Positions 1-64,000 of a stretch of 64,000 bases of DNA are shown here, piece by piece. The notes under the pieces were generated by a model. That model worked only from the letters and a program-made list of their open reading frames with translations, searched no databases and was not told where the DNA came from. Source of the stretch: a bacterium (GTDB taxonomy: Bacteria > Electryoneota > Electryoneia > Electryoneales > Electryoneaceae); the NCBI GenBank assembly GCA_020444265.1, contig JAHLLH010000005.1:248001-312000 (forward strand). Reading direction: 5' to 3'. Positions within the stretch are counted from its first letter, which is position 1, and the number at the start of each line of letters is the position of its first letter. The translations under genes and the position numbers were made by a program.

Positions 1-357
1 ATCTGGGCGAATTTGTACATGATTCTGCTCGGCGGGTCGCTGCTGTTTCTTTTCGCCTTCCTGCTGGTCTCTGTCAGCCTCGCGAAAGCCAACCTGACTG
101 GTTACCTGATCCTGCTCAAAACAGTCGCCATCCCATTCGCCCTGCTGATCGTTTCACTGGCCGGATTGAGCTACTCGATCCGTAAACTCCGCAGTTACGG
201 CTCCCTTCTTCCGCGTATCCTGCTGGCCCTGGTCGGTCTCATCGTCAGCGGCGGCCTCTTTTATCTTAACTTCGACCGCTTCCTTTTCGACGGTCTGGAT
301 GCCAGCCGTCTTTTCTACAACGAATTCCTCAACATGATCGCGCGGTTCAAGGCGTAA
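1..357 (+). CDS. C-terminal part of an integral membrane protein (5' end outside window)
   Basis: The reading frame is open from the first base of the window, so the start is probably missing. About 118 residues are visible, with three or four strongly hydrophobic segments separated by short basic loops (for example around the IRKLRSYG stretch), ending in a short polar tail. No family motif is recognisable, so the function is unknown. An internal ATG at 19 lacks a clear ribosome binding site, which favours a gene truncated by the window edge. It converges on the asparaginase gene. Confidence 0.6.
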   Translation: MWANLYMILLGGSLLFLFAFLLVSVSLAKANLTGYLILLKTVAIPFALLIVSLAGLSYSIRKLRSYGSLLPRILLALVGLIVSGGLFYLNFDRFLFDGLDASRLFYNEFLNMIARFKA

Positions 358-406
358 AAAAACGAAACTCACCATTCAGACGGGCTTCGAATCACGTTTC
401 CTGGAT

Positions 407-1855
407 CTATTCTGTAAACACCGCCAGGTGCATGTTGGCCCAGCGAATCGGTTGGCCCTCGAGGGAGGTGATGGTTACCGAAGTCCGTTTCGCCGGATCG
501 AGGTGGTGGAGTACGGTTTCAGTCACATCCAGGTAAAGGCTGGTGCCACGTTCTCCCTCAACACAGGGCAGGTTCCGTGACCCGGCAAAGCCGCTGGCAG
601 GATCGGTCGCATCGCCCGCCTTTCGGTTTAAGTGGGCACGTAGCTCGACAGCTTCCGCCTCCCCCGCATCGGTTGAAATGCCAGTGAGACGCAGGGTTGC
701 CCGCACAATGCGAGTGCCATCGAAATATCGTGCGGCAGGGAACGACCCCTTTGAACGGACGGTTCCTTCCGGCGTCGCTTCGCCCGGCCCGAATTCGAGG
801 TCAAACAGGCTTTCGTCCATCTCGCCGCGCAGGTTGATTTGCATCATCTCTTCGGCGGGGTAGAGTGAGGATTGGTCGGCCAGCAGCAGGGAGAGCTTGG
901 TCTGGGCGGCTTCCGGAGTCATGTCCATCCCGCTGATTACACCTCGTTCCAGCAGCCCAGTACTGACATCGTACTGCCCGAGACGGACCGTGCCAGCATA
1001 GCACTGAGTTACCGCCACCATCCCGACACCACGTTCGTAGGCCTCCCCGATGATGTCGAGAAACTCGCCCTTTGGTGCATTACCCGCGCCGTAGGCCTCT
1101 AGGACGACCCCTTTCAACCCTTCCGCCTGCAGAACCGTGCGGAACAGGCCGCTGTTCATCAAGGGTGACAATTCGAGTACCGCCACACCCTCGTCGAACT
1201 CCTTCCTTACCTCGAGGGCATGGTTGTCGGTCCTACGGATGAGCTCCTCATAAATCTCGATCTTGCTCCCTGCCGCGCCGAGTGGGGGGTAGTTGGGTGA
1301 GGTAAAACCGGTGTAGCCATCAGCATCGTATTTCGTGGCACGGCAACCACGCAGCAGGGTCTCGTGGAAGTAGATGCAGACTTCCGGGACCACCACAATC
1401 CCAAGTTGTTTCGCTGCAGCGATTTCGATGGCGGTGATCACATTCTGGTAGGCATCGGACCGTGTCGCGCTGATCGGGCGCTGTGATCCAGTGAGGATGA
1501 CCGGCTTGCTGAGATGGTCGAACATGAAGGAGAGCGCGCTAGCCGTGTAGGCCATGGTGTCCGTGCCATGCAAAATGACAAAGCCATCATATTTGTTGTA
1601 GTTCTTCTCAACCAGCGTGGCCATCTCCACCCAGTGGTCGGGTGTGATCAACGAGGAGTCGATGAACTCATCCATCGCGATCAGATCCACGGGAATGGTA
1701 ACCCCTTCGAGTTGAACGCTCCCACCCATCAGTTCCGGCATATGCTTGAGCAGCTCATCGGTTTCAGCCGGTTTGAGTGGGCTATTCGGATCATCCGGCC
1801 ATGTCCGAACCGACCCGATGGTCCCCCCGGTGTAAATCAGCAGCACTCCTGCCAT
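407..1855 (-). CDS. Type I-like L-asparaginase with extra C-terminal domain
   Basis: Hydrolyses L-asparagine to aspartate and ammonia; related to AnsA and GatD. The N-terminal TGGTIGS motif supplies the first catalytic Thr, and an HGTDTM motif near residue 95 supplies the second Thr/Asp pair. LTGSQRP and a Gly-rich AYGAGNAP loop follow. There is no signal peptide, so it is probably cytoplasmic. The protein is 482 residues, while type I enzymes are usually about 330-350. The extra roughly 130 C-terminal residues look beta-rich and resemble no asparaginase module I know. I chose the ATG at 1855 because GGAG lies 7 nt upstream and the protein then begins directly with the conserved strand; a longer in-frame start exists at 1903. 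Confidence 0.9.
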   Translation of the reverse strand: MAGVLLIYTGGTIGSVRTWPDDPNSPLKPAETDELLKHMPELMGGSVQLEGVTIPVDLIAMDEFIDSSLITPDHWVEMATLVEKNYNKYDGFVILHGTDTMAYTASALSFMFDHLSKPVILTGSQRPISATRSDAYQNVITAIEIAAAKQLGIVVVPEVCIYFHETLLRGCRATKYDADGYTGFTSPNYPPLGAAGSKIEIYEELIRRTDNHALEVRKEFDEGVAVLELSPLMNSGLFRTVLQAEGLKGVVLEAYGAGNAPKGEFLDIIGEAYERGVGMVAVTQCYAGTVRLGQYDVSTGLLERGVISGMDMTPEAAQTKLSLLLADQSSLYPAEEMMQINLRGEMDESLFDLEFGPGEATPEGTVRSKGSFPAARYFDGTRIVRATLRLTGISTDAGEAEAVELRAHLNRKAGDATDPASGFAGSRNLPCVEGERGTSLYLDVTETVLHHLDPAKRTSVTITSLEGQPIRWANMHLAVFTE

Positions 1856-2106
1856 GACACAACTCCATCTTCGATTCCCTGTTGATCTGAAATACACAAT
1901 CAAATGCGTTCATTCAAGTTCAGCATGTAAGCACCCGAGCCATGATTGGGAATCACTGTCCCCAAAAAAATGTTCGAATATCCTAACAACTCTTTCCATC
2001 ATCAGAAATCCCGCTTAGGTTAAGGGAACAACCCCGCGCACCTCGGAGCCGAAAACGTGGTGTCATCTCCTTTTCAAGGGAGGACTCCGCCAAAGATGGA
2101 GCTCCG

Positions 2107-3543
2107 ATGAAGCATCTCCTCGCACTGCTGCTCGTACTCGCACCTCTCTTCTCTCTTCGTGCGGACCTGATTCACATCCCGGATGACTATGCAACCATTC
2201 AAGCTGGGCTGGACGCTTCGGTGGATGGCGACACTGTGCTCGTTTCGCACGGTACCTGGATGGAAAATGTGATTGTGCGTTCCAAAAATGTCGTGCTCGC
2301 CAGCCAGTACATCTTTGACCAGAACCCGGAACATGTGCTGGAAACGATTATCGATGGGTCACAGGGAGCCTCTGCTGATACGGGCAGCACCGTCCTCTTT
2401 CACGACATCACAGGCACCGGCGCCGCATTGATAGGCTTCACGATTCAAGGTGGTGGCGGTTCACGGATTACAGGTGCGGGTGGCAGCCCTCGTGAGGGTG
2501 GAGGAATCCTTCTGTGGAATCCGACCATGCGGGAAGAGACCAATGTCCGTGTCGAATACAACCTGATTCGAGATAATTTTGTCGAACGGATTGGGGGTGT
2601 CTCGTATTACGGAGGCGGTGGGTTGAGCACGTGGCGGATCCATCTCATCTGCCAGGGGAACTACTTCCTCGACAATGGCAGCGATCAGTATGTCGGTGGA
2701 TTGGTCACCAATCTTGGAACCATTGAATTAACGAACAACCTGTTTGTCGGCAACTACTGCAATTCGAACTTTGGCGGCGGTGCGGCGATCTACCTCTACC
2801 AGGGTGGTGACAGCTTGCTGGTCGAAAACAACACCTTCAGCGGGAACTATCTGGCGGACATGGGTGCCGGAAACATCTTCATGATTTCGACCAATGCGCA
2901 CGCCATCTTCCGGAACAACCTGATGACCGAATTGGACCACCACTTCGGTATTATATCCGGTGCCACGCTTGAGGTGAGCTATTCCATGACACCTACCGTC
3001 ATCCCCTATCCGGGCGAAGGAAATGTGGCGGATACCGCTCGCTTTGTCGAGGATTCCTTCCTGCTGCAAGCGGATTCCCCAGGGATTGACATGGGGAACC
3101 CCGATCCGGCGTTCAACGATCCCGCCTCCGCCGCCCCGGAAGTGGCTCATTTCCCGGCGCGCGGTGGTCTGCGGAATGACCTGGGTGTTTATGGCGGGAC
3201 GGATGCACCCATGCACGAGCTGTTCGTCGCGCTCGAGACCTCGATTCGAAACGAGCGGGAGGATCACTCGCTGATCGATGGCTACCTGCTTTCGCCAGCC
3301 TACCCGAATCCCTTCAATGCGACCACTCGTTTCTCGGTGACCCTGCCTTCATCCCAGCCGGTTGTCTTGTCGGTGTACAACCTGGTGGGTCAGGAAGTGA
3401 TGCGTCTTGTCGACCATCCCCTCGCAGCGGGTTCCCATTCTTACTCCCTGAATAGCACACGTTGGCCCAGTGGCACCTATTTCATATCAGCCAACTTGGG
3501 CCAGGGTGGTACTCAGATGCAGCGCATAACCCTGTTGAAGTAA
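2107..3543 (+). CDS. Secreted right-handed beta-helix protein with C-terminal sorting tail
   Basis: 478 residues. An N-terminal signal peptide (KHLLALLLVLAPLFSL) is followed by the IPDDYATIQAGLDA opening typical of parallel beta-helix (pectate-lyase-like) proteins. Asn/Gly-rich coils resembling PbH1 repeats fill the middle (NNLFVGN, NNTFSGN). The last ~85 residues form a sorting-type domain: PAYPNPFNATTRF, then LSVYNLVGQEV and a terminal GTYF...ITLLK strand. It is probably exported and surface-attached or released; the substrate is unknown. GGAG sits 5 nt before the ATG. A 13-bp inverted repeat follows the stop codon. Confidence 0.8.
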   Translation: MKHLLALLLVLAPLFSLRADLIHIPDDYATIQAGLDASVDGDTVLVSHGTWMENVIVRSKNVVLASQYIFDQNPEHVLETIIDGSQGASADTGSTVLFHDITGTGAALIGFTIQGGGGSRITGAGGSPREGGGILLWNPTMREETNVRVEYNLIRDNFVERIGGVSYYGGGGLSTWRIHLICQGNYFLDNGSDQYVGGLVTNLGTIELTNNLFVGNYCNSNFGGGAAIYLYQGGDSLLVENNTFSGNYLADMGAGNIFMISTNAHAIFRNNLMTELDHHFGIISGATLEVSYSMTPTVIPYPGEGNVADTARFVEDSFLLQADSPGIDMGNPDPAFNDPASAAPEVAHFPARGGLRNDLGVYGGTDAPMHELFVALETSIRNEREDHSLIDGYLLSPAYPNPFNATTRFSVTLPSSQPVVLSVYNLVGQEVMRLVDHPLAAGSHSYSLNSTRWPSGTYFISANLGQGGTQMQRITLLK

Positions 3544-3558
3544 GAGAACCATCGTTTG

Positions 3559-3606
3559 CAGGATTCCGTCGCTGCTTCCACTCGGGACGGTATCGACGGA
3601 ATCCTG
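3559..3606. repeat. 13-bp perfect inverted repeat after the beta-helix gene
   Basis: Arms at 3559-3571 and 3594-3606 are perfectly complementary (CAGGATTCCGTCG and its reverse complement), with a 22-nt loop. It begins 16 nt after the stop codon of the beta-helix gene. No U-tract follows, so it is not a canonical intrinsic terminator. It may stabilise the 3' end or be a REP-like palindrome. Confidence 0.5.
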
Positions 3607-3714
3607 TGAATGATGAAAAATATGCCGATGAATATTCAATCGGTTTGCACCCTCTGAAAAGGGCACCTAGCTTGACAAAGAGCCGGTGGTGCTACCGCCC
3701 CATCCGGAGATGTG

Positions 3715-5271
3715 ATGATCCTACCCCGCAGCTTGTTGAAAACGATTCTCCTCTTCTCCCTTCTCGTATTCCTCGCGGGTTGCGGGACTACTCCACCCGA
3801 CACTCTCACACCTGACATTTCGAGTGACGATCTGCAAGCGATGATCGCGCACCTTGCCTCCGATGCGATGGAGGGACGGCGTGCCGGGACCCGTGGCTTT
3901 GATTATGCGGCGGAGTACGCCGCCCAGGTTTTCGAACAGATCGGCTGCGAACAACCCTTCCTCGATGAAAGGGGGAAACCAACCTGGTTCCAACCCGTTC
4001 CGCTGGTGCACATCGAGTATGGGCGAAAGAACGGTATTTCAATTCGCACAGTAGAAGGGGATAGCAGCTTTGGACGAGGAGTAGACGGCCTTGTCTTCAT
4101 CGCACCCGGGCAGCAAGCTCCTCCAGATGCCCCCATCACTCCCATCTTCGTCGGCTATGGCATCCATGAGCCTGACCTGGGCTGGGATGACTTCGAGGGG
4201 CTGGATCTGCGCGGTAAGGTTGTGGTTGTTCTGCAGGGCTACCCGGACGACATTGATGCTACTGCCACCCTGCCAGACACACTTGTCAAACATTACGAAG
4301 GCTGGTCTGGATTGGGCTTCGGGTTGAGTACAAGGAAGCGAATCGCGCTGGCAGAACAGGAGGTTGCCGGGGTACTTGTTCTCCCAAGCCGTCGCCTGCT
4401 GGCACGCTGGGGCACCCTCCGTTACCACGAGCACTGGTTCGACCTGCTGCCCGAGATCGATGATCGCGACCAACCAGCCGACCCACCCTACCCGATCGTA
4501 GTGCTGCCACGAGAAGCGGTCCGTCACATGTTCAAAAACCGTGACTTCAACCCACTTAGCCGAACGGGTACTCCCAAGCGTGGGCCAATGAATGGTATTG
4601 AAATCACGTGGCGCTACGATGTCAAACGGACCGCGGTCCTCTCCCACAATATCGGTGGTTTTGTACCGGGTTTTGACCCCGAATTAGCTGGACAAGTGGT
4701 GGTTTCGATGGCCCATCTCGACCATCTCGGGATGCGAGAAGGGGGCATCTACAACGGTGCGAATGACAATGCCAGCGGATCGGTGGCGGTACTCGAAGCG
4801 GCGGGTGCCTTTGCCGACCAGCCTGGTGCGAGAAGCAGCCTTTTCCTGCTGACAACCGCCGAAGAGGTTGGTTTCTGGGGCAGCTTGCGATTTGTCCAGG
4901 ATGCACCCTTACCTCTCGACTCGATTCGAGCCGTGGTCAACTTCGACGAGGCGGGCATCCTTGCGGACTTCAATCGTGTCGAAGGGATCGGGGATTCGAT
5001 CTTTGCTGTCCCCCTGAAGGTCGGAGCACGTACACATTCGCTGGAAGAGCCGTGGTTCAAACTCGCTGGATCACGTGGCACGTCGATCTTCAAACGAAGC
5101 GATCATTATAACTTCGCGCGACGAGGGATCCCCAGTCTCTTCCTCTGGACCGGCCACTTCCCCGAATACCATTCCACCGTCGATGACCTCGACCGGATCG
5201 ACCCTGTGGTTCTGTACGAATCGACCCTCCTGCTGGAGGGGTTGCTGCGCGAGCTGACGAACCAGCAGTGA
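3715..5271 (+). CDS. M28-family zinc metallopeptidase, lipoprotein, with PA-type insert
   Basis: 518 residues. The signal sequence ends in a lipobox (FLAGC, Cys23), so the enzyme is probably membrane-anchored outside the cytoplasm. Residues ~130-200 (FVGYGI, DLRGKVVVVLQG) match a protease-associated domain inserted before the catalytic core. The M28 metal ligands are visible in order: HLDHLG, NGANDNASG, the EE pair in TTAEEVGFWGS, the Asp in NFDEAG, and the His in SDHYNF. It likely acts as an aminopeptidase or carboxypeptidase on peptides. The ATG at 3715 was preferred over the GTG one codon upstream because GGAG lies 5 nt away. Confidence 0.88.
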   Translation: MILPRSLLKTILLFSLLVFLAGCGTTPPDTLTPDISSDDLQAMIAHLASDAMEGRRAGTRGFDYAAEYAAQVFEQIGCEQPFLDERGKPTWFQPVPLVHIEYGRKNGISIRTVEGDSSFGRGVDGLVFIAPGQQAPPDAPITPIFVGYGIHEPDLGWDDFEGLDLRGKVVVVLQGYPDDIDATATLPDTLVKHYEGWSGLGFGLSTRKRIALAEQEVAGVLVLPSRRLLARWGTLRYHEHWFDLLPEIDDRDQPADPPYPIVVLPREAVRHMFKNRDFNPLSRTGTPKRGPMNGIEITWRYDVKRTAVLSHNIGGFVPGFDPELAGQVVVSMAHLDHLGMREGGIYNGANDNASGSVAVLEAAGAFADQPGARSSLFLLTTAEEVGFWGSLRFVQDAPLPLDSIRAVVNFDEAGILADFNRVEGIGDSIFAVPLKVGARTHSLEEPWFKLAGSRGTSIFKRSDHYNFARRGIPSLFLWTGHFPEYHSTVDDLDRIDPVVLYESTLLLEGLLRELTNQQ

Positions 5272-5366
5272 TCCTGCGAGCTCCCCGCGGCCAACTAGTG
5301 GACTGGTTTTTGCAAGGTTACCTTCCAAGTATTGCAGCTGTTCCGATTTTGTACACCGGGGGTTTT

Positions 5367-6224
5367 GTGGCTGGCCAGCTATCAACAACACCGTTCAAAA
5401 CCTGTACCCTATGCTCGCACTGCTGGTGTGAGATGCAGTCCTTTCTCGAAGATCACACTCTTCGTCTAGAGGGATACCAGGCATCATTTGTGAACCCCGA
5501 AAAAGGATTGTTTCTATTCACGCACGTAGATCATGAATGTGGGACAACCCTCTCCATCCGCGCTGGATTGCTGAAAGAACTGGCACCCAATACCCATGTG
5601 GATGTGAACCACACCGGACAGGATGGATGCCCGGGGTACTGCCTTGACGAACATAATTTCGACAAGTGTGACCAGGTGTGCGATATGCGTTGGGTACGCG
5701 ACCTGCTGCCCCTGCTGGAGAAACACGAACTGACCCCGGCACGGATGGAGCAGCTGAAAAACGACCCGATGGTACGTATCGACGTATCGCCCGAACGGAG
5801 GAAACCCGGGATGGTTCATTTGGAGTGGAAACCTGCCTACAGTGTGGGCATTGAAAAATTTGACAATCAGCACAAACAGCTGTTTGATATTGTCAACCAG
5901 ATGGGTGAAAGCATCAGCAAGGGTGAAGATCATGACACCCTGCGGGCCATCTTCAAGAAATTGATCGAATACACACGCATCCATTTCCGGGACGAGGAAG
6001 CCAACCTGCTGATGTATGGGTACGAAAATTATCACGAGCACAAACTCGAGCATGATGAGCTCGTTGCCCAGGTCGTCGATTTTGCCCTCGATTTTTGCGC
6101 CAACCCGGAGATGACGCTCAAGACCATGACCTTCCTCGAAGGATGGATCATCGGTCATATCCTGGGGACGGATAAGGGGTATACGGAACTGCTGAAAGAG
6201 AAAGATATCATCGACTGGGAATGA
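5367..6224 (+). CDS. Cys-rich domain fused to bacteriohemerythrin
   Basis: About 285 residues. The C-terminal ~135 residues are a bacteriohemerythrin, an O2-binding diiron four-helix bundle. The ligands are present: His in DNQHKQLF, HFRDEE, HEHKLEH and the HxxxxD of GHILGTD. The N-terminal ~140 residues share a distinctive layout with the protein at 7140-7517: a CSHC pair, an HVDHEC motif, then C-x3-C-x8-C-x3-C-x-MRWVRDL. This layout suggests a metal or redox centre feeding or sensing the diiron site. The start is uncertain. GTG 5367 has a GGGGG 4 nt upstream and matches the length of the paralogue; GTG 5268 overlaps the peptidase stop codon. There is no signal peptide. Confidence 0.8.
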   Translation: MAGQLSTTPFKTCTLCSHCWCEMQSFLEDHTLRLEGYQASFVNPEKGLFLFTHVDHECGTTLSIRAGLLKELAPNTHVDVNHTGQDGCPGYCLDEHNFDKCDQVCDMRWVRDLLPLLEKHELTPARMEQLKNDPMVRIDVSPERRKPGMVHLEWKPAYSVGIEKFDNQHKQLFDIVNQMGESISKGEDHDTLRAIFKKLIEYTRIHFRDEEANLLMYGYENYHEHKLEHDELVAQVVDFALDFCANPEMTLKTMTFLEGWIIGHILGTDKGYTELLKEKDIIDWE

Positions 6225-6248
6225 GCCAATCCCGGTCGATGGTTTCAG

Positions 6249-6275
6249 AACCCGACTTGTAAGCAAGTAGGGTTT
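6249..6275 (+). terminator. Probable terminator of the hemerythrin-fusion gene
   Basis: Two 5-bp stem blocks (AACCC/GGGTT and ACTTG/CAAGT) separated by one unpaired position surround a TAAG loop and are followed by a short T run. It lies 25 nt after the stop codon. Confidence 0.5.
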
Positions 6276-6309
6276 ATAGATGTAGGTCGGGGCTTGCCTG
6301 CCTGTGGAT

Positions 6310-6408
6310 GGTTTCCAACCCCGGCACGGTCCGGCAGCTGCCGGACGTTCATTTTAAGAAGGTGTCAAGGGCCCTGAGGCCCCTTCTCGGTCGCCGGGGT
6401 TGGAAACC
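6310..6408. repeat. Long inverted repeat with nested 18-nt palindrome
   Basis: 16-bp arms at 6310-6325 (GGTTTCCAACCCCGGC) and 6393-6408 are perfectly complementary. Between them lies a perfect 18-nt palindrome (6329-6346). GTAGG and CCTAC bases further out extend the symmetry. The outer right end reaches the 3' end of the acetyltransferase gene. It looks like a dispersed REP-type intergenic element. Confidence 0.6.
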
Positions 6409-6413
6409 CTGGC

Positions 6414-6860
6414 CTACGCTTGATACGGCGCATCCTCAACCAGACGTTTCCCCCAACCGACGATCTCGTTGTCCACGTACCCGATCGCATCGTAGAAGCG
6501 GATCACCTTCTCGTTGCCGATGCGCACTTCCAGGTTGATCTTCGGTGCGCCCTGTTCGCGCAGGTAGGTCTCGGCGGCATCCATCATCTGCTCGCCAAAT
6601 CCATGACGCTGCATCTCCGGGTGAACCGCGAGGTAGTAGATCCAGCCACGATGGCCATCATAGCCCGCCATCACCGACGCCACCAGCTTCCCTTCCACCT
6701 CCCCGATGAGAAAGCCGTCCGGGCTGTGGGCCAGCTTCCGGTCGATGTCCTGCTTTGGGTTGTTCCAGGGGCGTGTCAGGCCGCAATCGATCCAGAGTTG
6801 GATCAAATCCGCTTCATCAGATGGGCGACAGGTGCGAATGGTGAGCACAGGGTGGGGCAT
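6414..6860 (-). CDS. ypeA: GNAT-family N-acetyltransferase, YpeA type
   Basis: 148 residues, close to E. coli YpeA (about 141), which it resembles through RPWNNPKQDIDRK near the N-terminus, then GYDGHRGWIYYLAVHPEMQRHGFG (given here as a region, about residues 75-98) and the terminal GKRLVEDAPY. The Q-R-H-G-F-G stretch is the acetyl-CoA pyrophosphate loop. The acceptor substrate is unknown. Start chosen at 6860, where GGAGG lies 4 nt upstream; the open frame extends 37 codons further without support. Confidence 0.85.
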   Translation of the reverse strand: MPHPVLTIRTCRPSDEADLIQLWIDCGLTRPWNNPKQDIDRKLAHSPDGFLIGEVEGKLVASVMAGYDGHRGWIYYLAVHPEMQRHGFGEQMMDAAETYLREQGAPKINLEVRIGNEKVIRFYDAIGYVDNEIVGWGKRLVEDAPYQA

Positions 6861-6882
6861 GAAACCTCCGGCATTTACCTGG

Positions 6883-6902
6883 CCCGACACTTCAGTGTCG
6901 GG
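6883..6902. repeat. Perfect 9-bp stem-loop upstream of ypeA
   Basis: CCCGACACT / AGTGTCGGG separated by two bases, followed on the plus strand by TTTCTT. It sits 22 bp upstream of the ypeA start, in its leader on the minus strand. It could be a plus-strand terminator or a short dispersed palindrome. Confidence 0.45.
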
Positions 6903-7139
6903 TTTCTTCGGAAGGAAAAGGGCTCCCTCCCGCCGGAATTTCAATGTAAACCAAGTTCTTGGTCGTAGCAAGACCGCTAGAGTTTACAGAGCCTACAGAC
7001 GCTCTTTCCACTCCAACAAGAAATTCACATTGTGATACCCATCACTCCAGATTCGCCGATTTACGGAATTGGTACGGGGTTTGCAGAATTGTTAGGCAAA
7101 GGGGGACGATGTCTTGTTTCAATACAGGAGGGCCCCACG

Positions 7140-7517
7140 ATGATCAGCACCCAGGTTTTTGCCCATTGTTCGAACTGTGGCGCGGGTTGGAGCACGGTGG
7201 AGGACTTCGTTTCTGACCCCTCCATCGAGTTAATCGGCTGCCAGGCCTCGCTGTTGAGCCCGGAACGCAGTGTGTACGTTTTTGCCCACCATGGGCACGA
7301 ATGTGACGATACCGTTGAGGTTCACGCGGGCGCGTTAAAGGACTTCGCCTTCAATCTCGACCTGACAGCCCGTGCCGCGGGCGGCCCCACCTGCAACCAT
7401 GCCTGCTTCGCCAGCGGCGACCTCGCACCCTGCGCCGTCAACTGCTACATGCGCTGGGTCCGTGACCTCATCCCCATGCTGCAAAACAAAACCCTCGTCG
7501 TCCGTCGAGCGGGGTGA
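7140..7517 (+). CDS. Stand-alone Cys-rich domain protein, paralogue of the hemerythrin N-terminus
   Basis: 125 residues, unrecognised family. It aligns along its whole length with the N-terminal domain of the hemerythrin fusion at 5367-6224: CSNC, G-C-QAS...PE, HHGHEC, then C-x3-C-x8-C-x3-C-x-MRWVRDLIPML. The conserved Cys and His pattern suggests binding of metal, iron-sulfur or haem. No signal peptide or membrane segment is present. GGAGGG lies 7 nt upstream of ATG 7140, which decides the start. A strong intrinsic terminator follows at 7541. Confidence 0.75.
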   Translation: MISTQVFAHCSNCGAGWSTVEDFVSDPSIELIGCQASLLSPERSVYVFAHHGHECDDTVEVHAGALKDFAFNLDLTARAAGGPTCNHACFASGDLAPCAVNCYMRWVRDLIPMLQNKTLVVRRAG

Positions 7518-7540
7518 TTTGATACGATAGTGTTTGATTG

Positions 7541-7572
7541 GCCCGGGCAATCTCCGTTGCCCGGGTTTCTTC
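7541..7572 (+). terminator. Intrinsic terminator of the Cys-rich protein gene
   Basis: CCCGGGCAA / TTGCCCGGG stem with a 6-nt loop followed by TTTCTT, 24 nt after the stop codon. Its distal half overlaps the first unit of the 46-bp tandem repeat. Confidence 0.75.
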
Positions 7573-7697
7573 ACTTTATCTGCTCCGTGGAAGCAGTCTG
7601 GCGTACCCGGGTTTCTTCACTTTATCCGCTCCGTCGAAGCAGTCTGACTTGCCTTGGCTCGTTCACATTAGCTGCTCCGCTCAAGCAGTGAGAGTCA
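7560..7697. repeat. 46-bp tandem repeat, three units
   Basis: Units at 7560-7605 and 7606-7651 are nearly identical, both beginning CCCGGGTTTCTTCACTTTAT and carrying a CTCCGT...GAAGCAGTCTG core. A third unit at 7652-7697 is diverged but keeps the 46-bp length and the GCTCCGC...AAGCAGT core. No reading frame is conserved. Confidence 0.7.
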
Positions 7698-8031
7698 TTC
7701 GTCGCCTGCGATTGTTTCCCAACCCTTCCCGACCACCTCACCACCGTGGCGATTGCGACTAAATCTTTCGGCATTCGATAGAAAGTGAAGAAACCCTGCC
7801 AACAAGATTGGCAGGGCCACGCACCCCTCCGCCCGTTTCACGCACGATACACGGGCAGGATGCCCGTGCTACACACACCCCTGGCCCGTGCCTGCGGCCC
7901 TGGGCTATCCTGTTTTCAAACCTTCCCGCGCCCAGGCGCGAAACATGGTTGCCGGATTCAAGAATCCGGCCTGCACTAAAAAGCCCCATCCATTTGGATG
8001 GGGCTTGGACGTTCGATGTACACCGGATCGT
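7698..8031. other. Non-coding interval rich in short palindromes
   Basis: No convincing gene. Moving rightwards it holds a 9-bp stem (7794-7816) followed on the minus strand by GGGTTTCTTCACTTT; a CACGGGCA/TGCCCGTG palindrome (7850-7868), part of the dispersed element whose chance translation reads GQDARAT in many genomes; a GCCGGATTC/GAATCCGGC palindrome (7951-7970); and the sucCD terminator. Confidence 0.6.
7981..8006 (-). terminator. Intrinsic terminator of sucCD
   Basis: Perfect 11-bp stem (AAGCCCCATCC and complement) with a 4-nt loop. On the minus strand it is followed by a run of T, 25 nt beyond the sucD stop codon. Confidence 0.88.
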
Positions 8032-8901
8032 CTATCCCAGCGATTCCTTCATCAGCTTGCCGATCTCGGCCGGGGTCTTGGAGACGCGGATGCCCGCATC
8101 TTCGAGGGCGGCCATCTTTTCGGCGGCGGTGCCTTTGCCGCCGGAGATGATCGCACCAGCGTGGCCCATGCGGCGTCCCGGAGGGGCGGTCGCACCGGCG
8201 ATGAAGCTGACGACGGGCTTCTTGAAGTTGGCCTTGATGTACTCGGCGGCCGCTTCTTCCGCGCCACCACCGATTTCGCCAATCATGACCACACCCTCCG
8301 TCTCATCGTCCTCGTTGAAGAGTTTCAACAGGTCGGTGAAGGTGGAGCCGATGATCGGGTCGCCGCCGATACCAACCGCCGAGGTCTGGCCGAGGCCGTA
8401 CTCAGTGAGCTGGTGCACCGCTTCGTAGGTCAGGGTGCCGGAGCGGCTGATCAGGCCAATGCTGCCGGGTTTGTGAATGAAACCGGGCATGATGCCGATC
8501 TTCGCCTGGCCCGGGGTGATGATGCCGGGGCAGTTGGGACCGATCAGACGGGTCTTGGATTGGCTGAGCTTCGTCTTCACCGTCAGCATATCCTTGACCG
8601 GCACGCCTTCGGTGATGCAGACCACCAAGTCCACACCAGCGTCGATCGCTTCCAGGATGCCATCGGCCGCGAAGGGCGGCGGGACAAAGATGACGGACGC
8701 ATTCGCGCCAGTCTCTTCGACCGCTTCAGCAACGCTGTTGAAAACCGGACGATCGAGGTGCATCTGGCCGCCCTTACCGGGGGTCACACCGGCGACCACA
8801 TTGGTGCCGTACTCGATCATCTGCTCGGTATGAAAGCTTCCTTCGCCGCCCGTGATGCCCTGGACGACGAGACGGGTATCTTTGTTAACGAGGATCGACA
8901 T
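8032..8901 (-). CDS. sucD: Succinate-CoA ligase (ADP/GDP-forming) subunit alpha
   Basis: 289 residues, the standard length. Forms the SucCD complex that interconverts succinyl-CoA and succinate with substrate-level phosphorylation in the TCA cycle. The N-terminal CoA-binding Rossmann domain contains [10 protein letters not shown] and VTPGKGG. The phosphorylated active-site His lies in [11 protein letters not shown] near residue 241. GPNCPGII is also conserved. The ATG at 8901 abuts the sucC stop codon with no gap, so translation is probably coupled. Confidence 0.97.
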
Positions 8902-10077
8902 TTAGGCCACCTCCTTCGCTGCGGCAACGACCTTCTCGGCCGCATCCTTGAGGTTCGTCGCGACGATGAACTTCAGGGGGCTGTTCTCCAGCATCTCGCC
9001 CGCCAGCTCGGCGTTGGTACCCGCAAGGCGCACCACGACCGGCACGTTCACCTCGAGTTCCGAATCGCTGAGCGCATCGATGATGCCCTGCGCAACACGG
9101 TCACAGCGGACAATCCCGCCGAAGATGTTGATCAGCACCGCTTTGACGTTCGCGTCGCGCATGATCAGCTTGAAGGCCGCCTTGACACGCTCCGCATTGG
9201 CACCGCCGCCCACATCGAGGAAATTGGCCGGATCGCCGCCAGAATACTTGATGATGTCCATGGTCGCCATCGCCAGACCAGCGCCGTTGACCATGCAGCC
9301 GACGTTGCCATCGAGCTTAATGAAGTTGAGGTCGTATTCGGACGCTTCGACTTCCGCCGGGTCCTCTTCATCGAAGTCACGGTATTCGACGATGTCCTTG
9401 TGACGGTACATCGCGTTGTCGTCGAAGTTGACCTTGGCGTCCAGCGCGATCACATCTCCGTCCTCGGTCAGCACGAGGGGGTTGATCTCGGCGAGGGAGG
9501 CATCGGTTTCCTTGTACATCTTGTAGAGGTTCAGGAAGAACCCGGCTGCCTTGTTGACCGCCTTGCCTTCGAGGCCGAGGGCGAAGGCCATCCGGCGTGC
9601 TTCGAACGCCTGCAAGCCGAATGCGGGATCGACACCGACCTTGACAATCTTTTCGGGGGTCTCCGCCGCGACCTTCTCGATCTCGACTCCACCCTCGGTG
9701 GAAACCATGAAGGTATCGCGCACGTTGTCACGGTCAAGCGTCAGGCCCGCGTAGAACTCTTTCGCGATCTTGCTGCCCTGCTCAACCAGGACCGTCTTGA
9801 CCTTCTGTCCTTCCGGTCCAGTCTGGTGGGTGACCAGCTGCATGCCGAGGATTTGCTCGGCGGCTGCTTTCGCCTCTTCGGGGCTTTTGACGACTTTCAC
9901 ACCGCCGCCCTTGCCACGGCCACCGGCATGAATCTGTGCCTTGACCACCACCACACCGCCGCCCAACTCACGGGCGATGGCTTCCGCCTGCTCCGGCGTC
10001 GTGGCCACCTTGCCATCCGGCACGGCCACTTTGTACGTCCGCAGCAGTTCCTTCGCCTGGTACTCGTGGATCTTCAT
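8902..10077 (-). CDS. sucC: Succinate-CoA ligase subunit beta
   Basis: 391 residues (E. coli SucC is 388). Begins with the canonical [12 protein letters not shown]. An ATP-grasp fold follows, with [16 protein letters not shown] and the Mg/nucleotide-binding EINPL around residue 197. The C-terminal ligase domain contains [10 protein letters not shown]. First gene of sucCD. The ATG at 10077 was chosen by homology; the 37 upstream in-frame codons do not resemble SucC. Confidence 0.97.
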
Positions 10078-10410
10078 CCAGGAACCCCCGGGTGTAGGAT
10101 TGGATTCTGTAGGAAGCATTTCCAGCCAACCATGAACCTCAGGTGTAACAGGAGCTCGGGGCACAAGGTTTGGCAGAGAACGTTCCATTCTTTTCGTATG
10201 AAGCCAAAGATAAGCCGTGTGAAGCGGAAATGGGATTCAGGCTCCGCTCCGCGAGCGGAGGGGAGACAGCAGGTTGGGCAAATGGCCACTGTAGTTGGCG
10301 GTTCGCCGAAAGTATGTTTTCCCTAACGAATACCGAAAACGGAATGTTCTGTTGTAATTCTGATGATTTCGAGTTGTATCTTGGGGCTGGAAAACCAAAC
10401 ACATGCAGGA
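10078..10410. other. Divergent intergenic region between sucC and the 7TM receptor gene
   Basis: Must contain promoters for both directions, but I find no confident -35/-10 pair. A stem CTCCGCTC/GAGCGGAG (10242-10260) is the only clear secondary structure. No coding sequence is apparent. Confidence 0.4.
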
Positions 10411-12036
10411 ATGATGCACGTAACCGCTTTCCAAGGATCGTCTCTTCGGAGGCCCTTCCTCTGCTTCTTCAGCCTCCTGACATTTGCCTTCTTCCTCCTC
10501 CCTGCGCAGCCCCTCTTCGCGCAGGAGCAGGGCGAGGAACCACCTCGTACGGTCACCCTGAGTCTGGACCGTCTCCCCCCCGGCCAACCCTACCTCCCCT
10601 TGATGCGTGGCTGGTTGTTCCAAGAGGGGGACAACCCCGCCCGGGCGGAACCGGCTTTTCCTGACTCAGCATGGGTGCAACGGATGCCTTTCATGGTGGA
10701 GCCGGAAGAAGAGTGGGAGCAGGGCACAGCCTGGTGGAGAATGCACTTCACCCTTGATTCAAGTTTGGCACACGATCAACTCTCAATGATCTACATGGTC
10801 TACGGGGCGATGGAAGTCTACCTCGATGGCAAGTTGCTGCTGCGTGAGGGGGAATTCGGCGAGGGAGGTGGTTTCAAAGAGGGGCGGATTGTCTATTTCC
10901 CACCTCCGCTCGAAGTGCCATCCGGACTGACCGGGGAGCACGTGCTCGCGATTCGTACCAATCGTGGCCCCGACCCCAGCTGGATGCGTCTGCAGGACCT
11001 GCCTACCGGAGCAGGGTTCGTGCTGGGGCTGGGGCAGACCAATGAGCTACTGACGAGCTATGCGAAGATGTTCAAACTGAGCCGTCCCTACATCTTCCTT
11101 GCTGGTCTGATTGCCGCCACAGGCGTGTTGGCGCTCATCCTCTTCTTCCTGTTGCCCTCTTTTCGGGCTGGACTCTATTTCGGTCTTTTCGGGGTGATCA
11201 CCTCGCTCTATACGATGTTCTGGTTGAGCCTGGAAACCGATCTGCCCTTGCGCATCCTCCCAATCTGGCATGCTGCATCGGAAGGGGTGTTTATTGCCAG
11301 CCTTACCCTGATCAGTCTCTTTTTACAAGCGACTTTCCGCAAGCGGAACAACCTCCTGATCCTGGTTCCGCTAGGATTGGCTGTCGTCGGTCTGACCGCC
11401 TCGCTGATGATGCGTCAAGACCTTTCGCTCTACTATTACCTGCCCTACATCATCAGCATCGGCTGGACCCTGATCGGTGCCTTGCGTCGGAAGGATCCGG
11501 ATGCCTTGATCGCCACCTTCGGATTCGGCCTGCTGTTGGTCGGCCTGCTTTACGATGTAATGCTGGACACAGGCCTGATCGGCGAGCTGCTGGACTACAA
11601 CCTCGTCTTTGGCCTTACCTACCCCTGGCCAGCGGTGGCGATGATTGTCCTGTTGGCACGTCAATTCTCACGTCTTGCCCTTGAGGCGGAGCGCAGGGAA
11701 CGTGAAGCGCTTGCACTCCGCGCGCAGATGGAGCATTCACGTCTTGAAACGGTCCAGCAATTGTCCAAGGCGGTTGCCCATGAGTTCAACAGTCCTCTTG
11801 CCATTCTACAGGGTTATCTCGAACTGATCCGCCAGGATGACATTACCCTCGACAAGAAGTTCGAGTATGTGGATCGTCTCCCGAACCAGGTAAACCGGCT
11901 GAAGGATCTCGTGCGAAAATTGATGCGTCTGCGTACTCTTGACGAGGTCGACTATGCGGCAGGGATCAAGATGCTCGATTTGCACGGGCCACATCGTCAG
12001 GAAGATCATGATCAGGAACTTGACGAAAAGTCTTGA
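10411..12036 (+). CDS. 7TM receptor with HisKA helix but no ATPase domain
   Basis: About 541 residues. A signal peptide ends near LFAQEQ. Residues ~35-205 form an extracytoplasmic beta-sandwich resembling 7TMR-DISM or galactose-binding modules. Seven hydrophobic segments follow (~residues 220-440). Then come a charged coiled coil (EAERREREALALRAQ) and a HisKA H-box, AVAHEFNSPL, near residue 470. The protein stops ~70 residues later with no HATPase_c N, G1 or G2 boxes. An intrinsic terminator sits 5 bp downstream, so the missing domain is not simply in the next frame. It may be a partner for another kinase. The start at 10411 or 10414 is preferred over ATG 10363 because AGGA is adjacent. Confidence 0.72.
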   Translation: MMHVTAFQGSSLRRPFLCFFSLLTFAFFLLPAQPLFAQEQGEEPPRTVTLSLDRLPPGQPYLPLMRGWLFQEGDNPARAEPAFPDSAWVQRMPFMVEPEEEWEQGTAWWRMHFTLDSSLAHDQLSMIYMVYGAMEVYLDGKLLLREGEFGEGGGFKEGRIVYFPPPLEVPSGLTGEHVLAIRTNRGPDPSWMRLQDLPTGAGFVLGLGQTNELLTSYAKMFKLSRPYIFLAGLIAATGVLALILFFLLPSFRAGLYFGLFGVITSLYTMFWLSLETDLPLRILPIWHAASEGVFIASLTLISLFLQATFRKRNNLLILVPLGLAVVGLTASLMMRQDLSLYYYLPYIISIGWTLIGALRRKDPDALIATFGFGLLLVGLLYDVMLDTGLIGELLDYNLVFGLTYPWPAVAMIVLLARQFSRLALEAERREREALALRAQMEHSRLETVQQLSKAVAHEFNSPLAILQGYLELIRQDDITLDKKFEYVDRLPNQVNRLKDLVRKLMRLRTLDEVDYAAGIKMLDLHGPHRQEDHDQELDEKS

Positions 12037-12041
12037 GATAA

Positions 12042-12071
12042 AAACGGCGCCTTGACATCAAGGCGCCGTTT
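12042..12071. terminator. Bidirectional intrinsic terminator between convergent genes
   Basis: 14-bp perfect stem (AAACGGCGCCTTGA and complement) with a 2-nt loop, A-rich on the left and T-rich on the right. It lies between the stop codons of the receptor gene (plus) and the propeller gene (minus). Confidence 0.9.
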
Positions 12072-12090
12072 CAATCCTGCTGAAACCTGA

Positions 12091-14391
12091 TTACTGCAAA
12101 CGGATCACTTTCCGTACCTGACTGCCCTGATTCGTCCTCAAGCGTACGAAATAGACCCCGCTCGCCATCGACTCCGCATGCCAGTTTATCGTATGAGAAC
12201 CGGCAGTTGCCTCTCCTTCAAAGATGGTGTCCACCATGCGTCCCTGAAGATCATAGACATGCATGCTGACATGCCCCGGAGCGGACAAACGGAAGGTGAG
12301 GTTTGTTGATGGGTTAAAGGGATTCGGCCAAGCGGGGCGTAGCTCGAACCCACCAGGCAGAACGACCTGCTCCTCATCGTGCTCGGGTAGATCATTGATG
12401 AAGCCGCCACGAATCCAGACCCCCTTCGAATGGGTCGCAATCGCAAGCAGGGTGTCGCTACTCATCGTGAAGTCGATGGTCCTCCAATCGATATCGATTG
12501 GCATATCGACATGGGTCCAGGGGTTCCCAGGTCCTATACGATGGTAGAGGTCCTCGCCGCGGATCAAGGCGTACAATCCTTCTTCAGACACACCGTCACT
12601 CAAGATGCCGCCCATCGTCCTCCCGGCAGTACAGCGCGGAACAAATTGCGAGCCCATCGAGGACCAGGTCTCTCCTCCATTCTGAGTCTCGTAGACATTG
12701 TTGGGGACAGACATCACCATTCGGTCGGGGTCAATCCTGTCGGCGAGCAAGCCGGTGGCTATTGACGGGATGTCAATGAATTCCGGTGATTCATCCTGCG
12801 GATAGTAACGCAGCATCACCTCACCCGCGATAAGCAGGGTGCCGTCTGCAGCGAAATCGAGGTGAGATTCTGTGGACATCTCCCAATTGAACGCCTCTGT
12901 CCAGCTCGATCCATCGTCCAGGCTGTAGCTCGCGGTTTGCGGGTCACCATCGAACGCCTGCACGGCCCAGAGGGTGTCCTCGTTCGCATACCCCAGCTTG
13001 ATACCATGACCGATCCCCGGAAGCTGGGTCAGTTCCTGCAACGGGCCCTCGCCACGAAAAAGTCCGCCATCCGTCGCAAAGAGAACCGTATCACCTCCCG
13101 GCTTTTCCGTCACATCCCAAGTTGGGACGGCGGTCATGCGTGTCCAGTGGTTGCCATCATCCACCGTTCCCCACGCCCCGCCGACACCGAAGGCATACCA
13201 GACATGCGCCAGGTTGGGGCTGGCTTTGACACGATCAATGCGCGCATTCCGAAGGCCGAGATCCTGCCACTCGATCGTGCTGCCGGCCGTCGTGCTGAGC
13301 GCCACACCGTACTTCGACCCGAAGAAAACCACATCATCCATGCCAGGGACCGGGTAAACGACCTTCTGGTAATTGGGACGTGGGAAGAGCGCTGCATCAA
13401 CATCGTATGTGAGGTCATCCCACTGGGCGACGGTTCCGGACTCGGGAAGGAGAATATCCTGGTAGTTTATAGATCGGTCCGCATCATACCCGATCAGCCG
13501 ACCATCCGTTTTGAACTCAACCCATTGGGTGTTCAGGCTGCCCTCAACCAAGGGCAGTTGGCTGAAGTCATCACGAGTATAGAAGAGACCAGATTCAACC
13601 TCGGTTGATCCGATTCCTGCCCAGACCCCCTCTTCCAGAGGGCTCGCTACAAGTTGAAGGACTGTCGGAACATCCTCGTTGACCGGCGCCCAGTTCAGGC
13701 CGGCATCGAAGGTTTCATAGATCCCGCAATCCACACCCACTGCAGCATTGATCGCACCGTACATCAGCACATGGACGGGATCAAACGGGTCAACCGTAAA
13801 CCCGAGCACCCCCTGATAGGGCTGTTCTTCCCAAATGAAACCACCGGTGTTGGTCACATAGAGCTTGTTACCAGCCTGCTGTGATGAGCCGATGAACATC
13901 ATGCAGTCGGTGTCACCGGGAAGCATCCAGACCTGACGGATTTCCATTAAATCGTTGCTGCCGTCGAAGATGATTTCGAACGTCTCGCCGCCGTCCTGTG
14001 AGAATTGGAGACGGTACCCCAGGCCGACAAGGATGATATCCGAATCACCGGTCATGGTGGCAACATCATGGACGATTGGGTAATCGCCCCCCCAGACGGT
14101 GACCTGCTCGCTGTAGTCATCTTCGGGGGAACGCGGGATGGTCTGTGCCCATTGCGGGAGGCCGGGTGCGAATCGCTGCCACACCTCTCCATCGATATCA
14201 CGTATGTAGAGCCCATCAAAACGGGTCCCGAGAATCACCTTGCTCGAGTCCCACGCCGCCACTTCAATCGTGGTGACATCTGCACCATAGGGTCCGTTCG
14301 AGTGCCACTGCTGGGCAAGAGCTGGTGCTGTGTATAAAAAAATGCTCGTGAGCAGGACTCCGAGCATCCAACTTATTCGCAAATTGAGCAT
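12091..14391 (-). CDS. Secreted Asp-box/sortilin-like beta-propeller protein with sorting tail
   Basis: 766 residues. Signal peptide: MLNLRISWMLGVLLTS then APALAQ. The body carries repeated Asp-box type turns (SQDGGETF, NGGETWSSMG, SLDDGSSW), as in BNR, sortilin and YCF48 propellers. The last ~85 residues are a sorting-type domain (PAWPNPFNPSTNLTF, MHVYDLQGRMVDT, GVYFVRLRTN). It is probably exported and surface-displayed. It is a paralogue of the next gene, with the same architecture and length. Start taken at 14391, with GGAG 6 nt upstream; 25 further in-frame codons lie upstream. Confidence 0.82.
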   Translation of the reverse strand: MLNLRISWMLGVLLTSIFLYTAPALAQQWHSNGPYGADVTTIEVAAWDSSKVILGTRFDGLYIRDIDGEVWQRFAPGLPQWAQTIPRSPEDDYSEQVTVWGGDYPIVHDVATMTGDSDIILVGLGYRLQFSQDGGETFEIIFDGSNDLMEIRQVWMLPGDTDCMMFIGSSQQAGNKLYVTNTGGFIWEEQPYQGVLGFTVDPFDPVHVLMYGAINAAVGVDCGIYETFDAGLNWAPVNEDVPTVLQLVASPLEEGVWAGIGSTEVESGLFYTRDDFSQLPLVEGSLNTQWVEFKTDGRLIGYDADRSINYQDILLPESGTVAQWDDLTYDVDAALFPRPNYQKVVYPVPGMDDVVFFGSKYGVALSTTAGSTIEWQDLGLRNARIDRVKASPNLAHVWYAFGVGGAWGTVDDGNHWTRMTAVPTWDVTEKPGGDTVLFATDGGLFRGEGPLQELTQLPGIGHGIKLGYANEDTLWAVQAFDGDPQTASYSLDDGSSWTEAFNWEMSTESHLDFAADGTLLIAGEVMLRYYPQDESPEFIDIPSIATGLLADRIDPDRMVMSVPNNVYETQNGGETWSSMGSQFVPRCTAGRTMGGILSDGVSEEGLYALIRGEDLYHRIGPGNPWTHVDMPIDIDWRTIDFTMSSDTLLAIATHSKGVWIRGGFINDLPEHDEEQVVLPGGFELRPAWPNPFNPSTNLTFRLSAPGHVSMHVYDLQGRMVDTIFEGEATAGSHTINWHAESMASGVYFVRLRTNQGSQVRKVIRLQ

Positions 14392-14478
14392 GCTGTTCTC
14401 CGATCCGTTCCCGTTCTGGCGTTCACCGTGCTGCAGCAAATCAGGTTTGAAGATAGCCAAATCCACCTAAAAAAGAAA

Positions 14479-14498
14479 ACCGGCGCAGGAGCGCCGGT
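14479..14498 (-). terminator. Intrinsic terminator of the second propeller gene
   Basis: ACCGGCGC / GCGCCGGT stem with an AGGA loop, extended by A/T pairs and followed on the minus strand by TTTTCTTTTTT, about 20 bp beyond the stop codon at 14518. Confidence 0.85.
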
Positions 14499-14517
14499 GT
14501 TTTCTTCCGAATTACGG

Positions 14518-16851
14518 TCATTTCAGACGCGCAATTTTCTGGATCTGGTGCCTTCCTTCCACCTCAAGGCGGACGAAGTAGATGCCGCTGGCGAGGGCTG
14601 GATCATTCCATTCGACCTGGTGGCTGCCAGGTGAATAGGTTCCTTGTGCTAACTGTGTGACTAGTTGGCCTCGTGGGTTGTAGACGGCTAGCGCTATCTC
14701 GGCAGTCTGACCGAGAAGAAATCGGATTCGTGTCGAGGGGTTAAATGGATTGGGCCAGGGTGGCAGCAGCGTGAATTCGTCCGGCAAGCAGGCAATGGGC
14801 ACATCTTCGACATCCAGCGTCACCTGGTATTTCCAGATACCATTGGTCAGGCTGGAGACATAGAGGCTACCATCAGGCCAGGTCTCAATCCCCGTGGGCC
14901 AGGGAATCTCATCCGCAGAAAAAATCGTCCACTCGTCGTCCTGAGAGTTTTGACGATAGATGGTATCGCCTGCCAGTGCATAGAGGCCATCTCCATCCCA
15001 GGTTCGTGCAAGATCGGTAATGTTCGATTCGAAATCGATTCCACCATTTCCAGGCAACCAGCTGCTTGATGCGAAATCGAATCGCCTTACCCGATTTCCC
15101 TGCGCGATCACCATTCTCCCCACCGGATCACCGTCTGCGAGAAATGCTGTGACCTCCCTGCCATCCGGTACCGCGAAGGTCGTCTCCTCGGATTCAACGT
15201 CCACTTTCAGATGAATGGTCTGCTCCGAAGCAGCGAGAGCGGCACCGTCCGCACGGAATCCGCCGTACACATAACGTTCATCAGGTTCTATGTCGAACTC
15301 TACCCAGGATTCACCGCCGTCAAAACTGAGGTTACACAATGGGAGGCGGAATGAGCCAAAGAGGATATGCTCTGACTGCTGCTGATCGATCGCAACGATG
15401 CCGTATCGTGCGTTTTGATTCGAGATCGTCTCCCAATGAAGCCCCTGGTCAGTCGATTTACGTAGCGTATCATTGAGAACCATATACAGCGTACCATCGT
15501 TTGCAACCACACCGCTGAAAGAGTACATGGCTGACAAAATCTTCCAGGGATTATTCCCCGACTTGAGAAACACACCATTCAGTCCAAAACTCAACGAATG
15601 CTCTACGCCATTGCTGCCGGCAATACTCAGCCCCAGGCTGTGAGCCTTGAGAAAGCCTTCATTGTGAGGAAGGAAAGACTCCCCAGCATCGTCGCTGAAA
15701 AACACACCTGATGCGGTCGCGAGATACAACCCTCCACCGCCAGACCCCGCCCAGACTCCATCATAGATTGTTGGTGGTATTCCAAGAAGAGCGTCGATCT
15801 CGATCAGGGTATGATCTATGTTGACCTCATCGCCAATTGGTTCGATCCGGAACATACCGGGCGCGTCGGGATAAAACAGGTTATCGGTGCCCGCAAAACC
15901 TGTCCCGTTTGGGGCAAATGCTGACCAATAGTAGGTAGCCTGGTTGTATCCTTCAGAATCCTCACTTTCCACCGGAGACCATGAGCTTCCAGCATCCCTG
16001 CTCAGGAAGTAGCGCGACCCCGTTTCTGGAAAGGAGTTCGACGAGCATGCAGCCATAAGGAGTACGTCAGGATCGACAGGTGAGGGACGTACATCGAACG
16101 TACTGTAGTTTTCGTAAGATTGGCCTGAACCATCCCATGTTTCACCAGCATCCAAGCTGAGCAGGAAGCTGCCCTCGACACCATCAAGAACACCCCTGGC
16201 GAGCACCCCATCCTCATAAAAGGGATGATCCTGAAAGTTCATCAGGTAGAGGTCCGTTTGCTCCCAGTGGAGTCCGTTGTCGCCACTCCAGTAGGTATAG
16301 TCAATGTCGCCACTAGCATGTGCCCAGAGTGTGTCCGGATGGCTTGAGGAACGCCAAAGGCTTTTAATGTTGATAACATCATCCAGACCAGTGTTCCGCA
16401 ACTCCCAACTTTCGCCGTTATCAGAGCTGAAAAAAAGTTGGGTGCCAGTCCCCATGTTCGACCCTTCTTCCGATACCTGGCACCAGACCCACAGTTCGTT
16501 TGGCCTCGAAGCACAAGTCTCGACTCCTGCAATGGGCAAATACCAGCCCAGGCGAACATCGATGTACTTAAACGATGGACTACTTCTTTGCGGATAATAG
16601 TTATCCGAATAGGATGCTGGATAGAGGGGTAGACCCGTGCCAATAAAACGCCAGGCTTCACTCGAATTGTCCCGCGTGTACAGACCACCGTTCCACAGTC
16701 CTGCATACAGTACATCTGAATCCCAATCTGCTTTTTCGATACAGTTTACCCAGGCAGTGGGCGGACCAATGTGAGCAGGTTGAGCTTGCAGGGCGGAAAC
16801 AACCAGCAGGGCGAGGGTAATCGACAGAACAACATGATATCGAGTATTCAT
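14518..16851 (-). CDS. Secreted Asp-box beta-propeller protein with sorting tail (paralogue)
   Basis: 777 residues. Signal peptide: NTRYHVVLSITLALLVVSA then LQAQ. At least four Asp-box turns are visible (SSDNGESWE, SLDAGETWD, SRDAGSSWS, STDQGLHWE), giving one or two propellers. The sorting-type tail PPWPNPFNPSTRIRF, ALAVYNPRGQLV ends in GIYFVRLEVE. Tandem with its paralogue, but with its own terminator, so each is probably a separate unit. The ligand is unknown. Confidence 0.82.
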   Translation of the reverse strand: MNTRYHVVLSITLALLVVSALQAQPAHIGPPTAWVNCIEKADWDSDVLYAGLWNGGLYTRDNSSEAWRFIGTGLPLYPASYSDNYYPQRSSPSFKYIDVRLGWYLPIAGVETCASRPNELWVWCQVSEEGSNMGTGTQLFFSSDNGESWELRNTGLDDVINIKSLWRSSSHPDTLWAHASGDIDYTYWSGDNGLHWEQTDLYLMNFQDHPFYEDGVLARGVLDGVEGSFLLSLDAGETWDGSGQSYENYSTFDVRPSPVDPDVLLMAACSSNSFPETGSRYFLSRDAGSSWSPVESEDSEGYNQATYYWSAFAPNGTGFAGTDNLFYPDAPGMFRIEPIGDEVNIDHTLIEIDALLGIPPTIYDGVWAGSGGGGLYLATASGVFFSDDAGESFLPHNEGFLKAHSLGLSIAGSNGVEHSLSFGLNGVFLKSGNNPWKILSAMYSFSGVVANDGTLYMVLNDTLRKSTDQGLHWETISNQNARYGIVAIDQQQSEHILFGSFRLPLCNLSFDGGESWVEFDIEPDERYVYGGFRADGAALAASEQTIHLKVDVESEETTFAVPDGREVTAFLADGDPVGRMVIAQGNRVRRFDFASSSWLPGNGGIDFESNITDLARTWDGDGLYALAGDTIYRQNSQDDEWTIFSADEIPWPTGIETWPDGSLYVSSLTNGIWKYQVTLDVEDVPIACLPDEFTLLPPWPNPFNPSTRIRFLLGQTAEIALAVYNPRGQLVTQLAQGTYSPGSHQVEWNDPALASGIYFVRLEVEGRHQIQKIARLK

Positions 16852-17167
16852 AATGGCTCCGGCAATGTAATTGCGGGGTAATTACCAGAAGATACATCAG
16901 AGTCAAAACGATACCAAACCGCACTTGAGCGATAGTCCATACGATGTTTCAATTGCGAGACAGCAGCCTTTTGGTCCTGTTTGAACAGGACTCATACTCC
17001 TGCCAAAAACGAATGAGCAGAACCTTTTCTGCGTGGCGAATTCACCTCACGAACGCCCAGAAAACCGGTACGATGTACAACACCAAGATATACATCGAGG
17101 GATACCCACCACATAAAAAGGCTGGTACAACGTATGTACCAGCCTTTTTATGTGGTATCTATCGTGC
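16852..17167. other. Intergenic region upstream of the second propeller gene
   Basis: Apart from the terminator at 17108-17156 I see no gene and no confident promoter. Somewhat richer in A+T than the flanking genes. Confidence 0.4.
17108..17156. terminator. Very long intrinsic terminator downstream of arcC
   Basis: 22-bp perfect stem (ACCACATAAAAAGGCTGG... and complement) with a 5-nt loop. The AAAAAG/CTTTTT block inside the stem gives a T-tract in both directions. It begins 12 bp after the arcC stop codon. Confidence 0.88.
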
Positions 17168-18124
17168 CTAGTCCGGAACAATCGTTGTCCCGCCTTTTCC
17201 CGCGATGGCCTCCGCGACATGGTCGAGGTCGGTGATGATGACTCGCTTCCCGCCTTTTTCGAGGAACTGGATCGCGGCCTGCACTTTCGGCCCCATGCTG
17301 CCGGCCTGGAAGTGACCGATGGCATGGTAGTCTTTTGCTTCGGATACCGTCATCCGGTCCAGATCCACCTGGTCAGCACGACCATAGTTGAGGGCCACCT
17401 TTTCGACGGCGGTCAGAATCAGCAGATCATCCGCACCGATTCGGTTGCCCAGGACTGCAGAGGCACGGTCCTTATCGATGACGGCATCGACCCCTTCGAG
17501 GTGACCATTCTCATCCTTGTAGGTCGGCACACCACCGCCCCCGACCGCGATCACCACATAACCACTGTCGAGCAGGAAACGGATTGCATCGGCATTGAGA
17601 ATGTCGAGTGGCTCAGGGGATCCTACCACTCGACGGAGTCCACCTCTTCCACGATCCTTCTTTACTGTCCAGCCACGTTCCTCAGCCAAGCGGTACGCCT
17701 CGTACTCCGGGTAGGTCGAGCCGACAAACTTGGTCGGGTTCTCGAGTGAAGGATCATCCTTGGAAACGAGAACCTGGCTGACGAGCGAGACAACCGATTT
17801 CTCGATGTGATCATCCTTAAACCGATTCATTAAAGACTGTTCGATCATGTAGCCCATCCACCCTTCGGTGGAAGCAACAAGAACGCCCAGAGGCTGCTCC
17901 GGCGCCTGGCCACGAGCCGCTTCGACACGGATCAGCTCATAACCGACCTGGGGACCGTTGCCGTGTGTGATGACAACATCGTACCCCGCTTGGATCACCG
18001 AGAGGATACCGCTCATCGAGCGGCGAGTCTGGGCGAATTGTGTGTGGATGGTCTCGCGCTGGTCGGGGTTGGAAATGGCGTTGCCCCCGAGGGCGACGAC
18101 AGCGGTTTTCCGTTTTTCAGACAT
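17168..18124 (-). CDS. arcC: Carbamate kinase
   Basis: 318 residues, the normal length. Catalyses carbamoyl phosphate + ADP to carbamate + ATP, usually at the end of arginine, agmatine or purine degradation. Amino-acid-kinase fold: VVALGGNAIS at the N-terminus, ITHGNGPQVG, AVGGGGVPTY, GVDAVIDKDRASAVL, and MGPKVQAAI for the nucleotide site. No ornithine carbamoyltransferase or arginine deiminase gene is adjacent. Its partner here is the cDPGS-like gene 78 bp upstream, which raises the question of its carbamoyl-phosphate source. Confidence 0.95.
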   Translation of the reverse strand: MSEKRKTAVVALGGNAISNPDQRETIHTQFAQTRRSMSGILSVIQAGYDVVITHGNGPQVGYELIRVEAARGQAPEQPLGVLVASTEGWMGYMIEQSLMNRFKDDHIEKSVVSLVSQVLVSKDDPSLENPTKFVGSTYPEYEAYRLAEERGWTVKKDRGRGGLRRVVGSPEPLDILNADAIRFLLDSGYVVIAVGGGGVPTYKDENGHLEGVDAVIDKDRASAVLGNRIGADDLLILTAVEKVALNYGRADQVDLDRMTVSEAKDYHAIGHFQAGSMGPKVQAAIQFLEKGGKRVIITDLDHVAEAIAGKGGTTIVPD

Positions 18125-18150
18125 GCTGCCTCACTTCAAGAGAATCAAAC

Positions 18151-18180
18151 GGGGCTGCGGTGCACAGGCACCACAGCCCC
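18151..18180 (-). terminator. Hairpin between the cDPGS-like gene and arcC
   Basis: GGGGCTG/CAGCCCC and GGTGC/GCACC stem blocks with one mismatch and a 4-nt loop, then GTTTGATT on the minus strand. It may be a leaky terminator or processing site that sets arcC below the upstream gene. Confidence 0.6.
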
Positions 18181-18202
18181 AAGATAGTCGAACAAGGTCG
18201 GC

Positions 18203-19513
18203 TTAGAAGAACTTCTTCAGCACGTCCTGGAGGTTCGGACGACCGATTTCCTGCAGGTCGTAGCTTACACGGACGGCCGGCTTGTTGATCTTGATGACAC
18301 GACGAAGATCGATCGGAGTGCCGATGACAACGGCATCACATTCGACGGCATCGATGGTCTTCTCGAGATCCTTCATCTGCTGCTCACCATAGCCCATGGC
18401 CGGAAGCAGTTCGCCGATGTAGGGATACTTCTCGAAGGTTTCAGCGATCTTGCCGGTGACCCAGGGACGCGGGTCGACGAGCTCGTGCGCACCGAACTTC
18501 GAGGCGGCGATCACGCCGGCGCCGTAGGTCATCTCACCGTGGGTGAGGGTCGGACCGTCTTCGACGACGAGCACGTGGGCATCACGAATCACATCGGGAT
18601 CATCAACGCTGACCGGGCTGGCACCATCGATCACCACGGCGGTCGGGTTCATCATCTTGATGTTCTCACGAACCTCTTCGATCGCTTCGAGGTCGGCGGT
18701 GTCGATCTTGTTGATGACGACGACATCGGCGAGGATGAGATTGGTCTCACCCGGGTAGTAGGTCAGCTCGTGGCCCGGACGATGCGGGTCGACGACGACG
18801 ATGCTAAGGTCGGCTTTGTAGAACGACGTGTCGTTGTTGCCACCATCCCAGAGGATGACATCGGCTTCCTTCTCCGCTTCGCGAAGAATCGCTTCGTAAT
18901 CGACACCGGCGTAAACCACGCCACCAGCCATGATGTGCGGCTCATATTCTTCCATCTCTTCGATGGTGCACTCATGCTTTTTCAGGTCGTCGAGCTCGGC
19001 GAAACGCTGCACTTTCTGCTTGACGAGGTCGCCGTAAGGCATCGGGTGACGGATCGCCACGACCTTCTTGCCCTGGGCGCGAAGTGCTTCGGCGACGGCA
19101 CGGGTGGTCTGGCTCTTGCCGCAACCGGTGCGGATAGCGCAGATCGAGATGACCGGCTTGGTCGACTTGACCATGGTCTCGGTGGCCGACGGCAGAACGA
19201 AGTCCGCGCCCGCAGCGTTGACCAACGCCATTTTGTGCATCACATACTCGTAGGGAACGTCGCTGTAGGAGAAGTAGACCTGGTCGACGTTGTGCTGCTT
19301 GATCAAAGCGATGAGGTTCTCTTCGCTCTCAATCGGGATACCATTGGGGTACAGGTCGCCCGCCAGCTCGGCCGGGTACTTGCGACCGTCAATGTCCGGA
19401 ATCTGTGTCGCGGTAAAGGCTACGACTTCATAATCCTTGTTGTCGCGGAAAAGGACGTTAAAATTGTGAAAGTCACGTCCCGCGGCGCCCATAATCAGTA
19501 CACGCTTCGCCAT
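18203..19513 (-). CDS. Cyclic 2,3-diphosphoglycerate synthetase-like P-loop GTPase
   Basis: 436 residues. N-terminal dinucleotide-fold half (KRVLIMGAAGRDFHNF), then a P-loop half with AIRTGCGKSQTTRA near residue 155, LWDGGNNDTSF, VVVDPHRPGHE and an NKID-type guanine motif. This layout matches proteins annotated as cyclic 2,3-diphosphoglycerate synthetase or as GTPases; the true substrate outside methanogens is unclear. Pairing with carbamate kinase suggests a shared nucleotide- or phosphate-linked pathway. GAGGG 4 nt upstream fixes the start at 19513. Confidence 0.75.
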   Translation of the reverse strand: MAKRVLIMGAAGRDFHNFNVLFRDNKDYEVVAFTATQIPDIDGRKYPAELAGDLYPNGIPIESEENLIALIKQHNVDQVYFSYSDVPYEYVMHKMALVNAAGADFVLPSATETMVKSTKPVISICAIRTGCGKSQTTRAVAEALRAQGKKVVAIRHPMPYGDLVKQKVQRFAELDDLKKHECTIEEMEEYEPHIMAGGVVYAGVDYEAILREAEKEADVILWDGGNNDTSFYKADLSIVVVDPHRPGHELTYYPGETNLILADVVVINKIDTADLEAIEEVRENIKMMNPTAVVIDGASPVSVDDPDVIRDAHVLVVEDGPTLTHGEMTYGAGVIAASKFGAHELVDPRPWVTGKIAETFEKYPYIGELLPAMGYGEQQMKDLEKTIDAVECDAVVIGTPIDLRRVIKINKPAVRVSYDLQEIGRPNLQDVLKKFF

Positions 19514-19869
19514 GCTACCCTCTTCGTTTTGCTGCCAACTTCCTGCGAGCTCAACCCATGACAGGGAGAAAAAAAGGGAGCGCAAATTGCCGCTCCACCC
19601 ATGTCAACACCGGGTACGGACTCCCTGAATCGCATGCTGCCAGACAGGGACCTCGGAGAACGTCCGCGTTTCCCCCGGTGAAGGGTTGTGCCTTTCCGGT
19701 GGGACCAATATACTTTTTGTCACAAAATGAGTCAACTGGAGGAATTCTGTGGCTCCCTCACCCGCTGGAAACACAATCCAAACAGAGGATTAGGCCACCT
19801 GAATAAAAAACAGACTTTGTGCGATACCGCACGAAGTTGGAGGTGTGTCTGATTCTGGTTCACTGGGTC
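19514..19869. other. Intergenic region holding a promoter and long leader
   Basis: Contains the minus-strand promoter at 19707-19735 and the long leader of the cDPGS-like gene. No gene is seen. The part from 19740 to 19869 shows nothing recognisable. Confidence 0.4.
19707..19735 (-). promoter_or_regulatory. Sigma-70-type promoter for the cDPGS-like/arcC unit
   Basis: On the minus strand TTGACT (19735-19730) and TATATT (19712-19707) are separated by exactly 17 nt. This would give a 5' leader of roughly 185 nt before the start at 19513. Confidence 0.6.
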
Positions 19870-22458
19870 TCAGCGACTCCCTGCGACGACCAGCGTACCC
19901 TTGATTGTTGCACGACCCGGTTCATTTTCAAGCGTCGCAAGGTAGACATACATGCCCGTTTTCAAGCGGGGCACATGCAACCCACGACGGCCATCCCAGA
20001 TGTAAGGCACCCCTGTCTGGACCCATTTGTTTTCCAGCAGCATCCCCACTTCCCTGCCGCGAACGTCAAAAAGGATCAGGGTCACCCGTCCCCCACCATC
20101 CGGAATCGTGAAGAAAAACTCCATCAGGTCCTCATACCCATCGCCATCCGGGCTGAATGGATTGGGCGACAAGGTGAGCGAAAAGTCGCTCCCCTCCGGA
20201 CCCGTTGGGGGTGTCCAGTTGTTCGCCTCACCGGGTGATCCACCTTCCTCGGAACTGCTGATGTTCCAGTGCGATTCAGAGATGAGCGACTGCCCGGGGC
20301 GAGAGGTACCGAAACCGATGGAGTCGAGGAGGGAGCCGGTGGGATCGAGTAGACGGATGGCATCACCGCTGTCATTCAGTTTCGCCCAGCTTTCGCAAGC
20401 AAAGACGATTGCAGGATCGACATCGGGCCAACGGACGAGAAAAGCGTCTCGTTCTTCTGCAAGGACCAGGTACTCGTCAAATAGTCTCAGAGTGTCGGGT
20501 TGGCTGATCAGGGTTCTGTTACCCGCTGCATCCTCAAGTTGCCAACCATCAACGTTTACCCCCTGGTGGTAGCTGCTGATCAGCTCGACCCATTCACCCC
20601 CACTCTGCGCACCAGGATTGGCCATCACCTCATTGACACGTAGTCCCCCTCCATAATACCAGGGGATGTAGAGTTCTCCAACCCGCAGGTTGTTCCCCTC
20701 ATCCTGATCCTCAACCTGTAGCTCAGCGGTAAATCGAATCGCACCGAAAGAACCATGCCAATATTCGACCGAAACAGTATCGGAGCCGTTCGCTGGCGGG
20801 AGCGGAATCTCTACAAATTCTACATGTTCACTCTGTTCTTCGGGCGGCAGACCGATCATCGACCAGGAGAGACGAACCTGCACTCGTTCAATGTCGCTGG
20901 GAATCGAGTTGTGGCGAACTCGAGCGTAAAGGAAGGGAACATCGTAACCGCCTGACATCTCGCGAGAATCACCCTGTTTCGCAACGGCCTCATACCCTCG
21001 ACCCATTTCCCACCAGAGGGAATCAATACTCAAGTCAACCATTGTATCTCGTGGCGCTTCAGGAATGCCGGGAGTTCCTCCTGCTTCGGCGGTCGAAAGT
21101 GACCAGCCATCGACTCCGGCCGGACCATCAAGATCATCGCGCACCCAGCTACGTCCCCGGATTGCCGGACCATACTCGATGCTGTCTATCACTCGTCCAG
21201 TCGGATCAACCAGATAAAGGCTGTCGCCATTGTTGTTGAGTGAGGGGAAGGGTGTCTGGACAAGGACGCTGTAAGAGTCGATTGTGTCCCACTCCTCGAT
21301 TTTCTCGTCATTGGCAAGGACAAATCGTCTTTCGGTGCCATACGTGCTATGCAGGTATCGCTGGGACGATGAATCGATTTGCATCGTGATCCCCTGAGCA
21401 TCCCGCAGGGACCAGCCTTTCAGCTCAATATTCCGAGTCGAATCGGGATTCTCTGCTGCAGGATAACGGTTGGCCAGTTCAACCCACTCAGCGATGTGTT
21501 CTGTTCCTGGATCGGCCATAATCTCGGCAATGCGAACGGACCCTTCCGGGTAGGCCAGCCAGTAGTCGACCGAGCGTTGATTATTATCATAGTTTTGATC
21601 ACCGCTGAAGAACACGTTTACAGCAATGCTCCATTTTCCACTGTCATCAAGGTCAAGATTCTGTTCCACCCATAGTGTGTCACCCGACGATAGAGTATCC
21701 CGTTGAGACATCACTAATCTCTCGTCACGCGTATAGTATCTGTCGTGGTAGCGATGGTAGAGAGTCAGCTCCATCCTGTAGTCGCATTCCATACGTCCAC
21801 GATTCCTGACACGGAAACGTGCGGAATAGATACCTTGTTCACCGGGCGGTGGGGTTATGATGAGGGTATCAACTGCAACATCATAATCAGGCAGGCCAAC
21901 CGTATTGAATATTCCGGGCGATCCCCCCGCTTCTGAGAACGCCCAATTGCCATCCCCTTCACCTCCTGCCAGATCAATACGCTCTTCGCTGCTGCCTCCC
22001 GGGGCACCAGGCTGGTAGGTTCGGCTCGACTCAACAAGCTGGGACGGATTCCGCAGGGTAATTGTCTCGCTGTTTGAATTGCCCAATCCACCCGAACCAA
22101 GGGCCGCATCTTCAACGGTGAGCAGCAACGTATACCACGGCATCACCTCATCATACCAGAGCGAATCCTGGTCCCAATAGTCGGGGTCGAGGATGACTGC
22201 ATAGTCCTCGGCATCCAGGTAAAAAGTCGATCCATCCCCGTTGTATCGAACCAGTTCATCCGTCCCGGTTCCATCGCTGATGGTGTAGCCGTTCAGCGGC
22301 ATCCTTTCCGGTCCGGTGTTGTAGAGTTCGATGTACTCGTTCGCACTCTCAGGCCCGGAGGGGTTGTACATGATTTCGGTGATGATGATGTCGGCGAAAG
22401 CGTCAGAGCGGAAGAATAGAAGAAGTAAGAAAGCGAAAAGACGAGGCAGCTGGTTCAT
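19870..22458 (-). CDS. Secreted protein with three lamin-tail domains and FlgD-like sorting tail
   Basis: 862 residues. Signal peptide ends near SDAFAD. Three lamin-tail domains are recognisable by repeated openings: IIITEIMYNPSG...EYIELYN, VRIAEIMADPG...EWVELAN, LRVNEVMANPG...EWVELIS. CARDB-like beta-sandwich segments lie between them (VRNRGRMECDY). The tail LSPNPFSPDGDGYED...GMYVYLATLE is the gliding/T9SS-type variant of the sorting domain. Probably cell-surface and structural. ATG 22458 is chosen because AGGA lies 8-9 nt upstream and the signal peptide follows directly. Confidence 0.85.
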   Translation of the reverse strand: MNQLPRLFAFLLLLFFRSDAFADIIITEIMYNPSGPESANEYIELYNTGPERMPLNGYTISDGTGTDELVRYNGDGSTFYLDAEDYAVILDPDYWDQDSLWYDEVMPWYTLLLTVEDAALGSGGLGNSNSETITLRNPSQLVESSRTYQPGAPGGSSEERIDLAGGEGDGNWAFSEAGGSPGIFNTVGLPDYDVAVDTLIITPPPGEQGIYSARFRVRNRGRMECDYRMELTLYHRYHDRYYTRDERLVMSQRDTLSSGDTLWVEQNLDLDDSGKWSIAVNVFFSGDQNYDNNQRSVDYWLAYPEGSVRIAEIMADPGTEHIAEWVELANRYPAAENPDSTRNIELKGWSLRDAQGITMQIDSSSQRYLHSTYGTERRFVLANDEKIEEWDTIDSYSVLVQTPFPSLNNNGDSLYLVDPTGRVIDSIEYGPAIRGRSWVRDDLDGPAGVDGWSLSTAEAGGTPGIPEAPRDTMVDLSIDSLWWEMGRGYEAVAKQGDSREMSGGYDVPFLYARVRHNSIPSDIERVQVRLSWSMIGLPPEEQSEHVEFVEIPLPPANGSDTVSVEYWHGSFGAIRFTAELQVEDQDEGNNLRVGELYIPWYYGGGLRVNEVMANPGAQSGGEWVELISSYHQGVNVDGWQLEDAAGNRTLISQPDTLRLFDEYLVLAEERDAFLVRWPDVDPAIVFACESWAKLNDSGDAIRLLDPTGSLLDSIGFGTSRPGQSLISESHWNISSSEEGGSPGEANNWTPPTGPEGSDFSLTLSPNPFSPDGDGYEDLMEFFFTIPDGGGRVTLILFDVRGREVGMLLENKWVQTGVPYIWDGRRGLHVPRLKTGMYVYLATLENEPGRATIKGTLVVAGSR

Positions 22459-22487
22459 TGCATCAGTCCTGCAGGTCATGGTTTCAT

Positions 22488-22766
22488 TTATTCTTCTGGC
22501 TTCAAAGTAACCAATGTCGCCCCCCATCCGCTTGCATCTCCCTGAGCCAGACGGTAGTCCGTCACATCGGACCGCCGCTCCAGGATCGCATGGACCGTCT
22601 CACGCAGCACACCGATGCCCTTCCCATGGATGATACGGACCTCGAGGATGCCCTTTTCACGACAGAGATCAAGGTAGTCCGGCACCAGCTCCTTCACTTC
22701 GCGCGGGTGGAACTGGTGCAGGTCGAGGGTGCCATCTATGGGGTACTCGACGGGCTGATCGGACAT
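22488..22766 (-). CDS. Smr-domain protein
   Basis: 92 residues, a free-standing Smr domain: LDLHQFHPREV near the N-terminus and the RIIHGKGIGVLR motif near residue 50. Smr domains of MutS2 and related proteins are nucleases or nucleic-acid binders; here no MutS-like part is present. Its 3' end is 29 bp from the start of the lamin-tail gene, same strand. The start at 22766 follows the domain boundary; the ribosome binding site is weak. Confidence 0.85.
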   Translation of the reverse strand: MSDQPVEYPIDGTLDLHQFHPREVKELVPDYLDLCREKGILEVRIIHGKGIGVLRETVHAILERRSDVTDYRLAQGDASGWGATLVTLKPEE

Positions 22767-23107
22767 CGGTGGAATCCAGGTCGATTGACGGTATGGTGTT
22801 GAGCAAATGGTCACCGGCGCTGTGCAGCTATGCACGCTTAGGTAATGGGCATGCAAGCCACTTCATTGGTTGTTCAAGTGTCGCTGCGAGGAGCGAAGCG
22901 ACGAAGCAGTCTCGAATCACTCAACTGTTGGTGGCTGCGCGCAAGCGCGCTATGAAACACGGTGAGTGATACGAGATTGCTTCACCCCGCTGATGCGGGA
23001 TTCGCAACGACAAATTCTGGCGATCACACGTTCGGTCAAATCTCCCGACCTGACCGATAACCGCCATGTCGGGAGACCTGGCGGAACAAGCCACACAACT
23101 CAACCCA
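22767..23107. other. Intergenic region containing repeat copy 1
   Basis: Holds the 134-bp repeat at 22879-23012 and a 9-bp inverted repeat TCTCCCGAC/GTCGGGAGA (23041-23049 and 23068-23076). No gene is evident. Confidence 0.5.
22879..23012 (+). repeat. 134-bp structured intergenic repeat, copy 1
   Basis: Begins TGTCGCTGCGAGG and ends TTCGCAACGACA. The two ends pair, a second arm pair (GAAGCAGTCTCGAATCACTC with GAGTGATACGAGATTGCTTC) lies inside, and two small hairpins (GCGCGCAAGCGCGC and CCCGCTGATGCGGG) project from it. Copies 2 and 3 at 35688 and 36919 have exactly the same length and orientation. It belongs to the widespread type of repeat whose chance translation reads RSEATKQS. Confidence 0.88.
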
Positions 23108-24136
23108 CTATCCAGCTGGTGGGGACAACACCAGCTCGACAAACCTCTGCATCAAGGCGTCAAAATTCAATCCCTCTGCATTGGCTGCCATGGGTACCAG
23201 GGAGAGGTCGGTCATGCCCGGAATGGTGTTCACCTCGAGGAAAACCAGGTGGCCTTCCGGGGTTAAGCGCCAATCGACCCGTCCGTAATGCCGGCACTTC
23301 AACTCGCGAAAGATTTGCAGTGAGAGCTCACGTGCCTTCATCGAGACTGATTCGTCCACCGGGGCCGGGCAGAGGTACTCGGTCTCGCCCTTCGTGTACT
23401 TGCGGGTGTAGTCGTACAAACCGGTCTTGGGACGAATTTCGATCAGCGGGTAAGACTGGTCATCAACCACAGCTACCGTCAGTTCACGTCCCTCGATAAA
23501 CCGTTCAAACAGCGCACCATCCCCCTCACGGTGAATCGCCTCGACCGCCTGGCGGAAAGGATCACGTTCCTCGACAATCGCCAGGCCAACTGTTGAGCCA
23601 CCGTGATTCGGTTTCACAACGACTGGCAGGCCAACCTTGCTTTCGCAGTAGTCGAAAGCGGCATCGATATCGTCACCCGGATGGAGATTCTGCCCCTTGG
23701 CGATGGTGAGGCCCATTTTGCGTGCGAGGTCACGTGAAATCTCTTTGTCCATGCAGAGGGATGAAGCGAGTACCCCACTACCGAGGTAGGGAATATTCAG
23801 AACATCTAGCAGCGCCTGCAGGTGGCCATCCTCCCCCCAGCCTCCGTGCAGCATCGGAATGACACCATCCACCTTGGAATGGGCGATGGTAGCGACCAGG
23901 GTGGTCCAACCATCGCGATCCAGCTTGGCGAGTTGCTGTTCCTCAGGCGGTGCGATGCCGACGGATCCATCGAGTAGCGGCTGATCACCCGGCACGAGGA
24001 TCCCGGGCTGTGCGGTGTCAATCTTGAGGACATCGTGCCCCCCGCGAAGCAGGCCGCGTGCAACCGCATCTCCGCTGGCCAACGACACCCGCCGTTCGCC
24101 ATTCTCGCCACCACAGACAACCAGCATCCGCGCCAT
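23108..24136 (-). CDS. ddl: D-alanine--D-alanine ligase
   Basis: 342 residues. ATP-grasp enzyme making D-Ala-D-Ala for peptidoglycan precursors in the cytoplasm. Key motifs: HGGWGEDG, CMDKEISRDLA, VVVKPNHGGSTVGL (ATP loop), GRVDWRL, and EVNTIPGMT with the Mg ligands. Slightly longer than E. coli DdlB. Not located in a dcw cluster; neighbours are an Smr protein and a SpoIIE-type phosphatase. Confidence 0.95.
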   Translation of the reverse strand: MARMLVVCGGENGERRVSLASGDAVARGLLRGGHDVLKIDTAQPGILVPGDQPLLDGSVGIAPPEEQQLAKLDRDGWTTLVATIAHSKVDGVIPMLHGGWGEDGHLQALLDVLNIPYLGSGVLASSLCMDKEISRDLARKMGLTIAKGQNLHPGDDIDAAFDYCESKVGLPVVVKPNHGGSTVGLAIVEERDPFRQAVEAIHREGDGALFERFIEGRELTVAVVDDQSYPLIEIRPKTGLYDYTRKYTKGETEYLCPAPVDESVSMKARELSLQIFRELKCRHYGRVDWRLTPEGHLVFLEVNTIPGMTDLSLVPMAANAEGLNFDALMQRFVELVLSPPAG

Positions 24137-24210
24137 ACAGCTTCCTTTCTTACGATCCCCTATTCGGTCCGACCACCAGACCTGACCGACTCTTCCACAG
24201 ATCGGATCAA

Positions 24211-26925
24211 CTACAACGTCCGCACTACGAGGAGCGTCAGATCATCCTGCGCGGCACGCTCATCCCCAGCATATTCACGGACCGTCTCAAAGATACGATC
24301 AATCCCGGTCCAGTCATTCTCATGATGGGTCCGGATGCACTCAAGCAGACGGTCTCGACCAAACTCGACCTCATCTTCATTCATCGCTTCCGTCAATCCG
24401 TCCGAGTTGCAGACAATCAGGTCGCCCGGTTCCAGCTCGAATCGTCCCGCCTGGTAGCTGACATCAGTCATCACCCCGAGCAGCATACCACCTTCCTCGA
24501 GATCATACACCTCCCCATCCCGGATCAGGGCGGGGAGATCATGGCCGGCATTGACATACGTCAGCACTCGTTTCTCGAGATCAATCACCCCCACGAAGAA
24601 GGTGATGAACATTTCCGGCGTTGAATTGCGATAAATCTGACGGTTCAGCTCACCGACAACTGTTTCCAACGGGATGTCCTGCGAGCTCAACACATGCAAG
24701 TTTGCCTGGAGGTTGCTCATCAGGATTGCCGCCCCCACTCCCTTGCCCGACACATCGCCAAGCGCGAAGAGGGTCTTGTTTTTGCCGAGGTCGATGACAT
24801 CGTAGTAGTCACCACCCACCTCCAGCGCCGGAACAGAGCGAGCATCGATTTCAAAACCGTCCGGCTGTGGAATCACCGCCGGTAGCAGACGAACCTGAAT
24901 TTCTCGAGCAATCTGGACTTCTCGCTCCAGCCGCTCCTTCTCCGCCACCTCGATCATCATACGGCGCAGATCCGTCGTCATCTGGTTGAAGCTGGAGGCC
25001 AGATCGCCGAGCTCATCCCGGTTTTTTACATCGATCGAAACAGCGAGATTGCCCTTTCGCAGTTGTTCGGTCCCGTTACGCAGGGCCGCGACAGACGAGG
25101 TGATGGTCCGGTTGATCCCGAAGCCAAGGACTGTGCTGAAAAGAACCGCCAACAGGAAAAGAGCGGCCAACACCCCGATCACAAAGAGGGTAATCCGGTT
25201 CAATCCCTGAGGAGCATACAGCGATTTGACGAGATCATTCAGTGAGGTGCGAACACTTACCTGCCCGGACATCTGCTCAAAGTCCGCCGTCGGCGACGGC
25301 CACACCTGAAGCTCACTCACCCCATGGTAGAGGCTGCGTTTGTAAAATGGTACACCCAGGCTGGTATCGGCGGCACTGAACGTTCGGATCGTTTCCGTGT
25401 CACGCCACCGTCGATCAACATTTCGTCCGGATCGAATCCGGATCGATGTGCCATCACTTTCTGCCAACCCGGCCGAAACTCCAGCCGCAAGCTCACTGTA
25501 GGGTGCCACAGAAATATCTGTCCCAACAACCTGCTTGTACCGTTCGAGGGTATGATGATTGAGGGGACGCAGGGCGACGGCGACAATCCTTGAACCAGCT
25601 CGTTTACTTACTGCCGCAGCAAATGCGGACCGTCCCTTGCCAATCGGTAGAATGCCATGATGACGAAGAGAGCTGTCCGTCCATCCCGGGAACAACGGCA
25701 GGGTGTCTGGCAGGCTCCAGGTAGCTCGTTTATCCGCAACTTTTACCCATACTTCTCGACCCTCCAGTGGGCGGGTCAAGGAATCGAGACGGCTGCTGAG
25801 CAGCGCCTCCTCCGGCATGGTCGCGAGGGGATTCATATCGCCAAAATCGACGTCAGATCGTCCACTCGAGGGGGTCGTCCGCGGGGGCGGTGGGATCGTC
25901 CCTGAACGGGGTGTCGTACCCGGTTGAAGCCGCATGTAAACCGCTTCCGCCACACTGTCAGCGGGGGCGTACGCCTCGATCCTGCCCTGATCGAGCCGAT
26001 CCTCGAGTTGAACGAGGTCATCATAGATCAAGCTGCGCACCGCGTGGGCACGCATCGTACCGATACCGAGATAGACTGTGACGGTCACCAGCGCCAACAG
26101 CAGCAGCGCCGGGATGAGGGTGCTGAAGACATAGGTCAACATCAGCTTCAGCCAAATCGGGACACGCAGGCCGAATGTTCCAGTGAAGAGATTGACCACC
26201 AGCCTGACAGGCAACAGGAGCCAGAACAGGTTAAAATTGACGGCAAGGATATTGAAGAGAGGGCTGGTAATCAGTTCGTTCGGATCGGCGAGTGCCATAC
26301 CGGCAGGAGCGATATCCTGGGTTAAGGCGACCTCGATATCGGCACTAAAAAGCATGGCCGCGATAGGTGTCAGCATCACGAGGCCGAGGACCCACCAGCC
26401 CCACTTTCCACTGACTTCATCAACCCAACGGGTTGGCACTACAAATAAAACGATATAAAGAGCAACAACCACCACGATGCCAGTGGGTGCATCGAGCAGA
26501 GCCAACGCGAGAGTGAGGATCAGGGCAATAACCACTCGTCTGCGCCGTCGCACCCACCACCCTCCACCGAGACGGATAACACTCAGGGCACTCCAGGCGA
26601 GGGCTGTGCTGGTCAGTACACGAAACAACAATAGCCAGCCCGCCCGACCGGTGATGATCAGGTCGAGGGCTACCAGCTCAGCGAGGAACTGACCGGCTGT
26701 AGTAGCGATAATGAAGAAGAAGGGGCCGAGTGCGAAGCGGCCCAGTTCACCACGTGTGGTTGCAGGGGGCGGTATGCGCGAAAACAACGCGAGCGCTACC
26801 CCAAAGGAGAACAGATCAAACAGCAGGCGGGCGAAGGAAGAAGTATAGGCGTGGCCAAACAGCTGCACCGCGAGCAAGGCTCCCGTTAGCACAGCGATGG
26901 CGGTGACAACACGCCGGGAACCCAT
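24211..26925 (-). CDS. Multi-TM HAMP-SpoIIE (PP2C) phosphatase, RsbU type
   Basis: About 904 residues. Eight or nine N-terminal hydrophobic segments (to ~residue 280), an extracytoplasmic region (~residues 300-570), another membrane helix, a HAMP domain (VAALRNGTEQLRKGNL), a short coiled coil, then a C-terminal SpoIIE phosphatase with EVGGDYYDVIDL, GDVSGKGVGAA, GGMLLGV and CNSDGLTEAMN. It would dephosphorylate an anti-sigma-factor antagonist in a partner-switching pathway; no STAS or anti-sigma gene lies nearby. ATG 26925 has GGAGG 6 nt upstream, so the longer frame to 26955 is not favoured. Confidence 0.9.
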   Translation of the reverse strand: MGSRRVVTAIAVLTGALLAVQLFGHAYTSSFARLLFDLFSFGVALALFSRIPPPATTRGELGRFALGPFFFIIATTAGQFLAELVALDLIITGRAGWLLLFRVLTSTALAWSALSVIRLGGGWWVRRRRRVVIALILTLALALLDAPTGIVVVVALYIVLFVVPTRWVDEVSGKWGWWVLGLVMLTPIAAMLFSADIEVALTQDIAPAGMALADPNELITSPLFNILAVNFNLFWLLLPVRLVVNLFTGTFGLRVPIWLKLMLTYVFSTLIPALLLLALVTVTVYLGIGTMRAHAVRSLIYDDLVQLEDRLDQGRIEAYAPADSVAEAVYMRLQPGTTPRSGTIPPPPRTTPSSGRSDVDFGDMNPLATMPEEALLSSRLDSLTRPLEGREVWVKVADKRATWSLPDTLPLFPGWTDSSLRHHGILPIGKGRSAFAAAVSKRAGSRIVAVALRPLNHHTLERYKQVVGTDISVAPYSELAAGVSAGLAESDGTSIRIRSGRNVDRRWRDTETIRTFSAADTSLGVPFYKRSLYHGVSELQVWPSPTADFEQMSGQVSVRTSLNDLVKSLYAPQGLNRITLFVIGVLAALFLLAVLFSTVLGFGINRTITSSVAALRNGTEQLRKGNLAVSIDVKNRDELGDLASSFNQMTTDLRRMMIEVAEKERLEREVQIAREIQVRLLPAVIPQPDGFEIDARSVPALEVGGDYYDVIDLGKNKTLFALGDVSGKGVGAAILMSNLQANLHVLSSQDIPLETVVGELNRQIYRNSTPEMFITFFVGVIDLEKRVLTYVNAGHDLPALIRDGEVYDLEEGGMLLGVMTDVSYQAGRFELEPGDLIVCNSDGLTEAMNEDEVEFGRDRLLECIRTHHENDWTGIDRIFETVREYAGDERAAQDDLTLLVVRTL

Positions 26926-27006
26926 CCGCATCCTCCAGGAATCGACTAACGTCATCTCTTCAAATGATTGAAAGGATGATCACAATGATTGGTACGCTGC
27001 AAGCTG

Positions 27007-27486
27007 TCAGCGATCCCCCGCTTCGATCAGCATCATTACTCTCGCCTCGATGCCTTCGCCACGTCCCGCCGGACCCAACCCCTCCGGGCTGCGTTCCTTG
27101 ATGGAAACGTTGATCGGCGAAATATCGAGAGCATCTGCGATGTTCCGGCGCATCTTGTCGAGGTAACGTGAAATCCTGGGACGATGGATCAGCAGGGTCG
27201 CGTCGAGGTTGATCACTCCATAATCAATCTCGCTGGCCCGTTTCCCGACACGTGACAACTCGTGCAACGCGTCAATGTCCTCCTCGTCCGAATCGATTGG
27301 GGGAACTGGACCCGGGTCGCAGAAGGCGCAGGCACCCAGGTAGGCATCGATTACGGCACGGACCAGTACATCACCCCTGCCCGGACCGTCCAAACCACGT
27401 TCAAAAGGAACTTCAACTCCACCAAGGACAAGCGTCTTTCCATCCACGAGACGGAGCATGTCCACACCATATCCAACACGAAGCAT
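27007..27486 (-). CDS. IspF-like protein lacking metal-ligand histidines
   Basis: 159 residues, the normal IspF length, with clear end-to-end similarity: VGYGVDM, LGGVEVPFERGL, GDVLVRAVIDAYLGA, and GRGEGIEARV at the C-terminus. In MEcPP synthase the metal is held by Asp8, His10 and His42 (E. coli numbering). Here Asp9 is kept but the histidines are Leu11 and Arg43, and the substrate-site His34 is Pro35. It is therefore unlikely to make MEcPP. AGGGA 6-7 nt before ATG 27486 supports this start; an ATG abutting the HAD stop codon (27537) is the alternative. Third gene of an SDR-HAD-IspF-like operon. Confidence 0.8.
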   Translation of the reverse strand: MLRVGYGVDMLRLVDGKTLVLGGVEVPFERGLDGPGRGDVLVRAVIDAYLGACAFCDPGPVPPIDSDEEDIDALHELSRVGKRASEIDYGVINLDATLLIHRPRISRYLDKMRRNIADALDISPINVSIKERSPEGLGPAGRGEGIEARVMMLIEAGDR

Positions 27487-27537
27487 GTGGCTTCCCTGTT
27501 CAGCGTGTAGCGGGAAAAAGGTACTCCCGCGAAACAT

Positions 27538-28008
27538 TCAGCGACGTAATCCTGCGATCAGCCGCTTGGGGGTCAACATCAGATCGAGAGCATCCGATGG
27601 CCTGGCCACAACGAGTTGTGCCACTTGCATGGCCTGGCTGTATGCACCCTCTTCTCCCAGAACTGCTATCGAAACCATCGCATGACGCAATGCATCCACA
27701 TCGTTCGCGCCATTACCGATAAAGATGGTCTTCTGCCTGCCCAATTCCTCAACCAATCGCGCCTTTTCCTCACGTTCTCCACCGGGGGTGAGACGAGTCA
27801 GGCTTACCGGCAAATTGTGAAACACATCTCTCGCGGTACCATGCGTATCCGCGGTAACGATGTGAATGGTCACACGTTCTGCCAGTTGACCGAGACGTTT
27901 GGCCACTCCCTCCGCAAGCACACCGTCTGTAGCGAGTGTGCCATTAAAGTCGCACACCAAATGCTCCAGCCGACACTCCTGCCAGCCGGGAACCGACACC
28001 TCGATCAT
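27538..28008 (-). CDS. HAD-superfamily phosphatase, soluble P-type-ATPase-like
   Basis: 156 residues. Motif I is CDFNGTLATDG with nucleophile Asp20 but Asn22 in place of the usual general acid Asp, as in the COG4087-like group. Motif II Thr52 (VTADT), Lys82, and motif IV GNGAND (98-103) are present. No cap domain. The ATG overlaps the upstream SDR stop codon by 4 nt, and the stop codon abuts the IspF-like frame, so the three genes are probably translated together. Substrate unknown. Confidence 0.8.
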   Translation of the reverse strand: MIEVSVPGWQECRLEHLVCDFNGTLATDGVLAEGVAKRLGQLAERVTIHIVTADTHGTARDVFHNLPVSLTRLTPGGEREEKARLVEELGRQKTIFIGNGANDVDALRHAMVSIAVLGEEGAYSQAMQVAQLVVARPSDALDLMLTPKRLIAGLRR

Positions 28009-28862
28009 GGCTGCTTTGCCGGATTGGTGAGACCGAGGCGGTAGCCGAGGATTTTATCCATCCACGGTGTGGGGAGAAATTTTGCCATCCACGGCACCCA
28101 TTGAGCGAATGGATGGACCGGGTAACGTGATTTTGGGCGATCGGTTTCAGCTGCTATCCGGATCACATCGGCCACACTCGCCGCACCAAGTGCCGTGCTT
28201 TTCGAACCGAACGCTCCATCAATAAAACGAGCATAGTAGGGCGCATAGTCCGAGTCACGGTCCATCAACCGCTGCTTGGATGAGCCTTCTGCTACCGCTT
28301 TAAAATTGGTGCGGATCGGCCCCGGCTCAACAAGGATCACCTTCACACCCCAAGGCATCAGCTCCATGCGCATCGCATCGCTCATCGCTTCGAGCGCAAA
28401 CTTGCTGGAGGAGTAGATCCCGTTTACAGGCAGAGAGACTCGTCCGACAACCGAGCTGACGTTGATAATTCGTCCCGTGCGACGGGTTCGCATCTCCGGG
28501 AGGACAAGCTTACTCAGCGCGAGGGGAGCGTAGACATTTACATCGAACAGCGAGCGCACTTCGTGCATCTCGGTTTCTTCGATACTGCCGCGTATGCCAT
28601 AGCCGGCATTGTTGACCAGCACATCTACCGGGCCGAGATCATTTCTGATTTTCTCGTAGATATCGACCCGTGCGACCGAATCAGTGACATCGAGGGGATA
28701 GGCCCGGATCGCCTCGTGACGTTCCATCAAGGCGTCGAGGGCACGGACATTCCGTGCGCTGGCCGCGACATCCCAGCCGCGACGTGCCATCAGGATCGCG
28801 GTTGCCCACCCGATGCCGCTCGATGCTCCGGTGACCCACACCAAACCTCTCGGTACTGGCAT
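28005..28862 (-). CDS. Short-chain dehydrogenase/reductase
   Basis: 285 residues. Classical SDR: TGASSGIG cofactor loop at ~residues 12-19, DVT, NNAG, and the catalytic Ser, Tyr and Lys (VSS...YSSSK). An Arg at the end of the second strand (SARN) suggests NADP preference. Ends with a C-terminal segment (PWMDKILGYRLG) seen in membrane-associated SDRs acting on lipid or steroid-like substrates. GGGGG 5 nt before ATG 28862 fixes the start; it heads the SDR-HAD-IspF-like operon. Confidence 0.88.
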   Translation of the reverse strand: MPVPRGLVWVTGASSGIGWATAILMARRGWDVAASARNVRALDALMERHEAIRAYPLDVTDSVARVDIYEKIRNDLGPVDVLVNNAGYGIRGSIEETEMHEVRSLFDVNVYAPLALSKLVLPEMRTRRTGRIINVSSVVGRVSLPVNGIYSSSKFALEAMSDAMRMELMPWGVKVILVEPGPIRTNFKAVAEGSSKQRLMDRDSDYAPYYARFIDGAFGSKSTALGAASVADVIRIAAETDRPKSRYPVHPFAQWVPWMAKFLPTPWMDKILGYRLGLTNPAKQP

Positions 28863-29009
28863 GACTACCCCCTGTAAGTAGTGAATATCCCGGATCTGCC
28901 TCCTCCGCCGATGAGTGAGATCCATCGACACCATCCGGGACCCACGCAAACTACAACCGTTCGGCAACGGTGACAAGGGAGAGGACCAACGAGCAAGTGT
29001 TTCGGAAGG

Positions 29010-30038
29010 TCACTTCAACTTTGGCTGAGAATACATGCCGCTCAACCCCTCCGTGCAATTCGCGCACATCGCGGGGCGAGTACCCGTCAGGATTCGTTGA
29101 CGGAAGGCCTGGAATTTTTCTCCCCGCCACACTTCCTCGAAGGGCTGCTCGAGCAGATTGCCGACCACGAATTCGCCATCCTTGTCGAAACAGCACGGAA
29201 CGACGGTCCCATCCCACTGGACCACTGCACTCGCAAAAATACGGTTGCAGAATGGACGTGGAGCGCGCTTCAGCACCCATTGTCCCGCGACAAGGTCGTA
29301 GCGGCGTAACGCTGGATCGTCGGGCAGCCAACGTTCACCTTCACTTTGCTCGAAGGCTTCCAGTTGAGCCGTTTTGAAGAGAATGCGGGTGACTCCCCAC
29401 TCTTTGGCGAGACGTTTCGCCTCGGACACTTCAGGCAAATTGTGTTTGAATAACAGAAACTGCCAGGTGAGGATCGGGTAGCGCGCGCCCAGCTTCTTTT
29501 TCGCCTCAACGACTCGTTTGATCCCCTGCTCGACCAACGCGAAATCGCCACCGACACGATAGGCAGCATGGCTTTCCGGGGTGGCACCATCCAGCGAGAG
29601 GATCAGCTCATGCAGGCCGGATGAAACAAGACGATCCGCCAGGTCCCCCTTCGCCAACAACTCCACATTGGTCGAAAGCACGACCTTTGCACCCGTGGAG
29701 GTCGCATGACGAATGATCTCAGGGGTCGCTTTATTGACTAAGGGTTCGCCCTGGTTCCAGAGCTGCAGCAGCATCGGCGCGGGTTGAATCGCGTCCCACA
29801 TCTGCTTGAATTTGTCGAGAGTCAGGCTGCCGGTGGGACGTGTCAGTTCGCCACGTCCGGTCGGACAGTGCGGACACTTGAGCTGGCAAGCGGTGGTCGG
29901 CTCGACCATCAGCATGACGGGAGTCGCAAGTGTGACCGGTTTGCGTGCCACACGTGACAACGCCAGGCTCACGGCCATTCGTCCAAGGTTCAGAGCTTGC
30001 CCCACAGTGGGGAGTTTGGGTGGTTGCTGGATAGACAT
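29010..30038 (-). CDS. Radical SAM protein with SPASM-type C-terminus
   Basis: 342 residues. The 4Fe-4S/SAM motif is CQLKCPHC (Cys51, 55, 58). GEPL and LSLDGAT follow, as in the radical SAM barrel. The C-terminal region has CNRIFASAVVQWDGTVVPCC and a late CANC, matching a SPASM auxiliary-cluster domain (twitch-like). Such proteins modify peptides or act in cofactor or lipid metabolism. No precursor peptide gene is evident nearby, so the substrate is unknown. The start at 30038 is by homology; the ribosome binding site is weak. Confidence 0.85.
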   Translation of the reverse strand: MSIQQPPKLPTVGQALNLGRMAVSLALSRVARKPVTLATPVMLMVEPTTACQLKCPHCPTGRGELTRPTGSLTLDKFKQMWDAIQPAPMLLQLWNQGEPLVNKATPEIIRHATSTGAKVVLSTNVELLAKGDLADRLVSSGLHELILSLDGATPESHAAYRVGGDFALVEQGIKRVVEAKKKLGARYPILTWQFLLFKHNLPEVSEAKRLAKEWGVTRILFKTAQLEAFEQSEGERWLPDDPALRRYDLVAGQWVLKRAPRPFCNRIFASAVVQWDGTVVPCCFDKDGEFVVGNLLEQPFEEVWRGEKFQAFRQRILTGTRPAMCANCTEGLSGMYSQPKLK

Positions 30039-30075
30039 GGATGAAAGATACAACGAAAGGGGGCAGCAACAACAA

Positions 30076-30102
30076 AACCGCCACCCCATCGGGGTGGCGG
30101 TT
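30076..30102 (-). terminator. Strong intrinsic terminator upstream of the radical SAM gene
   Basis: 12-bp perfect stem AACCGCCACCCC and complement with a 3-nt loop, followed on the minus strand by TTTTGTTGTTG. It lies 38 bp upstream of the radical SAM start. It would therefore end a minus-strand transcript arising between about 30.1 and 30.5 kb. Confidence 0.8.
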
Positions 30103-30340
30103 GTAGAACTTTGCCGGGCCGAGCCGAAACGGCGCTCACTTGGATACGGTAAGGCGTTGTCCGCCCGATCTTTTTTGATGTTAACGCCCGCATGGACCCG
30201 GGCCCGGTCACTCGTACAGCCACTGCATGTTCTACTGCTAACAGATCTACTACATTCCTGCCAACAGCTACTTCATACAGTACTGCCGTGTCCCATGTTA
30301 CGCCATCTTCAGTGGTCGGGTTCCAGGTGAAGCAGGCCAT
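30103..30340 (-). CDS. Possible small protein gene or structured transcript before the terminator
   Basis: An ATG at 30340 preceded by AGGAG (4-nt spacing) opens a frame of about 80 residues before the terminator. It begins MACFTWNPTTEDGVTWD and ends with a basic stretch (SKKIGRTTPYRIQV). The frame does not close before the hairpin; it runs through it to 29990 and overlaps the radical SAM start. I do not recognise the protein. It may be a real small protein with a 3' frameshift, or a non-coding transcript. The end given is the edge of the terminator. Confidence 0.4.
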
Positions 30341-30957
30341 ACTTCTCCTGTGTTCTTCACCCCCGGTTTGCCCACGGCGAAGAAGCGTTCATAAGCCAAC
30401 TTAGCGGAATTATTCTCGAGGGTCAAGCGGCATGTGAGCATTCGGTAAAAAACCTCATGAGAGATCGGTTCCTCTCACATTTTCAGTGCTTTATAATGAT
30501 AACGGATTCCAAGTATCCTCTCCCCAGCCAGCTTCACCTCTCCTCTTCACAGCTTTTGACCACCACGACCCGCTCAATTCACCCTCATCCTAGAGGTTCC
30601 TCCCCCTGCAACCAGTCCACAGTCATCGACCAACTCCCTCTTCAACTACCCAACCATCCACTCCTACACTTCGAATTGGACCCATACCATCACCATAGTT
30701 GTATGTACAAACAACTATTGCTTGTGTTTGCACAACCTGCTCCGGGGATTTGGGGAGGGGCTGTGAGGGTGAAGACTTGGGGGTGAATCGTAATTTGGGA
30801 GGGATGGGTGGTTTTTCCATCGAGCATATACCGTTCTCATCCGAGAGGTTTGTTGATTGGAAAAAGGTTCTGTTCGATTGTCGATTCGCCCTTCCATCGT
30901 TCCCACTTTCCCTCTATCTTCCTGCGAGCCGCGAACCATCACCATCCAGAGAAACCC
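30341..30957. other. Gene-free divergent interval with strand-composition flip
   Basis: No coding sequence is convincing. By hand count the plus strand is about 90 C to 26 G in 30481-30720 and about 31 C to 60 G in 30721-30900. A 24-bp near-palindrome with one A/A mismatch (ATAGTTGT...ACAACTAT, 30695-30718) sits at the switch. Genes to the left are almost all minus, those to the right all plus for 20 kb. This is what a replication-origin boundary would look like, but no consensus DnaA box is visible here. Confidence 0.5.
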
Positions 30958-31542
30958 ATGAAGCTGGAGATCCACCCCCTCACCCCGGATCGTTGGCACG
31001 ATCTCGAGGCGCTGTTCGGTGCGAAAGGTGCCTGCTCCGGGTGCTGGTGCATGTGGTACCGTAAGAGCGCCAAACAGTTCGCTGTCGACAAGTACGAGAC
31101 CAATCGCCAGGATTTCCACCAGCTAGTGACCCGTTCGGGGACACCTCCCGGTCTGCTCGGGTATATGGGCGATCAACCTGTCGCCTGGGTTGCGGTTGCT
31201 CCAAGGAGAGAGTATCCTCGTCTCGCGAATTCCCGTGTGCTCAAACCCGTAGACGACACCCCTGTTTGGTCGATCACTTGCCTCTTTGTCGAGAAGCAGC
31301 ATCGCAACATGGGCTTGTCGGCGCAGATGGTGGATGCTGCAGCTCAGTTCGCCTTACATCAGGGAGCTCCAGCCGTGGAAGGGTATCCCCACGATCTGAA
31401 GCAAGGCGATCGTCAAGCAGACGCTTTTGTCTGGACCGGTTTGCTGGGCGGATTCCTGAAGGCGGGATTCGAAGAGGTGGAACGTCGCTCGCCGAAGCGA
31501 CCGATTGTAAGACGGGTGCGGAAGGATACTCTTGACGGGTAG
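30958..31542 (+). CDS. GNAT-family acetyltransferase
   Basis: 194 residues. N-terminal segment ACSGCWCMWYRK (Cys-rich, near residue 25) is typical of a GNAT subgroup found next to metabolic genes. The central ITCLFVEKQHRNMGLSAQMV carries the acetyl-CoA loop (Q-H-R-N-M-G). The acceptor is unknown. ATG 30958 was chosen because the upstream frame is low-complexity leader. It is the first plus-strand gene after the divergent interval. Confidence 0.8.
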   Translation: MKLEIHPLTPDRWHDLEALFGAKGACSGCWCMWYRKSAKQFAVDKYETNRQDFHQLVTRSGTPPGLLGYMGDQPVAWVAVAPRREYPRLANSRVLKPVDDTPVWSITCLFVEKQHRNMGLSAQMVDAAAQFALHQGAPAVEGYPHDLKQGDRQADAFVWTGLLGGFLKAGFEEVERRSPKRPIVRRVRKDTLDG

Positions 31543-31746
31543 TAACGATACTTACCTTCACGGGCGATGATTATTACCGATCTATACTGATTACATGCAC
31601 CGTTCATTTTGCGGATTTGGAATCTGCCACTCTGGGCTCAGATCGCACGAGCTTCAGGAACCTTGTTGGAAATCGTGAGTACATAACGTCGAAACGACAC
31701 CCATCCCCAGACGGGAGAGAAACCACAACCCCTTGGGAGAGTTGGA

Positions 31747-32736
31747 ATGAACCAGGATATTCAGGCCATTGGACAGGACGTCCAGGCGGCGAGTGGTCCG
31801 ATACGTACCCTGACCGATGAGATCGGGAAGGTACTGATTGGGCAGGAGTACATGGTCCAGCGTCTACTGGTCGGCCTGCTTGCCGATGGTCACGTGCTGC
31901 TGGAAGGTGTGCCCGGCCTCGCGAAAACCCTCGCGGTCAACAGTTTGGCACAGGCGGTTGATGCCAGTTTCCACCGCATTCAGTTTACCCCCGACCTGCT
32001 GCCAGCCGACTTGGTCGGCACTCTGATCTACAATCAGAAGGACAGCAGCTTCGAGACGAAAAAGGGGCCGATCTTCGCGAACATGATCCTTGCGGACGAG
32101 ATCAACCGTGCCCCGGCCAAAGTGCAGTCGGCCCTGCTCGAGGCGATGCAGGAAAAGCAGGTTACGCTCGGCGAAGAGACACACAAGCTGCCGATCCCCT
32201 TCCTCGTGCTGGCAACCCAGAACCCGATTGAGCAGCAGGGTACCTATCCGCTTCCCGAAGCGCAGGTCGACCGATTCATGCTCAAACTGAAGGTCGGCTA
32301 TCCAAACCGTGAAGAGGAGCGGCAGATTCTGCGTCTCCACGGCACCAGCAGCTCCCCGCAGATCAATCCAATGCTCAAGCCGGAGGATATCCTCAAGGCG
32401 CGAAGTGTGGTTGAGCAGATCTACGTAGACGAGAAAATCGAGAATTACATCCTCGACATCGTCTTCGCCAGTCGTGAGCCGGAAGAGTTCGGTCTCGGCG
32501 ACCTGAAGCCGCTGATCTCTTATGGCGCCAGCCCGCGTGCGACCCTCTTCCTTACACGTGCGGCCCGTGCCTGGGCATTCCTCCAGGGCCGTGCTTTTGT
32601 CATCCCGGAAGACATTCGTGCCATCGGCAAGGATGTACTGCGTCACCGTGTCATCCCCAGTTTCGAAGCAGAAGCGGAGGAACGGACCTCGGATGACCTC
32701 GTCCATGCTTTGCTGCTGGGGATCGAAGTACCATGA
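31747..32736 (+). CDS. moxR: MoxR-type AAA+ ATPase
   Basis: 329 residues. Walker A GVPGLAKT (residues 54-61), Walker B ILADEINR near 113-120, sensor region TQNPIEQQGTYPLPEAQ and a C-terminal lid. MoxR proteins work with VWA-domain proteins as chaperone-like remodelers, and this one heads the Bat operon. The stop codon overlaps the DUF58 start (ATGA). Confidence 0.95.
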   Translation: MNQDIQAIGQDVQAASGPIRTLTDEIGKVLIGQEYMVQRLLVGLLADGHVLLEGVPGLAKTLAVNSLAQAVDASFHRIQFTPDLLPADLVGTLIYNQKDSSFETKKGPIFANMILADEINRAPAKVQSALLEAMQEKQVTLGEETHKLPIPFLVLATQNPIEQQGTYPLPEAQVDRFMLKLKVGYPNREEERQILRLHGTSSSPQINPMLKPEDILKARSVVEQIYVDEKIENYILDIVFASREPEEFGLGDLKPLISYGASPRATLFLTRAARAWAFLQGRAFVIPEDIRAIGKDVLRHRVIPSFEAEAEERTSDDLVHALLLGIEVP

Positions 32737-33623
32737 CCACGAAGGAGCTGGTCAAGAAGGTTCGCAACATCGAGATCCGAACCCGTGGCGCGGTCAACGA
32801 GCTCTTTTCGGGCGAGTACCACAGCGCGTTCAAGGGACGTGGGATCGAGTTCAGCGAGGTGCGGGAGTATGTCCCGGGCGATGACGTGCGCGCCATCGAC
32901 TGGAATGTGACCGCACGTGAAGGCAAACCCTTTATCAAGCTCTTCGAAGAGGAACGTGAGCTGAACGTCATGCTCCTCGTTGATGTCTCCGCCTCCGGCG
33001 ATTTCGGCTCGGTGCGCAGCTTCAAACGTGAACTCGCCGCCGAGCTGGCGGGGGTGCTCGCGTTCAGTGCCCTGCGCAACCAGGACAAGGTCGGCCTGGT
33101 TCTCTTCAGCGACCGGATGGAGCAGTATGTGCCACCAAAGGGTGGGCATCACCATGCGCTCCGCCTGATCCGTGACCTGCTCGCCTGGACCCCAACCGGG
33201 CAAGGTACCTCAATTGCCTCCGGTCTCGAGACTCTTCTGCGCAGCCTGCACAAACGCTCTATCGTCTTCCTGATCAGCGACTTTCAGGACGATGACGGCG
33301 GCTGGCGGGATGCCGCCAAAGTGGTCTCAGCGAAACATGACCTGGTCGCCCTGCACATTGTCGATCCTCGTGAGCAGGAAATACCGAAAGTCGGCTGGTT
33401 TGCGGCGGAGGACCCGGAGACAGGAGAAGTGGTCTGGGTCGACAGCGGATCGAAAAATGTACGCCAGGCGTTCAAGAAACAGCAGGAACGTCAACTGGCA
33501 GCAGTGACCGCCTTCTGCGCGCGGCAGAACATTGACCGGGTACAAATCGAACTGAGCGAATCGGATCAGCCCTACCTGAGGCCCCTGGTTCGCTTTTTTA
33601 AAGAACGGGAACGTAGACGGTGA
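32733..33623 (+). CDS. DUF58 / VWA-like protein of the MoxR-Bat operon
   Basis: 296 residues. Conserved RNIEIRTRGAVNELFSGEYHS, then FSEVREYVPGDDVRAIDWNVTAR, the DUF58 signature, followed by a VWA-like fold with a DVSASGDFG metal-site motif and FLISDFQDD. Cytoplasmic. Coupled to moxR (4-nt overlap) and to the next gene (GTGA overlap). Confidence 0.93.
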   Translation: MTTKELVKKVRNIEIRTRGAVNELFSGEYHSAFKGRGIEFSEVREYVPGDDVRAIDWNVTAREGKPFIKLFEEERELNVMLLVDVSASGDFGSVRSFKRELAAELAGVLAFSALRNQDKVGLVLFSDRMEQYVPPKGGHHHALRLIRDLLAWTPTGQGTSIASGLETLLRSLHKRSIVFLISDFQDDDGGWRDAAKVVSAKHDLVALHIVDPREQEIPKVGWFAAEDPETGEVVWVDSGSKNVRQAFKKQQERQLAAVTAFCARQNIDRVQIELSESDQPYLRPLVRFFKERERRR

Positions 33624-34666
33624 CAGCTACAGGAGTGATTCAATCCCTCCGCCGGTTTAGCAGGGCGGGCCTCGTGCTGGGAGCGTTGCTTGTCGGACAG
33701 GTGGTCTATGCCCAGCCGACTCCACTGGTCAGCTTTGCGCCCGACACCGCAACCATCGGCGACCCTTTCACCCTGCAAATCACCCTGCCCGGCGCCAACC
33801 CGGAACGAATTACCTGGCCCGATCCACGCGAAGGATCGTTGGGCGATTTCACCCTGCTTGAGGCCGACACTCTTTCAGGACGTGAAGCCCGCAAGCTGGG
33901 GGGACCGACTCTCCGTCTGACGATGGCCGTCTACGATACCGGTGCTGCATCGACCGGCGAGATCACCCTCGGTCTCGATGGCAACCCGATCCTCGTGCCT
34001 GCACGTACTGCAACCATTGTCAGCGTACTCAGCGATTCTGCGGGTAGCCAGTTCCGTCCCCTGAAAGCACAGGAAGACCTGCCGATCACCTTCTGGGACA
34101 TGCTCATCTACATCGGGCCCTGGCTGCTGGGCCTGATTGCCCTGATCTTGATCTATTTCCTCGTACGTCGCTTCCTGCGCAGACGAAAAGAGGCGGAAGC
34201 GGAAGAAGTGATCCCATCGGTCCCGCCCTATGAGCAGGCCCTCGAAGCCCTGGCACTGCTGAAGAAGGAGAACCCACTCGCTCGGGGCGACCAGAAGGGG
34301 TATGTCACTTCGCTCGTTTACATCGTCAAACGGTTGCTGGAACGGACCCACTTTGATCCAGTCCTCGAGATGACCACCGGAGAGGTTCGACGGTGGGTAC
34401 GTGAGAAGAGGGTTCTTTTTAACAGCTCGCTATTGATCGAATTGCTCGATGCAGCGGACCGTGTCAAATTCGCGAAATTCCCGCTCGAACCAGGATCAGG
34501 TGACAGCCTGATGCAGGCGACCGAGATCATGATCGAGAAGTACCGTCCCGATCCGCGGAGCGAGATCAATGAACCGGAAATCAGCTCAGATGATATAATT
34601 GAGGATGTGAAGTCTTCATCCTGGCGGACAGGTGTGCCGGGTTCGAAACAGGAGGGGGATGAGTGA
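33620..34666 (+). CDS. Membrane protein of the Bat operon, BatD/DUF4381-like
   Basis: 348 residues. Signal peptide ends near VVYAQ. A beta-sandwich (~residues 30-135) is followed by one membrane helix (~155-180, LLGLIALILIYFLVRRFL) and a cytoplasmic helical region with EALALLKKENPL and YIVKRLLERTHFD. The layout matches the BatD-like component often found between DUF58 and BatA genes, but no diagnostic motif allows a firm name. GTG start overlaps the DUF58 stop codon. Confidence 0.7.
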   Translation: MTATGVIQSLRRFSRAGLVLGALLVGQVVYAQPTPLVSFAPDTATIGDPFTLQITLPGANPERITWPDPREGSLGDFTLLEADTLSGREARKLGGPTLRLTMAVYDTGAASTGEITLGLDGNPILVPARTATIVSVLSDSAGSQFRPLKAQEDLPITFWDMLIYIGPWLLGLIALILIYFLVRRFLRRRKEAEAEEVIPSVPPYEQALEALALLKKENPLARGDQKGYVTSLVYIVKRLLERTHFDPVLEMTTGEVRRWVREKRVLFNSSLLIELLDAADRVKFAKFPLEPGSGDSLMQATEIMIEKYRPDPRSEINEPEISSDDIIEDVKSSSWRTGVPGSKQEGDE

Positions 34667-35655
34667 TGCAGTGGCACAACCCTCTCTTCCTGATCGCACT
34701 GGTGATCCTTCCCGTGCTGGCAATTGCTTACATCCTGCAAAGCCGCCGTCCGGGACCTACTATCCATTTCCCCTCGGCAGCGAGGTTGAAGGGCTTGACC
34801 CCCTCCTCGTCAAGATGGCTTCGTCACACCCCCGTTGTGCTGCGTCTCGCAGCTATCGGGCTGTTGATTGTAGCGCTGGCACGTCCTCAGCAGGCCCTCG
34901 ATGAGCAGAAGGTGACCAGCGAGGGAATCGATATCGTCATCGCGCTGGACATCTCCACCTCGATGCTCGCTGAAGACCTCAAGCCTAAAAATCGTCTCGA
35001 AGCTGCCAAGCAGGTTGCGCGTGAGTTCATCGAGGAACGAACAAGCGACCGGATCGGGTTGGTCATGTTCGCGGGGGAATCCTACACCTGGTGCCCCTTG
35101 ACCCTCGATTACCATGTGCTCTCGCAACTGATGGACGAGGTCGAGGCGGGGACAGTGACCGATGGAACAGGAATCGGTAAAGCCATCGCTACCGGGGCGA
35201 ATCGCCTGCGTAGCAGCGATGCCAAGAGCAAAGTGCTGATCCTGCTCACCGATGGAGTAAACAATGTCGACCAGCCTGACCCCCTGACCGCTGCCGGTGC
35301 GGCGGGTGAACTGGGGATCAAAATTTATACGATCGGGATCGGGACTCGCGGGATGGCGCGAGCGCCAGTGCAGACAGCTGGTGGGATCGTCTACCAGACT
35401 GTTCAGGTGGAGATCGACGAGGAATTGCTTCGTCAAATCGCGCAGATGACTGGCGGGCAGTATTTCCGTGCAACGACCACCGAGGGGCTGCGTGACATCT
35501 ACGCCCGTATCGACCGTCTGGAGCGCAGCGAGGTGGATGTGGAACATATCCGTCACTACCGTGAACGGTTTTATCCTTTTGCGGCGTTCGCATTGTTGCT
35601 GCTGCTGGTGGAACGCTTGCTCGTCTTGACCCGCTTGCGTAACGTGGCGGAATAA
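34666..35655 (+). CDS. batA: BatA: membrane-anchored VWA protein
   Basis: 329 residues. Two N-terminal membrane helices (LFLIALVILPVLAIAYIL; VVLRLAAIGLLIVALA), a VWA domain with intact MIDAS motif DISTS and late TDGVNN, and one C-terminal helix (PFAAFALLLLLVERLL). It acts in the cell envelope with MoxR and the other Bat proteins. GGAGGGGG 7 nt upstream favours ATG 34666 over GTG 34663; it overlaps the previous stop codon. Confidence 0.92.
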   Translation: MQWHNPLFLIALVILPVLAIAYILQSRRPGPTIHFPSAARLKGLTPSSSRWLRHTPVVLRLAAIGLLIVALARPQQALDEQKVTSEGIDIVIALDISTSMLAEDLKPKNRLEAAKQVAREFIEERTSDRIGLVMFAGESYTWCPLTLDYHVLSQLMDEVEAGTVTDGTGIGKAIATGANRLRSSDAKSKVLILLTDGVNNVDQPDPLTAAGAAGELGIKIYTIGIGTRGMARAPVQTAGGIVYQTVQVEIDEELLRQIAQMTGGQYFRATTTEGLRDIYARIDRLERSEVDVEHIRHYRERFYPFAAFALLLLLVERLLVLTRLRNVAE

Positions 35656-35687
35656 GCATCTGTGTCACTGCGCAGAGTCTTGAATGA

Positions 35688-35821
35688 TGTCGCTGCGAGA
35701 AGCGAAGCGACGAAGCAGTCTCAAATCACTTCCATGATGGTGGCTGCGCGCAAAGCGCGCAGGGAAACGAGTTGAGCGATACGAGATTGCGTCACCCGCT
35801 GACGCGGGATTCGCAACGACA
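35688..35821 (+). repeat. 134-bp structured intergenic repeat, copy 2
   Basis: Same ends (TGTCGCTGCGAG...TTCGCAACGACA) and length as copies 1 and 3. The inner hairpin is CCCGCTGACGCGGG. Lies between batA and the YCF48-like gene. Confidence 0.88.
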
Positions 35822-35859
35822 CAGGGTCACTGGAACGATGTGGTGAACAAGGAGGGGAG

Positions 35860-36912
35860 ATGAGGACGAGGGCATCCCGGAATACACTTCGCCTGATGGT
35901 GAGTCTGCTGCTGCTACTCCTAACCGTCCAGAGTCTCTTCGCCCAGTACAGCAACCGGAGACGGTTCCCCTCTGAATGGATCGAAGTGGACTCCCCCATC
36001 GAGGATAACCTGCACCTGATCCATTTCCATGACAACAACCGTGGCTGGATCCTGAGCGACAGTTCCGGGGTATTGCTGGGCACTCAGGATGGTGGTCAGA
36101 CTTGGGTGATTGAAGACAGCCTCGCGCCGGGATACTATGAGGTGCTGACTACCACGGACGATGGCAACCTGTGGGTCGCTGGCGACCAGGGGCACCTGCT
36201 TGTTCGCCCCGTGAACGGAAATGAATTCAGGGAACGCGGTGCGTTGCGTGGCGACCTTGCCCTCTACGATTTGATGGCGGTGTATGATTTGGTGGATTCG
36301 ACCGACTTCAAGCTGTTCGCCGGTGGAGTTCGCCTGGTGAATGGCCAGATGAAACCGTGGCTTGGACGCAGCGACACTCGAGGCCGTAGCTGGGAACGGA
36401 TGGGCGATGAGTTCAGTGGACGTTACATCTCCGGCCTTGCCCAATCCCCACTCGGCTTCCTCTATGTTGCCAGCGAAGGGAACATTTACACGAGTCTGAC
36501 TGGGTCGCCGAACACCTGGATCTCGATTTTTGGACCTACTGGACAGGAGCAGTTCGCGATCCGTGACATGGTCATCGACCCGGGCGCCGATGGCGGAACG
36601 ATGTTTGGTCTCGCAACCGGCCATGACGGATTGGTTCTGGCCACCTTCAATGGGGGCCGAAACTGGTTACGTATCCAGCCCTTCACCACCAATCGGATGC
36701 GAAGTGCGTTGGTATTAGGGACACAGGTAGGCTGGGTGGTGGGAGATGCGACCAATGATGGCGGAGTCTGCTGGCGGACACGGGACCGTGCCGCGAACTG
36801 GCAGCTGGTCCGTTTACCCTACGATGAGATCAGCCTGCACGACATCGCCGCGACCGACCGCGCAATGTTTGCCGTCGGTACAGGTGGAACGATTTACACG
36901 ATGCCGAGGTAG
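35860..36912 (+). CDS. Secreted YCF48/Asp-box propeller protein inside the Bat operon
   Basis: 350 residues. Signal peptide ends LFAQY. Repeats typical of YCF48 or BNR propellers: GWILSDSSGVLLGTQDGGQTW, RSDTRGRSWERM, TFNGGRNWLRI, VGTGGTIY. No sorting tail. GGAGGGG lies 2 nt before the ATG. It is not a standard Bat component; direct copies of the 134-bp repeat lie 38 bp before and 6 bp after it, suggesting that it was inserted into the operon. Confidence 0.85.
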   Translation: MRTRASRNTLRLMVSLLLLLLTVQSLFAQYSNRRRFPSEWIEVDSPIEDNLHLIHFHDNNRGWILSDSSGVLLGTQDGGQTWVIEDSLAPGYYEVLTTTDDGNLWVAGDQGHLLVRPVNGNEFRERGALRGDLALYDLMAVYDLVDSTDFKLFAGGVRLVNGQMKPWLGRSDTRGRSWERMGDEFSGRYISGLAQSPLGFLYVASEGNIYTSLTGSPNTWISIFGPTGQEQFAIRDMVIDPGADGGTMFGLATGHDGLVLATFNGGRNWLRIQPFTTNRMRSALVLGTQVGWVVGDATNDGGVCWRTRDRAANWQLVRLPYDEISLHDIAATDRAMFAVGTGGTIYTMPR

Positions 36913-36918
36913 ATAGAG

Positions 36919-37052
36919 TGTCGCTGCGAGGAACGAAGTGACGAAGCAGTCTCACAACACTACACCAGTCTCTGCTGCGCGCCGAGCGCGCGTGGAAACT
37001 AGTTGAGTGATGCGAGATTGCTTCATCCGGCAGAGGCCGGATTCGCAACGAC
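36919..37052 (+). repeat. 134-bp structured intergenic repeat, copy 3
   Basis: Same orientation and length as the other two copies. The inner hairpin has changed on both arms together (TCCGGCAGAGGCCGGA instead of CCCGCTGATGCGGG), a compensatory change. Starts 6 bp after the YCF48-like stop codon. Confidence 0.88.
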
Positions 37053-37078
37053 GCGTGTAAAGAAAGGGAAGCCGTACA

Positions 37079-38887
37079 ATGATTCAATGGGGTGAGCCAC
37101 TTTACCTGCTGGCGCTGGTAATCCCGGTGCTGCTGGTTGTGGGAGAGTTGATGTCGAAACGGGCGCGTGACATCCAACGCAGCCGTTTTGCGGCTCTCTC
37201 TCTCTGGCCGAGGCTTGCTCCGGGACGTAGTACTGCGTTGCGTCGAACGAAACGTTATCTCTTAATCACCGCGCTTGTGTTGCTTGCCGTTGGCCTTGCC
37301 AATCCTCGTATCGGGACACGATACGAAGAGGTGACCCGCCAGGGGATCGACATTGTCCTCGCGGTGGATGTCAGCCGCTCGATGGACAGCCAGGACATTC
37401 GCCCCAGTCGCTTGACCAAAACCAAGTATGAGCTCGCTCGATTCATTGAGGGCATGAAAGGCGACCGTGTCGGAATCGTCCCCTTCTCCGGCTCGGCTTA
37501 CCCGCTGTTGCCGTTAACACTGGACTACGCCGCCGCACGGATGTTTCTCGACCTGCTTGGCAGCGACCTGATCCCCTCGCAGGGCACCAATGTGGAAGGG
37601 GCCATCGATGTCGCCCTCGCCATGTTCCCTCAGGATGACGAAGGGTCGCGCAGCCGTGTAATCGTGTTGGTGAGCGATGGTGAGGATCATGAGGGCGGTG
37701 CCCAACGAGCCGCGGAACGTGCTGAAAAGGCGGGAGTTTCCATTTACTCCATCGGCATGGCGCTCGCGAAAGGTGAACCGATTCCAGTTTTTGATGAAGA
37801 GGGGAACCGTACCTCCTGGTTGTTAGATGCCCAGGGTGAAATTGTGACCAGCCGTCTGAACGAGGAGCTCCTGCGCACCATCGCTACGACAACCGGCGGC
37901 AGCTACCGTCGCGCAGACCAGGGCGGCGATGCGTTTCGCCGTCTCTACGGTGAACTCTTCAAGCTCGACAAATCTGAGTTCGAAACCCGGCGCATCACCG
38001 GGTACGAGGACCGTTTCCAACCCATCCTGCTAGCCTCGCTGTTGCTGCTTATTATCCAGTTCTTGCTACCGGACCAGAGACGTCGCAAAAACGGCATCAA
38101 AGTAGCGGGTGCCTTGTTACTGCTTGGAATGCTTGCTTTGCCCATTGCCTCCCTGGCGGAGAATCCGCATGAGTTGGTAAAAGAGGGCAACAAGGCGGTC
38201 ATTGACAAGCAGCTCGATCAAGCTTTGACCCGTTACCTTGAAGCGAAAGCGGCGGTGGATTCCACAAGACCGGAAATTGACTACAACCTCGGCGGAGTGT
38301 ACGCCCGCAAAGGGGACCTGGCTCGCGCTGATTCGCTTTACAATTCGCTGCCGGAAGATGCGAGACGCTCCTTGCGCAGCCGTGCGGCCTACAACCGCGG
38401 TACGGCTTATGCCAATGCCGAGCAATTCGACAAGGCAGTACCGAGCTTCATCGATGCCTTGCGCCTGAATCCGAAGGATCAGGATGCCAAGATGAACCTG
38501 GAGCTGGCGCTGCGGAAAATGCAGGAACAGCAGAATCAGCAGAACCAGGACAACGACGACCAGCAGGACAATCAGGACCAGCAGGACCAGGATCAGCAGC
38601 AACAACAGCAGGGCGATGAAAACCAGGACGAGCAAAACCAGCAGCAGAATCAGGACGGTGAGCAAGACGACGAGCAGCAGGATCAACAACAGAATCCCCA
38701 AGACCAGCAAGACGAGCAGAACCAGGATCAGCAGCAACCGCAACCCCAGCAGACCCAGCAGGAGATGGACAAGGAACTTGCAGAACGTCTGCTCGACCAG
38801 CTCCAGCAGGACGAGAAACAGTTGCTCAAGGAAGTCGTACGGAAACAGATTCCCCAGCAACAGAAAAACTCAGCAAAACCGTGGTAG
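37079..38887 (+). CDS. batB: BatB-BatC fusion: VWA domain plus TPR and Gln-rich tail
   Basis: 602 residues. N-terminal half is BatB: two membrane helices, VWA domain with MIDAS DVSRS and SDGEDHEGG, then a helix near residue 320. A second hydrophobic stretch (~345-360) leads into a TPR region (~363-480; YNRGTAYANAEQFDKAVPSF). Residues ~481-562 are almost only Gln, Asn, Asp and Glu, followed by an amphipathic C-terminal helix (LAERLLDQLQQDEKQLLKE). Separate batB and batC genes are usual; here they are one gene. Confidence 0.9.
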   Translation: MIQWGEPLYLLALVIPVLLVVGELMSKRARDIQRSRFAALSLWPRLAPGRSTALRRTKRYLLITALVLLAVGLANPRIGTRYEEVTRQGIDIVLAVDVSRSMDSQDIRPSRLTKTKYELARFIEGMKGDRVGIVPFSGSAYPLLPLTLDYAAARMFLDLLGSDLIPSQGTNVEGAIDVALAMFPQDDEGSRSRVIVLVSDGEDHEGGAQRAAERAEKAGVSIYSIGMALAKGEPIPVFDEEGNRTSWLLDAQGEIVTSRLNEELLRTIATTTGGSYRRADQGGDAFRRLYGELFKLDKSEFETRRITGYEDRFQPILLASLLLLIIQFLLPDQRRRKNGIKVAGALLLLGMLALPIASLAENPHELVKEGNKAVIDKQLDQALTRYLEAKAAVDSTRPEIDYNLGGVYARKGDLARADSLYNSLPEDARRSLRSRAAYNRGTAYANAEQFDKAVPSFIDALRLNPKDQDAKMNLELALRKMQEQQNQQNQDNDDQQDNQDQQDQDQQQQQQGDENQDEQNQQQNQDGEQDDEQQDQQQNPQDQQDEQNQDQQQPQPQQTQQEMDKELAERLLDQLQQDEKQLLKEVVRKQIPQQQKNSAKPW

Positions 38888-40791
38888 CGATTGTGAAACG
38901 GGCAGGTACATACACGAAGCAATCATCCAGATGGGGACTGGCGCTCCTGCTCCTCCTCTTTCTCGTGTCCCCAAGCCGGGCCGCAGTCGACGAGGTGAAA
39001 GCGGATGTCTCCTCCCGAACCGTGGAAGTAGGCAATACATTTCTCTACCAGGTGACGGTTAGTGGCAGTGGTAACCTGCCGACTCCGACGGTGAATCTGC
39101 CCAGCTCCTTCCAGATCGTCTCAGGTCCGAATTCCAATATCTCGATGCAGTTCATCAACGGCAAGATGAGCTCAACCAGGACCTTGACCTACCGCTTGCG
39201 TGCCATGCGGAAGGGCGATTACACAATCACAGGGCCGACGGTAACCAGCAAAGGGAAGCAGATTACCGGAACAAGCATCACCATCGAGGTAGCCTCCAAC
39301 GGTGCGGCCGGTTCAACCCAGCAGAGTTCCCCCGGCACATCGAGTCCATCGACACGTCAACAGACCACCCCGCCCCCTGCTTCGCGACGGGCTCAAACGC
39401 TGCCATCGATGTTCCTCGAAGCCACCGTTTCAAGTCAGTCGGTCAGCTTTCAGGAACCGTTGACACTGATCTTCACCCTCTATTACCAGGAGGATGTGAA
39501 AACCTTCAATGTGAACCGTCTCGCCTCCACTGAAGGTTTCTGGAGTGAACAATGGCCGGTTCCTGAACGACCCGACATTCGGCAGGAGTACGTTAACGGA
39601 CAGCTTTACAATGCCGCCGATCTCCATCGACTTATTCTTTTCCCAACCAAAACCGGCGAGTTGAAGATTGGCGAGATGGATGTAACCATTGGCTACCGGA
39701 AAGCGCGCCGGAATCAACGGCAAAGCCTGTTTGACAGCTTTTTCAGCGACCCCTTCAGTTCGTCGATTCAGTACGAAGACCTCAAGAGCGATCCAATCAC
39801 CATCAAGGTAGCACCTCTGCCTACAGAGGGCCGTCCAGCAAATTTCGAGAATGTGGTGGGTGACTACCGTATCCGGAGCAGCTTAGACACGGACCAGGTC
39901 CGGACCAACGAGTCGGTTACGTTCACCGTTACCATCTCTGGCGAAGGCAACATCGGATTTATTCCAACACCCGACATAAGCTTCCCCTCTGACCTTGAAG
40001 TGTATGAACCACAGGTAGAAGAAAGCCATCAGCCGAGTAATGGTGTGATCACCGGATCGAAAAGCTTCACCTGGCTGTTGATTCCCAGACGACCCGGGAA
40101 GCAGACGATCCCGGCAGTTTCATTCAGCTACTTTGACCCGAAGACGAAGCAGTACCGGACGCCAAAAGCACCAGCACATACTCTCCAGGTGCAACCGGCG
40201 ACAGGCTGGAGTGGAGTGGATACAGAAAGCAGCGATACACCGTCCGAAGTGGAGACACTGGGGACAGATATCCGTTGGATCCTCCAGGCAGATCATGGCC
40301 TTCGTCGTCACGGACCACCATTGCAGGAACGTCCCCTCTATTGGCTGGCGTATCTCATTCCAGTCGGGGTTGCCGCAGCGGGATTCGGCTTGCGGAAACG
40401 CCAGGATAAACTCCTCAGCCAAACCGGCCTTGTTCGCAGCAGGAAAGCTGCGAAACGTGCTTTAGAAGCGTTGTCTGCGGCTCGAAGCCTTCTTTCCAAA
40501 GGGGAAATCCAGGAGGGCTACACCGGCCTGGCTCGTGGCCTGATTGGCTACATCTCGGATCGAATCGGCATCCCTGTGGGGCAGTTGGACCGTCAACGAT
40601 TGCTTACTGAACTCGGGCAACGGAATGTGTCTGAGAGCGCGGTTCGTGAGTTGGTTGCCGTCCTCGATTTGTGCGATTCGGCACGATTCACTCCGCAGGG
40701 TGCAGAGGCAAATTCTCTCGCAGAATTGATCGAACGAGCGCAACGATGGATTGGGCAGGTGGACCGTTCTCTGGCCCTTGAGCGGAGTTGA
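38881..40791 (+). CDS. batD: BatD: oxygen-tolerance family membrane protein
   Basis: 636 residues. Signal peptide (LALLLLLFLVSP..RAA), several Ig-like beta-sandwich domains (VSGSGNLPTPTVN; VTISGEGNIGFIPTPDI), a Ser/Thr/Pro-rich linker near residues 145-170, a membrane helix (YWLAYLIPVGVAAAGFGL, ~485-502), and a cytoplasmic helical tail. Overlaps the preceding gene by 7 nt; GTG 38881 is a guess and GTG 38893 is possible. Confidence 0.9.
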   Translation: MVAIVKRAGTYTKQSSRWGLALLLLLFLVSPSRAAVDEVKADVSSRTVEVGNTFLYQVTVSGSGNLPTPTVNLPSSFQIVSGPNSNISMQFINGKMSSTRTLTYRLRAMRKGDYTITGPTVTSKGKQITGTSITIEVASNGAAGSTQQSSPGTSSPSTRQQTTPPPASRRAQTLPSMFLEATVSSQSVSFQEPLTLIFTLYYQEDVKTFNVNRLASTEGFWSEQWPVPERPDIRQEYVNGQLYNAADLHRLILFPTKTGELKIGEMDVTIGYRKARRNQRQSLFDSFFSDPFSSSIQYEDLKSDPITIKVAPLPTEGRPANFENVVGDYRIRSSLDTDQVRTNESVTFTVTISGEGNIGFIPTPDISFPSDLEVYEPQVEESHQPSNGVITGSKSFTWLLIPRRPGKQTIPAVSFSYFDPKTKQYRTPKAPAHTLQVQPATGWSGVDTESSDTPSEVETLGTDIRWILQADHGLRRHGPPLQERPLYWLAYLIPVGVAAAGFGLRKRQDKLLSQTGLVRSRKAAKRALEALSAARSLLSKGEIQEGYTGLARGLIGYISDRIGIPVGQLDRQRLLTELGQRNVSESAVRELVAVLDLCDSARFTPQGAEANSLAELIERAQRWIGQVDRSLALERS

Positions 40792-40800
40792 CAGTGAAAC

Positions 40801-40989
40801 GGTGGATAACAGATGTTCCACAAGCGTGTGGATATCCTGTGGATAAGAATCACGCTCATCGGATATTAACACTTCGCTCACTCGTTATTGTTTGTTTATA
40901 CGTCGTTTAAGGAGAATTGTTATAATTCTTCGTTTCGCTTTCAGGTGGGGATAACTTGTGTGAAAAAGAGGTGGATGGAATGTGGATAA
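40801..40989 (+). other. Cluster of DnaA-box-like 9-mers with AT-rich stretch (origin-like)
   Basis: TGTGGATAA, the complement of consensus TTATCCACA, occurs exactly at 40838-40846 and 40981-40989. One-mismatch versions occur at 40801-40809 (GGTGGATAA), 40827-40835 (TGTGGATAT) and 40946-40954 (TGGGGATAA). All five face the same way. Between them lies an AT-rich block (about 40860-40930). This arrangement resembles an oriC or a DnaA-regulated region. Confidence 0.55.
40918..40926 (+). promoter_or_regulatory. Extended -10 promoter for batE
   Basis: TGTTATAAT matches the extended -10 consensus TGnTATAAT exactly; no good -35 hexamer is seen at 17 nt. It would start a transcript about 47 nt before ATG 40980. 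It lies within the DnaA-box cluster, between boxes 3 and 4. Confidence 0.5.
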
Positions 40990-41804
40990 CCGGTAAAGTT
41001 CCTGTGAAAACAAGGGTCTTCGGGGACAGTGCGTCTCTTCGCATTCGCACGCTGTTACCGTATCTCCTTTTGTTTTCCCTGATCACCGCCGGTCCGCTAT
41101 TCGCCTCTCCGATCGATGAGCTCGCTCGCCAGGGCGATGACGCCTATCGTGAAGGGGAGTACCTCACTGCCATCGATGCCTACACACGGGTGCTTTCCTC
41201 GGGTTACACCTCCGGCCCTGTACTGTTCAACCTCGGCAACGCTCACTTCAAAGCAGGTCATCTCGGGTCAGCGATTCTCTTTTATGAACGCGCGCAACGC
41301 GCCATGCCCCACAACAAAGATGTGCGCTACAACCTCGATCTGGCACGTGCGCGAACGGTGGACCGGATCCAACCTCCACCCCGTCTCCCGATCTGGAACC
41401 TGCTCGACTGGGCCCGTGACCTGGTCAACCCTAAAGTGACTGCCATCGCCGCCTGGGTTATAGCCCTTCTCTCTGCGACCAGTTTTGTCCTGATGATGCT
41501 GGTTCGTAAGCCGTTGTTTGCGAAGCTGTTACGTGGCAGTACGATTGGGCTGACGGCGCTCTTCTTGCTCACGATTGCCTTTGTTGGGCTGCGCATTGCC
41601 GCGGATCATCGTGACCCGGGTGCCATTGTGATGACCGATGCGGTTGACGTGCATTCCGCACCGGACCCCACGTCGCTGACTACCTTCACCCTGCATGAGG
41701 GCACCAAAGTGGTGGTTGTCAAGCAACTCTCAGACTGGCGCGAAGTACGTCTTGCCGATGGCCGTCAGGGATGGTTGCCCGCGAGCTCCTGCGAAGTGAT
41801 CTAA
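40980..41804 (+). CDS. batE: BatE: TPR and SH3-like domain membrane protein
   Basis: About 274 residues. Signal/anchor helix (LLPYLLLFSLITAGPLFA), two TPRs (DDAYREGEYLTAIDAYTRVL; LGNAHFKAGHLGSAILFYERA), two membrane helices (~150-205), and a C-terminal bacterial SH3 domain (VHSAPDPTSLTTFTLHEG...GRQGWLPASSCEVI). This is the BatE layout. ATG 40980 has GAGGTGG upstream; GTG 40956 is an alternative. It is separated from batD by 188 bp holding the DnaA-box cluster. Confidence 0.88.
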   Translation: MWITGKVPVKTRVFGDSASLRIRTLLPYLLLFSLITAGPLFASPIDELARQGDDAYREGEYLTAIDAYTRVLSSGYTSGPVLFNLGNAHFKAGHLGSAILFYERAQRAMPHNKDVRYNLDLARARTVDRIQPPPRLPIWNLLDWARDLVNPKVTAIAAWVIALLSATSFVLMMLVRKPLFAKLLRGSTIGLTALFLLTIAFVGLRIAADHRDPGAIVMTDAVDVHSAPDPTSLTTFTLHEGTKVVVVKQLSDWREVRLADGRQGWLPASSCEVI

Positions 41805-41926
41805 CACTATTCCCCTTCCATCAGTTTTTCGAATTCGCACGTCTGGAAGCTTGTTCACGACCGGCTGAAAGCGTAGTTTTCTCTAGTAGGATGATGAGCT
41901 CTTGAGATCCTTGCCAGGGAGGTCTC

Positions 41927-42112
41927 GTGGCCAGTTCCTCGAGTGTACCCCCTGTTCATTTCCGGCACAACTTCCAGAATCTGCCGAAAAAGAACAAGGG
42001 CAAGAAAAAGCAGGGCGAAAAGGACGAATCGACCGAAGAGCAGACGGAAGAGGAACCCCGTAAGGGACCACCCCCCCCGGATGGCACTTCGACCATCGAC
42101 CTCACCGCCTGA
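41927..42112 (+). CDS. Small charged low-complexity protein
   Basis: 61 residues, unrecognised. After VHFRHNFQNLPKK it is almost all Lys, Glu, Pro and Gly, ending GTSTIDLTA. GGGAGG is 4 nt before the GTG start, which supports real translation. Located 24 bp before the PilZ/receiver-like gene, so probably co-transcribed with it. Confidence 0.55.
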   Translation: MASSSSVPPVHFRHNFQNLPKKNKGKKKQGEKDESTEEQTEEEPRKGPPPPDGTSTIDLTA

Positions 42113-42136
42113 TCCAACCCACTGCCCGTCCGGGAC

Positions 42137-43780
42137 GTGCACCCGGGGGCAATCCCAACGGAACCTGTGGTCGTGACCGCAAAAACGCGTCTCTCTGCCT
42201 CTTTGCAACGTCTGCTGAAACGCTCCGAGGAAGCTGTCGAGTCTCCCTCGACAGATTGGAGTGTCTGGTTTCATGAACCTCGTGTCAAAAAAGGCTATTT
42301 CCGTCTCCATCGCGGTGGACATGAGACCTATGTCTCCCAGGTACTTGGCGTGCGTGAGGTTGAGGAACAGCTTGTCCTGAAGGCCGATGCTCTACTTCCG
42401 ATGCCCGAAGAAAGCTTCTGGAACGAGCCCGTTACCCTTCATGGCGAGATACGCACATTCGATGCAGGCATCGAGGAGATTGTCACTTTTACAGCCGCAG
42501 TAGGAGACCGTGTTGAATTTGACGGCAAACCTGCGGTGGAATTAACCGATTTGCTCGACTTGAAACGGACCACTCAGGAATACGTGGCAGAACTGAGTGA
42601 TGCCTTCAGCATCGAGCTGGGATTGATCTGGTTCGGCGAATGGATTGAGGTTCATCCCTCCAGCATGACCGTTTCTCGTCTCTTTTTCGACGCAGAACTC
42701 GAAGGATCAATCGGCGAGGACGGCTATGCTGTCCCGAAGGCCTCGCTGCGATTGGAACACGGCTCTCCTGAAATACCAGTCCGGATGACGATTAAGCGAT
42801 TGCGTGGTGGTGGGTTCGAGGGTGTAATCGAAAAGCTCGACAGTCTGGCCCGGCAGAAGGTGACGGCCATGGTCGAAGAGATCTGGCGCATCGCGGCCGG
42901 ATTGAGCCAACGCAAGGTAAAAACGGAACACTCCGATGTCGGGTATCGCAGCACCAGCCACGATGCCCTCGCATCCGCCTTCCAGCCGCATATCGTTCTG
43001 CTGGGGCAGGATGAACGCTGGGCGACCCTGATCTCGCAGAAAGGTGTGCTGCGTCAGGTCGAGGACGACAGTTTGGAAGCCGTCTCGGAAGCGGTTGCTG
43101 AGGCGCGATGTGACCTGATCATCGGCAACCTCGATCAATATGGTGACAAGGCGATCCGTGTCGAACGACTGCTGCGCTCCGTCACCAAATTCCGCGACAT
43201 CCCGCGGATCTGGTTTACCACTGTGCCCCCCGCAGTTGACCTGATCGCAGAGAATGATACCTCTCTCCAAACCGGTGAAAATGGCGAACCGGAAAGCCTC
43301 GATCTCGTTGACTTCGGTGCTTTCGATCTCGTTTCGCGGAAGATGAAAGATTCTGAGATTGACCGACGGATCGTGTGGGCCCTTGGGGGCACGGAGATCG
43401 GAAAGGGAAGCCGTTGCCTGCTTATCAGCCAGGAAGGACGTCTCCGTTATCGAATCGGACTCGCGCTGAGCAAAGCCGGTTTCACATTTACCAGTTTCAA
43501 CCGTCTCGAGGGGCTTGTCCCACTATTGGAGAAACAGCGTCCGAAATGGGTACTCTTGGATGCGGTATCGTTTGAAGTCGAGATGGAAGCCCTGCTGTCC
43601 CGTGCCACCACCTGGGCACATGCAAATAAGGCCGATGTCATTGTCCTTTCGCGTGGTGCGAAAGAGGAACAGATACGCAGCTGGTTGAAGAACGGCGCGA
43701 GCGATATCGTCCTGCTCGACCCCTCGCTTCGCCAGGCAGCATACCGACTCACCATCCGGATGCAAGGAGAGCGTTCATGA
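42137..43780 (+). CDS. Putative PilZ-like protein with two receiver-like domains
   Basis: 547 residues. Residues ~35-130 resemble a YcgR-type N-terminal barrel (LVLKADALLPMPEE...GEIRTF), ~150-265 a PilZ-like barrel (EGSIGEDGY, GGGFEGVIEKLD), ~285-395 and ~425-545 two Rossmann-type receiver-like domains (HIVLLGQDERWATLIS; RCLLISQEGRLRYRIG). The second keeps an Asp at the phosphorylation position (VLLDAVSF). No c-di-GMP RxxxR motif is obvious, so ligand binding is doubtful. GTG start uncertain. The stop codon overlaps the thyX start (ATGA). Confidence 0.5.
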   Translation: MHPGAIPTEPVVVTAKTRLSASLQRLLKRSEEAVESPSTDWSVWFHEPRVKKGYFRLHRGGHETYVSQVLGVREVEEQLVLKADALLPMPEESFWNEPVTLHGEIRTFDAGIEEIVTFTAAVGDRVEFDGKPAVELTDLLDLKRTTQEYVAELSDAFSIELGLIWFGEWIEVHPSSMTVSRLFFDAELEGSIGEDGYAVPKASLRLEHGSPEIPVRMTIKRLRGGGFEGVIEKLDSLARQKVTAMVEEIWRIAAGLSQRKVKTEHSDVGYRSTSHDALASAFQPHIVLLGQDERWATLISQKGVLRQVEDDSLEAVSEAVAEARCDLIIGNLDQYGDKAIRVERLLRSVTKFRDIPRIWFTTVPPAVDLIAENDTSLQTGENGEPESLDLVDFGAFDLVSRKMKDSEIDRRIVWALGGTEIGKGSRCLLISQEGRLRYRIGLALSKAGFTFTSFNRLEGLVPLLEKQRPKWVLLDAVSFEVEMEALLSRATTWAHANKADVIVLSRGAKEEQIRSWLKNGASDIVLLDPSLRQAAYRLTIRMQGERS

Positions 43781-45270
43781 GTGATTCCCTCCCCCTGAAA
43801 GTGACCCTCGCGGGGTTTAACGTGGATCATGATACCCTCACGCAGCTTGAAGCAGCAGCGTATGAGGGCGGGGAGGCTCCCCCACGGGAAGCAATCACTC
43901 CAGAAACCATCTCTGCGGCATACGCACGCATCAGCCGAAACCCGGCGGAAGTCGGGGAGATCCGTGCCAAGGCGCGCTTCGAGGTTGAGAAGGCTCGCCG
44001 TTCCAACTCCAACATCATTTTCGGTCTCGGGCACAGTTCGGTGGCTGAACACGCCGCGTTCAACATCGATGTCGTTGGAATTAGTCGCCTGGCGGTTGAA
44101 GCGGTCGAACGTCATCGTCTCGCCTCGTTTACAGAGAAGAGCCAACGCTATATCAAGCTCGATGGCGACATTGTCGTCCCCCCGGAAATCGTAGACGCCG
44201 GGTTCGAGGAGGAGTTCCACGCCCTGATCCGTCGCCAGAATGAGGGTTATTTCGCCCTCTACCCGAAACTGTTGGACTACTTCATCCCGATCCTGACCGA
44301 CGAGGGCAGCGACCGTGCGGAAAAGGATGCTAAAAGCCGTGCCGCGGAAGACGCACGCTATGTGGTCAGCCTCGCAACCCAGGCGCAGTTCGGGATGACG
44401 GTCAACGCTCGCACCATCGAGGGCATGTTGCGTGATGGCTTCGCCCATCCACTTGTTGAAGTAAAGGCTTACGCGGAACAGTTGAGTATCGTTCTGCACG
44501 GCATCGCCCCTTCGCTGATCAAGTACACCGACGCGACCCAGTACGAAATTGATCAGTTCGAGCGGCAGTGTTACTGGCCCAGCGCGCCATCTGGCTATTC
44601 GGATACGGTCACCCTGCTCGAACACGATCCAGAAGGTGACACTCAGGTCCTGACTGCATTGCTGATCAACAGCAAAGGAAGTAGCTGGGCGCAGGCACGG
44701 GAAACGGTAGAGCGACTCGATAGCGAAGAACGGATCATGCTCGTGCATGAGCTACTGCGCAATGCCCAGCAATGGGATCCGCCACCGCGCGAGTTCGAGC
44801 TGACCAAATTCACGTACGAGATCATCCTTTCTGCTGCCGGGTATGGTCAGCTGAAACGTCACCGGATGGCGACCCAGATTGTGGGGCCGTACGATCCTTC
44901 GCTCGGGTGGACGGTTCCGAAATCGGTCGAGGCAGCGGGCGGCAAGCCGCTGTTTAACGAGATCATGGAAGTCTCCATCGAGTTGGCTGAGAAGATCGCG
45001 AAGGTCTGCCCGCAGGCGGCAGCCTATGCATTGACCAATGCGCACCGTCGCCGTGTCATCTTTCAAGCGAACGGGCGTGAATTGTACCACATCAGCCGTC
45101 TGCGTGAGGACCTTCACGCCCAGTGGGATATCCGTCAACTGGCGGGTCAGATGCTCGTACAAGCCCGTGAGGTGGCTCCCACCCTTCTGGCGATGGCGGT
45201 TGGCAAACATGATTTTTCGAAGAAACGTGATGAGGTGTACGGTGCGGCTGCATCGACAAGTGAAGCTTGA
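43777..45270 (+). CDS. thyX: Tandem-duplicated FAD-dependent thymidylate synthase ThyX
   Basis: 497 residues, about twice the usual ThyX. N-terminal half: GLGHSSVAEHAAFNID and the flavin/dUMP signature ERHRLASFTEKSQRY (111-125). C-terminal half repeats the fold: GYGQLKRHRMATQIV near residue 360 keeps RHR but loses the Ser/Glu/Arg part, while RELYHISRLREDLHAQWDIRQLAGQ keeps the active-site C-terminal helix. Each half probably supplies part of one active site. No thyA gene is visible in the window. Coupled to the PilZ-like gene by a 4-nt overlap. Confidence 0.88.
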   Translation: MSDSLPLKVTLAGFNVDHDTLTQLEAAAYEGGEAPPREAITPETISAAYARISRNPAEVGEIRAKARFEVEKARRSNSNIIFGLGHSSVAEHAAFNIDVVGISRLAVEAVERHRLASFTEKSQRYIKLDGDIVVPPEIVDAGFEEEFHALIRRQNEGYFALYPKLLDYFIPILTDEGSDRAEKDAKSRAAEDARYVVSLATQAQFGMTVNARTIEGMLRDGFAHPLVEVKAYAEQLSIVLHGIAPSLIKYTDATQYEIDQFERQCYWPSAPSGYSDTVTLLEHDPEGDTQVLTALLINSKGSSWAQARETVERLDSEERIMLVHELLRNAQQWDPPPREFELTKFTYEIILSAAGYGQLKRHRMATQIVGPYDPSLGWTVPKSVEAAGGKPLFNEIMEVSIELAEKIAKVCPQAAAYALTNAHRRRVIFQANGRELYHISRLREDLHAQWDIRQLAGQMLVQAREVAPTLLAMAVGKHDFSKKRDEVYGAAASTSEA

Positions 45271-46132
45271 GTTTTTCCTGCTGGCGGCCTTCCTGCTGAT
45301 TAGCGTAAACGGGTGCGGAGTCCGTCAAATGGTGGTGCGTTCTGCGACAGCTCCGATCATCGATGGCGGCTTTTCTGCGATGATGGCCGAGGAGGACCTG
45401 GCCCTCGCGAAAACGGCTCTCGAATCGAACCTGAAACTGATCGAAGGGTTGCTGGTCAGCGACCCTGAAAACTCGAAACTGACCCTGCTCGCCTCACAAG
45501 GATTCACCGCCTACAGTCTCGGATTTGTTGAGGATGAAGCACCAGAACGTGCGGTAAAGCTTTACAAACGGGGACGAGATTACGGCAGCCGTTGGTTGAA
45601 GCAGGAGTTCGGTGTGGACCTGCTTGCCATCGACTCGTTCAGCGAGTTCGAACAGGCCGTCGCCGACCTGCCTGCTGAAGCTGTTCCAGGTGTCTTTTGG
45701 ATGGCTAACTCCTGGGCCTCGTCGCTATTGCTATCCCTCAACGACATCTCCGCGATAAGCAATCTGCCGCGAGTTGAAGCGATGATGCGTTTTGTCCTCG
45801 AGCACGATGAATTCTACTACTTCGGCGGGGCCCATCTCTTCTTCGGTGCCTATTACGGCGCTCGCTCCACCTTCCTCGGCGGCAGCCCTGATAAGGCACG
45901 AGATCATTTGGATCGTCAATGGGAGATGACCAACGGTTCGATGCTGCTCGGGCGGCTCTTCCGGGTGAAGTATGTTGACCTGCCCGCACTGGATGGTGAG
46001 GCCGCTCGCAGCCACCTCGAAGAAATCCTGAACCAGGACCTGGGTGCCCTGCCCGAGGGGACTCGACTCATCAACCGGGTCACCCAGTCCAAAGCCCAGA
46101 CCCTGCTGGAAAACCTAGAGGATTACCTCTAA
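45242..46132 (+). CDS. tatT: TatT-type lipoprotein of a TPR-associated TRAP transporter
   Basis: About 296 residues. Basic start (MRLHRQVK), hydrophobic stretch and lipobox VNGC (Cys25). Helical repeats through the body (SKLTLLASQGFTAYSLGFVEDEAPERAVKLYKRG) match the TatT family first described as Tp0956 in Treponema. TatT trimers deliver ligand to the TRAP substrate-binding protein. The frame overlaps the end of thyX by 29 nt. GTG 45242, after GAGGTG, is chosen to give a normal signal peptide. Confidence 0.85.
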   Translation: MRLHRQVKLEFFLLAAFLLISVNGCGVRQMVVRSATAPIIDGGFSAMMAEEDLALAKTALESNLKLIEGLLVSDPENSKLTLLASQGFTAYSLGFVEDEAPERAVKLYKRGRDYGSRWLKQEFGVDLLAIDSFSEFEQAVADLPAEAVPGVFWMANSWASSLLLSLNDISAISNLPRVEAMMRFVLEHDEFYYFGGAHLFFGAYYGARSTFLGGSPDKARDHLDRQWEMTNGSMLLGRLFRVKYVDLPALDGEAARSHLEEILNQDLGALPEGTRLINRVTQSKAQTLLENLEDYL

Positions 46133-46295
46133 CCACTTGTAAACAGGGGCTCCACGTTCACATCTGTACGAGTCACCAGTTTGCGTGCATCCCCTTTAAG
46201 GGAAGTACATTGTGAAACTCGGCACCTTACGGAAGGAACGAAACCGGGGTGATGCGCGTACCCCTGTCACGACTTTTACGGAGCAGAACAACCTG

Positions 46296-47330
46296 ATGAC
46301 GATTCGCAAATCCTACGCTTCCACGATGCTCGTGCTTGCTCTGCTGATCGGATTGGCTGTTCCGGGCTGGGCGAAGGAAAAACCAAAGTACGAGATCAAG
46401 TTTGCCAGTCTCGCCCCCGAGGGATCAACCTGGCAAAACTATATGCGTGAGCTGGACAAAGAAGTCCGAGAAGCAACCAACGGCGAGGTGGGCTTCAAGA
46501 TCTATGCCGGCGGGGTGCAGGGGGACGAGCCCGATGTGCTCCGGAAAATCCGTTTCGGTCAGCTGCATGCGGCCGGGTTTACCGGGAATGGCCTCGGCGA
46601 AGTGCTTCCCTCGATTCGTCTGCTCGAGCTCCCATTCTTCTACAACAACATTGACGAGCTCGATTACATCACCCAGAAATTCACACCCTTTTACGATCAA
46701 GAGTTCAGAGACAAAGGATTTGTCTTGCTCGGTTGGGCCGAAGTGGGCAACATTTACTTCTTCTCGACCAAGCCTGTCAGCAACCTGCGCCAGTTGAAAG
46801 AGCTCAATGTCTGGGTATGGCAGGGGGATCCTCTTCCGACCGCGCTGTTTGATGCGCTCAACATTTCACCGGTTCCGCTTTCGGTCCCCGAAGTTCTGAC
46901 CGGCTTGCAGACAGGTATGATTGAAGCGGTCTACTCGTCGCCTGTCGCGACCATCAGCCTGCAGTGGTTCACCCGTGTCAACTACATGAACACGTCACCG
47001 TTGACTGTTTCGATGGGGGCGGTACTGATGTCAAAGAAGATGTTCGACAAAATGCCGCCGGACTATCAGGAAATCGTCCTGACCAGAAGTCGTGAAAAAA
47101 TGCGTGCGCTGACTTTGGAAAGCCGGATCGAGAACGATCAGGGCATTAAAGAGATGGAACGTGCCGGGATTAAAATGGTCGAACCACCTTCGAGCGAAGA
47201 GATGGCCAGCTACGAGAAGGAGCTGGGCGAAACCCTGCGTCAACGACTCACCGGCCAACTCTACAGCCAGGAGCTGCTCGATTCGGTCAAAGTTGAATTG
47301 AAGAAGTACCGGGCGAACGGGGGACAGTAA
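46296..47330 (+). CDS. dctP: TRAP transporter substrate-binding protein, DctP family
   Basis: 344 residues. Signal peptide ends GWAKE. Core motifs: IKFASLAPEGSTWQNYM, GEVGFKIYAGGVQGDE, LELPFFYNNIDELDYI, and KELNVWVWQGDPLP, where the carboxylate-binding Arg usually lies. In the standard family this Arg is in a Gly-Leu-Lys-x-Arg motif; here the equivalent LNVWVW lacks it. The ligand may therefore not be a simple C4-dicarboxylate. Start at 46296 rather than GTG 46212 because the signal peptide then has normal length. Confidence 0.9.
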   Translation: MTIRKSYASTMLVLALLIGLAVPGWAKEKPKYEIKFASLAPEGSTWQNYMRELDKEVREATNGEVGFKIYAGGVQGDEPDVLRKIRFGQLHAAGFTGNGLGEVLPSIRLLELPFFYNNIDELDYITQKFTPFYDQEFRDKGFVLLGWAEVGNIYFFSTKPVSNLRQLKELNVWVWQGDPLPTALFDALNISPVPLSVPEVLTGLQTGMIEAVYSSPVATISLQWFTRVNYMNTSPLTVSMGAVLMSKKMFDKMPPDYQEIVLTRSREKMRALTLESRIENDQGIKEMERAGIKMVEPPSSEEMASYEKELGETLRQRLTGQLYSQELLDSVKVELKKYRANGGQ

Positions 47331-47333
47331 CCG

Positions 47334-47873
47334 GTGAAGACGGCGTTGCACAGGGTGGATAAAATCCTCGCGGCAGTCGTCTCGACGCTCGTCGTCTTTT
47401 TCCTCTCCTCCATGGTGCTGATCTCTTTCACTCAGGTGATCCTGCGAAACTTCTTTTCGACAGGGATCGGCTGGGGTGACGTGGTTTTGCGCTACCTGGT
47501 GATCGCCGTCGGCATGTTCGGCGCCACCCTGGCCGCCAGACAGGGACGTCAAATTTCCATCGATGTTTTTTCCCGTATCCTCCCCACCTCCGCACGCAAG
47601 ATTGTCACTTGGGTGATCGGTCTTTTTACCATCGTGGTCAGCACTGCGATGGGGCAGGCTGCGATTGTTTTTGTACGTGGTGAACATGAGTTCGGGACCG
47701 AGATTTTCCCCGGTCTTGAAGCATGGTACTTCCAGCTTGTCATTCCGATCGGATTCTTCCTGATCGCTTTCCAGGTCCTCTTGAACCTGCTGCTGGGCCG
47801 AAAAATCGCGGAACCGGCACCCCCGGCCCTGACCAAATCCGGCAAGCCCGAGCAGACGGAGGCCGCATCATGA
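47334..47873 (+). CDS. dctQ: TRAP transporter small permease, DctQ family
   Basis: 179 residues with four membrane helices (VVSTLVVFFLSSMVLISF; GDVVLRYLVIAVGMFGATLAA; KIVTWVIGLFTIVVSTAM; AWYFQLVIPIGFFLIAFQVLL). RQGRQISIDVFSR is the DctQ signature loop. Follows dctP by 3 bp and overlaps dctM by 4 bp. Confidence 0.93.
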   Translation: MKTALHRVDKILAAVVSTLVVFFLSSMVLISFTQVILRNFFSTGIGWGDVVLRYLVIAVGMFGATLAARQGRQISIDVFSRILPTSARKIVTWVIGLFTIVVSTAMGQAAIVFVRGEHEFGTEIFPGLEAWYFQLVIPIGFFLIAFQVLLNLLLGRKIAEPAPPALTKSGKPEQTEAAS

Positions 47874-49153
47874 CCGGCTTTCTAGTTGTCGGCTCGCTCC
47901 TGCTCGCCCTTGCTGGCGCTCCACTGTTTGCAGTCCTCGCCGCGATTGCGATTGTCGCCTTTATTGGTGCGGACATTGAGCCGGTCGCTGTGATTGTCGA
48001 GCTGAATCGTATGGCGTCGCAGCCGACCCTGCTTGCAATTCCGCTTTTTACATTCGCAGGCTATCTGCTTGCCGATTCGGGTGCTCCGAAACGATTGGTA
48101 CGTGTCAGCCATGCCTTGTTTGGCTGGATGCCGGGCGGGCTTGCGATTGTTTCCCTGCTGGTCTGCAGCTTCTTCACCGCTTTCACCGGCGCATCCGGAG
48201 TGACCATTGTCGCCCTCGGAGGGTTGCTCTTCCCTGTACTGCTGAAAGAAGGGTATCCCGAACGATTTTCCCTTGGTTTGCTGACCAGCTCAGGCAGCCT
48301 CGGCCTGCTCTTTCCTCCCAGTTTGCCGATTATTCTCTATGCGATGATCGCGTCGATCTCGGTGGACCGTCTTTTCATCGCTGGAATCCTGCCGGGTACC
48401 CTGCTGATCCTGGTCTTGTCGCTGTTTGCGGGACGGACTGCGATCCTCAACAAAATTCCTACTCAGAAGTTCAAGTGGAGCGAAGCGTGGGGCGCGATCC
48501 GAGAAGCGGGCTGGGAATTGCCGTTGCCGATCCTCGTGCTGGCAGGAATATACGGCGGCTTTTTCACCGCGACCGAAGCAGCTTCGGTAACAGCGGTGTA
48601 CCTCCTGATTGTCGAAGTTTTCATTCACAAAGACATCCATTTCAAACGTGAGCTACCTGCCATCGCCCGTGAATCAATGGTACTGGTTGGCGGGATCCTT
48701 ATCATCCTCGGCAGCGCTCTTGGCTTGACCAATTACCTGGTTGATGCTGAAGTGCCCAATGCTATTTTCGAGACGATCCGCAGCACAATCTCATCGAAAT
48801 GGACCTTCCTGATCGCGCTGAACATCTTCCTGCTGATCGTCGGCGCGTTGATGGACATCTTTTCCGCCATCATTGTCGTGGTTCCGTTGATCCTGCCAAT
48901 CGCGATGGAATTCGGCATCGATCCAGTCCACCTCGGTATCATCTTCCTGACTAACCTCGAAATCGGCTACATGACCCCTCCGGTTGGCCTAAACCTGTTC
49001 ATCTCGAGTTTCCGATTCCGCAAGCCAGTCTTAACCCTCTACCGCTCCGCGCTGCCCTTCATCGCCATCTTACTGGTGGCCTTGATGATCATTACCTATT
49101 GGGAAGGGTTGTCGTTGGCACTGGTGAGACTCTTCTTCGGGGCCGACCTGTGA
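47870..49153 (+). CDS. dctM: TRAP transporter large permease, DctM family
   Basis: 427 residues with about twelve hydrophobic segments. Motifs: PTLLAIPLFTFAGYLLADSG, FTGASGVTIVALGGLL, GLLTSSGSLGLLFPPSLP, and NLEIGYMTPPVGLNLFI. It is the Na+- or H+-coupled membrane channel of the TRAP system. GGAGG sits 8 nt before ATG 47870, overlapping the dctQ stop codon. Its own stop codon overlaps the next gene (GTGA). Confidence 0.95.
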   Translation: MTGFLVVGSLLLALAGAPLFAVLAAIAIVAFIGADIEPVAVIVELNRMASQPTLLAIPLFTFAGYLLADSGAPKRLVRVSHALFGWMPGGLAIVSLLVCSFFTAFTGASGVTIVALGGLLFPVLLKEGYPERFSLGLLTSSGSLGLLFPPSLPIILYAMIASISVDRLFIAGILPGTLLILVLSLFAGRTAILNKIPTQKFKWSEAWGAIREAGWELPLPILVLAGIYGGFFTATEAASVTAVYLLIVEVFIHKDIHFKRELPAIARESMVLVGGILIILGSALGLTNYLVDAEVPNAIFETIRSTISSKWTFLIALNIFLLIVGALMDIFSAIIVVVPLILPIAMEFGIDPVHLGIIFLTNLEIGYMTPPVGLNLFISSFRFRKPVLTLYRSALPFIAILLVALMIITYWEGLSLALVRLFFGADL

Positions 49154-50691
49154 GACTGACCATGCGGCGTACGGCCACTGTGACATTGTTCCTGATCTCC
49201 CTGCTGGCCACCGAAGCGAACGCCCAGATCACCCGTGTCCAAAGCACAGGGAAACACGCTACCACCCCCAGCTATGTGGACACCCTCTTCCTCCAGGCGA
49301 AACCGGCAGAAGCGCTGGAGGCGTTGAGCCTGATGATGGGTCCGGCGGATACAGTAACCGCTGCGCAGTTGTACAACCGCGGTCTCGCCGAACGCATCAA
49401 CGACGAGGGCAGCGGGCTGCAGTGGTTCCGTAAGGCGTACGAAGCCGATCCTGAGGTCTTTCTCGTCCCCTGGTCGCTCGGAACTGCCCTGACCGACGAG
49501 GGGTTGTTGATCGAGGGGGAAGGTTACCTGCGTGAAGCAGTCAAACTGGATAAGGGATATTTCGAGTCCTCAGTGGACCTGGGACGGAACCTGCGTTTGC
49601 AGGGACGGCATGCCGAAGCGGTGGAAGCGCTGGAGAAAGCATTCGGACGGGATCGTTGCTATGCGCCAGCTTACACGGAGTTAGCAACCACCTACCTCAG
49701 CATGGACAAGCCTCAGCAAGCGCTCGAAATCCTGCTCGAAGGGTATGACCGTTTCCCCTACGCCGAAATCCTGGTGCCCTTAGCAGAGCTTTATGAAACC
49801 CTTGACGACACAGCGAATGCAACCCGCATCACTCGTGAATACCTATCCCTCTACCCAAAGGGTGGAGATCGGGGCCAAATGCTGGAACGTCTACAGCGAT
49901 TCGACCCACAAGTAACGGATAGCTGGCCCATCGAGTATGTCGCGAGTCACCTCGACAACGGCACCCCATACGTCGATCCGGAAGTGGTCATGCCCGCCGG
50001 ACTTCGTCTCGATTACAAGGTCCGTTGGGGCATTATCACCATCGGCCACCTGCAGATTGATGTGATCGAAGGGGAGTATCGTGGCGAGTCGGTCTGGGAG
50101 GCACGATACATCGCCTCCTCCCTGCCGGGGATCCCGTTTGTCACCATCGCAGATACCTTCTATGCCTGGATTGACCGCGATCTTGATCATGTCCCCTTGC
50201 TCGAGATGCGGTATGACGAGCTCGGGTACAAAGCGACCAAAACGTACCTTTCGGACTACGATTCCGGCCAGTTCCGTGAGTATTCCCGCTTGGGGAACGG
50301 CTACTGGGAAGTCGCCTCCCATCCTCTCCCGCCCCATGTCTTCGATGCATCCAGCCAGCTCTGGATCGCCCAGCAATTTGTGATGGCGGGCTTAAGCGGC
50401 AAGGCCACTGTCGAGCTAAGCGGGGGATTCGAAAAGACCATCATTAATAACCATGGCGAAGGTCCGACGTACAAGGTGGACGGTGTTCGCACGCCAACCA
50501 TTTACCTCGATGGCATTATGCACTACTCAGGTATCGCGGGGATGACCGGGGAATTTCAAGGGCTCTACAGCCATGATGATCGTGCCTGGCCACTCCAGGC
50601 AAAATTCAAAATCTTCCTCGGTTGGGTTACCATTGACTACGAATCCTATGAACCCTCTCGCATGACCCCCGTTTTTGGGATCACCCGCTAG
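49150..50691 (+). CDS. Exported TPR protein with C-terminal DUF3108
   Basis: 513 residues. Signal peptide ends ANAQI. TPR repeats fill residues ~40-260 (YNRGLAERINDEGSGLQWFRKAYEADP; YLREAVKLDKGYFESSVDLGRNLRLQGRHAEAVEALEKA). The rest is a DUF3108-like beta-rich domain: LRLDYKVRWGIITIGHLQIDV and SLPGIPFVTIADTFYAWID. Translationally coupled to dctM, so it is likely part of the same envelope transport system. ATG 49162 is an alternative start. Confidence 0.8.
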   Translation: MRLTMRRTATVTLFLISLLATEANAQITRVQSTGKHATTPSYVDTLFLQAKPAEALEALSLMMGPADTVTAAQLYNRGLAERINDEGSGLQWFRKAYEADPEVFLVPWSLGTALTDEGLLIEGEGYLREAVKLDKGYFESSVDLGRNLRLQGRHAEAVEALEKAFGRDRCYAPAYTELATTYLSMDKPQQALEILLEGYDRFPYAEILVPLAELYETLDDTANATRITREYLSLYPKGGDRGQMLERLQRFDPQVTDSWPIEYVASHLDNGTPYVDPEVVMPAGLRLDYKVRWGIITIGHLQIDVIEGEYRGESVWEARYIASSLPGIPFVTIADTFYAWIDRDLDHVPLLEMRYDELGYKATKTYLSDYDSGQFREYSRLGNGYWEVASHPLPPHVFDASSQLWIAQQFVMAGLSGKATVELSGGFEKTIINNHGEGPTYKVDGVRTPTIYLDGIMHYSGIAGMTGEFQGLYSHDDRAWPLQAKFKIFLGWVTIDYESYEPSRMTPVFGITR

Positions 50692-50791
50692 CTTGACCCT
50701 TCAACACCTGCTTCACTCACCTCTCCCCCTGCCCTTTGGTATCAGAGGTTGTATCTTCCTGTCTGAACCATGACCCAACTCAGGTGGATCC

Positions 50792-51748
50792 ATGCAGACC
50801 GCTTCCTTTCCCGACCAACGTGTACAGCAACTTCTCGGTATTGACACTCCCATTATCCAGGCGGGGATGGTCTGGGCATCCGGTGCGAAACTGGCCGCTG
50901 CCGTCTCGAATGCTGGCGGATTAGGGTTGATCGGTGCCGGTTCGATGAAGCCCGACCTCTTGCGTGAACAGATTCGCAAGGCGCGCAGGCTGACCTTGAA
51001 GCCGTTCGGCGTGAATATTCCCCTGCTCAGAGGCGATGTCGAAGACCTTGTCCAAGTCGTCCTCGAAGAAGAGGTCAAGATCATCTTCGGCTCGGCGGGA
51101 AGCGCGAAACGGTTCACGCCTCGATTCAAGGAGGCGGGTTGTGTGGTCGCCCATGTGGTCCCGGGGGTGACGTTTGCGAAGAAGGTCGAGGATGCCGGGT
51201 GTGACCTGGTGGTTGCGGAGGGATTCGAAGCCGGCGGGCACAACGGTGTCGACATGGTGACAACGTTTTCGCTGATTCCGCAGGTGGTTGATGCGGTCTC
51301 GATTCCGGTGCTGGCAGCGGGAGGGATCGCCGATGGACAAGGAATCGCTGCAGCGTTGGCACTCGGGGCATCAGGCGTGCAGATCGGAACACGCTTTGCA
51401 GCGACGGTCGAATCGAGCGCGCATGACAACTACAAGCAGGCGGTGGTCAGCGCCGATGACCGTGCCACGGTCTTCCACCTCCGTCAGATCGGCCCGGCAC
51501 GCATGTTTCGCAACGCCTGGACCGAACGGGTCCGTGCGGCAGAGGAGCAGGGTGCATCACCAGAGGAGCTGAAAGAGATCCTCGGTTCGAAACGGGAACG
51601 TTTGGGCATCTTCGAGGGCGACCTGGAAGAAGGCCAGGTCGAGGCGGGTCAGGGGTCCGGACTGATCCGGGATGTCCCGACCGTTGCAGAGCTGATGCAG
51701 CGATTGCTTGAAGAGTATGCATCGACCACAGCCAAGTTCTGCACTTAG
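50792..51748 (+). CDS. Nitronate monooxygenase / FabK-like flavin oxidoreductase
   Basis: 318 residues. FMN-binding TIM barrel of the 2-nitropropane dioxygenase family: TPIIQAGMVWASGAKLAAAVSNAGGLGLIG, VNIPLL, EGFEAGGHNG and AAGGIADGQGIAAALALGASGVQIGTRF. The His in GGHNG is the expected catalytic base. Oxidises alkyl nitronates or acts as an enoyl reductase; the sequence does not decide. Followed by a strong terminator. Confidence 0.9.
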   Translation: MQTASFPDQRVQQLLGIDTPIIQAGMVWASGAKLAAAVSNAGGLGLIGAGSMKPDLLREQIRKARRLTLKPFGVNIPLLRGDVEDLVQVVLEEEVKIIFGSAGSAKRFTPRFKEAGCVVAHVVPGVTFAKKVEDAGCDLVVAEGFEAGGHNGVDMVTTFSLIPQVVDAVSIPVLAAGGIADGQGIAAALALGASGVQIGTRFAATVESSAHDNYKQAVVSADDRATVFHLRQIGPARMFRNAWTERVRAAEEQGASPEELKEILGSKRERLGIFEGDLEEGQVEAGQGSGLIRDVPTVAELMQRLLEEYASTTAKFCT

Positions 51749-51757
51749 ATCAAGTAG

Positions 51758-51788
51758 AACGATCCGGCAGTTTATATGCCGGATCGTT
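51758..51788. terminator. Bidirectional intrinsic terminator
   Basis: 12-bp perfect stem AACGATCCGGCA and complement, 7-nt loop, A-run before and TTTT after. Lies between the convergent monooxygenase (plus) and VOC (minus) genes. Confidence 0.88.
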
Positions 51789-51808
51789 TTACTTGTTCAG
51801 CTATACAG

Positions 51809-52168
51809 CTATTCGCCGCATTGCAAGCCGATGTTGTTTCCTGCTGGATCACGGAAGAGGGCGTAGTAGCCGTTCCCGCCCCCGATATCCGTCTTCTCCC
51901 GGATGGTTGTCCCCCCGGCCTGCTCAATCTGTTTCAGCATTTTTGGGATGTCCGCGACATGCAGGTAGATAGTTGCAGCAGGATTGGTCACCGGCGCACC
52001 CGCTGTGGTGAATCCACCGCTGTTCCCAGCAGTATCCTTCCAGAAGAGATAGCCCAAGTCATGGGGAGTCGTCGACCATCCGAACAGCTCTACATAGAAC
52101 TGGGCACTCTCTTCGAGCGTTCGAGCGTAGAGCTCGATGTGGCATACACTTCCTTCTTGCGAACTCAT
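51809..52168 (-). CDS. Glyoxalase/VOC-superfamily protein
   Basis: 119 residues, one VOC unit pair: CHIELYARTLEESAQFYVELFGW at the N-terminus, YLHVADIPKMLKQIEQAGG and YALFRDPAGNNIGL at the C-terminus. Metal ligands expected at His10 and the late Glu are not all assignable. Resembles the YdeN/CFP30-like stand-alone family of unknown substrate. No frame extends to a second gene. Confidence 0.85.
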   Translation of the reverse strand: MSSQEGSVCHIELYARTLEESAQFYVELFGWSTTPHDLGYLFWKDTAGNSGGFTTAGAPVTNPAATIYLHVADIPKMLKQIEQAGGTTIREKTDIGGGNGYYALFRDPAGNNIGLQCGE

Positions 52169-52300
52169 GGTACCCCCTCTCGCTTTCGTCCTTCTCCAGA
52201 GTATACCTATCGTTCCTTAATCGCTCAAGGAATCTGGACGTTTGATTGGAATTGACCAGCAGGACGAGTGCGTCGGCAGCACTAACCGTTATCTTTGAGC

Positions 52301-53047
52301 ATGGTAGAGATCACCATCATCCTGAACGGCGACCTCGCTGTGCTGTCAAAGCGTCATGACGGCGTGGCTGAACGAACCACTCTCGTCACTCCCGGCAGCT
52401 CGCTGTTTGATGGTGTGCAGGCACAAGGCATCCCCCATGTCGAAGTCGGATCATTGACTCTGAACAGCCAGCCTGCTACCTGGGACGATCACCTTGCCGA
52501 AGGGGATGAACTCGTCGTGGATCCGGTTGGAGAGACGGGCTTGTCGCTGGATGTCCCGCCCCTTCCTGACTCACCAGCCTTCCTGCTCGATGTTCATTTG
52601 GGACGGCTTGCGGGCTACATGCGCCTGGCGGGAATCGACACCCATTACCACGCAGAGGACATCGGCGATCCTGCTCTCGTAGGTACCTCGGCGGATGATG
52701 ATCGTATTCTGCTAACCTGCGACCGTCGCCTGCTGATGCATCGTGCGGTACGGTGGGGTGCACTACTACGAAATAGGAACTCTTTCAAGCAGATGCAGGA
52801 GGTGCTGGATCGTTTTAATCTGCGATCTCACACCGCTCCCTTCACCCGGTGCATGGCCTGCAATGGCCAGCTGCGAGAAGCGACTGTTCCAGAAATCGAA
52901 GCGGCGGCGCCACCGCTGGTCCGTGTGCGCTATGGGCTCGATCCCAAACACTACCAGACCTGCCCCGACTGTGGTCGTCTATTCTGGGCGGGCACGCACA
53001 CTGACCGGATGAGGACTCTACTTAGACAGTGGGGGATCACCGGATAG
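52301..53047 (+). CDS. Mut7-C RNase domain protein with N-terminal ubiquitin-like domain
   Basis: 248 residues. Residues 1-80 are a Mut7-C ubiquitin-like fold (ITIILNGDLAVL...LVDPVGE-like strand pattern). Residues ~90-245 are Mut7-C: FLLDVHLGRLAGYMRLAG, ILLTCDRRLL (PIN-type acidic residues), and a zinc ribbon CMAC...CPDCGRLFWAGTH. Expected to be an RNA-degrading or RNA-binding protein. ATG 52301 preferred over the TTG two codons upstream. Confidence 0.9.
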   Translation: MVEITIILNGDLAVLSKRHDGVAERTTLVTPGSSLFDGVQAQGIPHVEVGSLTLNSQPATWDDHLAEGDELVVDPVGETGLSLDVPPLPDSPAFLLDVHLGRLAGYMRLAGIDTHYHAEDIGDPALVGTSADDDRILLTCDRRLLMHRAVRWGALLRNRNSFKQMQEVLDRFNLRSHTAPFTRCMACNGQLREATVPEIEAAAPPLVRVRYGLDPKHYQTCPDCGRLFWAGTHTDRMRTLLRQWGITG

Positions 53048-53117
53048 CTGTTGGTAAGATGAGTAGACCCAACTTGTAAGGCAATCAAGCCACCGAAAGA
53101 TAATGTGGGCTGCTACC

Positions 53118-53466
53118 ATGCAAAAGATAATCCTGTTCTTCATCCTCACAATCTTCCTGCCATTAGCCACAAGTGCCCAATCCAAGGCAGATAGTTCCTT
53201 GCGTTGCATTCAGGGAAAGGTCAGTATTCGGTTGAATGGTGAAAGCATTATTGAATGCTAATGTCTTCGTTCCAGGTACCAAAATTGGAGCAGGAACTGA
53301 TCTTGAAGGCTCGTACCAAATTGACCAACTCATCCCTGGTATCTACAAGTTAAAATTCTCAGCAACTGGTTTTAGTTCATACGTCATCGACAGCGTACTG
53401 GTCAGTCCAGATTCAGTCTCCACAGTCAGCGTGAGTCTGGAAAAAACAGCCGTCTTGATCGAATAG
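53118..53466 (+). pseudogene. Frameshifted carboxypeptidase-regulatory-like domain protein
   Basis: From ATG 53118 a signal peptide (QKIILFFILTIFLPLATSAQ) and the opening strand (IQGKVSIRLNGE) run to a stop codon near 53259. The remaining domain (NANVFVPGTKIGAGTDLEGSYQI..IPGIYKLKFSATGFSSY) continues in another frame to 53466. Together they make one CarboxypepD_reg-like domain of about 115 residues, broken by a one-base shift around 53236-53262. This domain is common at the N-terminus of TonB-dependent receptors. A sequencing error is possible. Lower GC than its neighbours. Confidence 0.65.
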
Positions 53467-53531
53467 TGAACGAAAAGGAGAACTCATTGCCGCCCTGTTT
53501 CCCCTCGTTTCATGAACTCCCCAGGTATGAA

Positions 53532-55961
53532 TCACTCAGTTCTTAGCGCTTTAGCCGGATCGGTGTTGGCTGCGCGCAAGGCTTGTGTGACCACCGAAAT
53601 CAAGGCAACAACCAGTGCCGCCGCGCCAGAAAGGAGGAAGAGGGAGATGCCCAGTTCCGTCCGGTAGGCGAAGCCTTCGAGCCAACGGTTCATCAGCCAT
53701 CCCGCGATCGGCCAGGCGATGGCGGTCCCGATCAGGACCAGCAGCACAAATTCCCCTGTCAGCAGCCCGACAATATTCCGTACCGATGCACCCAGAGTCT
53801 TGCGGATGCCGATCTCTTTTGTGCGACGCTCAGCCGTAAAGGATGCCAACCCGACCAACCCGAGGCAACCGACAAAGACCGCCAGGCTAGCAAAGAATGC
53901 GAAAATGGTCATCAGACGACGTTCTGCAGTGTATTGACGATCCAACCGTTCGTCGAGGAAACTGATCCTCGGCGGAAAACGGGTTTCATACTCGCTGTAC
54001 ACCTGTTTGATCTCATCAATCGTTTCCGGGATAGCTGAAGCTGCCAGTCGGATGATGACATTCCGGTAGCTCTCCGGTGCGATGTAGAAGACGATCGGGG
54101 TGATCGAATTGCGGAAGGATTCGAAGTGGAAGTCACGTACCACCCCGATAACCCGTCCATCATGATCTCGGTAGGTCATCGGTGTCCCGACAGCTTGCTC
54201 AGGGCTACTGAATCCCAGTTTTGTTGCCGCTTCCTCGTTGATGACAAATGCTTCAGTCGAGTCGGTTGGATGATCAACACGGAACCCACGTCCTGCGACA
54301 AGCTCCATTCCAAGTGTTGAGAAGTAGTCATGGTCCACACGGACATCGGGGAGCCGGACCGGAAAGGATGCCATCTCGCCATCCAGTTCTATGGAACCGC
54401 CCCCGGAGTCGAGCAAACGTCCCCCCGGAAGACGGCTGCCGGCTGTTACCGATACAATCCCAGGGTTGGCAAGTAGGCGTTGCTTGAAACGGTTCCAATC
54501 TCCACGAATCGCACCATTGGCACCAAATCCAACCACGTTTTCCTTGTCGAAGCCGAGTTTGGCAGCCTGCATGTAGCTGAGCTGTTTTTGAACAACACCG
54601 ACACAGAGAATCAGGCCGACCGAGACCGCGAACTGGAAGACAACGAGCGATTTCCTCAAACGCGCACCCCCACGCCCCCGTGTGATTTCACCACGTAGAA
54701 TCCGTACGGGCTGAAATGCACTCAGGTAAAAAGCGGGATAGGTGCCTGATGCCAACCCAACAAGAAGCAGGAAAACTGCCAACGCCCCGAAATCAATCGG
54801 AGACGAGAAGGGGTTAAGCTGCAGAGTTCTGCCAATAAACTGGCTGAACAGTGGAAGTGACAACTGTACGAGGAAAATCGCAAGAAGCATCGCGACAACA
54901 GTAATCACCATTGATTCGCCGAGAAATTGGAGAATCAGTAGCCTGCGATTGGCACCAATCACCTTGCGCAGGCCAACCTCACGGGCACGGTCTGCCGAAC
55001 GAGCTGTGGCGAGATTCATGAAATTAATGCAGGCAATCGCCAGAATCATCAAAGCGATAAGGCCCATCAAGTAAACATATCGAATGTCGCCATTGGCCTC
55101 GATCTCATCCTCACGGTCCGAGTTCAGGTGAATCCACGGGATCGGCTGAAGGTAGAGGTGGGTCCATTCGCTTGCATGGCCAATGCTGCCATCGCTGTGC
55201 TCGAAGGTGTTCATACGACGATCCAGCATATCGTCGAATTTTGCTTCGACAATTTTCGGATCGGTTTCAGCCGGGAGACGAACCAATGTTGTGTAGTTGT
55301 TGCTGCCAAAGTTTTGATCATTGAATTCTTCTGGACCGAAATAGGCTTCAAGGCTTTTGAAAGAGAAGAGGATATCCGTATGCCAGTAGGTATTTTCCGG
55401 AAAATCTGCCATCACCCCGCCTACCTTGACGAGGAATTCATCATCGACCTTTACTTGCTTACCAAGAGGATTTTCTTCCCCGAAGTACTTGCGGGCCATT
55501 GTTTCAGAAAGAATCAGACTGAAGGGTTCGGACAGGGCGGTTGGGCCATCGCCTTTGACCATCGGGATGGTCAGGATGTCAAACAGTTCCGGATCAGCGA
55601 AGGAAACACTTCGTTCAACCCCCTGCTTGCCCCCCGTATCGATCAGCCACTGTCCCCCCTCCCAAGTACGTGCCAGCACCTCCACTTCGGGAACTTCCTC
55701 GGGAATCATCATTGGAAAGGCGGGAGCGACGTGGGCGAGACGGAGGCTGACATCGCCGGAACGGTCGTGGAAATCACGCACCACACGATAGATGCGGTCC
55801 GCATGTTCATGGTAGCGGTCGTAGCTTAGTTCGCTGCGAATGAACAGCAGGATGAGCAACGCAGCAGCCATCCCTATGGCTAGACCGAGGATATTGATCA
55901 AACTGTATGTTTTGTGCTTGGTCAGGTTGCGTAACGCAATCTTTAGGTAATTTGCCCACAT
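53532..55961 (-). CDS. ABC transporter permease, MacB/FtsX type
   Basis: 809 residues, two MacB-periplasmic/FtsX units. N-terminal YLKIALRNLTKHKTYSLINILGLAIGMAAALL, a large periplasmic region, three helices near residue 270-440 (LIALMILAIACINFMNLATA with RSADRAREVGLRKVIGA), a second periplasmic region, and three C-terminal helices with ERRTKEIGIRKTLGAS. The ATPase partner is not adjacent. AAGGAGG is 7 nt before the ATG at 55961, better spaced than the ATG two codons upstream. Confidence 0.9.
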   Translation of the reverse strand: MWANYLKIALRNLTKHKTYSLINILGLAIGMAAALLILLFIRSELSYDRYHEHADRIYRVVRDFHDRSGDVSLRLAHVAPAFPMMIPEEVPEVEVLARTWEGGQWLIDTGGKQGVERSVSFADPELFDILTIPMVKGDGPTALSEPFSLILSETMARKYFGEENPLGKQVKVDDEFLVKVGGVMADFPENTYWHTDILFSFKSLEAYFGPEEFNDQNFGSNNYTTLVRLPAETDPKIVEAKFDDMLDRRMNTFEHSDGSIGHASEWTHLYLQPIPWIHLNSDREDEIEANGDIRYVYLMGLIALMILAIACINFMNLATARSADRAREVGLRKVIGANRRLLILQFLGESMVITVVAMLLAIFLVQLSLPLFSQFIGRTLQLNPFSSPIDFGALAVFLLLVGLASGTYPAFYLSAFQPVRILRGEITRGRGGARLRKSLVVFQFAVSVGLILCVGVVQKQLSYMQAAKLGFDKENVVGFGANGAIRGDWNRFKQRLLANPGIVSVTAGSRLPGGRLLDSGGGSIELDGEMASFPVRLPDVRVDHDYFSTLGMELVAGRGFRVDHPTDSTEAFVINEEAATKLGFSSPEQAVGTPMTYRDHDGRVIGVVRDFHFESFRNSITPIVFYIAPESYRNVIIRLAASAIPETIDEIKQVYSEYETRFPPRISFLDERLDRQYTAERRLMTIFAFFASLAVFVGCLGLVGLASFTAERRTKEIGIRKTLGASVRNIVGLLTGEFVLLVLIGTAIAWPIAGWLMNRWLEGFAYRTELGISLFLLSGAAALVVALISVVTQALRAANTDPAKALRTE

Positions 55962-56160
55962 AGACATGCCTCCTTGGCAGATACTGGCGGGCTCCGCGCC
56001 GATTCGAGGTAACAATTGTTAGACGCTCCGAATCAATGACGGTTACATCTACTTACTACCAATCCGCATCTCTCGCCTATGCAAGTGACTACCAAGCAGG
56101 AAGCAAGACAGAATCTGGTGAGCTATCTTTGGGCAAGGGAAACAGGATGGCAGAAGGGCA

Positions 56161-56316
56161 ATGACCTGCAAACACTGCAACGTAAAAATGCGTGAGGAGA
56201 AGCGCTCCTTCCACAAGAAGCGAAAGTGGGTGTGTCCAAAATGTGGTCGCGCGAAGATGCAGGCCATCCAACCTGGCAGCCACAAACCAAAGCCGCCTAC
56301 ACCGCCACGAGGTTAA
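56161..56316 (+). CDS. Small zinc-ribbon protein
   Basis: 51 residues. Two Cys pairs, CKHC near residue 3 and CPKCGR near 25, separated by a basic, His-rich helix (REEKRSFHKKRKW), then a Pro-rich tail (KPKPPTPPRG). The pattern fits a rubredoxin- or zinc-ribbon-type metal knuckle. Function unknown. The 3' end overlaps the end of the convergent small membrane gene by 20 bp. Confidence 0.55.
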   Translation: MTCKHCNVKMREEKRSFHKKRKWVCPKCGRAKMQAIQPGSHKPKPPTPPRG

Positions 56317-56614
56317 ACACCAGCGCACCGAAGGCGTAGGTCACCACAATGCCGTGAAGACGCCACCCCTCCACCGTGAAAAGCTTCCTCGCTGCGAAGA
56401 GGAATAATCCGATTTGCAGAACCGATGCGATGATCCCAGAGAGGAGGAGAGTCTGCTGGTCCGTTGGGAATCCAAGCATGGCCAGGACAAGAACCCCGAT
56501 TACGGTATTCACAAAGAGAACACCTATGACTCGGAAAAACTGTTTGCCATCGAGAAAAATGACCCAACCAATCAGGAAGATGAAAAACGAAGCCACATAC
56601 CATAGTTCCTGCAT
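56297..56614 (-). CDS. Small four-helix membrane protein
   Basis: 105 residues with four predicted membrane helices (ELWYVASFFIFLIGWVIFL; FRVIGVLFVNTVIGVLVLAM; LLLSGIIASVLQIGLFLFA; HGIVVTYAFGALVFNLVAV). No motif recognised. Follows a similar-sized membrane gene 34 bp upstream. Confidence 0.65.
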   Translation of the reverse strand: MQELWYVASFFIFLIGWVIFLDGKQFFRVIGVLFVNTVIGVLVLAMLGFPTDQQTLLLSGIIASVLQIGLFLFAARKLFTVEGWRLHGIVVTYAFGALVFNLVAV

Positions 56615-56648
56615 CGTACAGCCCCCGTGCAAGACGAGTCAGCGCAAG

Positions 56649-56966
56649 TTAGAGGACAAACCCGATAATCAGGCTACCAATGAAAAACCCACCGAGAATC
56701 GTGATCAAATCACGGCTTTTGGTGACATAGAAACGATACCGAAGGGCGATGCCTAGAATTGACATTTGGGCAAGAATAGTGACCACGACCACCACCACCG
56801 GCGGCACATCTGGAAACATGGTGGGAAGAACCCAGACTACCAGTACCGCGAAGGCAATCGAAAGAAATGTCCACACGCCTGCCGTGTAGAGATCAATCTT
56901 GATGTCCTGGGTGACATAAACCGTCAAGAACCAGAAGAGCACGATAGATAAGAGCAGCTGTGCCAC
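56649..56966 (-). CDS. Small membrane protein
   Basis: 105 residues, four hydrophobic segments (AQLLLSIVLFWFLTVYV; TAGVWTFLSIAFAVLVVWVL; PVVVVVVTILAQMSILGIAL; ITILGGFFIGSLIIGFVL). Same length and topology as its downstream neighbour but little sequence identity, so the two may form a heteromeric pair. Function unknown. Confidence 0.65.
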   Translation of the reverse strand: MAQLLLSIVLFWFLTVYVTQDIKIDLYTAGVWTFLSIAFAVLVVWVLPTMFPDVPPVVVVVVTILAQMSILGIALRYRFYVTKSRDLITILGGFFIGSLIIGFVL

Positions 56967-57008
56967 TGTTCCCCCTGCCTGTTTCAGGATCGGTGTTCAG
57001 TTCAGCTT

Positions 57009-57428
57009 CTATTCACCGATGATTTTCACCAGCACACGTTTCCGCCTGCGTCCATCGAACTCACCATAGAAGATCTGTTCCCAAGGACCAAAATCGAGCT
57101 GCCCCTCTGTGATCGCGCAGACCACTTCACGGCCCATCAGTTGCCGTTTCATGTGCGCATCGGCATTGTCCTCGCCGGTGTCGTTGTGACGATACTGCTC
57201 GATGGGAGCGTGTGGCGCGAGCGTCTCCAGCCATTTCTCGTAGTCGTGGTGAAGGCCGTGCTCATCATCGTTGATGAAAACCGACGCGGTGATGTGCATC
57301 GCATTGACCAGCACCAGCCCCTCGTGCACGCCGCTCTCGTCGATGGCCTGCTGCACCTCAGGCGTAATGTTGACAAACCCCCTGCGATTGGGGATCTGGA
57401 ACCAGAGTTCTTTACGGTGGGATTTCAT
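57009..57428 (-). CDS. yjbQ: YjbQ/UPF0047 family protein
   Basis: 139 residues, the usual length. Signature [27 protein letters not shown], then [19 protein letters not shown] and [13 protein letters not shown]. YjbQ-type proteins have weak thiamine-phosphate synthase activity. His and Glu/Asp of the probable metal site are present. Confidence 0.93.
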
Positions 57429-57546
57429 GGGTGCCTCTGTTCGTGCATGTTTCTACGTGGGTAGCCCGGGCCACCCTGAATCGAGTTCTGTCAGATCCGT
57501 AGCGTGGCGATGACCTGACAGATGATCGCGCTACCAGCGCGAACTC

Positions 57547-57666
57547 TGCGTCCGATCTACGGATCGGACGCAACGACCACTCAATCGCCCCCGCACGGTC
57601 TGCCACAGCTCTACTACCCTAGCCTCGCCTACCATTGGAGGCTGGATCCCGGGTCAAGCCCGGGAT
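57547..57666. repeat. Intergenic palindromes, including the dispersed DPGSSPGMT-type element
   Basis: An 11-bp perfect inverted repeat TGCGTCCGATC (57547-57557, 57562-57572) and an ATCCCGGG/CCCGGGAT palindrome (57646-57666) followed by GACA. The latter is the common intergenic element whose chance translation reads LDPGSSPGMT. No gene lies in 57429-57692. Confidence 0.6.
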
Positions 57667-57692
57667 GACACGGGCTCACGATTTCAGCCAAT

Positions 57693-58877
57693 TTATACCA
57701 TCGCCCTCAACCGTTCGATCCGTTTCCGGATCGGGGGGTGGGTTGCGAAGGCGCTGGCGGTGTATTCGTCAATCGATTTCACCGGATTCACGATATAAAG
57801 ATGCTGCATCGCACGGTTGGCGGTGCGTCGCTCGTCCGGCCCGAGGTCATCGTACTTCGTCTCAAGCGCCGAGTCGAAGGCGTGACGGTCGATCTTGTTT
57901 AAGGCTGATGCGAGCCCCTCGGGGTTGCGAGTCAGCTCGACCGACCTCGCATCGGCGAGAAATTCTCGGTTCCGGCTGATGGACATCTGCAGAAGCATCG
58001 CAAAAAGCGGCGCGAGGATAATCAGAAGCAGCGAGACGACAAACAGGATGAGCTGTATGTAGCCACCTCCCCCGCTGCGTCCCCCCCCGGACCGTCTACC
58101 GCCGCCTATGCCACCGATCCACCAGTAGCGACGGACCATGTCGGCCATCAGCACGACCGATCCCACCAATGCAGCAACCAACATCATGTAACGGATATCG
58201 AAATTTCGGACATGAGCCATCTCGTGTGCAACGACGCCCTGCAACTCCTCACGGTTCAGTAAGTTCATCAGGCCACGGGTAACCGTGACTGAGGCATGGT
58301 CCGGGTCACGTCCCGTCGCGAAGGCATTCGCCTCACCCGTTTCGATGATGTAGACACGTGGCATCGGCAGGCCGCTGGCGAGACGCATTTCGTCGACAAT
58401 GTTGACCAGGCGAATATCCTTCACCGGGTCCGCTTCCTTCGCACCGGCAATGCCGAGAATCGCCTTGTCCCCGCCAAACCAGGCGCCGACGGACATGAAC
58501 ACACCGATACCCAGTGCGATGACGATCCCGTGCTCCTCGAAGCCGAACCAGTAGCCGACCGCCCAGCCGATAGCACCGAGCAGGATGAAGAGAAGGGTGA
58601 TCAGGAGGATGGTGTTGCGTTGGTTGCTGCGGATGTCTTCGGCGAAGTCGCGTCTCTGGCCGGACGGAGAGTCGTTCAACGACCCACCCCCTCCACCAGC
58701 CGTACCAACCGCCGCCATGGCTGGAGGCGGCTTGCCTTCTGGAAGGGGTTTTTCGGACGCCTGCTGGTTGCTGGCGCGACCAATCTTCGGTTCGGCAGAC
58801 AACACCTCCCCGCAGAGACTGCACATCAGCATCTCGTCCGGCGTCTGATCATATCCGCAGTGCGGACAGCTTTTCAT
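57693..58877 (-). CDS. htpX: HtpX-like M48 metalloprotease with N-terminal zinc ribbon
   Basis: 394 residues. N-terminal double zinc knuckle (CPHC near residue 4, CSLC near 19), a Pro/Gly-rich linker, two membrane helices (~90-140), then the M48 protease: VVAHEMAHVRNFDI (HExxH near residue 218), a Gly/Ser-rich loop, two more helices, and SRNREFLADA with the third zinc ligand Glu. Membrane-protein quality control. 10 bp behind lemA, a frequent pair. Confidence 0.93.
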   Translation of the reverse strand: MKSCPHCGYDQTPDEMLMCSLCGEVLSAEPKIGRASNQQASEKPLPEGKPPPAMAAVGTAGGGGGSLNDSPSGQRRDFAEDIRSNQRNTILLITLLFILLGAIGWAVGYWFGFEEHGIVIALGIGVFMSVGAWFGGDKAILGIAGAKEADPVKDIRLVNIVDEMRLASGLPMPRVYIIETGEANAFATGRDPDHASVTVTRGLMNLLNREELQGVVAHEMAHVRNFDIRYMMLVAALVGSVVLMADMVRRYWWIGGIGGGRRSGGGRSGGGGYIQLILFVVSLLLIILAPLFAMLLQMSISRNREFLADARSVELTRNPEGLASALNKIDRHAFDSALETKYDDLGPDERRTANRAMQHLYIVNPVKSIDEYTASAFATHPPIRKRIERLRAMV

Positions 58878-58887
58878 CGGACACGCC

Positions 58888-59442
58888 TCAGCGGAGATCG
58901 ACCTTCACATTCTCACGTTCTTCAGCTGGCACTTCGTAGTGCTCTTCCTTCTTGAAGCCAGTCATGTTCGCGATCACATTCGAGGGGAACTGTTCCACTT
59001 TGTTGTTGACGCGCATGACCGAATCGTTGTAGTACTGTCGTGCGAACGCAATCTTGTTTTCCGTGCTGGTCAGCTCTTCCTGGAGCTGGGCGACATTCTG
59101 ATTCGCCTTGAGATCGGGGTAGTTTTCGACAAGGGCGAAGAGTTGACGGAGAGCGCCGCTCAACATATTCTCCGCCTGGGAGGTGTCGGCCACGCCGGAT
59201 GCATCAACCGCCTGCTGACGCGCTTCGATCACCTTCTGCAGGGTCTCCTGCTCGTAGGACATGTAGTCCTTGACCACTTCGACCAGGTTCGGGATCAGGT
59301 CATGACGTCGCTTCAACTGCACATCAATCTGTGCCCAGGCATTTTTCACCTGGTTTCGTAAGGCCACGAGACCGTTGTACACCCCCACCAGCCACGCGAC
59401 CAGTACCACGAAGACACCGATCCAGATAATCGTTCCAAGCAT
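58888..59442 (-). CDS. lemA: LemA family protein
   Basis: 184 residues. N-terminal membrane anchor (IIWIGVFVVLVAWLVGVYN), then helical LemA body: NAWAQIDVQLKRRHDLIPNLVEVVKDY, and FARQYYNDSVMRVNNKVEQFPSNVIA. Membrane-tethered, function unclear; commonly neighbour of HtpX as here. Confidence 0.95.
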   Translation of the reverse strand: MLGTIIWIGVFVVLVAWLVGVYNGLVALRNQVKNAWAQIDVQLKRRHDLIPNLVEVVKDYMSYEQETLQKVIEARQQAVDASGVADTSQAENMLSGALRQLFALVENYPDLKANQNVAQLQEELTSTENKIAFARQYYNDSVMRVNNKVEQFPSNVIANMTGFKKEEHYEVPAEERENVKVDLR

Positions 59443-59632
59443 GCCCGCCTCCCGGTTGACGCACCGCTCTGGTGTGCCAGAAATGATTGTTTATTCGCTA
59501 TCCCAAAGAAAAAAGGGGACTGCATCAAATGTGCATGACGGGGACGATGATCGCAACGACTCTCGGTCAGATTGGTAAGGGAAGGATACGGCATGTTTGG
59601 TGCGACAAACTCCTGCAGTTTTATGGGCTGTC

Positions 59633-59661
59633 TTGCGGGTCCTGCGTACAACATGTATCAT
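59633..59661 (+). promoter_or_regulatory. Candidate promoter for the NHL-propeller gene
   Basis: TTGCGG and TATCAT separated by 17 nt, about 54 bp before the start codon. The -35 hexamer is poor. Confidence 0.35.
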
Positions 59662-59714
59662 CTCAGGTCCACACGGGTTGTTCCTGAGCCGGAGCAGACA
59701 AATGTGGGGATCCG

Positions 59715-60872
59715 ATGAAGCAGCTTGCCCTCGTCGCCCTGGTTCTATCCATCGCTTTTTCCGCCTTCGCACAACGAGTTGAAACGGTTGCGGGGCCCAC
59801 TCCGCGGGTAAACAACGGTCTCGTTGTCCATTCTTCGGGAATGGTGTACGCATCTGACCTGTTTGGATCCGGGTTTAACGGGACCACGATTAATGCGTTC
59901 ACTCCCGACGGTGAATCTCACACCCTGATCGCCTCCTCGATCACTCGCCCAGCCGGACTCGCATTTGGACCGGATGGGGACCTCTATTGTGCTGTTTTCT
60001 ACGGCAGCAAGGTGATTCGTATAGATGCCGAAGGGACCAAAACCGACGTGGCAACCGGTATCAATCAACCTGCTGGTCTCGTCTTCGATGATGAGGGCAA
60101 CCTCTATATCACGGCGTACGGTTCGAACCGTTTGTACAAAGTAACTCCCGAAGGTGAATCGACCATCTTCGCCACCGGGTTCAGCCAGCCGGTTGGGGTG
60201 ACACGTGATGCAGAGGGCTACATCTACGTGGCCGACCTGGAGGACAGCGACATCTGGAAGGTAGATAGCGCCGGAGAAAAAGAATTGCTGTGCAATGTGG
60301 AAGACAATCCTATCGGATTCATCGAATGGTTGGATGGTTTCCTCTATCTCACTGCGACGGGCAGCAACAAGATTTATCGGATCGCCCCGGATGGTACTTT
60401 CGAGCATTTCGCGGGGAGCGGGATCGCCTCCTCAGTTGATGGCTACGGCATTCAGGCATCATTTCGAGACCCGGATGGCATTGCCGCCAGTCCGAATGGA
60501 GACACGCTCTATGTATCGGAAAACGACAACAACCTGTTGCGTCGCATCCTCTTGAATGAGACCTCGGTAGGCGAGACTCCAAATCGCCTCCCCGAGAGCT
60601 TCGAACTCGGTCCCAACTATCCGAACCCCTTCAATGCGGGAACACGATTCACGGTCACCCTGTCTAATCGTGACGAAGTGATGATCCGTGTCTTCGACAT
60701 GATGGGGCGACAGGTCACTTCGCTTCATGAAGGGTCGCTGCCAACCGGCAGAACGGAGCTCGTCTGGAATGGTCTATCCTCTGGTGGACTGCGTGCCAGC
60801 TCCGGATCCTACTTCATCCAGGCCGCTACCTCGCAGGAAAGCCAGTTGATGAGGGTAACTCTGCTCCGTTGA
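59715..60872 (+). CDS. Secreted NHL/SMP-30-type beta-propeller with sorting tail
   Basis: 385 residues. Signal peptide ends SAFAQ. Six blade-like repeats (GPDGDLYCAVFYGSKVIRID; DEGNLYITAYGSNRLYKV; AEGYIYVADLEDSDIWKV). Tail: GPNYPNPFNAGTRFTV, IRVFDMMGRQVTSL, SGSYFIQA. Probably exported like the other sorting-tail proteins here. Confidence 0.82.
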   Translation: MKQLALVALVLSIAFSAFAQRVETVAGPTPRVNNGLVVHSSGMVYASDLFGSGFNGTTINAFTPDGESHTLIASSITRPAGLAFGPDGDLYCAVFYGSKVIRIDAEGTKTDVATGINQPAGLVFDDEGNLYITAYGSNRLYKVTPEGESTIFATGFSQPVGVTRDAEGYIYVADLEDSDIWKVDSAGEKELLCNVEDNPIGFIEWLDGFLYLTATGSNKIYRIAPDGTFEHFAGSGIASSVDGYGIQASFRDPDGIAASPNGDTLYVSENDNNLLRRILLNETSVGETPNRLPESFELGPNYPNPFNAGTRFTVTLSNRDEVMIRVFDMMGRQVTSLHEGSLPTGRTELVWNGLSSGGLRASSGSYFIQAATSQESQLMRVTLLR

Positions 60873-60916
60873 TCGACCGTTTATGGCTTCCGTTTCCTAA
60901 GTAGACATCTCGCAAC

Positions 60917-60962
60917 GGGACTTCCGATCATGTACCTTAGGTACGCACTGAACGGAGGTCCC
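60917..60962 (+). promoter_or_regulatory. Hairpin that could sequester the GT39 ribosome binding site
   Basis: A 10-bp stem (GGGACTTCCG with CGGAGGTCCC, one G-U pair) encloses a smaller GTACC/GGTAC hairpin. The right arm is the GGAGG of the next gene, whose start is 4 nt further on. Confidence 0.45.
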
Positions 60963-60966
60963 ATTA

Positions 60967-62595
60967 ATGCGTCGCAGCACTTTTCCATCGGACGACCCTA
61001 CTCCTATGCCACGTTTCCTCTCTCTGCTTCTGCTGGTCGGGGTACCGTTGCTCGTGATCATCGCCATACGTCTCCCCTATTTCGGTGTACCGACGCTGAA
61101 CGAGGACGAGGGCCTTTATGCGATGGTGGCACGTGCGATGCAGCAGGGCGGGTTGCCGTATCGTGACGCTTGGGACCATGCTGCGCCGGGAATCTTCACC
61201 CTCTACTGGCTGGTATTCGTTCTCTTCGGCAGCTGGAACATGGTGGCGATTCGTTTCGTCGCACTATTGGCTCACCTCATCTCGAGCCTGCTTGTCGGTG
61301 CGGCGGTCCGTAAACGGCACGGTTCCCTGGCCGGGATTGTAGCGGCAAGTTTGACAGCGGTTTCCCTTGGTGGCTACCTGGCGCTCGATGCGGTCGCCGC
61401 CCTGACTGAAACGTTTCTGGTTCCCTTCCTGCTCGCCTTCACCTTTTTGGTGATGCGGTGGGCACAAGGCGGAAGGTTTCGTGCCATCCCCATTGCCATC
61501 CTATGGGCCTTTGCCATCTGGTTTAAAATTCATGCCCTCTTTCTCGGTGGCGCGGTGCTGCTTGGGGCGGGAATCGTGCGGGTACGTGCCGGAGACAACG
61601 AGCTGCCGGTCCTCTGGCTGCTGGTCAAGAGTGTGCTGCTCGCCTTTGCTGCCTATCTCCTGCTGGTGCTGCCCCTCTTTGTGCAGGGAGGCCTTCCCTC
61701 CTATTGGGCGACCTATATCCGCTACAACATCCTCTACCTGGGGGTAGGCGGGTATGGCGGGAGCTTCTTCTACGGGCTGCTGCAAACCGCCTGGCAGTGG
61801 GGCTTTCCACAATTCCTTGTGGTAGCGTTGGTGGTGGCGAAACTGGTGGGACGATCTTCACGCCGTTTGCCCAACGATCCGGCGCGTATGGTGCTTGGCC
61901 TCGGCTTGTTAGCGGGGTTTGTGGTCGGGATCATGGGAGGCCGTCTCTTCGGCCACTACTTCCTCCCCGCAGCCGCGTTCGCAGGATGGCTTGCGGGAGA
62001 AGGAGTCGGGCTGCTGATCCGTGAAATGCGCCAAGCGGGCGCACGTTGGAATTCGATTACTGCCCTGACCGCAGGAATAGTCGTGCTGACTGGCCTGCTC
62101 TCCCCCATCCTTTACTTCCACGCGGGATCCTATTCGCTGCGCTGGGGTGAAAACCCCGACCCACGATTCGTCGAACCCTACAAACCACTGGTCCACCAAT
62201 TGGACGCCTTCCTCGAATCGGGTGAAGAGATGTGGGTCTGGGGGTTCGCGCCGGACATCTATGTTCACGCGGAACGTGACTGCCCGACCCGTTTTATCAA
62301 CTGCAACTACCTGGTCGGGTTGATTCCGTGGGTCAATGCGGACCGTCACATCAACACCACCGAGCACATTGTTCCGGGCAGTTGGCAGCTGCTGATGCAG
62401 GACCTGCGGAACGATCCGCCGGAAGCGATCATCGACACCGCCACCCCGAATCTCCGTTTCTGGGGCAAGTACCCGATGAAGGGCAGCCCGGGCCTGATGC
62501 GTTTCCTCGATGAGAACTACATCGAGGTCGCGGTGCGAGACGATTACCCCATCTACCTCAGGCGCGATATTGCGGACCGTGAAGATGTGCCTTGA
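60967..62595 (+). CDS. Glycosyltransferase family 39-like membrane protein
   Basis: 542 residues, about ten hydrophobic segments. N-terminal loop NEDEGLYAMVARAMQQGGLPYRD carries the Asp/Glu pair of GT-C enzymes, with WDHAAPGIFTLYW as the PMT_2-type second motif. Transfers a sugar from a polyprenyl carrier to an acceptor outside the cytoplasm. GGAGG 8 nt upstream supports ATG 60967. Confidence 0.85.
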   Translation: MRRSTFPSDDPTPMPRFLSLLLLVGVPLLVIIAIRLPYFGVPTLNEDEGLYAMVARAMQQGGLPYRDAWDHAAPGIFTLYWLVFVLFGSWNMVAIRFVALLAHLISSLLVGAAVRKRHGSLAGIVAASLTAVSLGGYLALDAVAALTETFLVPFLLAFTFLVMRWAQGGRFRAIPIAILWAFAIWFKIHALFLGGAVLLGAGIVRVRAGDNELPVLWLLVKSVLLAFAAYLLLVLPLFVQGGLPSYWATYIRYNILYLGVGGYGGSFFYGLLQTAWQWGFPQFLVVALVVAKLVGRSSRRLPNDPARMVLGLGLLAGFVVGIMGGRLFGHYFLPAAAFAGWLAGEGVGLLIREMRQAGARWNSITALTAGIVVLTGLLSPILYFHAGSYSLRWGENPDPRFVEPYKPLVHQLDAFLESGEEMWVWGFAPDIYVHAERDCPTRFINCNYLVGLIPWVNADRHINTTEHIVPGSWQLLMQDLRNDPPEAIIDTATPNLRFWGKYPMKGSPGLMRFLDENYIEVAVRDDYPIYLRRDIADREDVP

Positions 62596-62742
62596 CAAAC
62601 ACCGCGTAACAGTCGCCTAGTTCACCCCAGCCAACCAATGGCGGATTTTGCGTAGATTTATCGAACCGGTTCGAGAAACGGGGTTAGCGTGCTATATTAG
62701 GAGATCATTCAGCCCCCACTTTCGCCGAGCACGGAGTCTGCC

Positions 62743-64000
62743 ATGCATCGCTCTATCGCACGATTCACCCTGCTTTCCCTCTTCATTCTGGCAAGCCTGC
62801 CGTCGCTCGCCCAGCAAATCGACATCCCACGCGTTGAGCAGATGCCGGGCATGCCTCAGCCCTACGACATGCGTGATTGGGAAGCAGTCGCCCAAGGCTA
62901 CGACTCGTTTGTCTTCGATTTCTCCGCCTCCGGGCAGTACCAGCCCTTTATCTGGTGGAACCCCAACCCGGTCAACTACCCGGACCATCCCAGCTTCGGA
63001 CTGGATACGGTCGTCGGTACTCCCTACGACTACCACACGGAAGCGATCAATGCCATCCCAGCCGTGGTCGGTGCTTCGCTGGTCGGAATCGACAAGAGTA
63101 ACCAGGATGGCAACAACTTCGTCTTGATGTGCGAGGAGTATTTCAATAACCGCGCGGAAGAGAATGTCTACCTCAATGGTTTCATCGCCCAGTCCGGCAG
63201 TGACTGGTGGTATGAGACGATGCCAAACATCTTCTTCTACCAACTGCGCGACCTCTACCCCGGCACTGGAGAGTTTGATTACCAGTTCGAAAGCGTCGCG
63301 GACCAGTTCACTGCTTGTGTCCAGACCCTCGGCGGCAGCACGACCCCCTGGACCACCCCCAACATGAACTACCGCGCCTTCTCCTTTTCCGATATGACCC
63401 CGCTCAATGAAGGGGTCCGTGAACCGGAAGCCGCCGGAGCGATCGCGTGGATCCTCTACATGGCGTACAACGAAACCGGCAACGAAGAGTATCGTATCGC
63501 CGCCGAACAGGCGATGGAATTCCTCGACAGCCGTACCTCCAACCCCTCCTACGAGCTGCAGCTGGCGTACGGAGCGTATATCGCGGCACGGATGAATGGC
63601 GAGTTGGGCACGGATTACGACCTCGAGCAGCTGGTCAACTGGTGTTTCGAGGTGGGATCGTTGCGCAACTGGGGTGTCATCCTCGGCAACTGGGGCGGTT
63701 TCGATGTAGATGGGCTGATCGGTGAGGCGACGGGTAACAACGATTACGCTTTCATGATGAATGGTTTCCAGCAAGCGTCCACACTGGTTCCGATGGTGCG
63801 GTACGATGACCGTTACGCTCGCGCGATCGGCAAATGGGTGCTGAACCTCGCCAATGCCACTCGTCTCTTCTACCCCTACTCCCTCGACGGTGACCACCAG
63901 GACAGCGAATGGTGGTCCGAAGCGCACGACCCGAACTCATGGATCGGTCATGAGTCGATGCGCGAGGAGTGGAATGGGTTCAGTCCCTTCGCCACCGGCG
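62743..64000 (+). CDS. Secreted protein, runs off the window
   Basis: 419 residues visible and no stop codon. Signal peptide (IARFTLLSLFILASLPSLAQ). The first ~200 residues are rich in Trp, Tyr and Phe (SGQYQPFIWWNPNPVN). The middle looks helical (AIAWILYMAYNETGNEEYRIAAEQAMEFL), as in an alpha/alpha-toroid glycosidase-like fold. No catalytic motif is recognised. GGAG is 6 nt before the ATG. It may end in a sorting tail beyond the window. Confidence 0.8.
   Translation, partial: MHRSIARFTLLSLFILASLPSLAQQIDIPRVEQMPGMPQPYDMRDWEAVAQGYDSFVFDFSASGQYQPFIWWNPNPVNYPDHPSFGLDTVVGTPYDYHTEAINAIPAVVGASLVGIDKSNQDGNNFVLMCEEYFNNRAEENVYLNGFIAQSGSDWWYETMPNIFFYQLRDLYPGTGEFDYQFESVADQFTACVQTLGGSTTPWTTPNMNYRAFSFSDMTPLNEGVREPEAAGAIAWILYMAYNETGNEEYRIAAEQAMEFLDSRTSNPSYELQLAYGAYIAARMNGELGTDYDLEQLVNWCFEVGSLRNWGVILGNWGGFDVDGLIGEATGNNDYAFMMNGFQQASTLVPMVRYDDRYARAIGKWVLNLANATRLFYPYSLDGDHQDSEWWSEAHDPNSWIGHESMREEWNGFSPFATG

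Follow-up and report, generated by a model that had tools for sequence, protein, structure and literature searches.

A conserved Cys/His domain, once fused to a bacteriohemerythrin and once free-standing, defines a family of small, probably metal-binding proteins

Hemerythrin sensors joined to variable output domains are an established kind of protein (PMC9388753), and fusion to another domain is common among sensors of the bacteriohemerythrin/DcrH-Hr type (PMC9388753, PMC4919030). Named partners in DcrH-Hr type sensors (NF033749, TIGR02481) are MCP, GGDEF, HD-GYP, and ATPase parts, and in 56.9% of the long O2-binding hemerythrin architectures, the flanks have no Pfam homologues (PMC4919030). 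Moreover, the plant HRZ/BTS E3 ubiquitin ligases combine hemerythrin with zinc modules (CHY, CTCHY, RING, and zinc ribbon) in one chain (PMC6381054). Here, we describe two genes in a 64,000-nucleotide stretch of an Electryoneota genome (the window), one joining a Cys/His domain to a bacteriohemerythrin and the other encoding the Cys/His domain by itself. The window fusion would belong to the published class of long hemerythrins with Pfam-less flanks (PMC4919030): the C-terminal half genuinely belongs to the DcrH-Hr type and has the full diiron ligand set, but its partner is a domain without a name. A hemerythrin and a putative zinc module in one chain are also common to the fusion and HRZ/BTS, by analogy and not by kinship. 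Unlike the plant proteins, however, the window fusion is bacterial, carries its putative zinc part first, and has no CHY, CTCHY, or RING match.

The fusion gene (5367..6224, forward strand) encodes 285 amino acids, with the Cys/His domain at about residues 1 to 126 (5403..5744, forward), a linker of about 25 residues, and the bacteriohemerythrin at residues 152 to 277 (5820..6197, forward). The frame is open from a GTG at 5268, and GGGGG lies just 5' of the GTG at 5367; the start is not settled, with 5367 the likelier and 5268 possible. The C-terminal half matched the bacteriohemerythrin model NF033749 with 126.3 bits against a cut-off of 84 (E of 7.7e-37) and Pfam Hemerythrin with an E of 8.6e-12. 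Moreover, all seven diiron ligands (H169, H206, E210, H225, H229, H264, and D269) aligned residue by residue with bacteriohemerythrin 4xpx (E of 1.3e-16), and the C-terminal half is predicted to be an O2-binding diiron domain. Besides Hemerythrin, the fusion had no Pfam match above cut-off, an ATP-cone included.

The free copy (7140..7517, forward) encodes 125 amino acids and is preceded by a ribosome-binding site, GGAGG (7127..7131, forward), 8 bases upstream of its ATG. A terminator-like hairpin follows it (7540..7567, forward), in a 2.5-kb region that holds six such sites where 2.4 are expected by chance. That the same domain occurs once fused to hemerythrin and once free had been proposed in a preliminary description of this DNA, and both reading frames are present as described. 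The fused and free domains aligned without gaps over 122 residues at 35% identity (BLASTP E of 2e-27), and a search of the whole genome paired them with an E of 2.3e-23. Thus, the similarity of the pair goes beyond chance. A further weak match on another contig of the same genome (E of 0.027, internal stop) was taken as chance. Between the two copies lies a GNAT acetyltransferase gene (6414..6971, reverse; PF00583, E of 1.4e-19), which is not thought to be part of the two-copy system. Downstream, an 812-codon open frame (7888-10326, forward) runs antisense to sucD-like and sucC-like genes and was judged spurious.

The window copies were sisters (96/90) in a 35-member tree, with branch lengths of 0.41 for the fused copy and 2.68 for the free copy, and the latter, 6.5 times longer, makes the exact placement less sure. 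The nearest outside relatives, in genomes G023 and G021, are free-standing, and thus the fusion probably arose after or along with a local duplication. The gene would have been duplicated within the window genome, with the fused copy keeping its sequence as the free copy diverged fast.

The Cys/His domain appears to stand outside the named families, as first suspected. Searches with single proteins and with 20 members gave no match above noise in Pfam-A, NCBIfam, or PHROGs; among the 20 members scanned, the best Pfam hit (UPF0547, two members) had an E of 0.0057 and the best NCBIfam hit an E of 0.078, both below the curated cut-off. Searches of PDB sequences, with a single protein and with a profile, likewise returned no significant match. 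zf-CHY was absent from the members' Pfam matches up to an E of 1. A literature search found no paper naming the domain, a pattern scan of viral contigs gave 24 matches of which none was a relative, and phage records held no member. We conclude that the domain is undescribed in the libraries searched and that it represents a family of small, probably cytoplasmic proteins that very probably bind metal.

Membership in the family is marked by a near-absolute signature of C-x(1-2)-C, H-x(1-4)-C, and C-x3-C-x(6-10, about 8)-C-x3-C, to which both window copies conform. In an alignment of 76 members, a few rows of which contain stops or frameshifts, C13, H53, C58, and C88 (fusion numbering) were identical in all 76, C92 and C101 were present in 75, and C105 was present in 74. 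C16 was present in 74 members as well, and the other two are shifted by a C-x-C spacing. The corresponding residues of the free copy are C10, C13, H50, C55, C85, C89, C98, and C102. Part of what had been read from the two window sequences is general and part is not. The first His of the HxxHEC motif (HVDHEC/HHGHEC; H53 in the fusion, H50 in the free copy) is invariant, but the second (H56) was found in only 2 of 35 members. Likewise, C-x3-C-x8-C-x3-C was correctly drawn, but the MRWVRDL that follows is confined to near relatives. Within it, only R111, which lies in the last helix, is general (72/76); beyond it and the ligands, no residue of the C-terminal part is nearly constant. Neither Cys 19 nor Cys 21 of the fusion is conserved in the family, and the same applies to the additional Cys of the free copy (GCQAS).

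Two members depart from the ligand set. One, L121, has a reading frame that breaks there. The other, G021_L019 (1483-1845, reverse), is the sole exception with an intact frame, and it lacks C92, C101, and C105 altogether and retains the CxxC, His, and Cys of the first set. As the three cysteines were lost as a unit and the first set was kept, we argue for two separable metal sites. The conservation pattern makes it very probable that the domain holds two metal ions. In our best reading, C-x(1-2)-C with H-x(1-4)-C (putative site 1: C13, C16, H53, and C58) and C-x3-C with C-x3-C (putative site 2: C88, C92, C101, and C105) would each hold one zinc ion, although an Fe-S or iron site may be present instead. 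No signal peptide was seen in the domain proteins, and therefore the cysteines should be reduced. A CxxC and further cysteines beside a diiron domain in one chain could also suggest a rubredoxin- or Fe-S-like site passing electrons to the diiron center, as rubredoxin does in rubrerythrin. Rubredoxin, however, has two CxxC knuckles around a Cys4 iron site, whereas site 1 has an invariant His and its second pair, H-x(1-4)-C, is His plus Cys in 76 of 76 members. We know of no ferredoxin motif that fits the spacing of site 2, and 75 of the 76 members have no attached hemerythrin. We regard electron transfer as improbable.

How the domain might fold was approached with an AlphaFold model of the free copy built from six sequences. 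The model is compact (mean pLDDT of 83, pTM of 0.79) and runs from a short strand pair around the first CxxC through a helix, three strands, and a second helix to the Cys4 stretch and a C-terminal helix. DSSP places C10 and C13 between two short strands and has H50 and C55 on either side of a hairpin turn. In a model of the fusion, the first 70 domain residues reached a pLDDT of about 90, and the hemerythrin part was poorly modeled for want of relatives; most VIA-align rows for that model were helical bundles or hemerythrins and were set aside. Foldseek gave no match at an E of 0.001 or below against the PDB and viral models, which does not make the fold new. VIA-align with the free copy returned PX domains (Z of 2.8 and 2.5) and three NrdR zinc ribbons (Z of 2.4 to 2.7, root mean square deviation of 2.5 to 3.1, 43 to 45 residues, model residues 8 to 68), with PX/PH domains scoring like NrdR and all matches weak (Z below 3). 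In the NrdR alignment, chain residue 1 pairs with model residue 8, such that C3 and C6, which we take to be the first zinc pair of NrdR, would fall on C10/C13 of the model. Within this weak match, NrdR and the domain would each have a CxxC knuckle and, in a hairpin after it, a second pair of ligands; unlike NrdR, the domain has H-x(1-4)-C as its second pair, an extra Cys4 stretch and helix, and no ATP-cone. We infer that the first half would form a zinc-ribbon-like hairpin pair, and that the second half would place a Cys4 site ahead of a C-terminal helix bearing the conserved Arg.

The distribution of the family is broad but patchy. It was surveyed by whole-genome searches; a scan of genome contigs gave four loci only, all in the window's phylum. 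Among 39 genomes of that phylum, members were found in 12 by single-protein search and in 13 by profile search. Members also occur in the phyla of G044, G079, G091, G100, and G346, and abundantly in the group around G333, where a sample of 386 genomes gave 40 with members, a few of which were already counted. Identity among members is mostly 20 to 50%, and 22 to 35% to the free window copy, and copies often occur in tandem or near one another (G000, G011, G029, and many cases in the G333 group). One member (L022:6001-6354) is carried by a Dongshaea marina plasmid (Pseudomonadota; NZ_CP028898.1), where it follows an in-frame TAA after an 85-amino-acid hypothetical protein and where the PLSDB table lists no gene. 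In all, the family spans at least six phyla and one Dongshaea plasmid.

Gene neighborhoods vary among lineages and point to no single pathway. A survey of fusion partners and neighborhoods, as the preliminary description had proposed, yielded two types of fusion among 76 members and no general context. A trmD-rplS / rsmD-rnhB neighborhood holds one to three copies in each of nine G333-group genomes (L123, L124, L128, L130, L132, L137, L138, L145, and L149). Together with the weak NrdR similarity, this location could indicate a zinc-ribbon protein that binds RNA or DNA and is perhaps ribosome linked in some lineages. The trmD-rplS position, however, is confined to a single lineage and could reflect neutral synteny, the window and other contexts are unrelated to translation, and an ATP-cone is absent. 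On balance, we consider a nucleic acid binder unlikely. Elsewhere, members neighbor AMP-binding ligase genes (G061, G208, and G346), a LonB-like protease gene, groEL, or gcvT. At three loci (L069:648-1437, L080:7843-8635, and L133:2915-3659), the start of the domain gene and the end of a gene for a single-domain response regulator overlap, in two instances within an array of such regulator genes. A link to response regulators (L066, L067, L069, L080, and L133) was nevertheless rejected: 5 of 59 loci had one within two genes, which is about chance level as each genome holds 29 to 111 response regulator matches, or roughly 1 to 2.5% of its genes as estimated from genome size.

How the domain relates to hemerythrin is a separate matter. 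The hemerythrin fusion is the only one among 76 members; one other member (L073:6775-7917, reverse; G091) is fused to a complete acyl-ACP thioesterase, and the rest are free-standing, their reading frames ending shortly after the domain. In 21 member-bearing genomes, none of the listed hemerythrins adjoined a member except in the window fusion, 8 of the 21 had no bacteriohemerythrin match, and a family-wide link was thus sought and not found. The fusion being single and several free members residing in genomes without a bacteriohemerythrin, we conclude that the domain does not generally serve a diiron center, a role that the preliminary description had put forward as a possibility. That description had also raised the idea of metal delivery, and a chaperone that supplies the hemerythrin with iron would accord with the joining of a Cys/His domain to a diiron domain. 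The 8 of 21 genomes just mentioned count against it, as do the three other hemerythrins of the window genome, all of which lack the domain, and thiolate sites that suit zinc better than labile Fe(II); a chaperone is very improbable.

We tentatively favor, at somewhat below an even chance, a zinc-stabilized interaction module that was duplicated, with one copy coupled to an O2 or redox sensor in the window genome only. The fold would present a metal-stabilized surface that binds a partner, either protein or RNA, and in the fusion, the O2 or redox state of the hemerythrin would be passed on to the partner held by the zinc module. The free copy may share the fusion's partner or compete for it. 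By analogy with described hemerythrin sensors, the fusion may serve such coupling, and O2-linked signaling by the window fusion alone is possible. Alternatively, the domain might be a zinc-thiolate redox switch in which oxidation of a Cys site frees zinc and alters the fold, as in Hsp33 and the ZAS anti-sigma factors, and in the fusion, it would be fed by peroxide or superoxide released as the hemerythrin autoxidizes. The pairing of two Cys-rich sites, including one Cys4 site, with an autoxidizing diiron domain is consistent with such a switch. Near-absolute conservation of both sites, however, fits structural zinc equally well, and no general oxidative-stress gene context was found at the loci examined; we think a switch of this kind unlikely. 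In a bolder version, the family would be a new two-metal fold working as a redox or metal switch. The window fusion would then sense O2, with the switch reading out its diiron state, and hemerythrin outputs of this type have not previously been described. We hold this version to be unlikely as well.

Whichever reading holds, the analysis delineates a conserved domain family that has sharply marked putative metal-site residues and has gone unrecognized in current family libraries. About one in three sampled genomes of the window's phylum contain a member, and the family is common in a second group. One anonymous flank of the long hemerythrins is now assigned to a family. G021_L019 offers a natural test of site independence, and the fused and free copies in one genome are a natural pair for probing the role of the domain.

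Follow-up and report, generated by a model that had tools for sequence, protein, structure and literature searches.

Between batD and batE, a 64-kb stretch of DNA (hereafter the window) carries a group of DnaA boxes around an AT-rich block, raising the question of whether this gap is a replication origin, a control region of batE or something else. A preliminary description of the window had proposed oriC or, alternatively, regulation of batE by DnaA. The genome of the window was designated G000. The window is located on its contig C2, with a length of 327 kb, and dnaA on its contig C11.

DnaA boxes in the batD–batE gap

A box scan of the window found five DnaA boxes on the + strand at 40801-40989, two exact and three with one mismatch, in exact agreement with the coordinates of the preliminary description (Table 1). 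The start-to-start spacings in G000 were 26, 11, 108 and 35 bp. Outside the cluster, the window contained no exact box, and the cluster supplied five of the 11 window boxes at one mismatch or fewer. Boxes 3 and 5 also formed the only pair of exact TGTGGATAA sequences less than 200 bp apart in the whole genome.

Chance expectation was modelled with 200 first-order Markov simulations of the 64-kb window. The maximum was two same-strand boxes per 189 bp, reached in 14 of the 200 runs, compared with five observed. A Poisson estimate yielded ~8e-7 expected clusters of this kind on the 327-kb contig. Across the 897 kb covered on C2 and C11, other clusters of at least three boxes were present only at or beside dnaA, and the batD–batE cluster was the densest same-strand box cluster in the sequence examined. 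Near dnaA, the 3' part of a regulator-like gene contained three boxes in mixed orientation, each with one mismatch and all within 32 bp (C11:108329-108352). The cluster in the batD–batE gap is real and very unlikely to be a chance event; its box density, far above chance and outside oriC, is that of an extra-origin cluster of the DBC type. An accidental origin of the boxes, or their use by an unrelated regulator whose sites resemble DnaA boxes, is extremely improbable, considering the simulations, the retention of the spacing in seven genomes and the identical motif found at dnaA itself.

Table 1. Features in and around the batD–batE gap, in window coordinates
Feature	Position	Strand	Description
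batD	38881..40791	+	636 aa, upstream of the cluster; Pfam BatD PF13584, E=6.9e-43
DnaA box 1, GGTGGATAA	40801..40809	+	One mismatch
DnaA box 2, TGTGGATAT	40827..40835	+	One mismatch; first member of the head-to-tail pair, kept in 7/7 family genomes
DnaA box 3, TGTGGATAA	40838..40846	+	Exact; second pair member, its start 11 bp from that of box 2
AT-rich spacer	40847..40945	+	99 bp, 63% AT; 40-bp peak of 75% AT
Extended -10-like, TGTTATAAT	40918..40926	+	Candidate batE promoter
DnaA box 4, TGGGGATAA	40946..40954	+	One mismatch; found unchanged in 6/7 genomes, at 108-109 bp from box 3
DnaA box 5, TGTGGATAA	40981..40989	+	Exact; over the likely batE start codon (ATG 40980)
batE	40980..41804	+	~274 aa from ATG 40980; Pfam TPR_2 and SH3 matches

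Conservation in the family and the phylum

The family set comprised G000 and six relatives from five other genera, G001 to G006. Alignment showed a box cluster in the batD–batE gap, directly 5' of batE, in all seven genomes and thus in six genera. Conservation in close relatives, which the preliminary description had left to be checked, was thereby confirmed, and the boxes are kept 5' of one and the same gene, as is characteristic of DnaA-controlled promoters. The head-to-tail pair, whose two boxes start 11 bp apart and leave a 2-bp gap, was present in 7/7 genomes. TGGGGATAA followed 108-109 bp past the pair in six genomes and was absent from G003. A box on the batE start codon, reading NTG-TGG-ATA-AC, was detected in G000, G002, G003, G005 and G006 and was missing in G001 and G004. 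It was located 35 bp beyond TGGGGATAA in four genomes, with G003 as a variant. The sequence GGTGRATAA, of the box 1 type, was also present ~24 bp before the pair in G002, G003 and G005. The DnaA proteins of all seven genomes shared the box-recognition signature RDHTTV, so the boxes should bind DnaA.

The pair pattern occurred once per family genome, at batD–batE; only G006 held a second copy, at dnaA. Outside the family, it was found in only one of 32 genomes from the phylum, G024, and the reversed control pattern had no match in 39 genomes. In most genomes examined from the phylum's other families, batD and batE are almost contiguous, with no boxes between them, which indicates that sequence was added exactly there. 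The extra sequence and its boxes are specific to this family.

G024 belongs to another family and contained the pair at two sites. At C13:61262, two exact boxes 11 bp apart were located between mnmG and rsmG, 10.7 kb from dnaA and with the parS-like sequence TGTTTCACGTGAAACA ~130 bp away; this is likely an origin neighbourhood. The second pair, at C2:112297, was located in a non-coding gap of ~800 bp between unrelated genes and is possibly an extra-origin cluster.

Location of the replication origin

The gene dnaA was located at ~105 kb on C11, a different contig from that of the batD–batE site. The order on one strand was gyrB, a short gene, dnaN and dnaA, of which dnaN and dnaA were identified by Pfam. 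The short gene may be dciA, judging from its position and length only. A perfect parS was present 16 kb from dnaA within the arrangement yidC-mnmE-parS-mnmG-rsmG. Here, mnmE and mnmG were identified by Pfam, and the genes that we take to be yidC, rsmG and gyrB were named by reading their sequences. Boxes were present on both sides of dnaA in the family, G004 being without an upstream box at one mismatch.

GC skew at fourfold sites was calculated per gene, corrected for gene strand, for C2, 570 kb of C11 and contig C41 of G005. On C11, the + strand skew changed from -0.035 [-0.063,-0.009] over 40-105 kb to +0.062 [0.047,0.079] past 106 kb. By break-point fit, the best position was 140-142 kb, and the bootstrap 80% ranges began at 105 kb; the change is thus in the vicinity of dnaA, though without a sharp position. 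At the batD–batE site of G000, the skew was -0.045 [-0.067,-0.023] to the left (C2 40-288.8 kb) and -0.035 [-0.064,-0.008] to the right, with no sign change. Three limits apply here: the skew of G000 is weak, the contig continues for only 38 kb beyond the site, and C2 and C11 are unjoined. The site in G005 (C41) also lacked a sign change, with +0.065 and +0.167 on its two sides. The skew magnitude at the site, ~0.03, was similar to that within ~200 kb of dnaA, a hint, though not proof, that the cluster may be origin-proximal. The first part of the contig, C2:1-40000, had a strongly negative skew of about -0.26 to -0.31 compared with ~-0.04 for the remainder.

These data bear on the proposal that the cluster is oriC. 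A bacterial oriC need not adjoin dnaA. The densest same-strand cluster examined is conserved in six genera and surrounds an AT-rich spacer that keeps its length, and the site has the composition of an origin, namely DnaA boxes with adjacent AT-rich DNA. However, the sign change of the skew, parS, the mnmE-mnmG-rsmG genes and the dnaA-dnaN-gyrB genes were all on C11, and boxes flank dnaA in the family; origin genes or parS commonly, but not universally, accompany an origin. The skew analysis suggested in the preliminary description thus points to the vicinity of dnaA and not to batD–batE. DnaA-trio repeats beside a box constitute an unwinding motif (PMC6669920). No run of at least three TA[GA] was present in the batD–batE gap of any of the seven family genomes, a test of low power, with strict trios on the dnaA side in G001 only. 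On skew, gene neighbourhood and trios, oriC at batD–batE was rejected; we regard it as improbable, and the replication origin most likely lies elsewhere, beside dnaA. The site resembles a bipartite oriC at dnaA/dnaN of the Bacillus subtilis type in its DnaA boxes and AT-rich DNA. In G000, however, this layout is found at dnaA on C11, and batD–batE is without a skew break.

A related possibility is a secondary or relic origin, either an ancestral origin that moved here or a site capable of unwinding other than the main start. The arrangement of boxes around an AT-rich spacer is origin-like, and the site arose with the family as extra sequence. Yet neither a skew break nor trios were detected, and the same genomes also kept the boxes beside dnaA, which makes this explanation very unlikely.

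Spacer sequence and neighbouring genes

The AT-rich stretch reported between the third and fourth boxes was present, with 63% AT over 40847-40945 compared with ~44% for the window. Its length was 99-100 bp in six of the seven family genomes. Mean spacer identity among the family genomes was 0.32-0.35 compared with 0.26 for shuffles, which is near random; conservation was weak and scattered. Because spacer identity barely exceeds that of shuffles, it appears to be the boxes and their distances that selection keeps. Fixed distances together with a free-running spacer sequence suggest a protein complex that bridges both sides.

The extended -10 promoter of batE described previously was only partly borne out. 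The sequence TGTTATAAT is present, but it has no -35 and its position is not kept in relatives. No sigma-70 promoter in the spacer passed the consensus scan. Among the family genomes compared, the extended -10 was found in G000 only and no promoter aligned with the boxes was conserved. The idea of a shared spacer promoter was dropped owing to the weak and scattered conservation; because the consensus scan was negative and the position of the -10-like sequence is not conserved, a promoter in the spacer is a candidate only. The site had no Rfam match up to E = 1, and a known RNA element was ruled out on this basis. The IHF consensus at one mismatch or fewer was absent from the site in G000 and G002 and scattered in the other family genomes, with no conserved place.

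Homologues of batE were detected in 30 of 31 genomes. The gene begins at TTG 40956 in the list of open reading frames (40956-41804), although its start is probably ATG 40980, on the last DnaA box. Read in frame, box 5 gives ATG-TGG-ATA-AC, and the residues W-I-T after the likely start come from the box. Downstream of the cluster, batE was the only gene common to all seven family genomes; later genes vary. One of these, at 43777-45267 of the window, encodes a protein of 497 aa that carries two Thy1 (ThyX) stretches and thus a flavin-dependent thymidylate synthase domain in duplicate. The doubled-ThyX gene is also found 3' of batE in G005 and G006. Control of the ThyX-type gene by DnaA was set aside, the gene being absent 3' of batE in G001, G003 and G004. 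Upstream, 37079-38884 encodes a 602-aa protein with VWA and TPR domains, a BatB-BatC-like fusion. The matching region of G003 comprises two open reading frames of 345 and 266 aa.

Possible control of batE and binding of DnaA

The batD–batE site may be a lineage-specific extra-origin DnaA-binding cluster that controls batE transcription and also binds some DnaA, an interpretation to which we give about an even chance. DnaA would load first on the left head-to-tail pair, where the 2-bp gap should favour cooperative binding. Contacts would also be made with the weaker TGGGGATAA, at a distance of ~108 bp, and with the batE start-codon box in genomes that have one, so that a nucleoprotein complex could form across the AT-rich spacer. 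Such a complex would control transcription into batE, whether this starts at a promoter within the spacer or reads through from batD and is blocked by the complex. The output of batE would then follow DnaA availability, and the cluster would also bind a few DnaA molecules.

Known DnaA-controlled promoters include the dnaA promoter and that of B. subtilis sda. The cluster is similar to them in having boxes directly 5' of one conserved gene, one of which lies over the start. It differs in that its promoter is a candidate and in its neighbour, batE, a TPR-SH3 gene of the Bat stress genes. To our knowledge, batE is not a known DnaA target.

The second interpretation is a datA- or DBC-like locus that sequesters DnaA or promotes its ATP hydrolysis and so prevents untimely initiation, its adjacency to batE being incidental. 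This is possible, though we hold it to be rather unlikely. The linkage to batE by itself fits both control of batE and a titration site that merely happens to be located there, and the two functions are mutually compatible. The geometry is fixed without a conserved promoter, as would suit titration, and other clusters in C2 and C11 were confined to dnaA and its surroundings. Searches with PF00308 found a single protein per genome, DnaA, and no Hda paralogue in the seven family genomes, whose assemblies are incomplete; another brake on DnaA could therefore be needed. In Escherichia coli, DnaA boxes are enriched near oriC, which aids titration (PMC12371093), and the skew magnitude suggests a possibly origin-proximal site here too, although the cluster and dnaA are on separate, unjoined contigs. 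There is a precedent in B. subtilis, in which joint removal of six extra-origin DnaA-box clusters causes early initiation (PMC5295017). As in these DBCs (Okumura 2012, described in PMC5295017), a number of DnaA boxes lie close together outside oriC at the batD–batE site. In contrast, the batE-linked cluster is single in the sequence examined and has a fixed internal spacing.

With E. coli datA, the site shares several features of layout. It is non-coding, away from oriC and has high- and low-affinity boxes around a spacer, and upstream transcription may read through it. It differs in its gene neighbourhood and in the missing conserved IHF-like site. E. coli datA requires an IHF site between its boxes (PMC10950094), and no such site was found between the boxes in G000 or G002, nor one conserved in place. 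An IHF-bent layout of the datA type was ruled out accordingly. The start-codon box in five of seven genomes also fits gene control better than titration. Because batE is the sole conserved downstream gene and a box covers its start in five of the seven genomes, control of batE was ranked first and titration second.

Both functions could be combined in a family-specific switch, in which a fixed-geometry DnaA complex (the pair, ~108 bp, TGGGGATAA and the start-codon box) would meter free DnaA and make the output of a Bat stress gene follow the replication cycle. It would thereby replace Hda, which the family seems not to have. We consider this combination speculative and unlikely.

Implications

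The batD–batE cluster is very probably not the origin and would join the known extra-origin DnaA-box clusters, among which its fixed geometry and its neighbour gene are unusual. The site also serves as a warning that, when an assembly is fragmented, an origin should not be called from a strong box cluster and an AT-rich block alone. E. coli and B. subtilis are the main sources of detailed knowledge on DnaA control outside the origin. The batD–batE cluster, conserved with fixed geometry in a family that is uncultured and yielded no Hda paralogue, provides a compact and testable example of the ways in which DnaA might be metered, or a stress gene linked to the replication cycle, in other bacteria.
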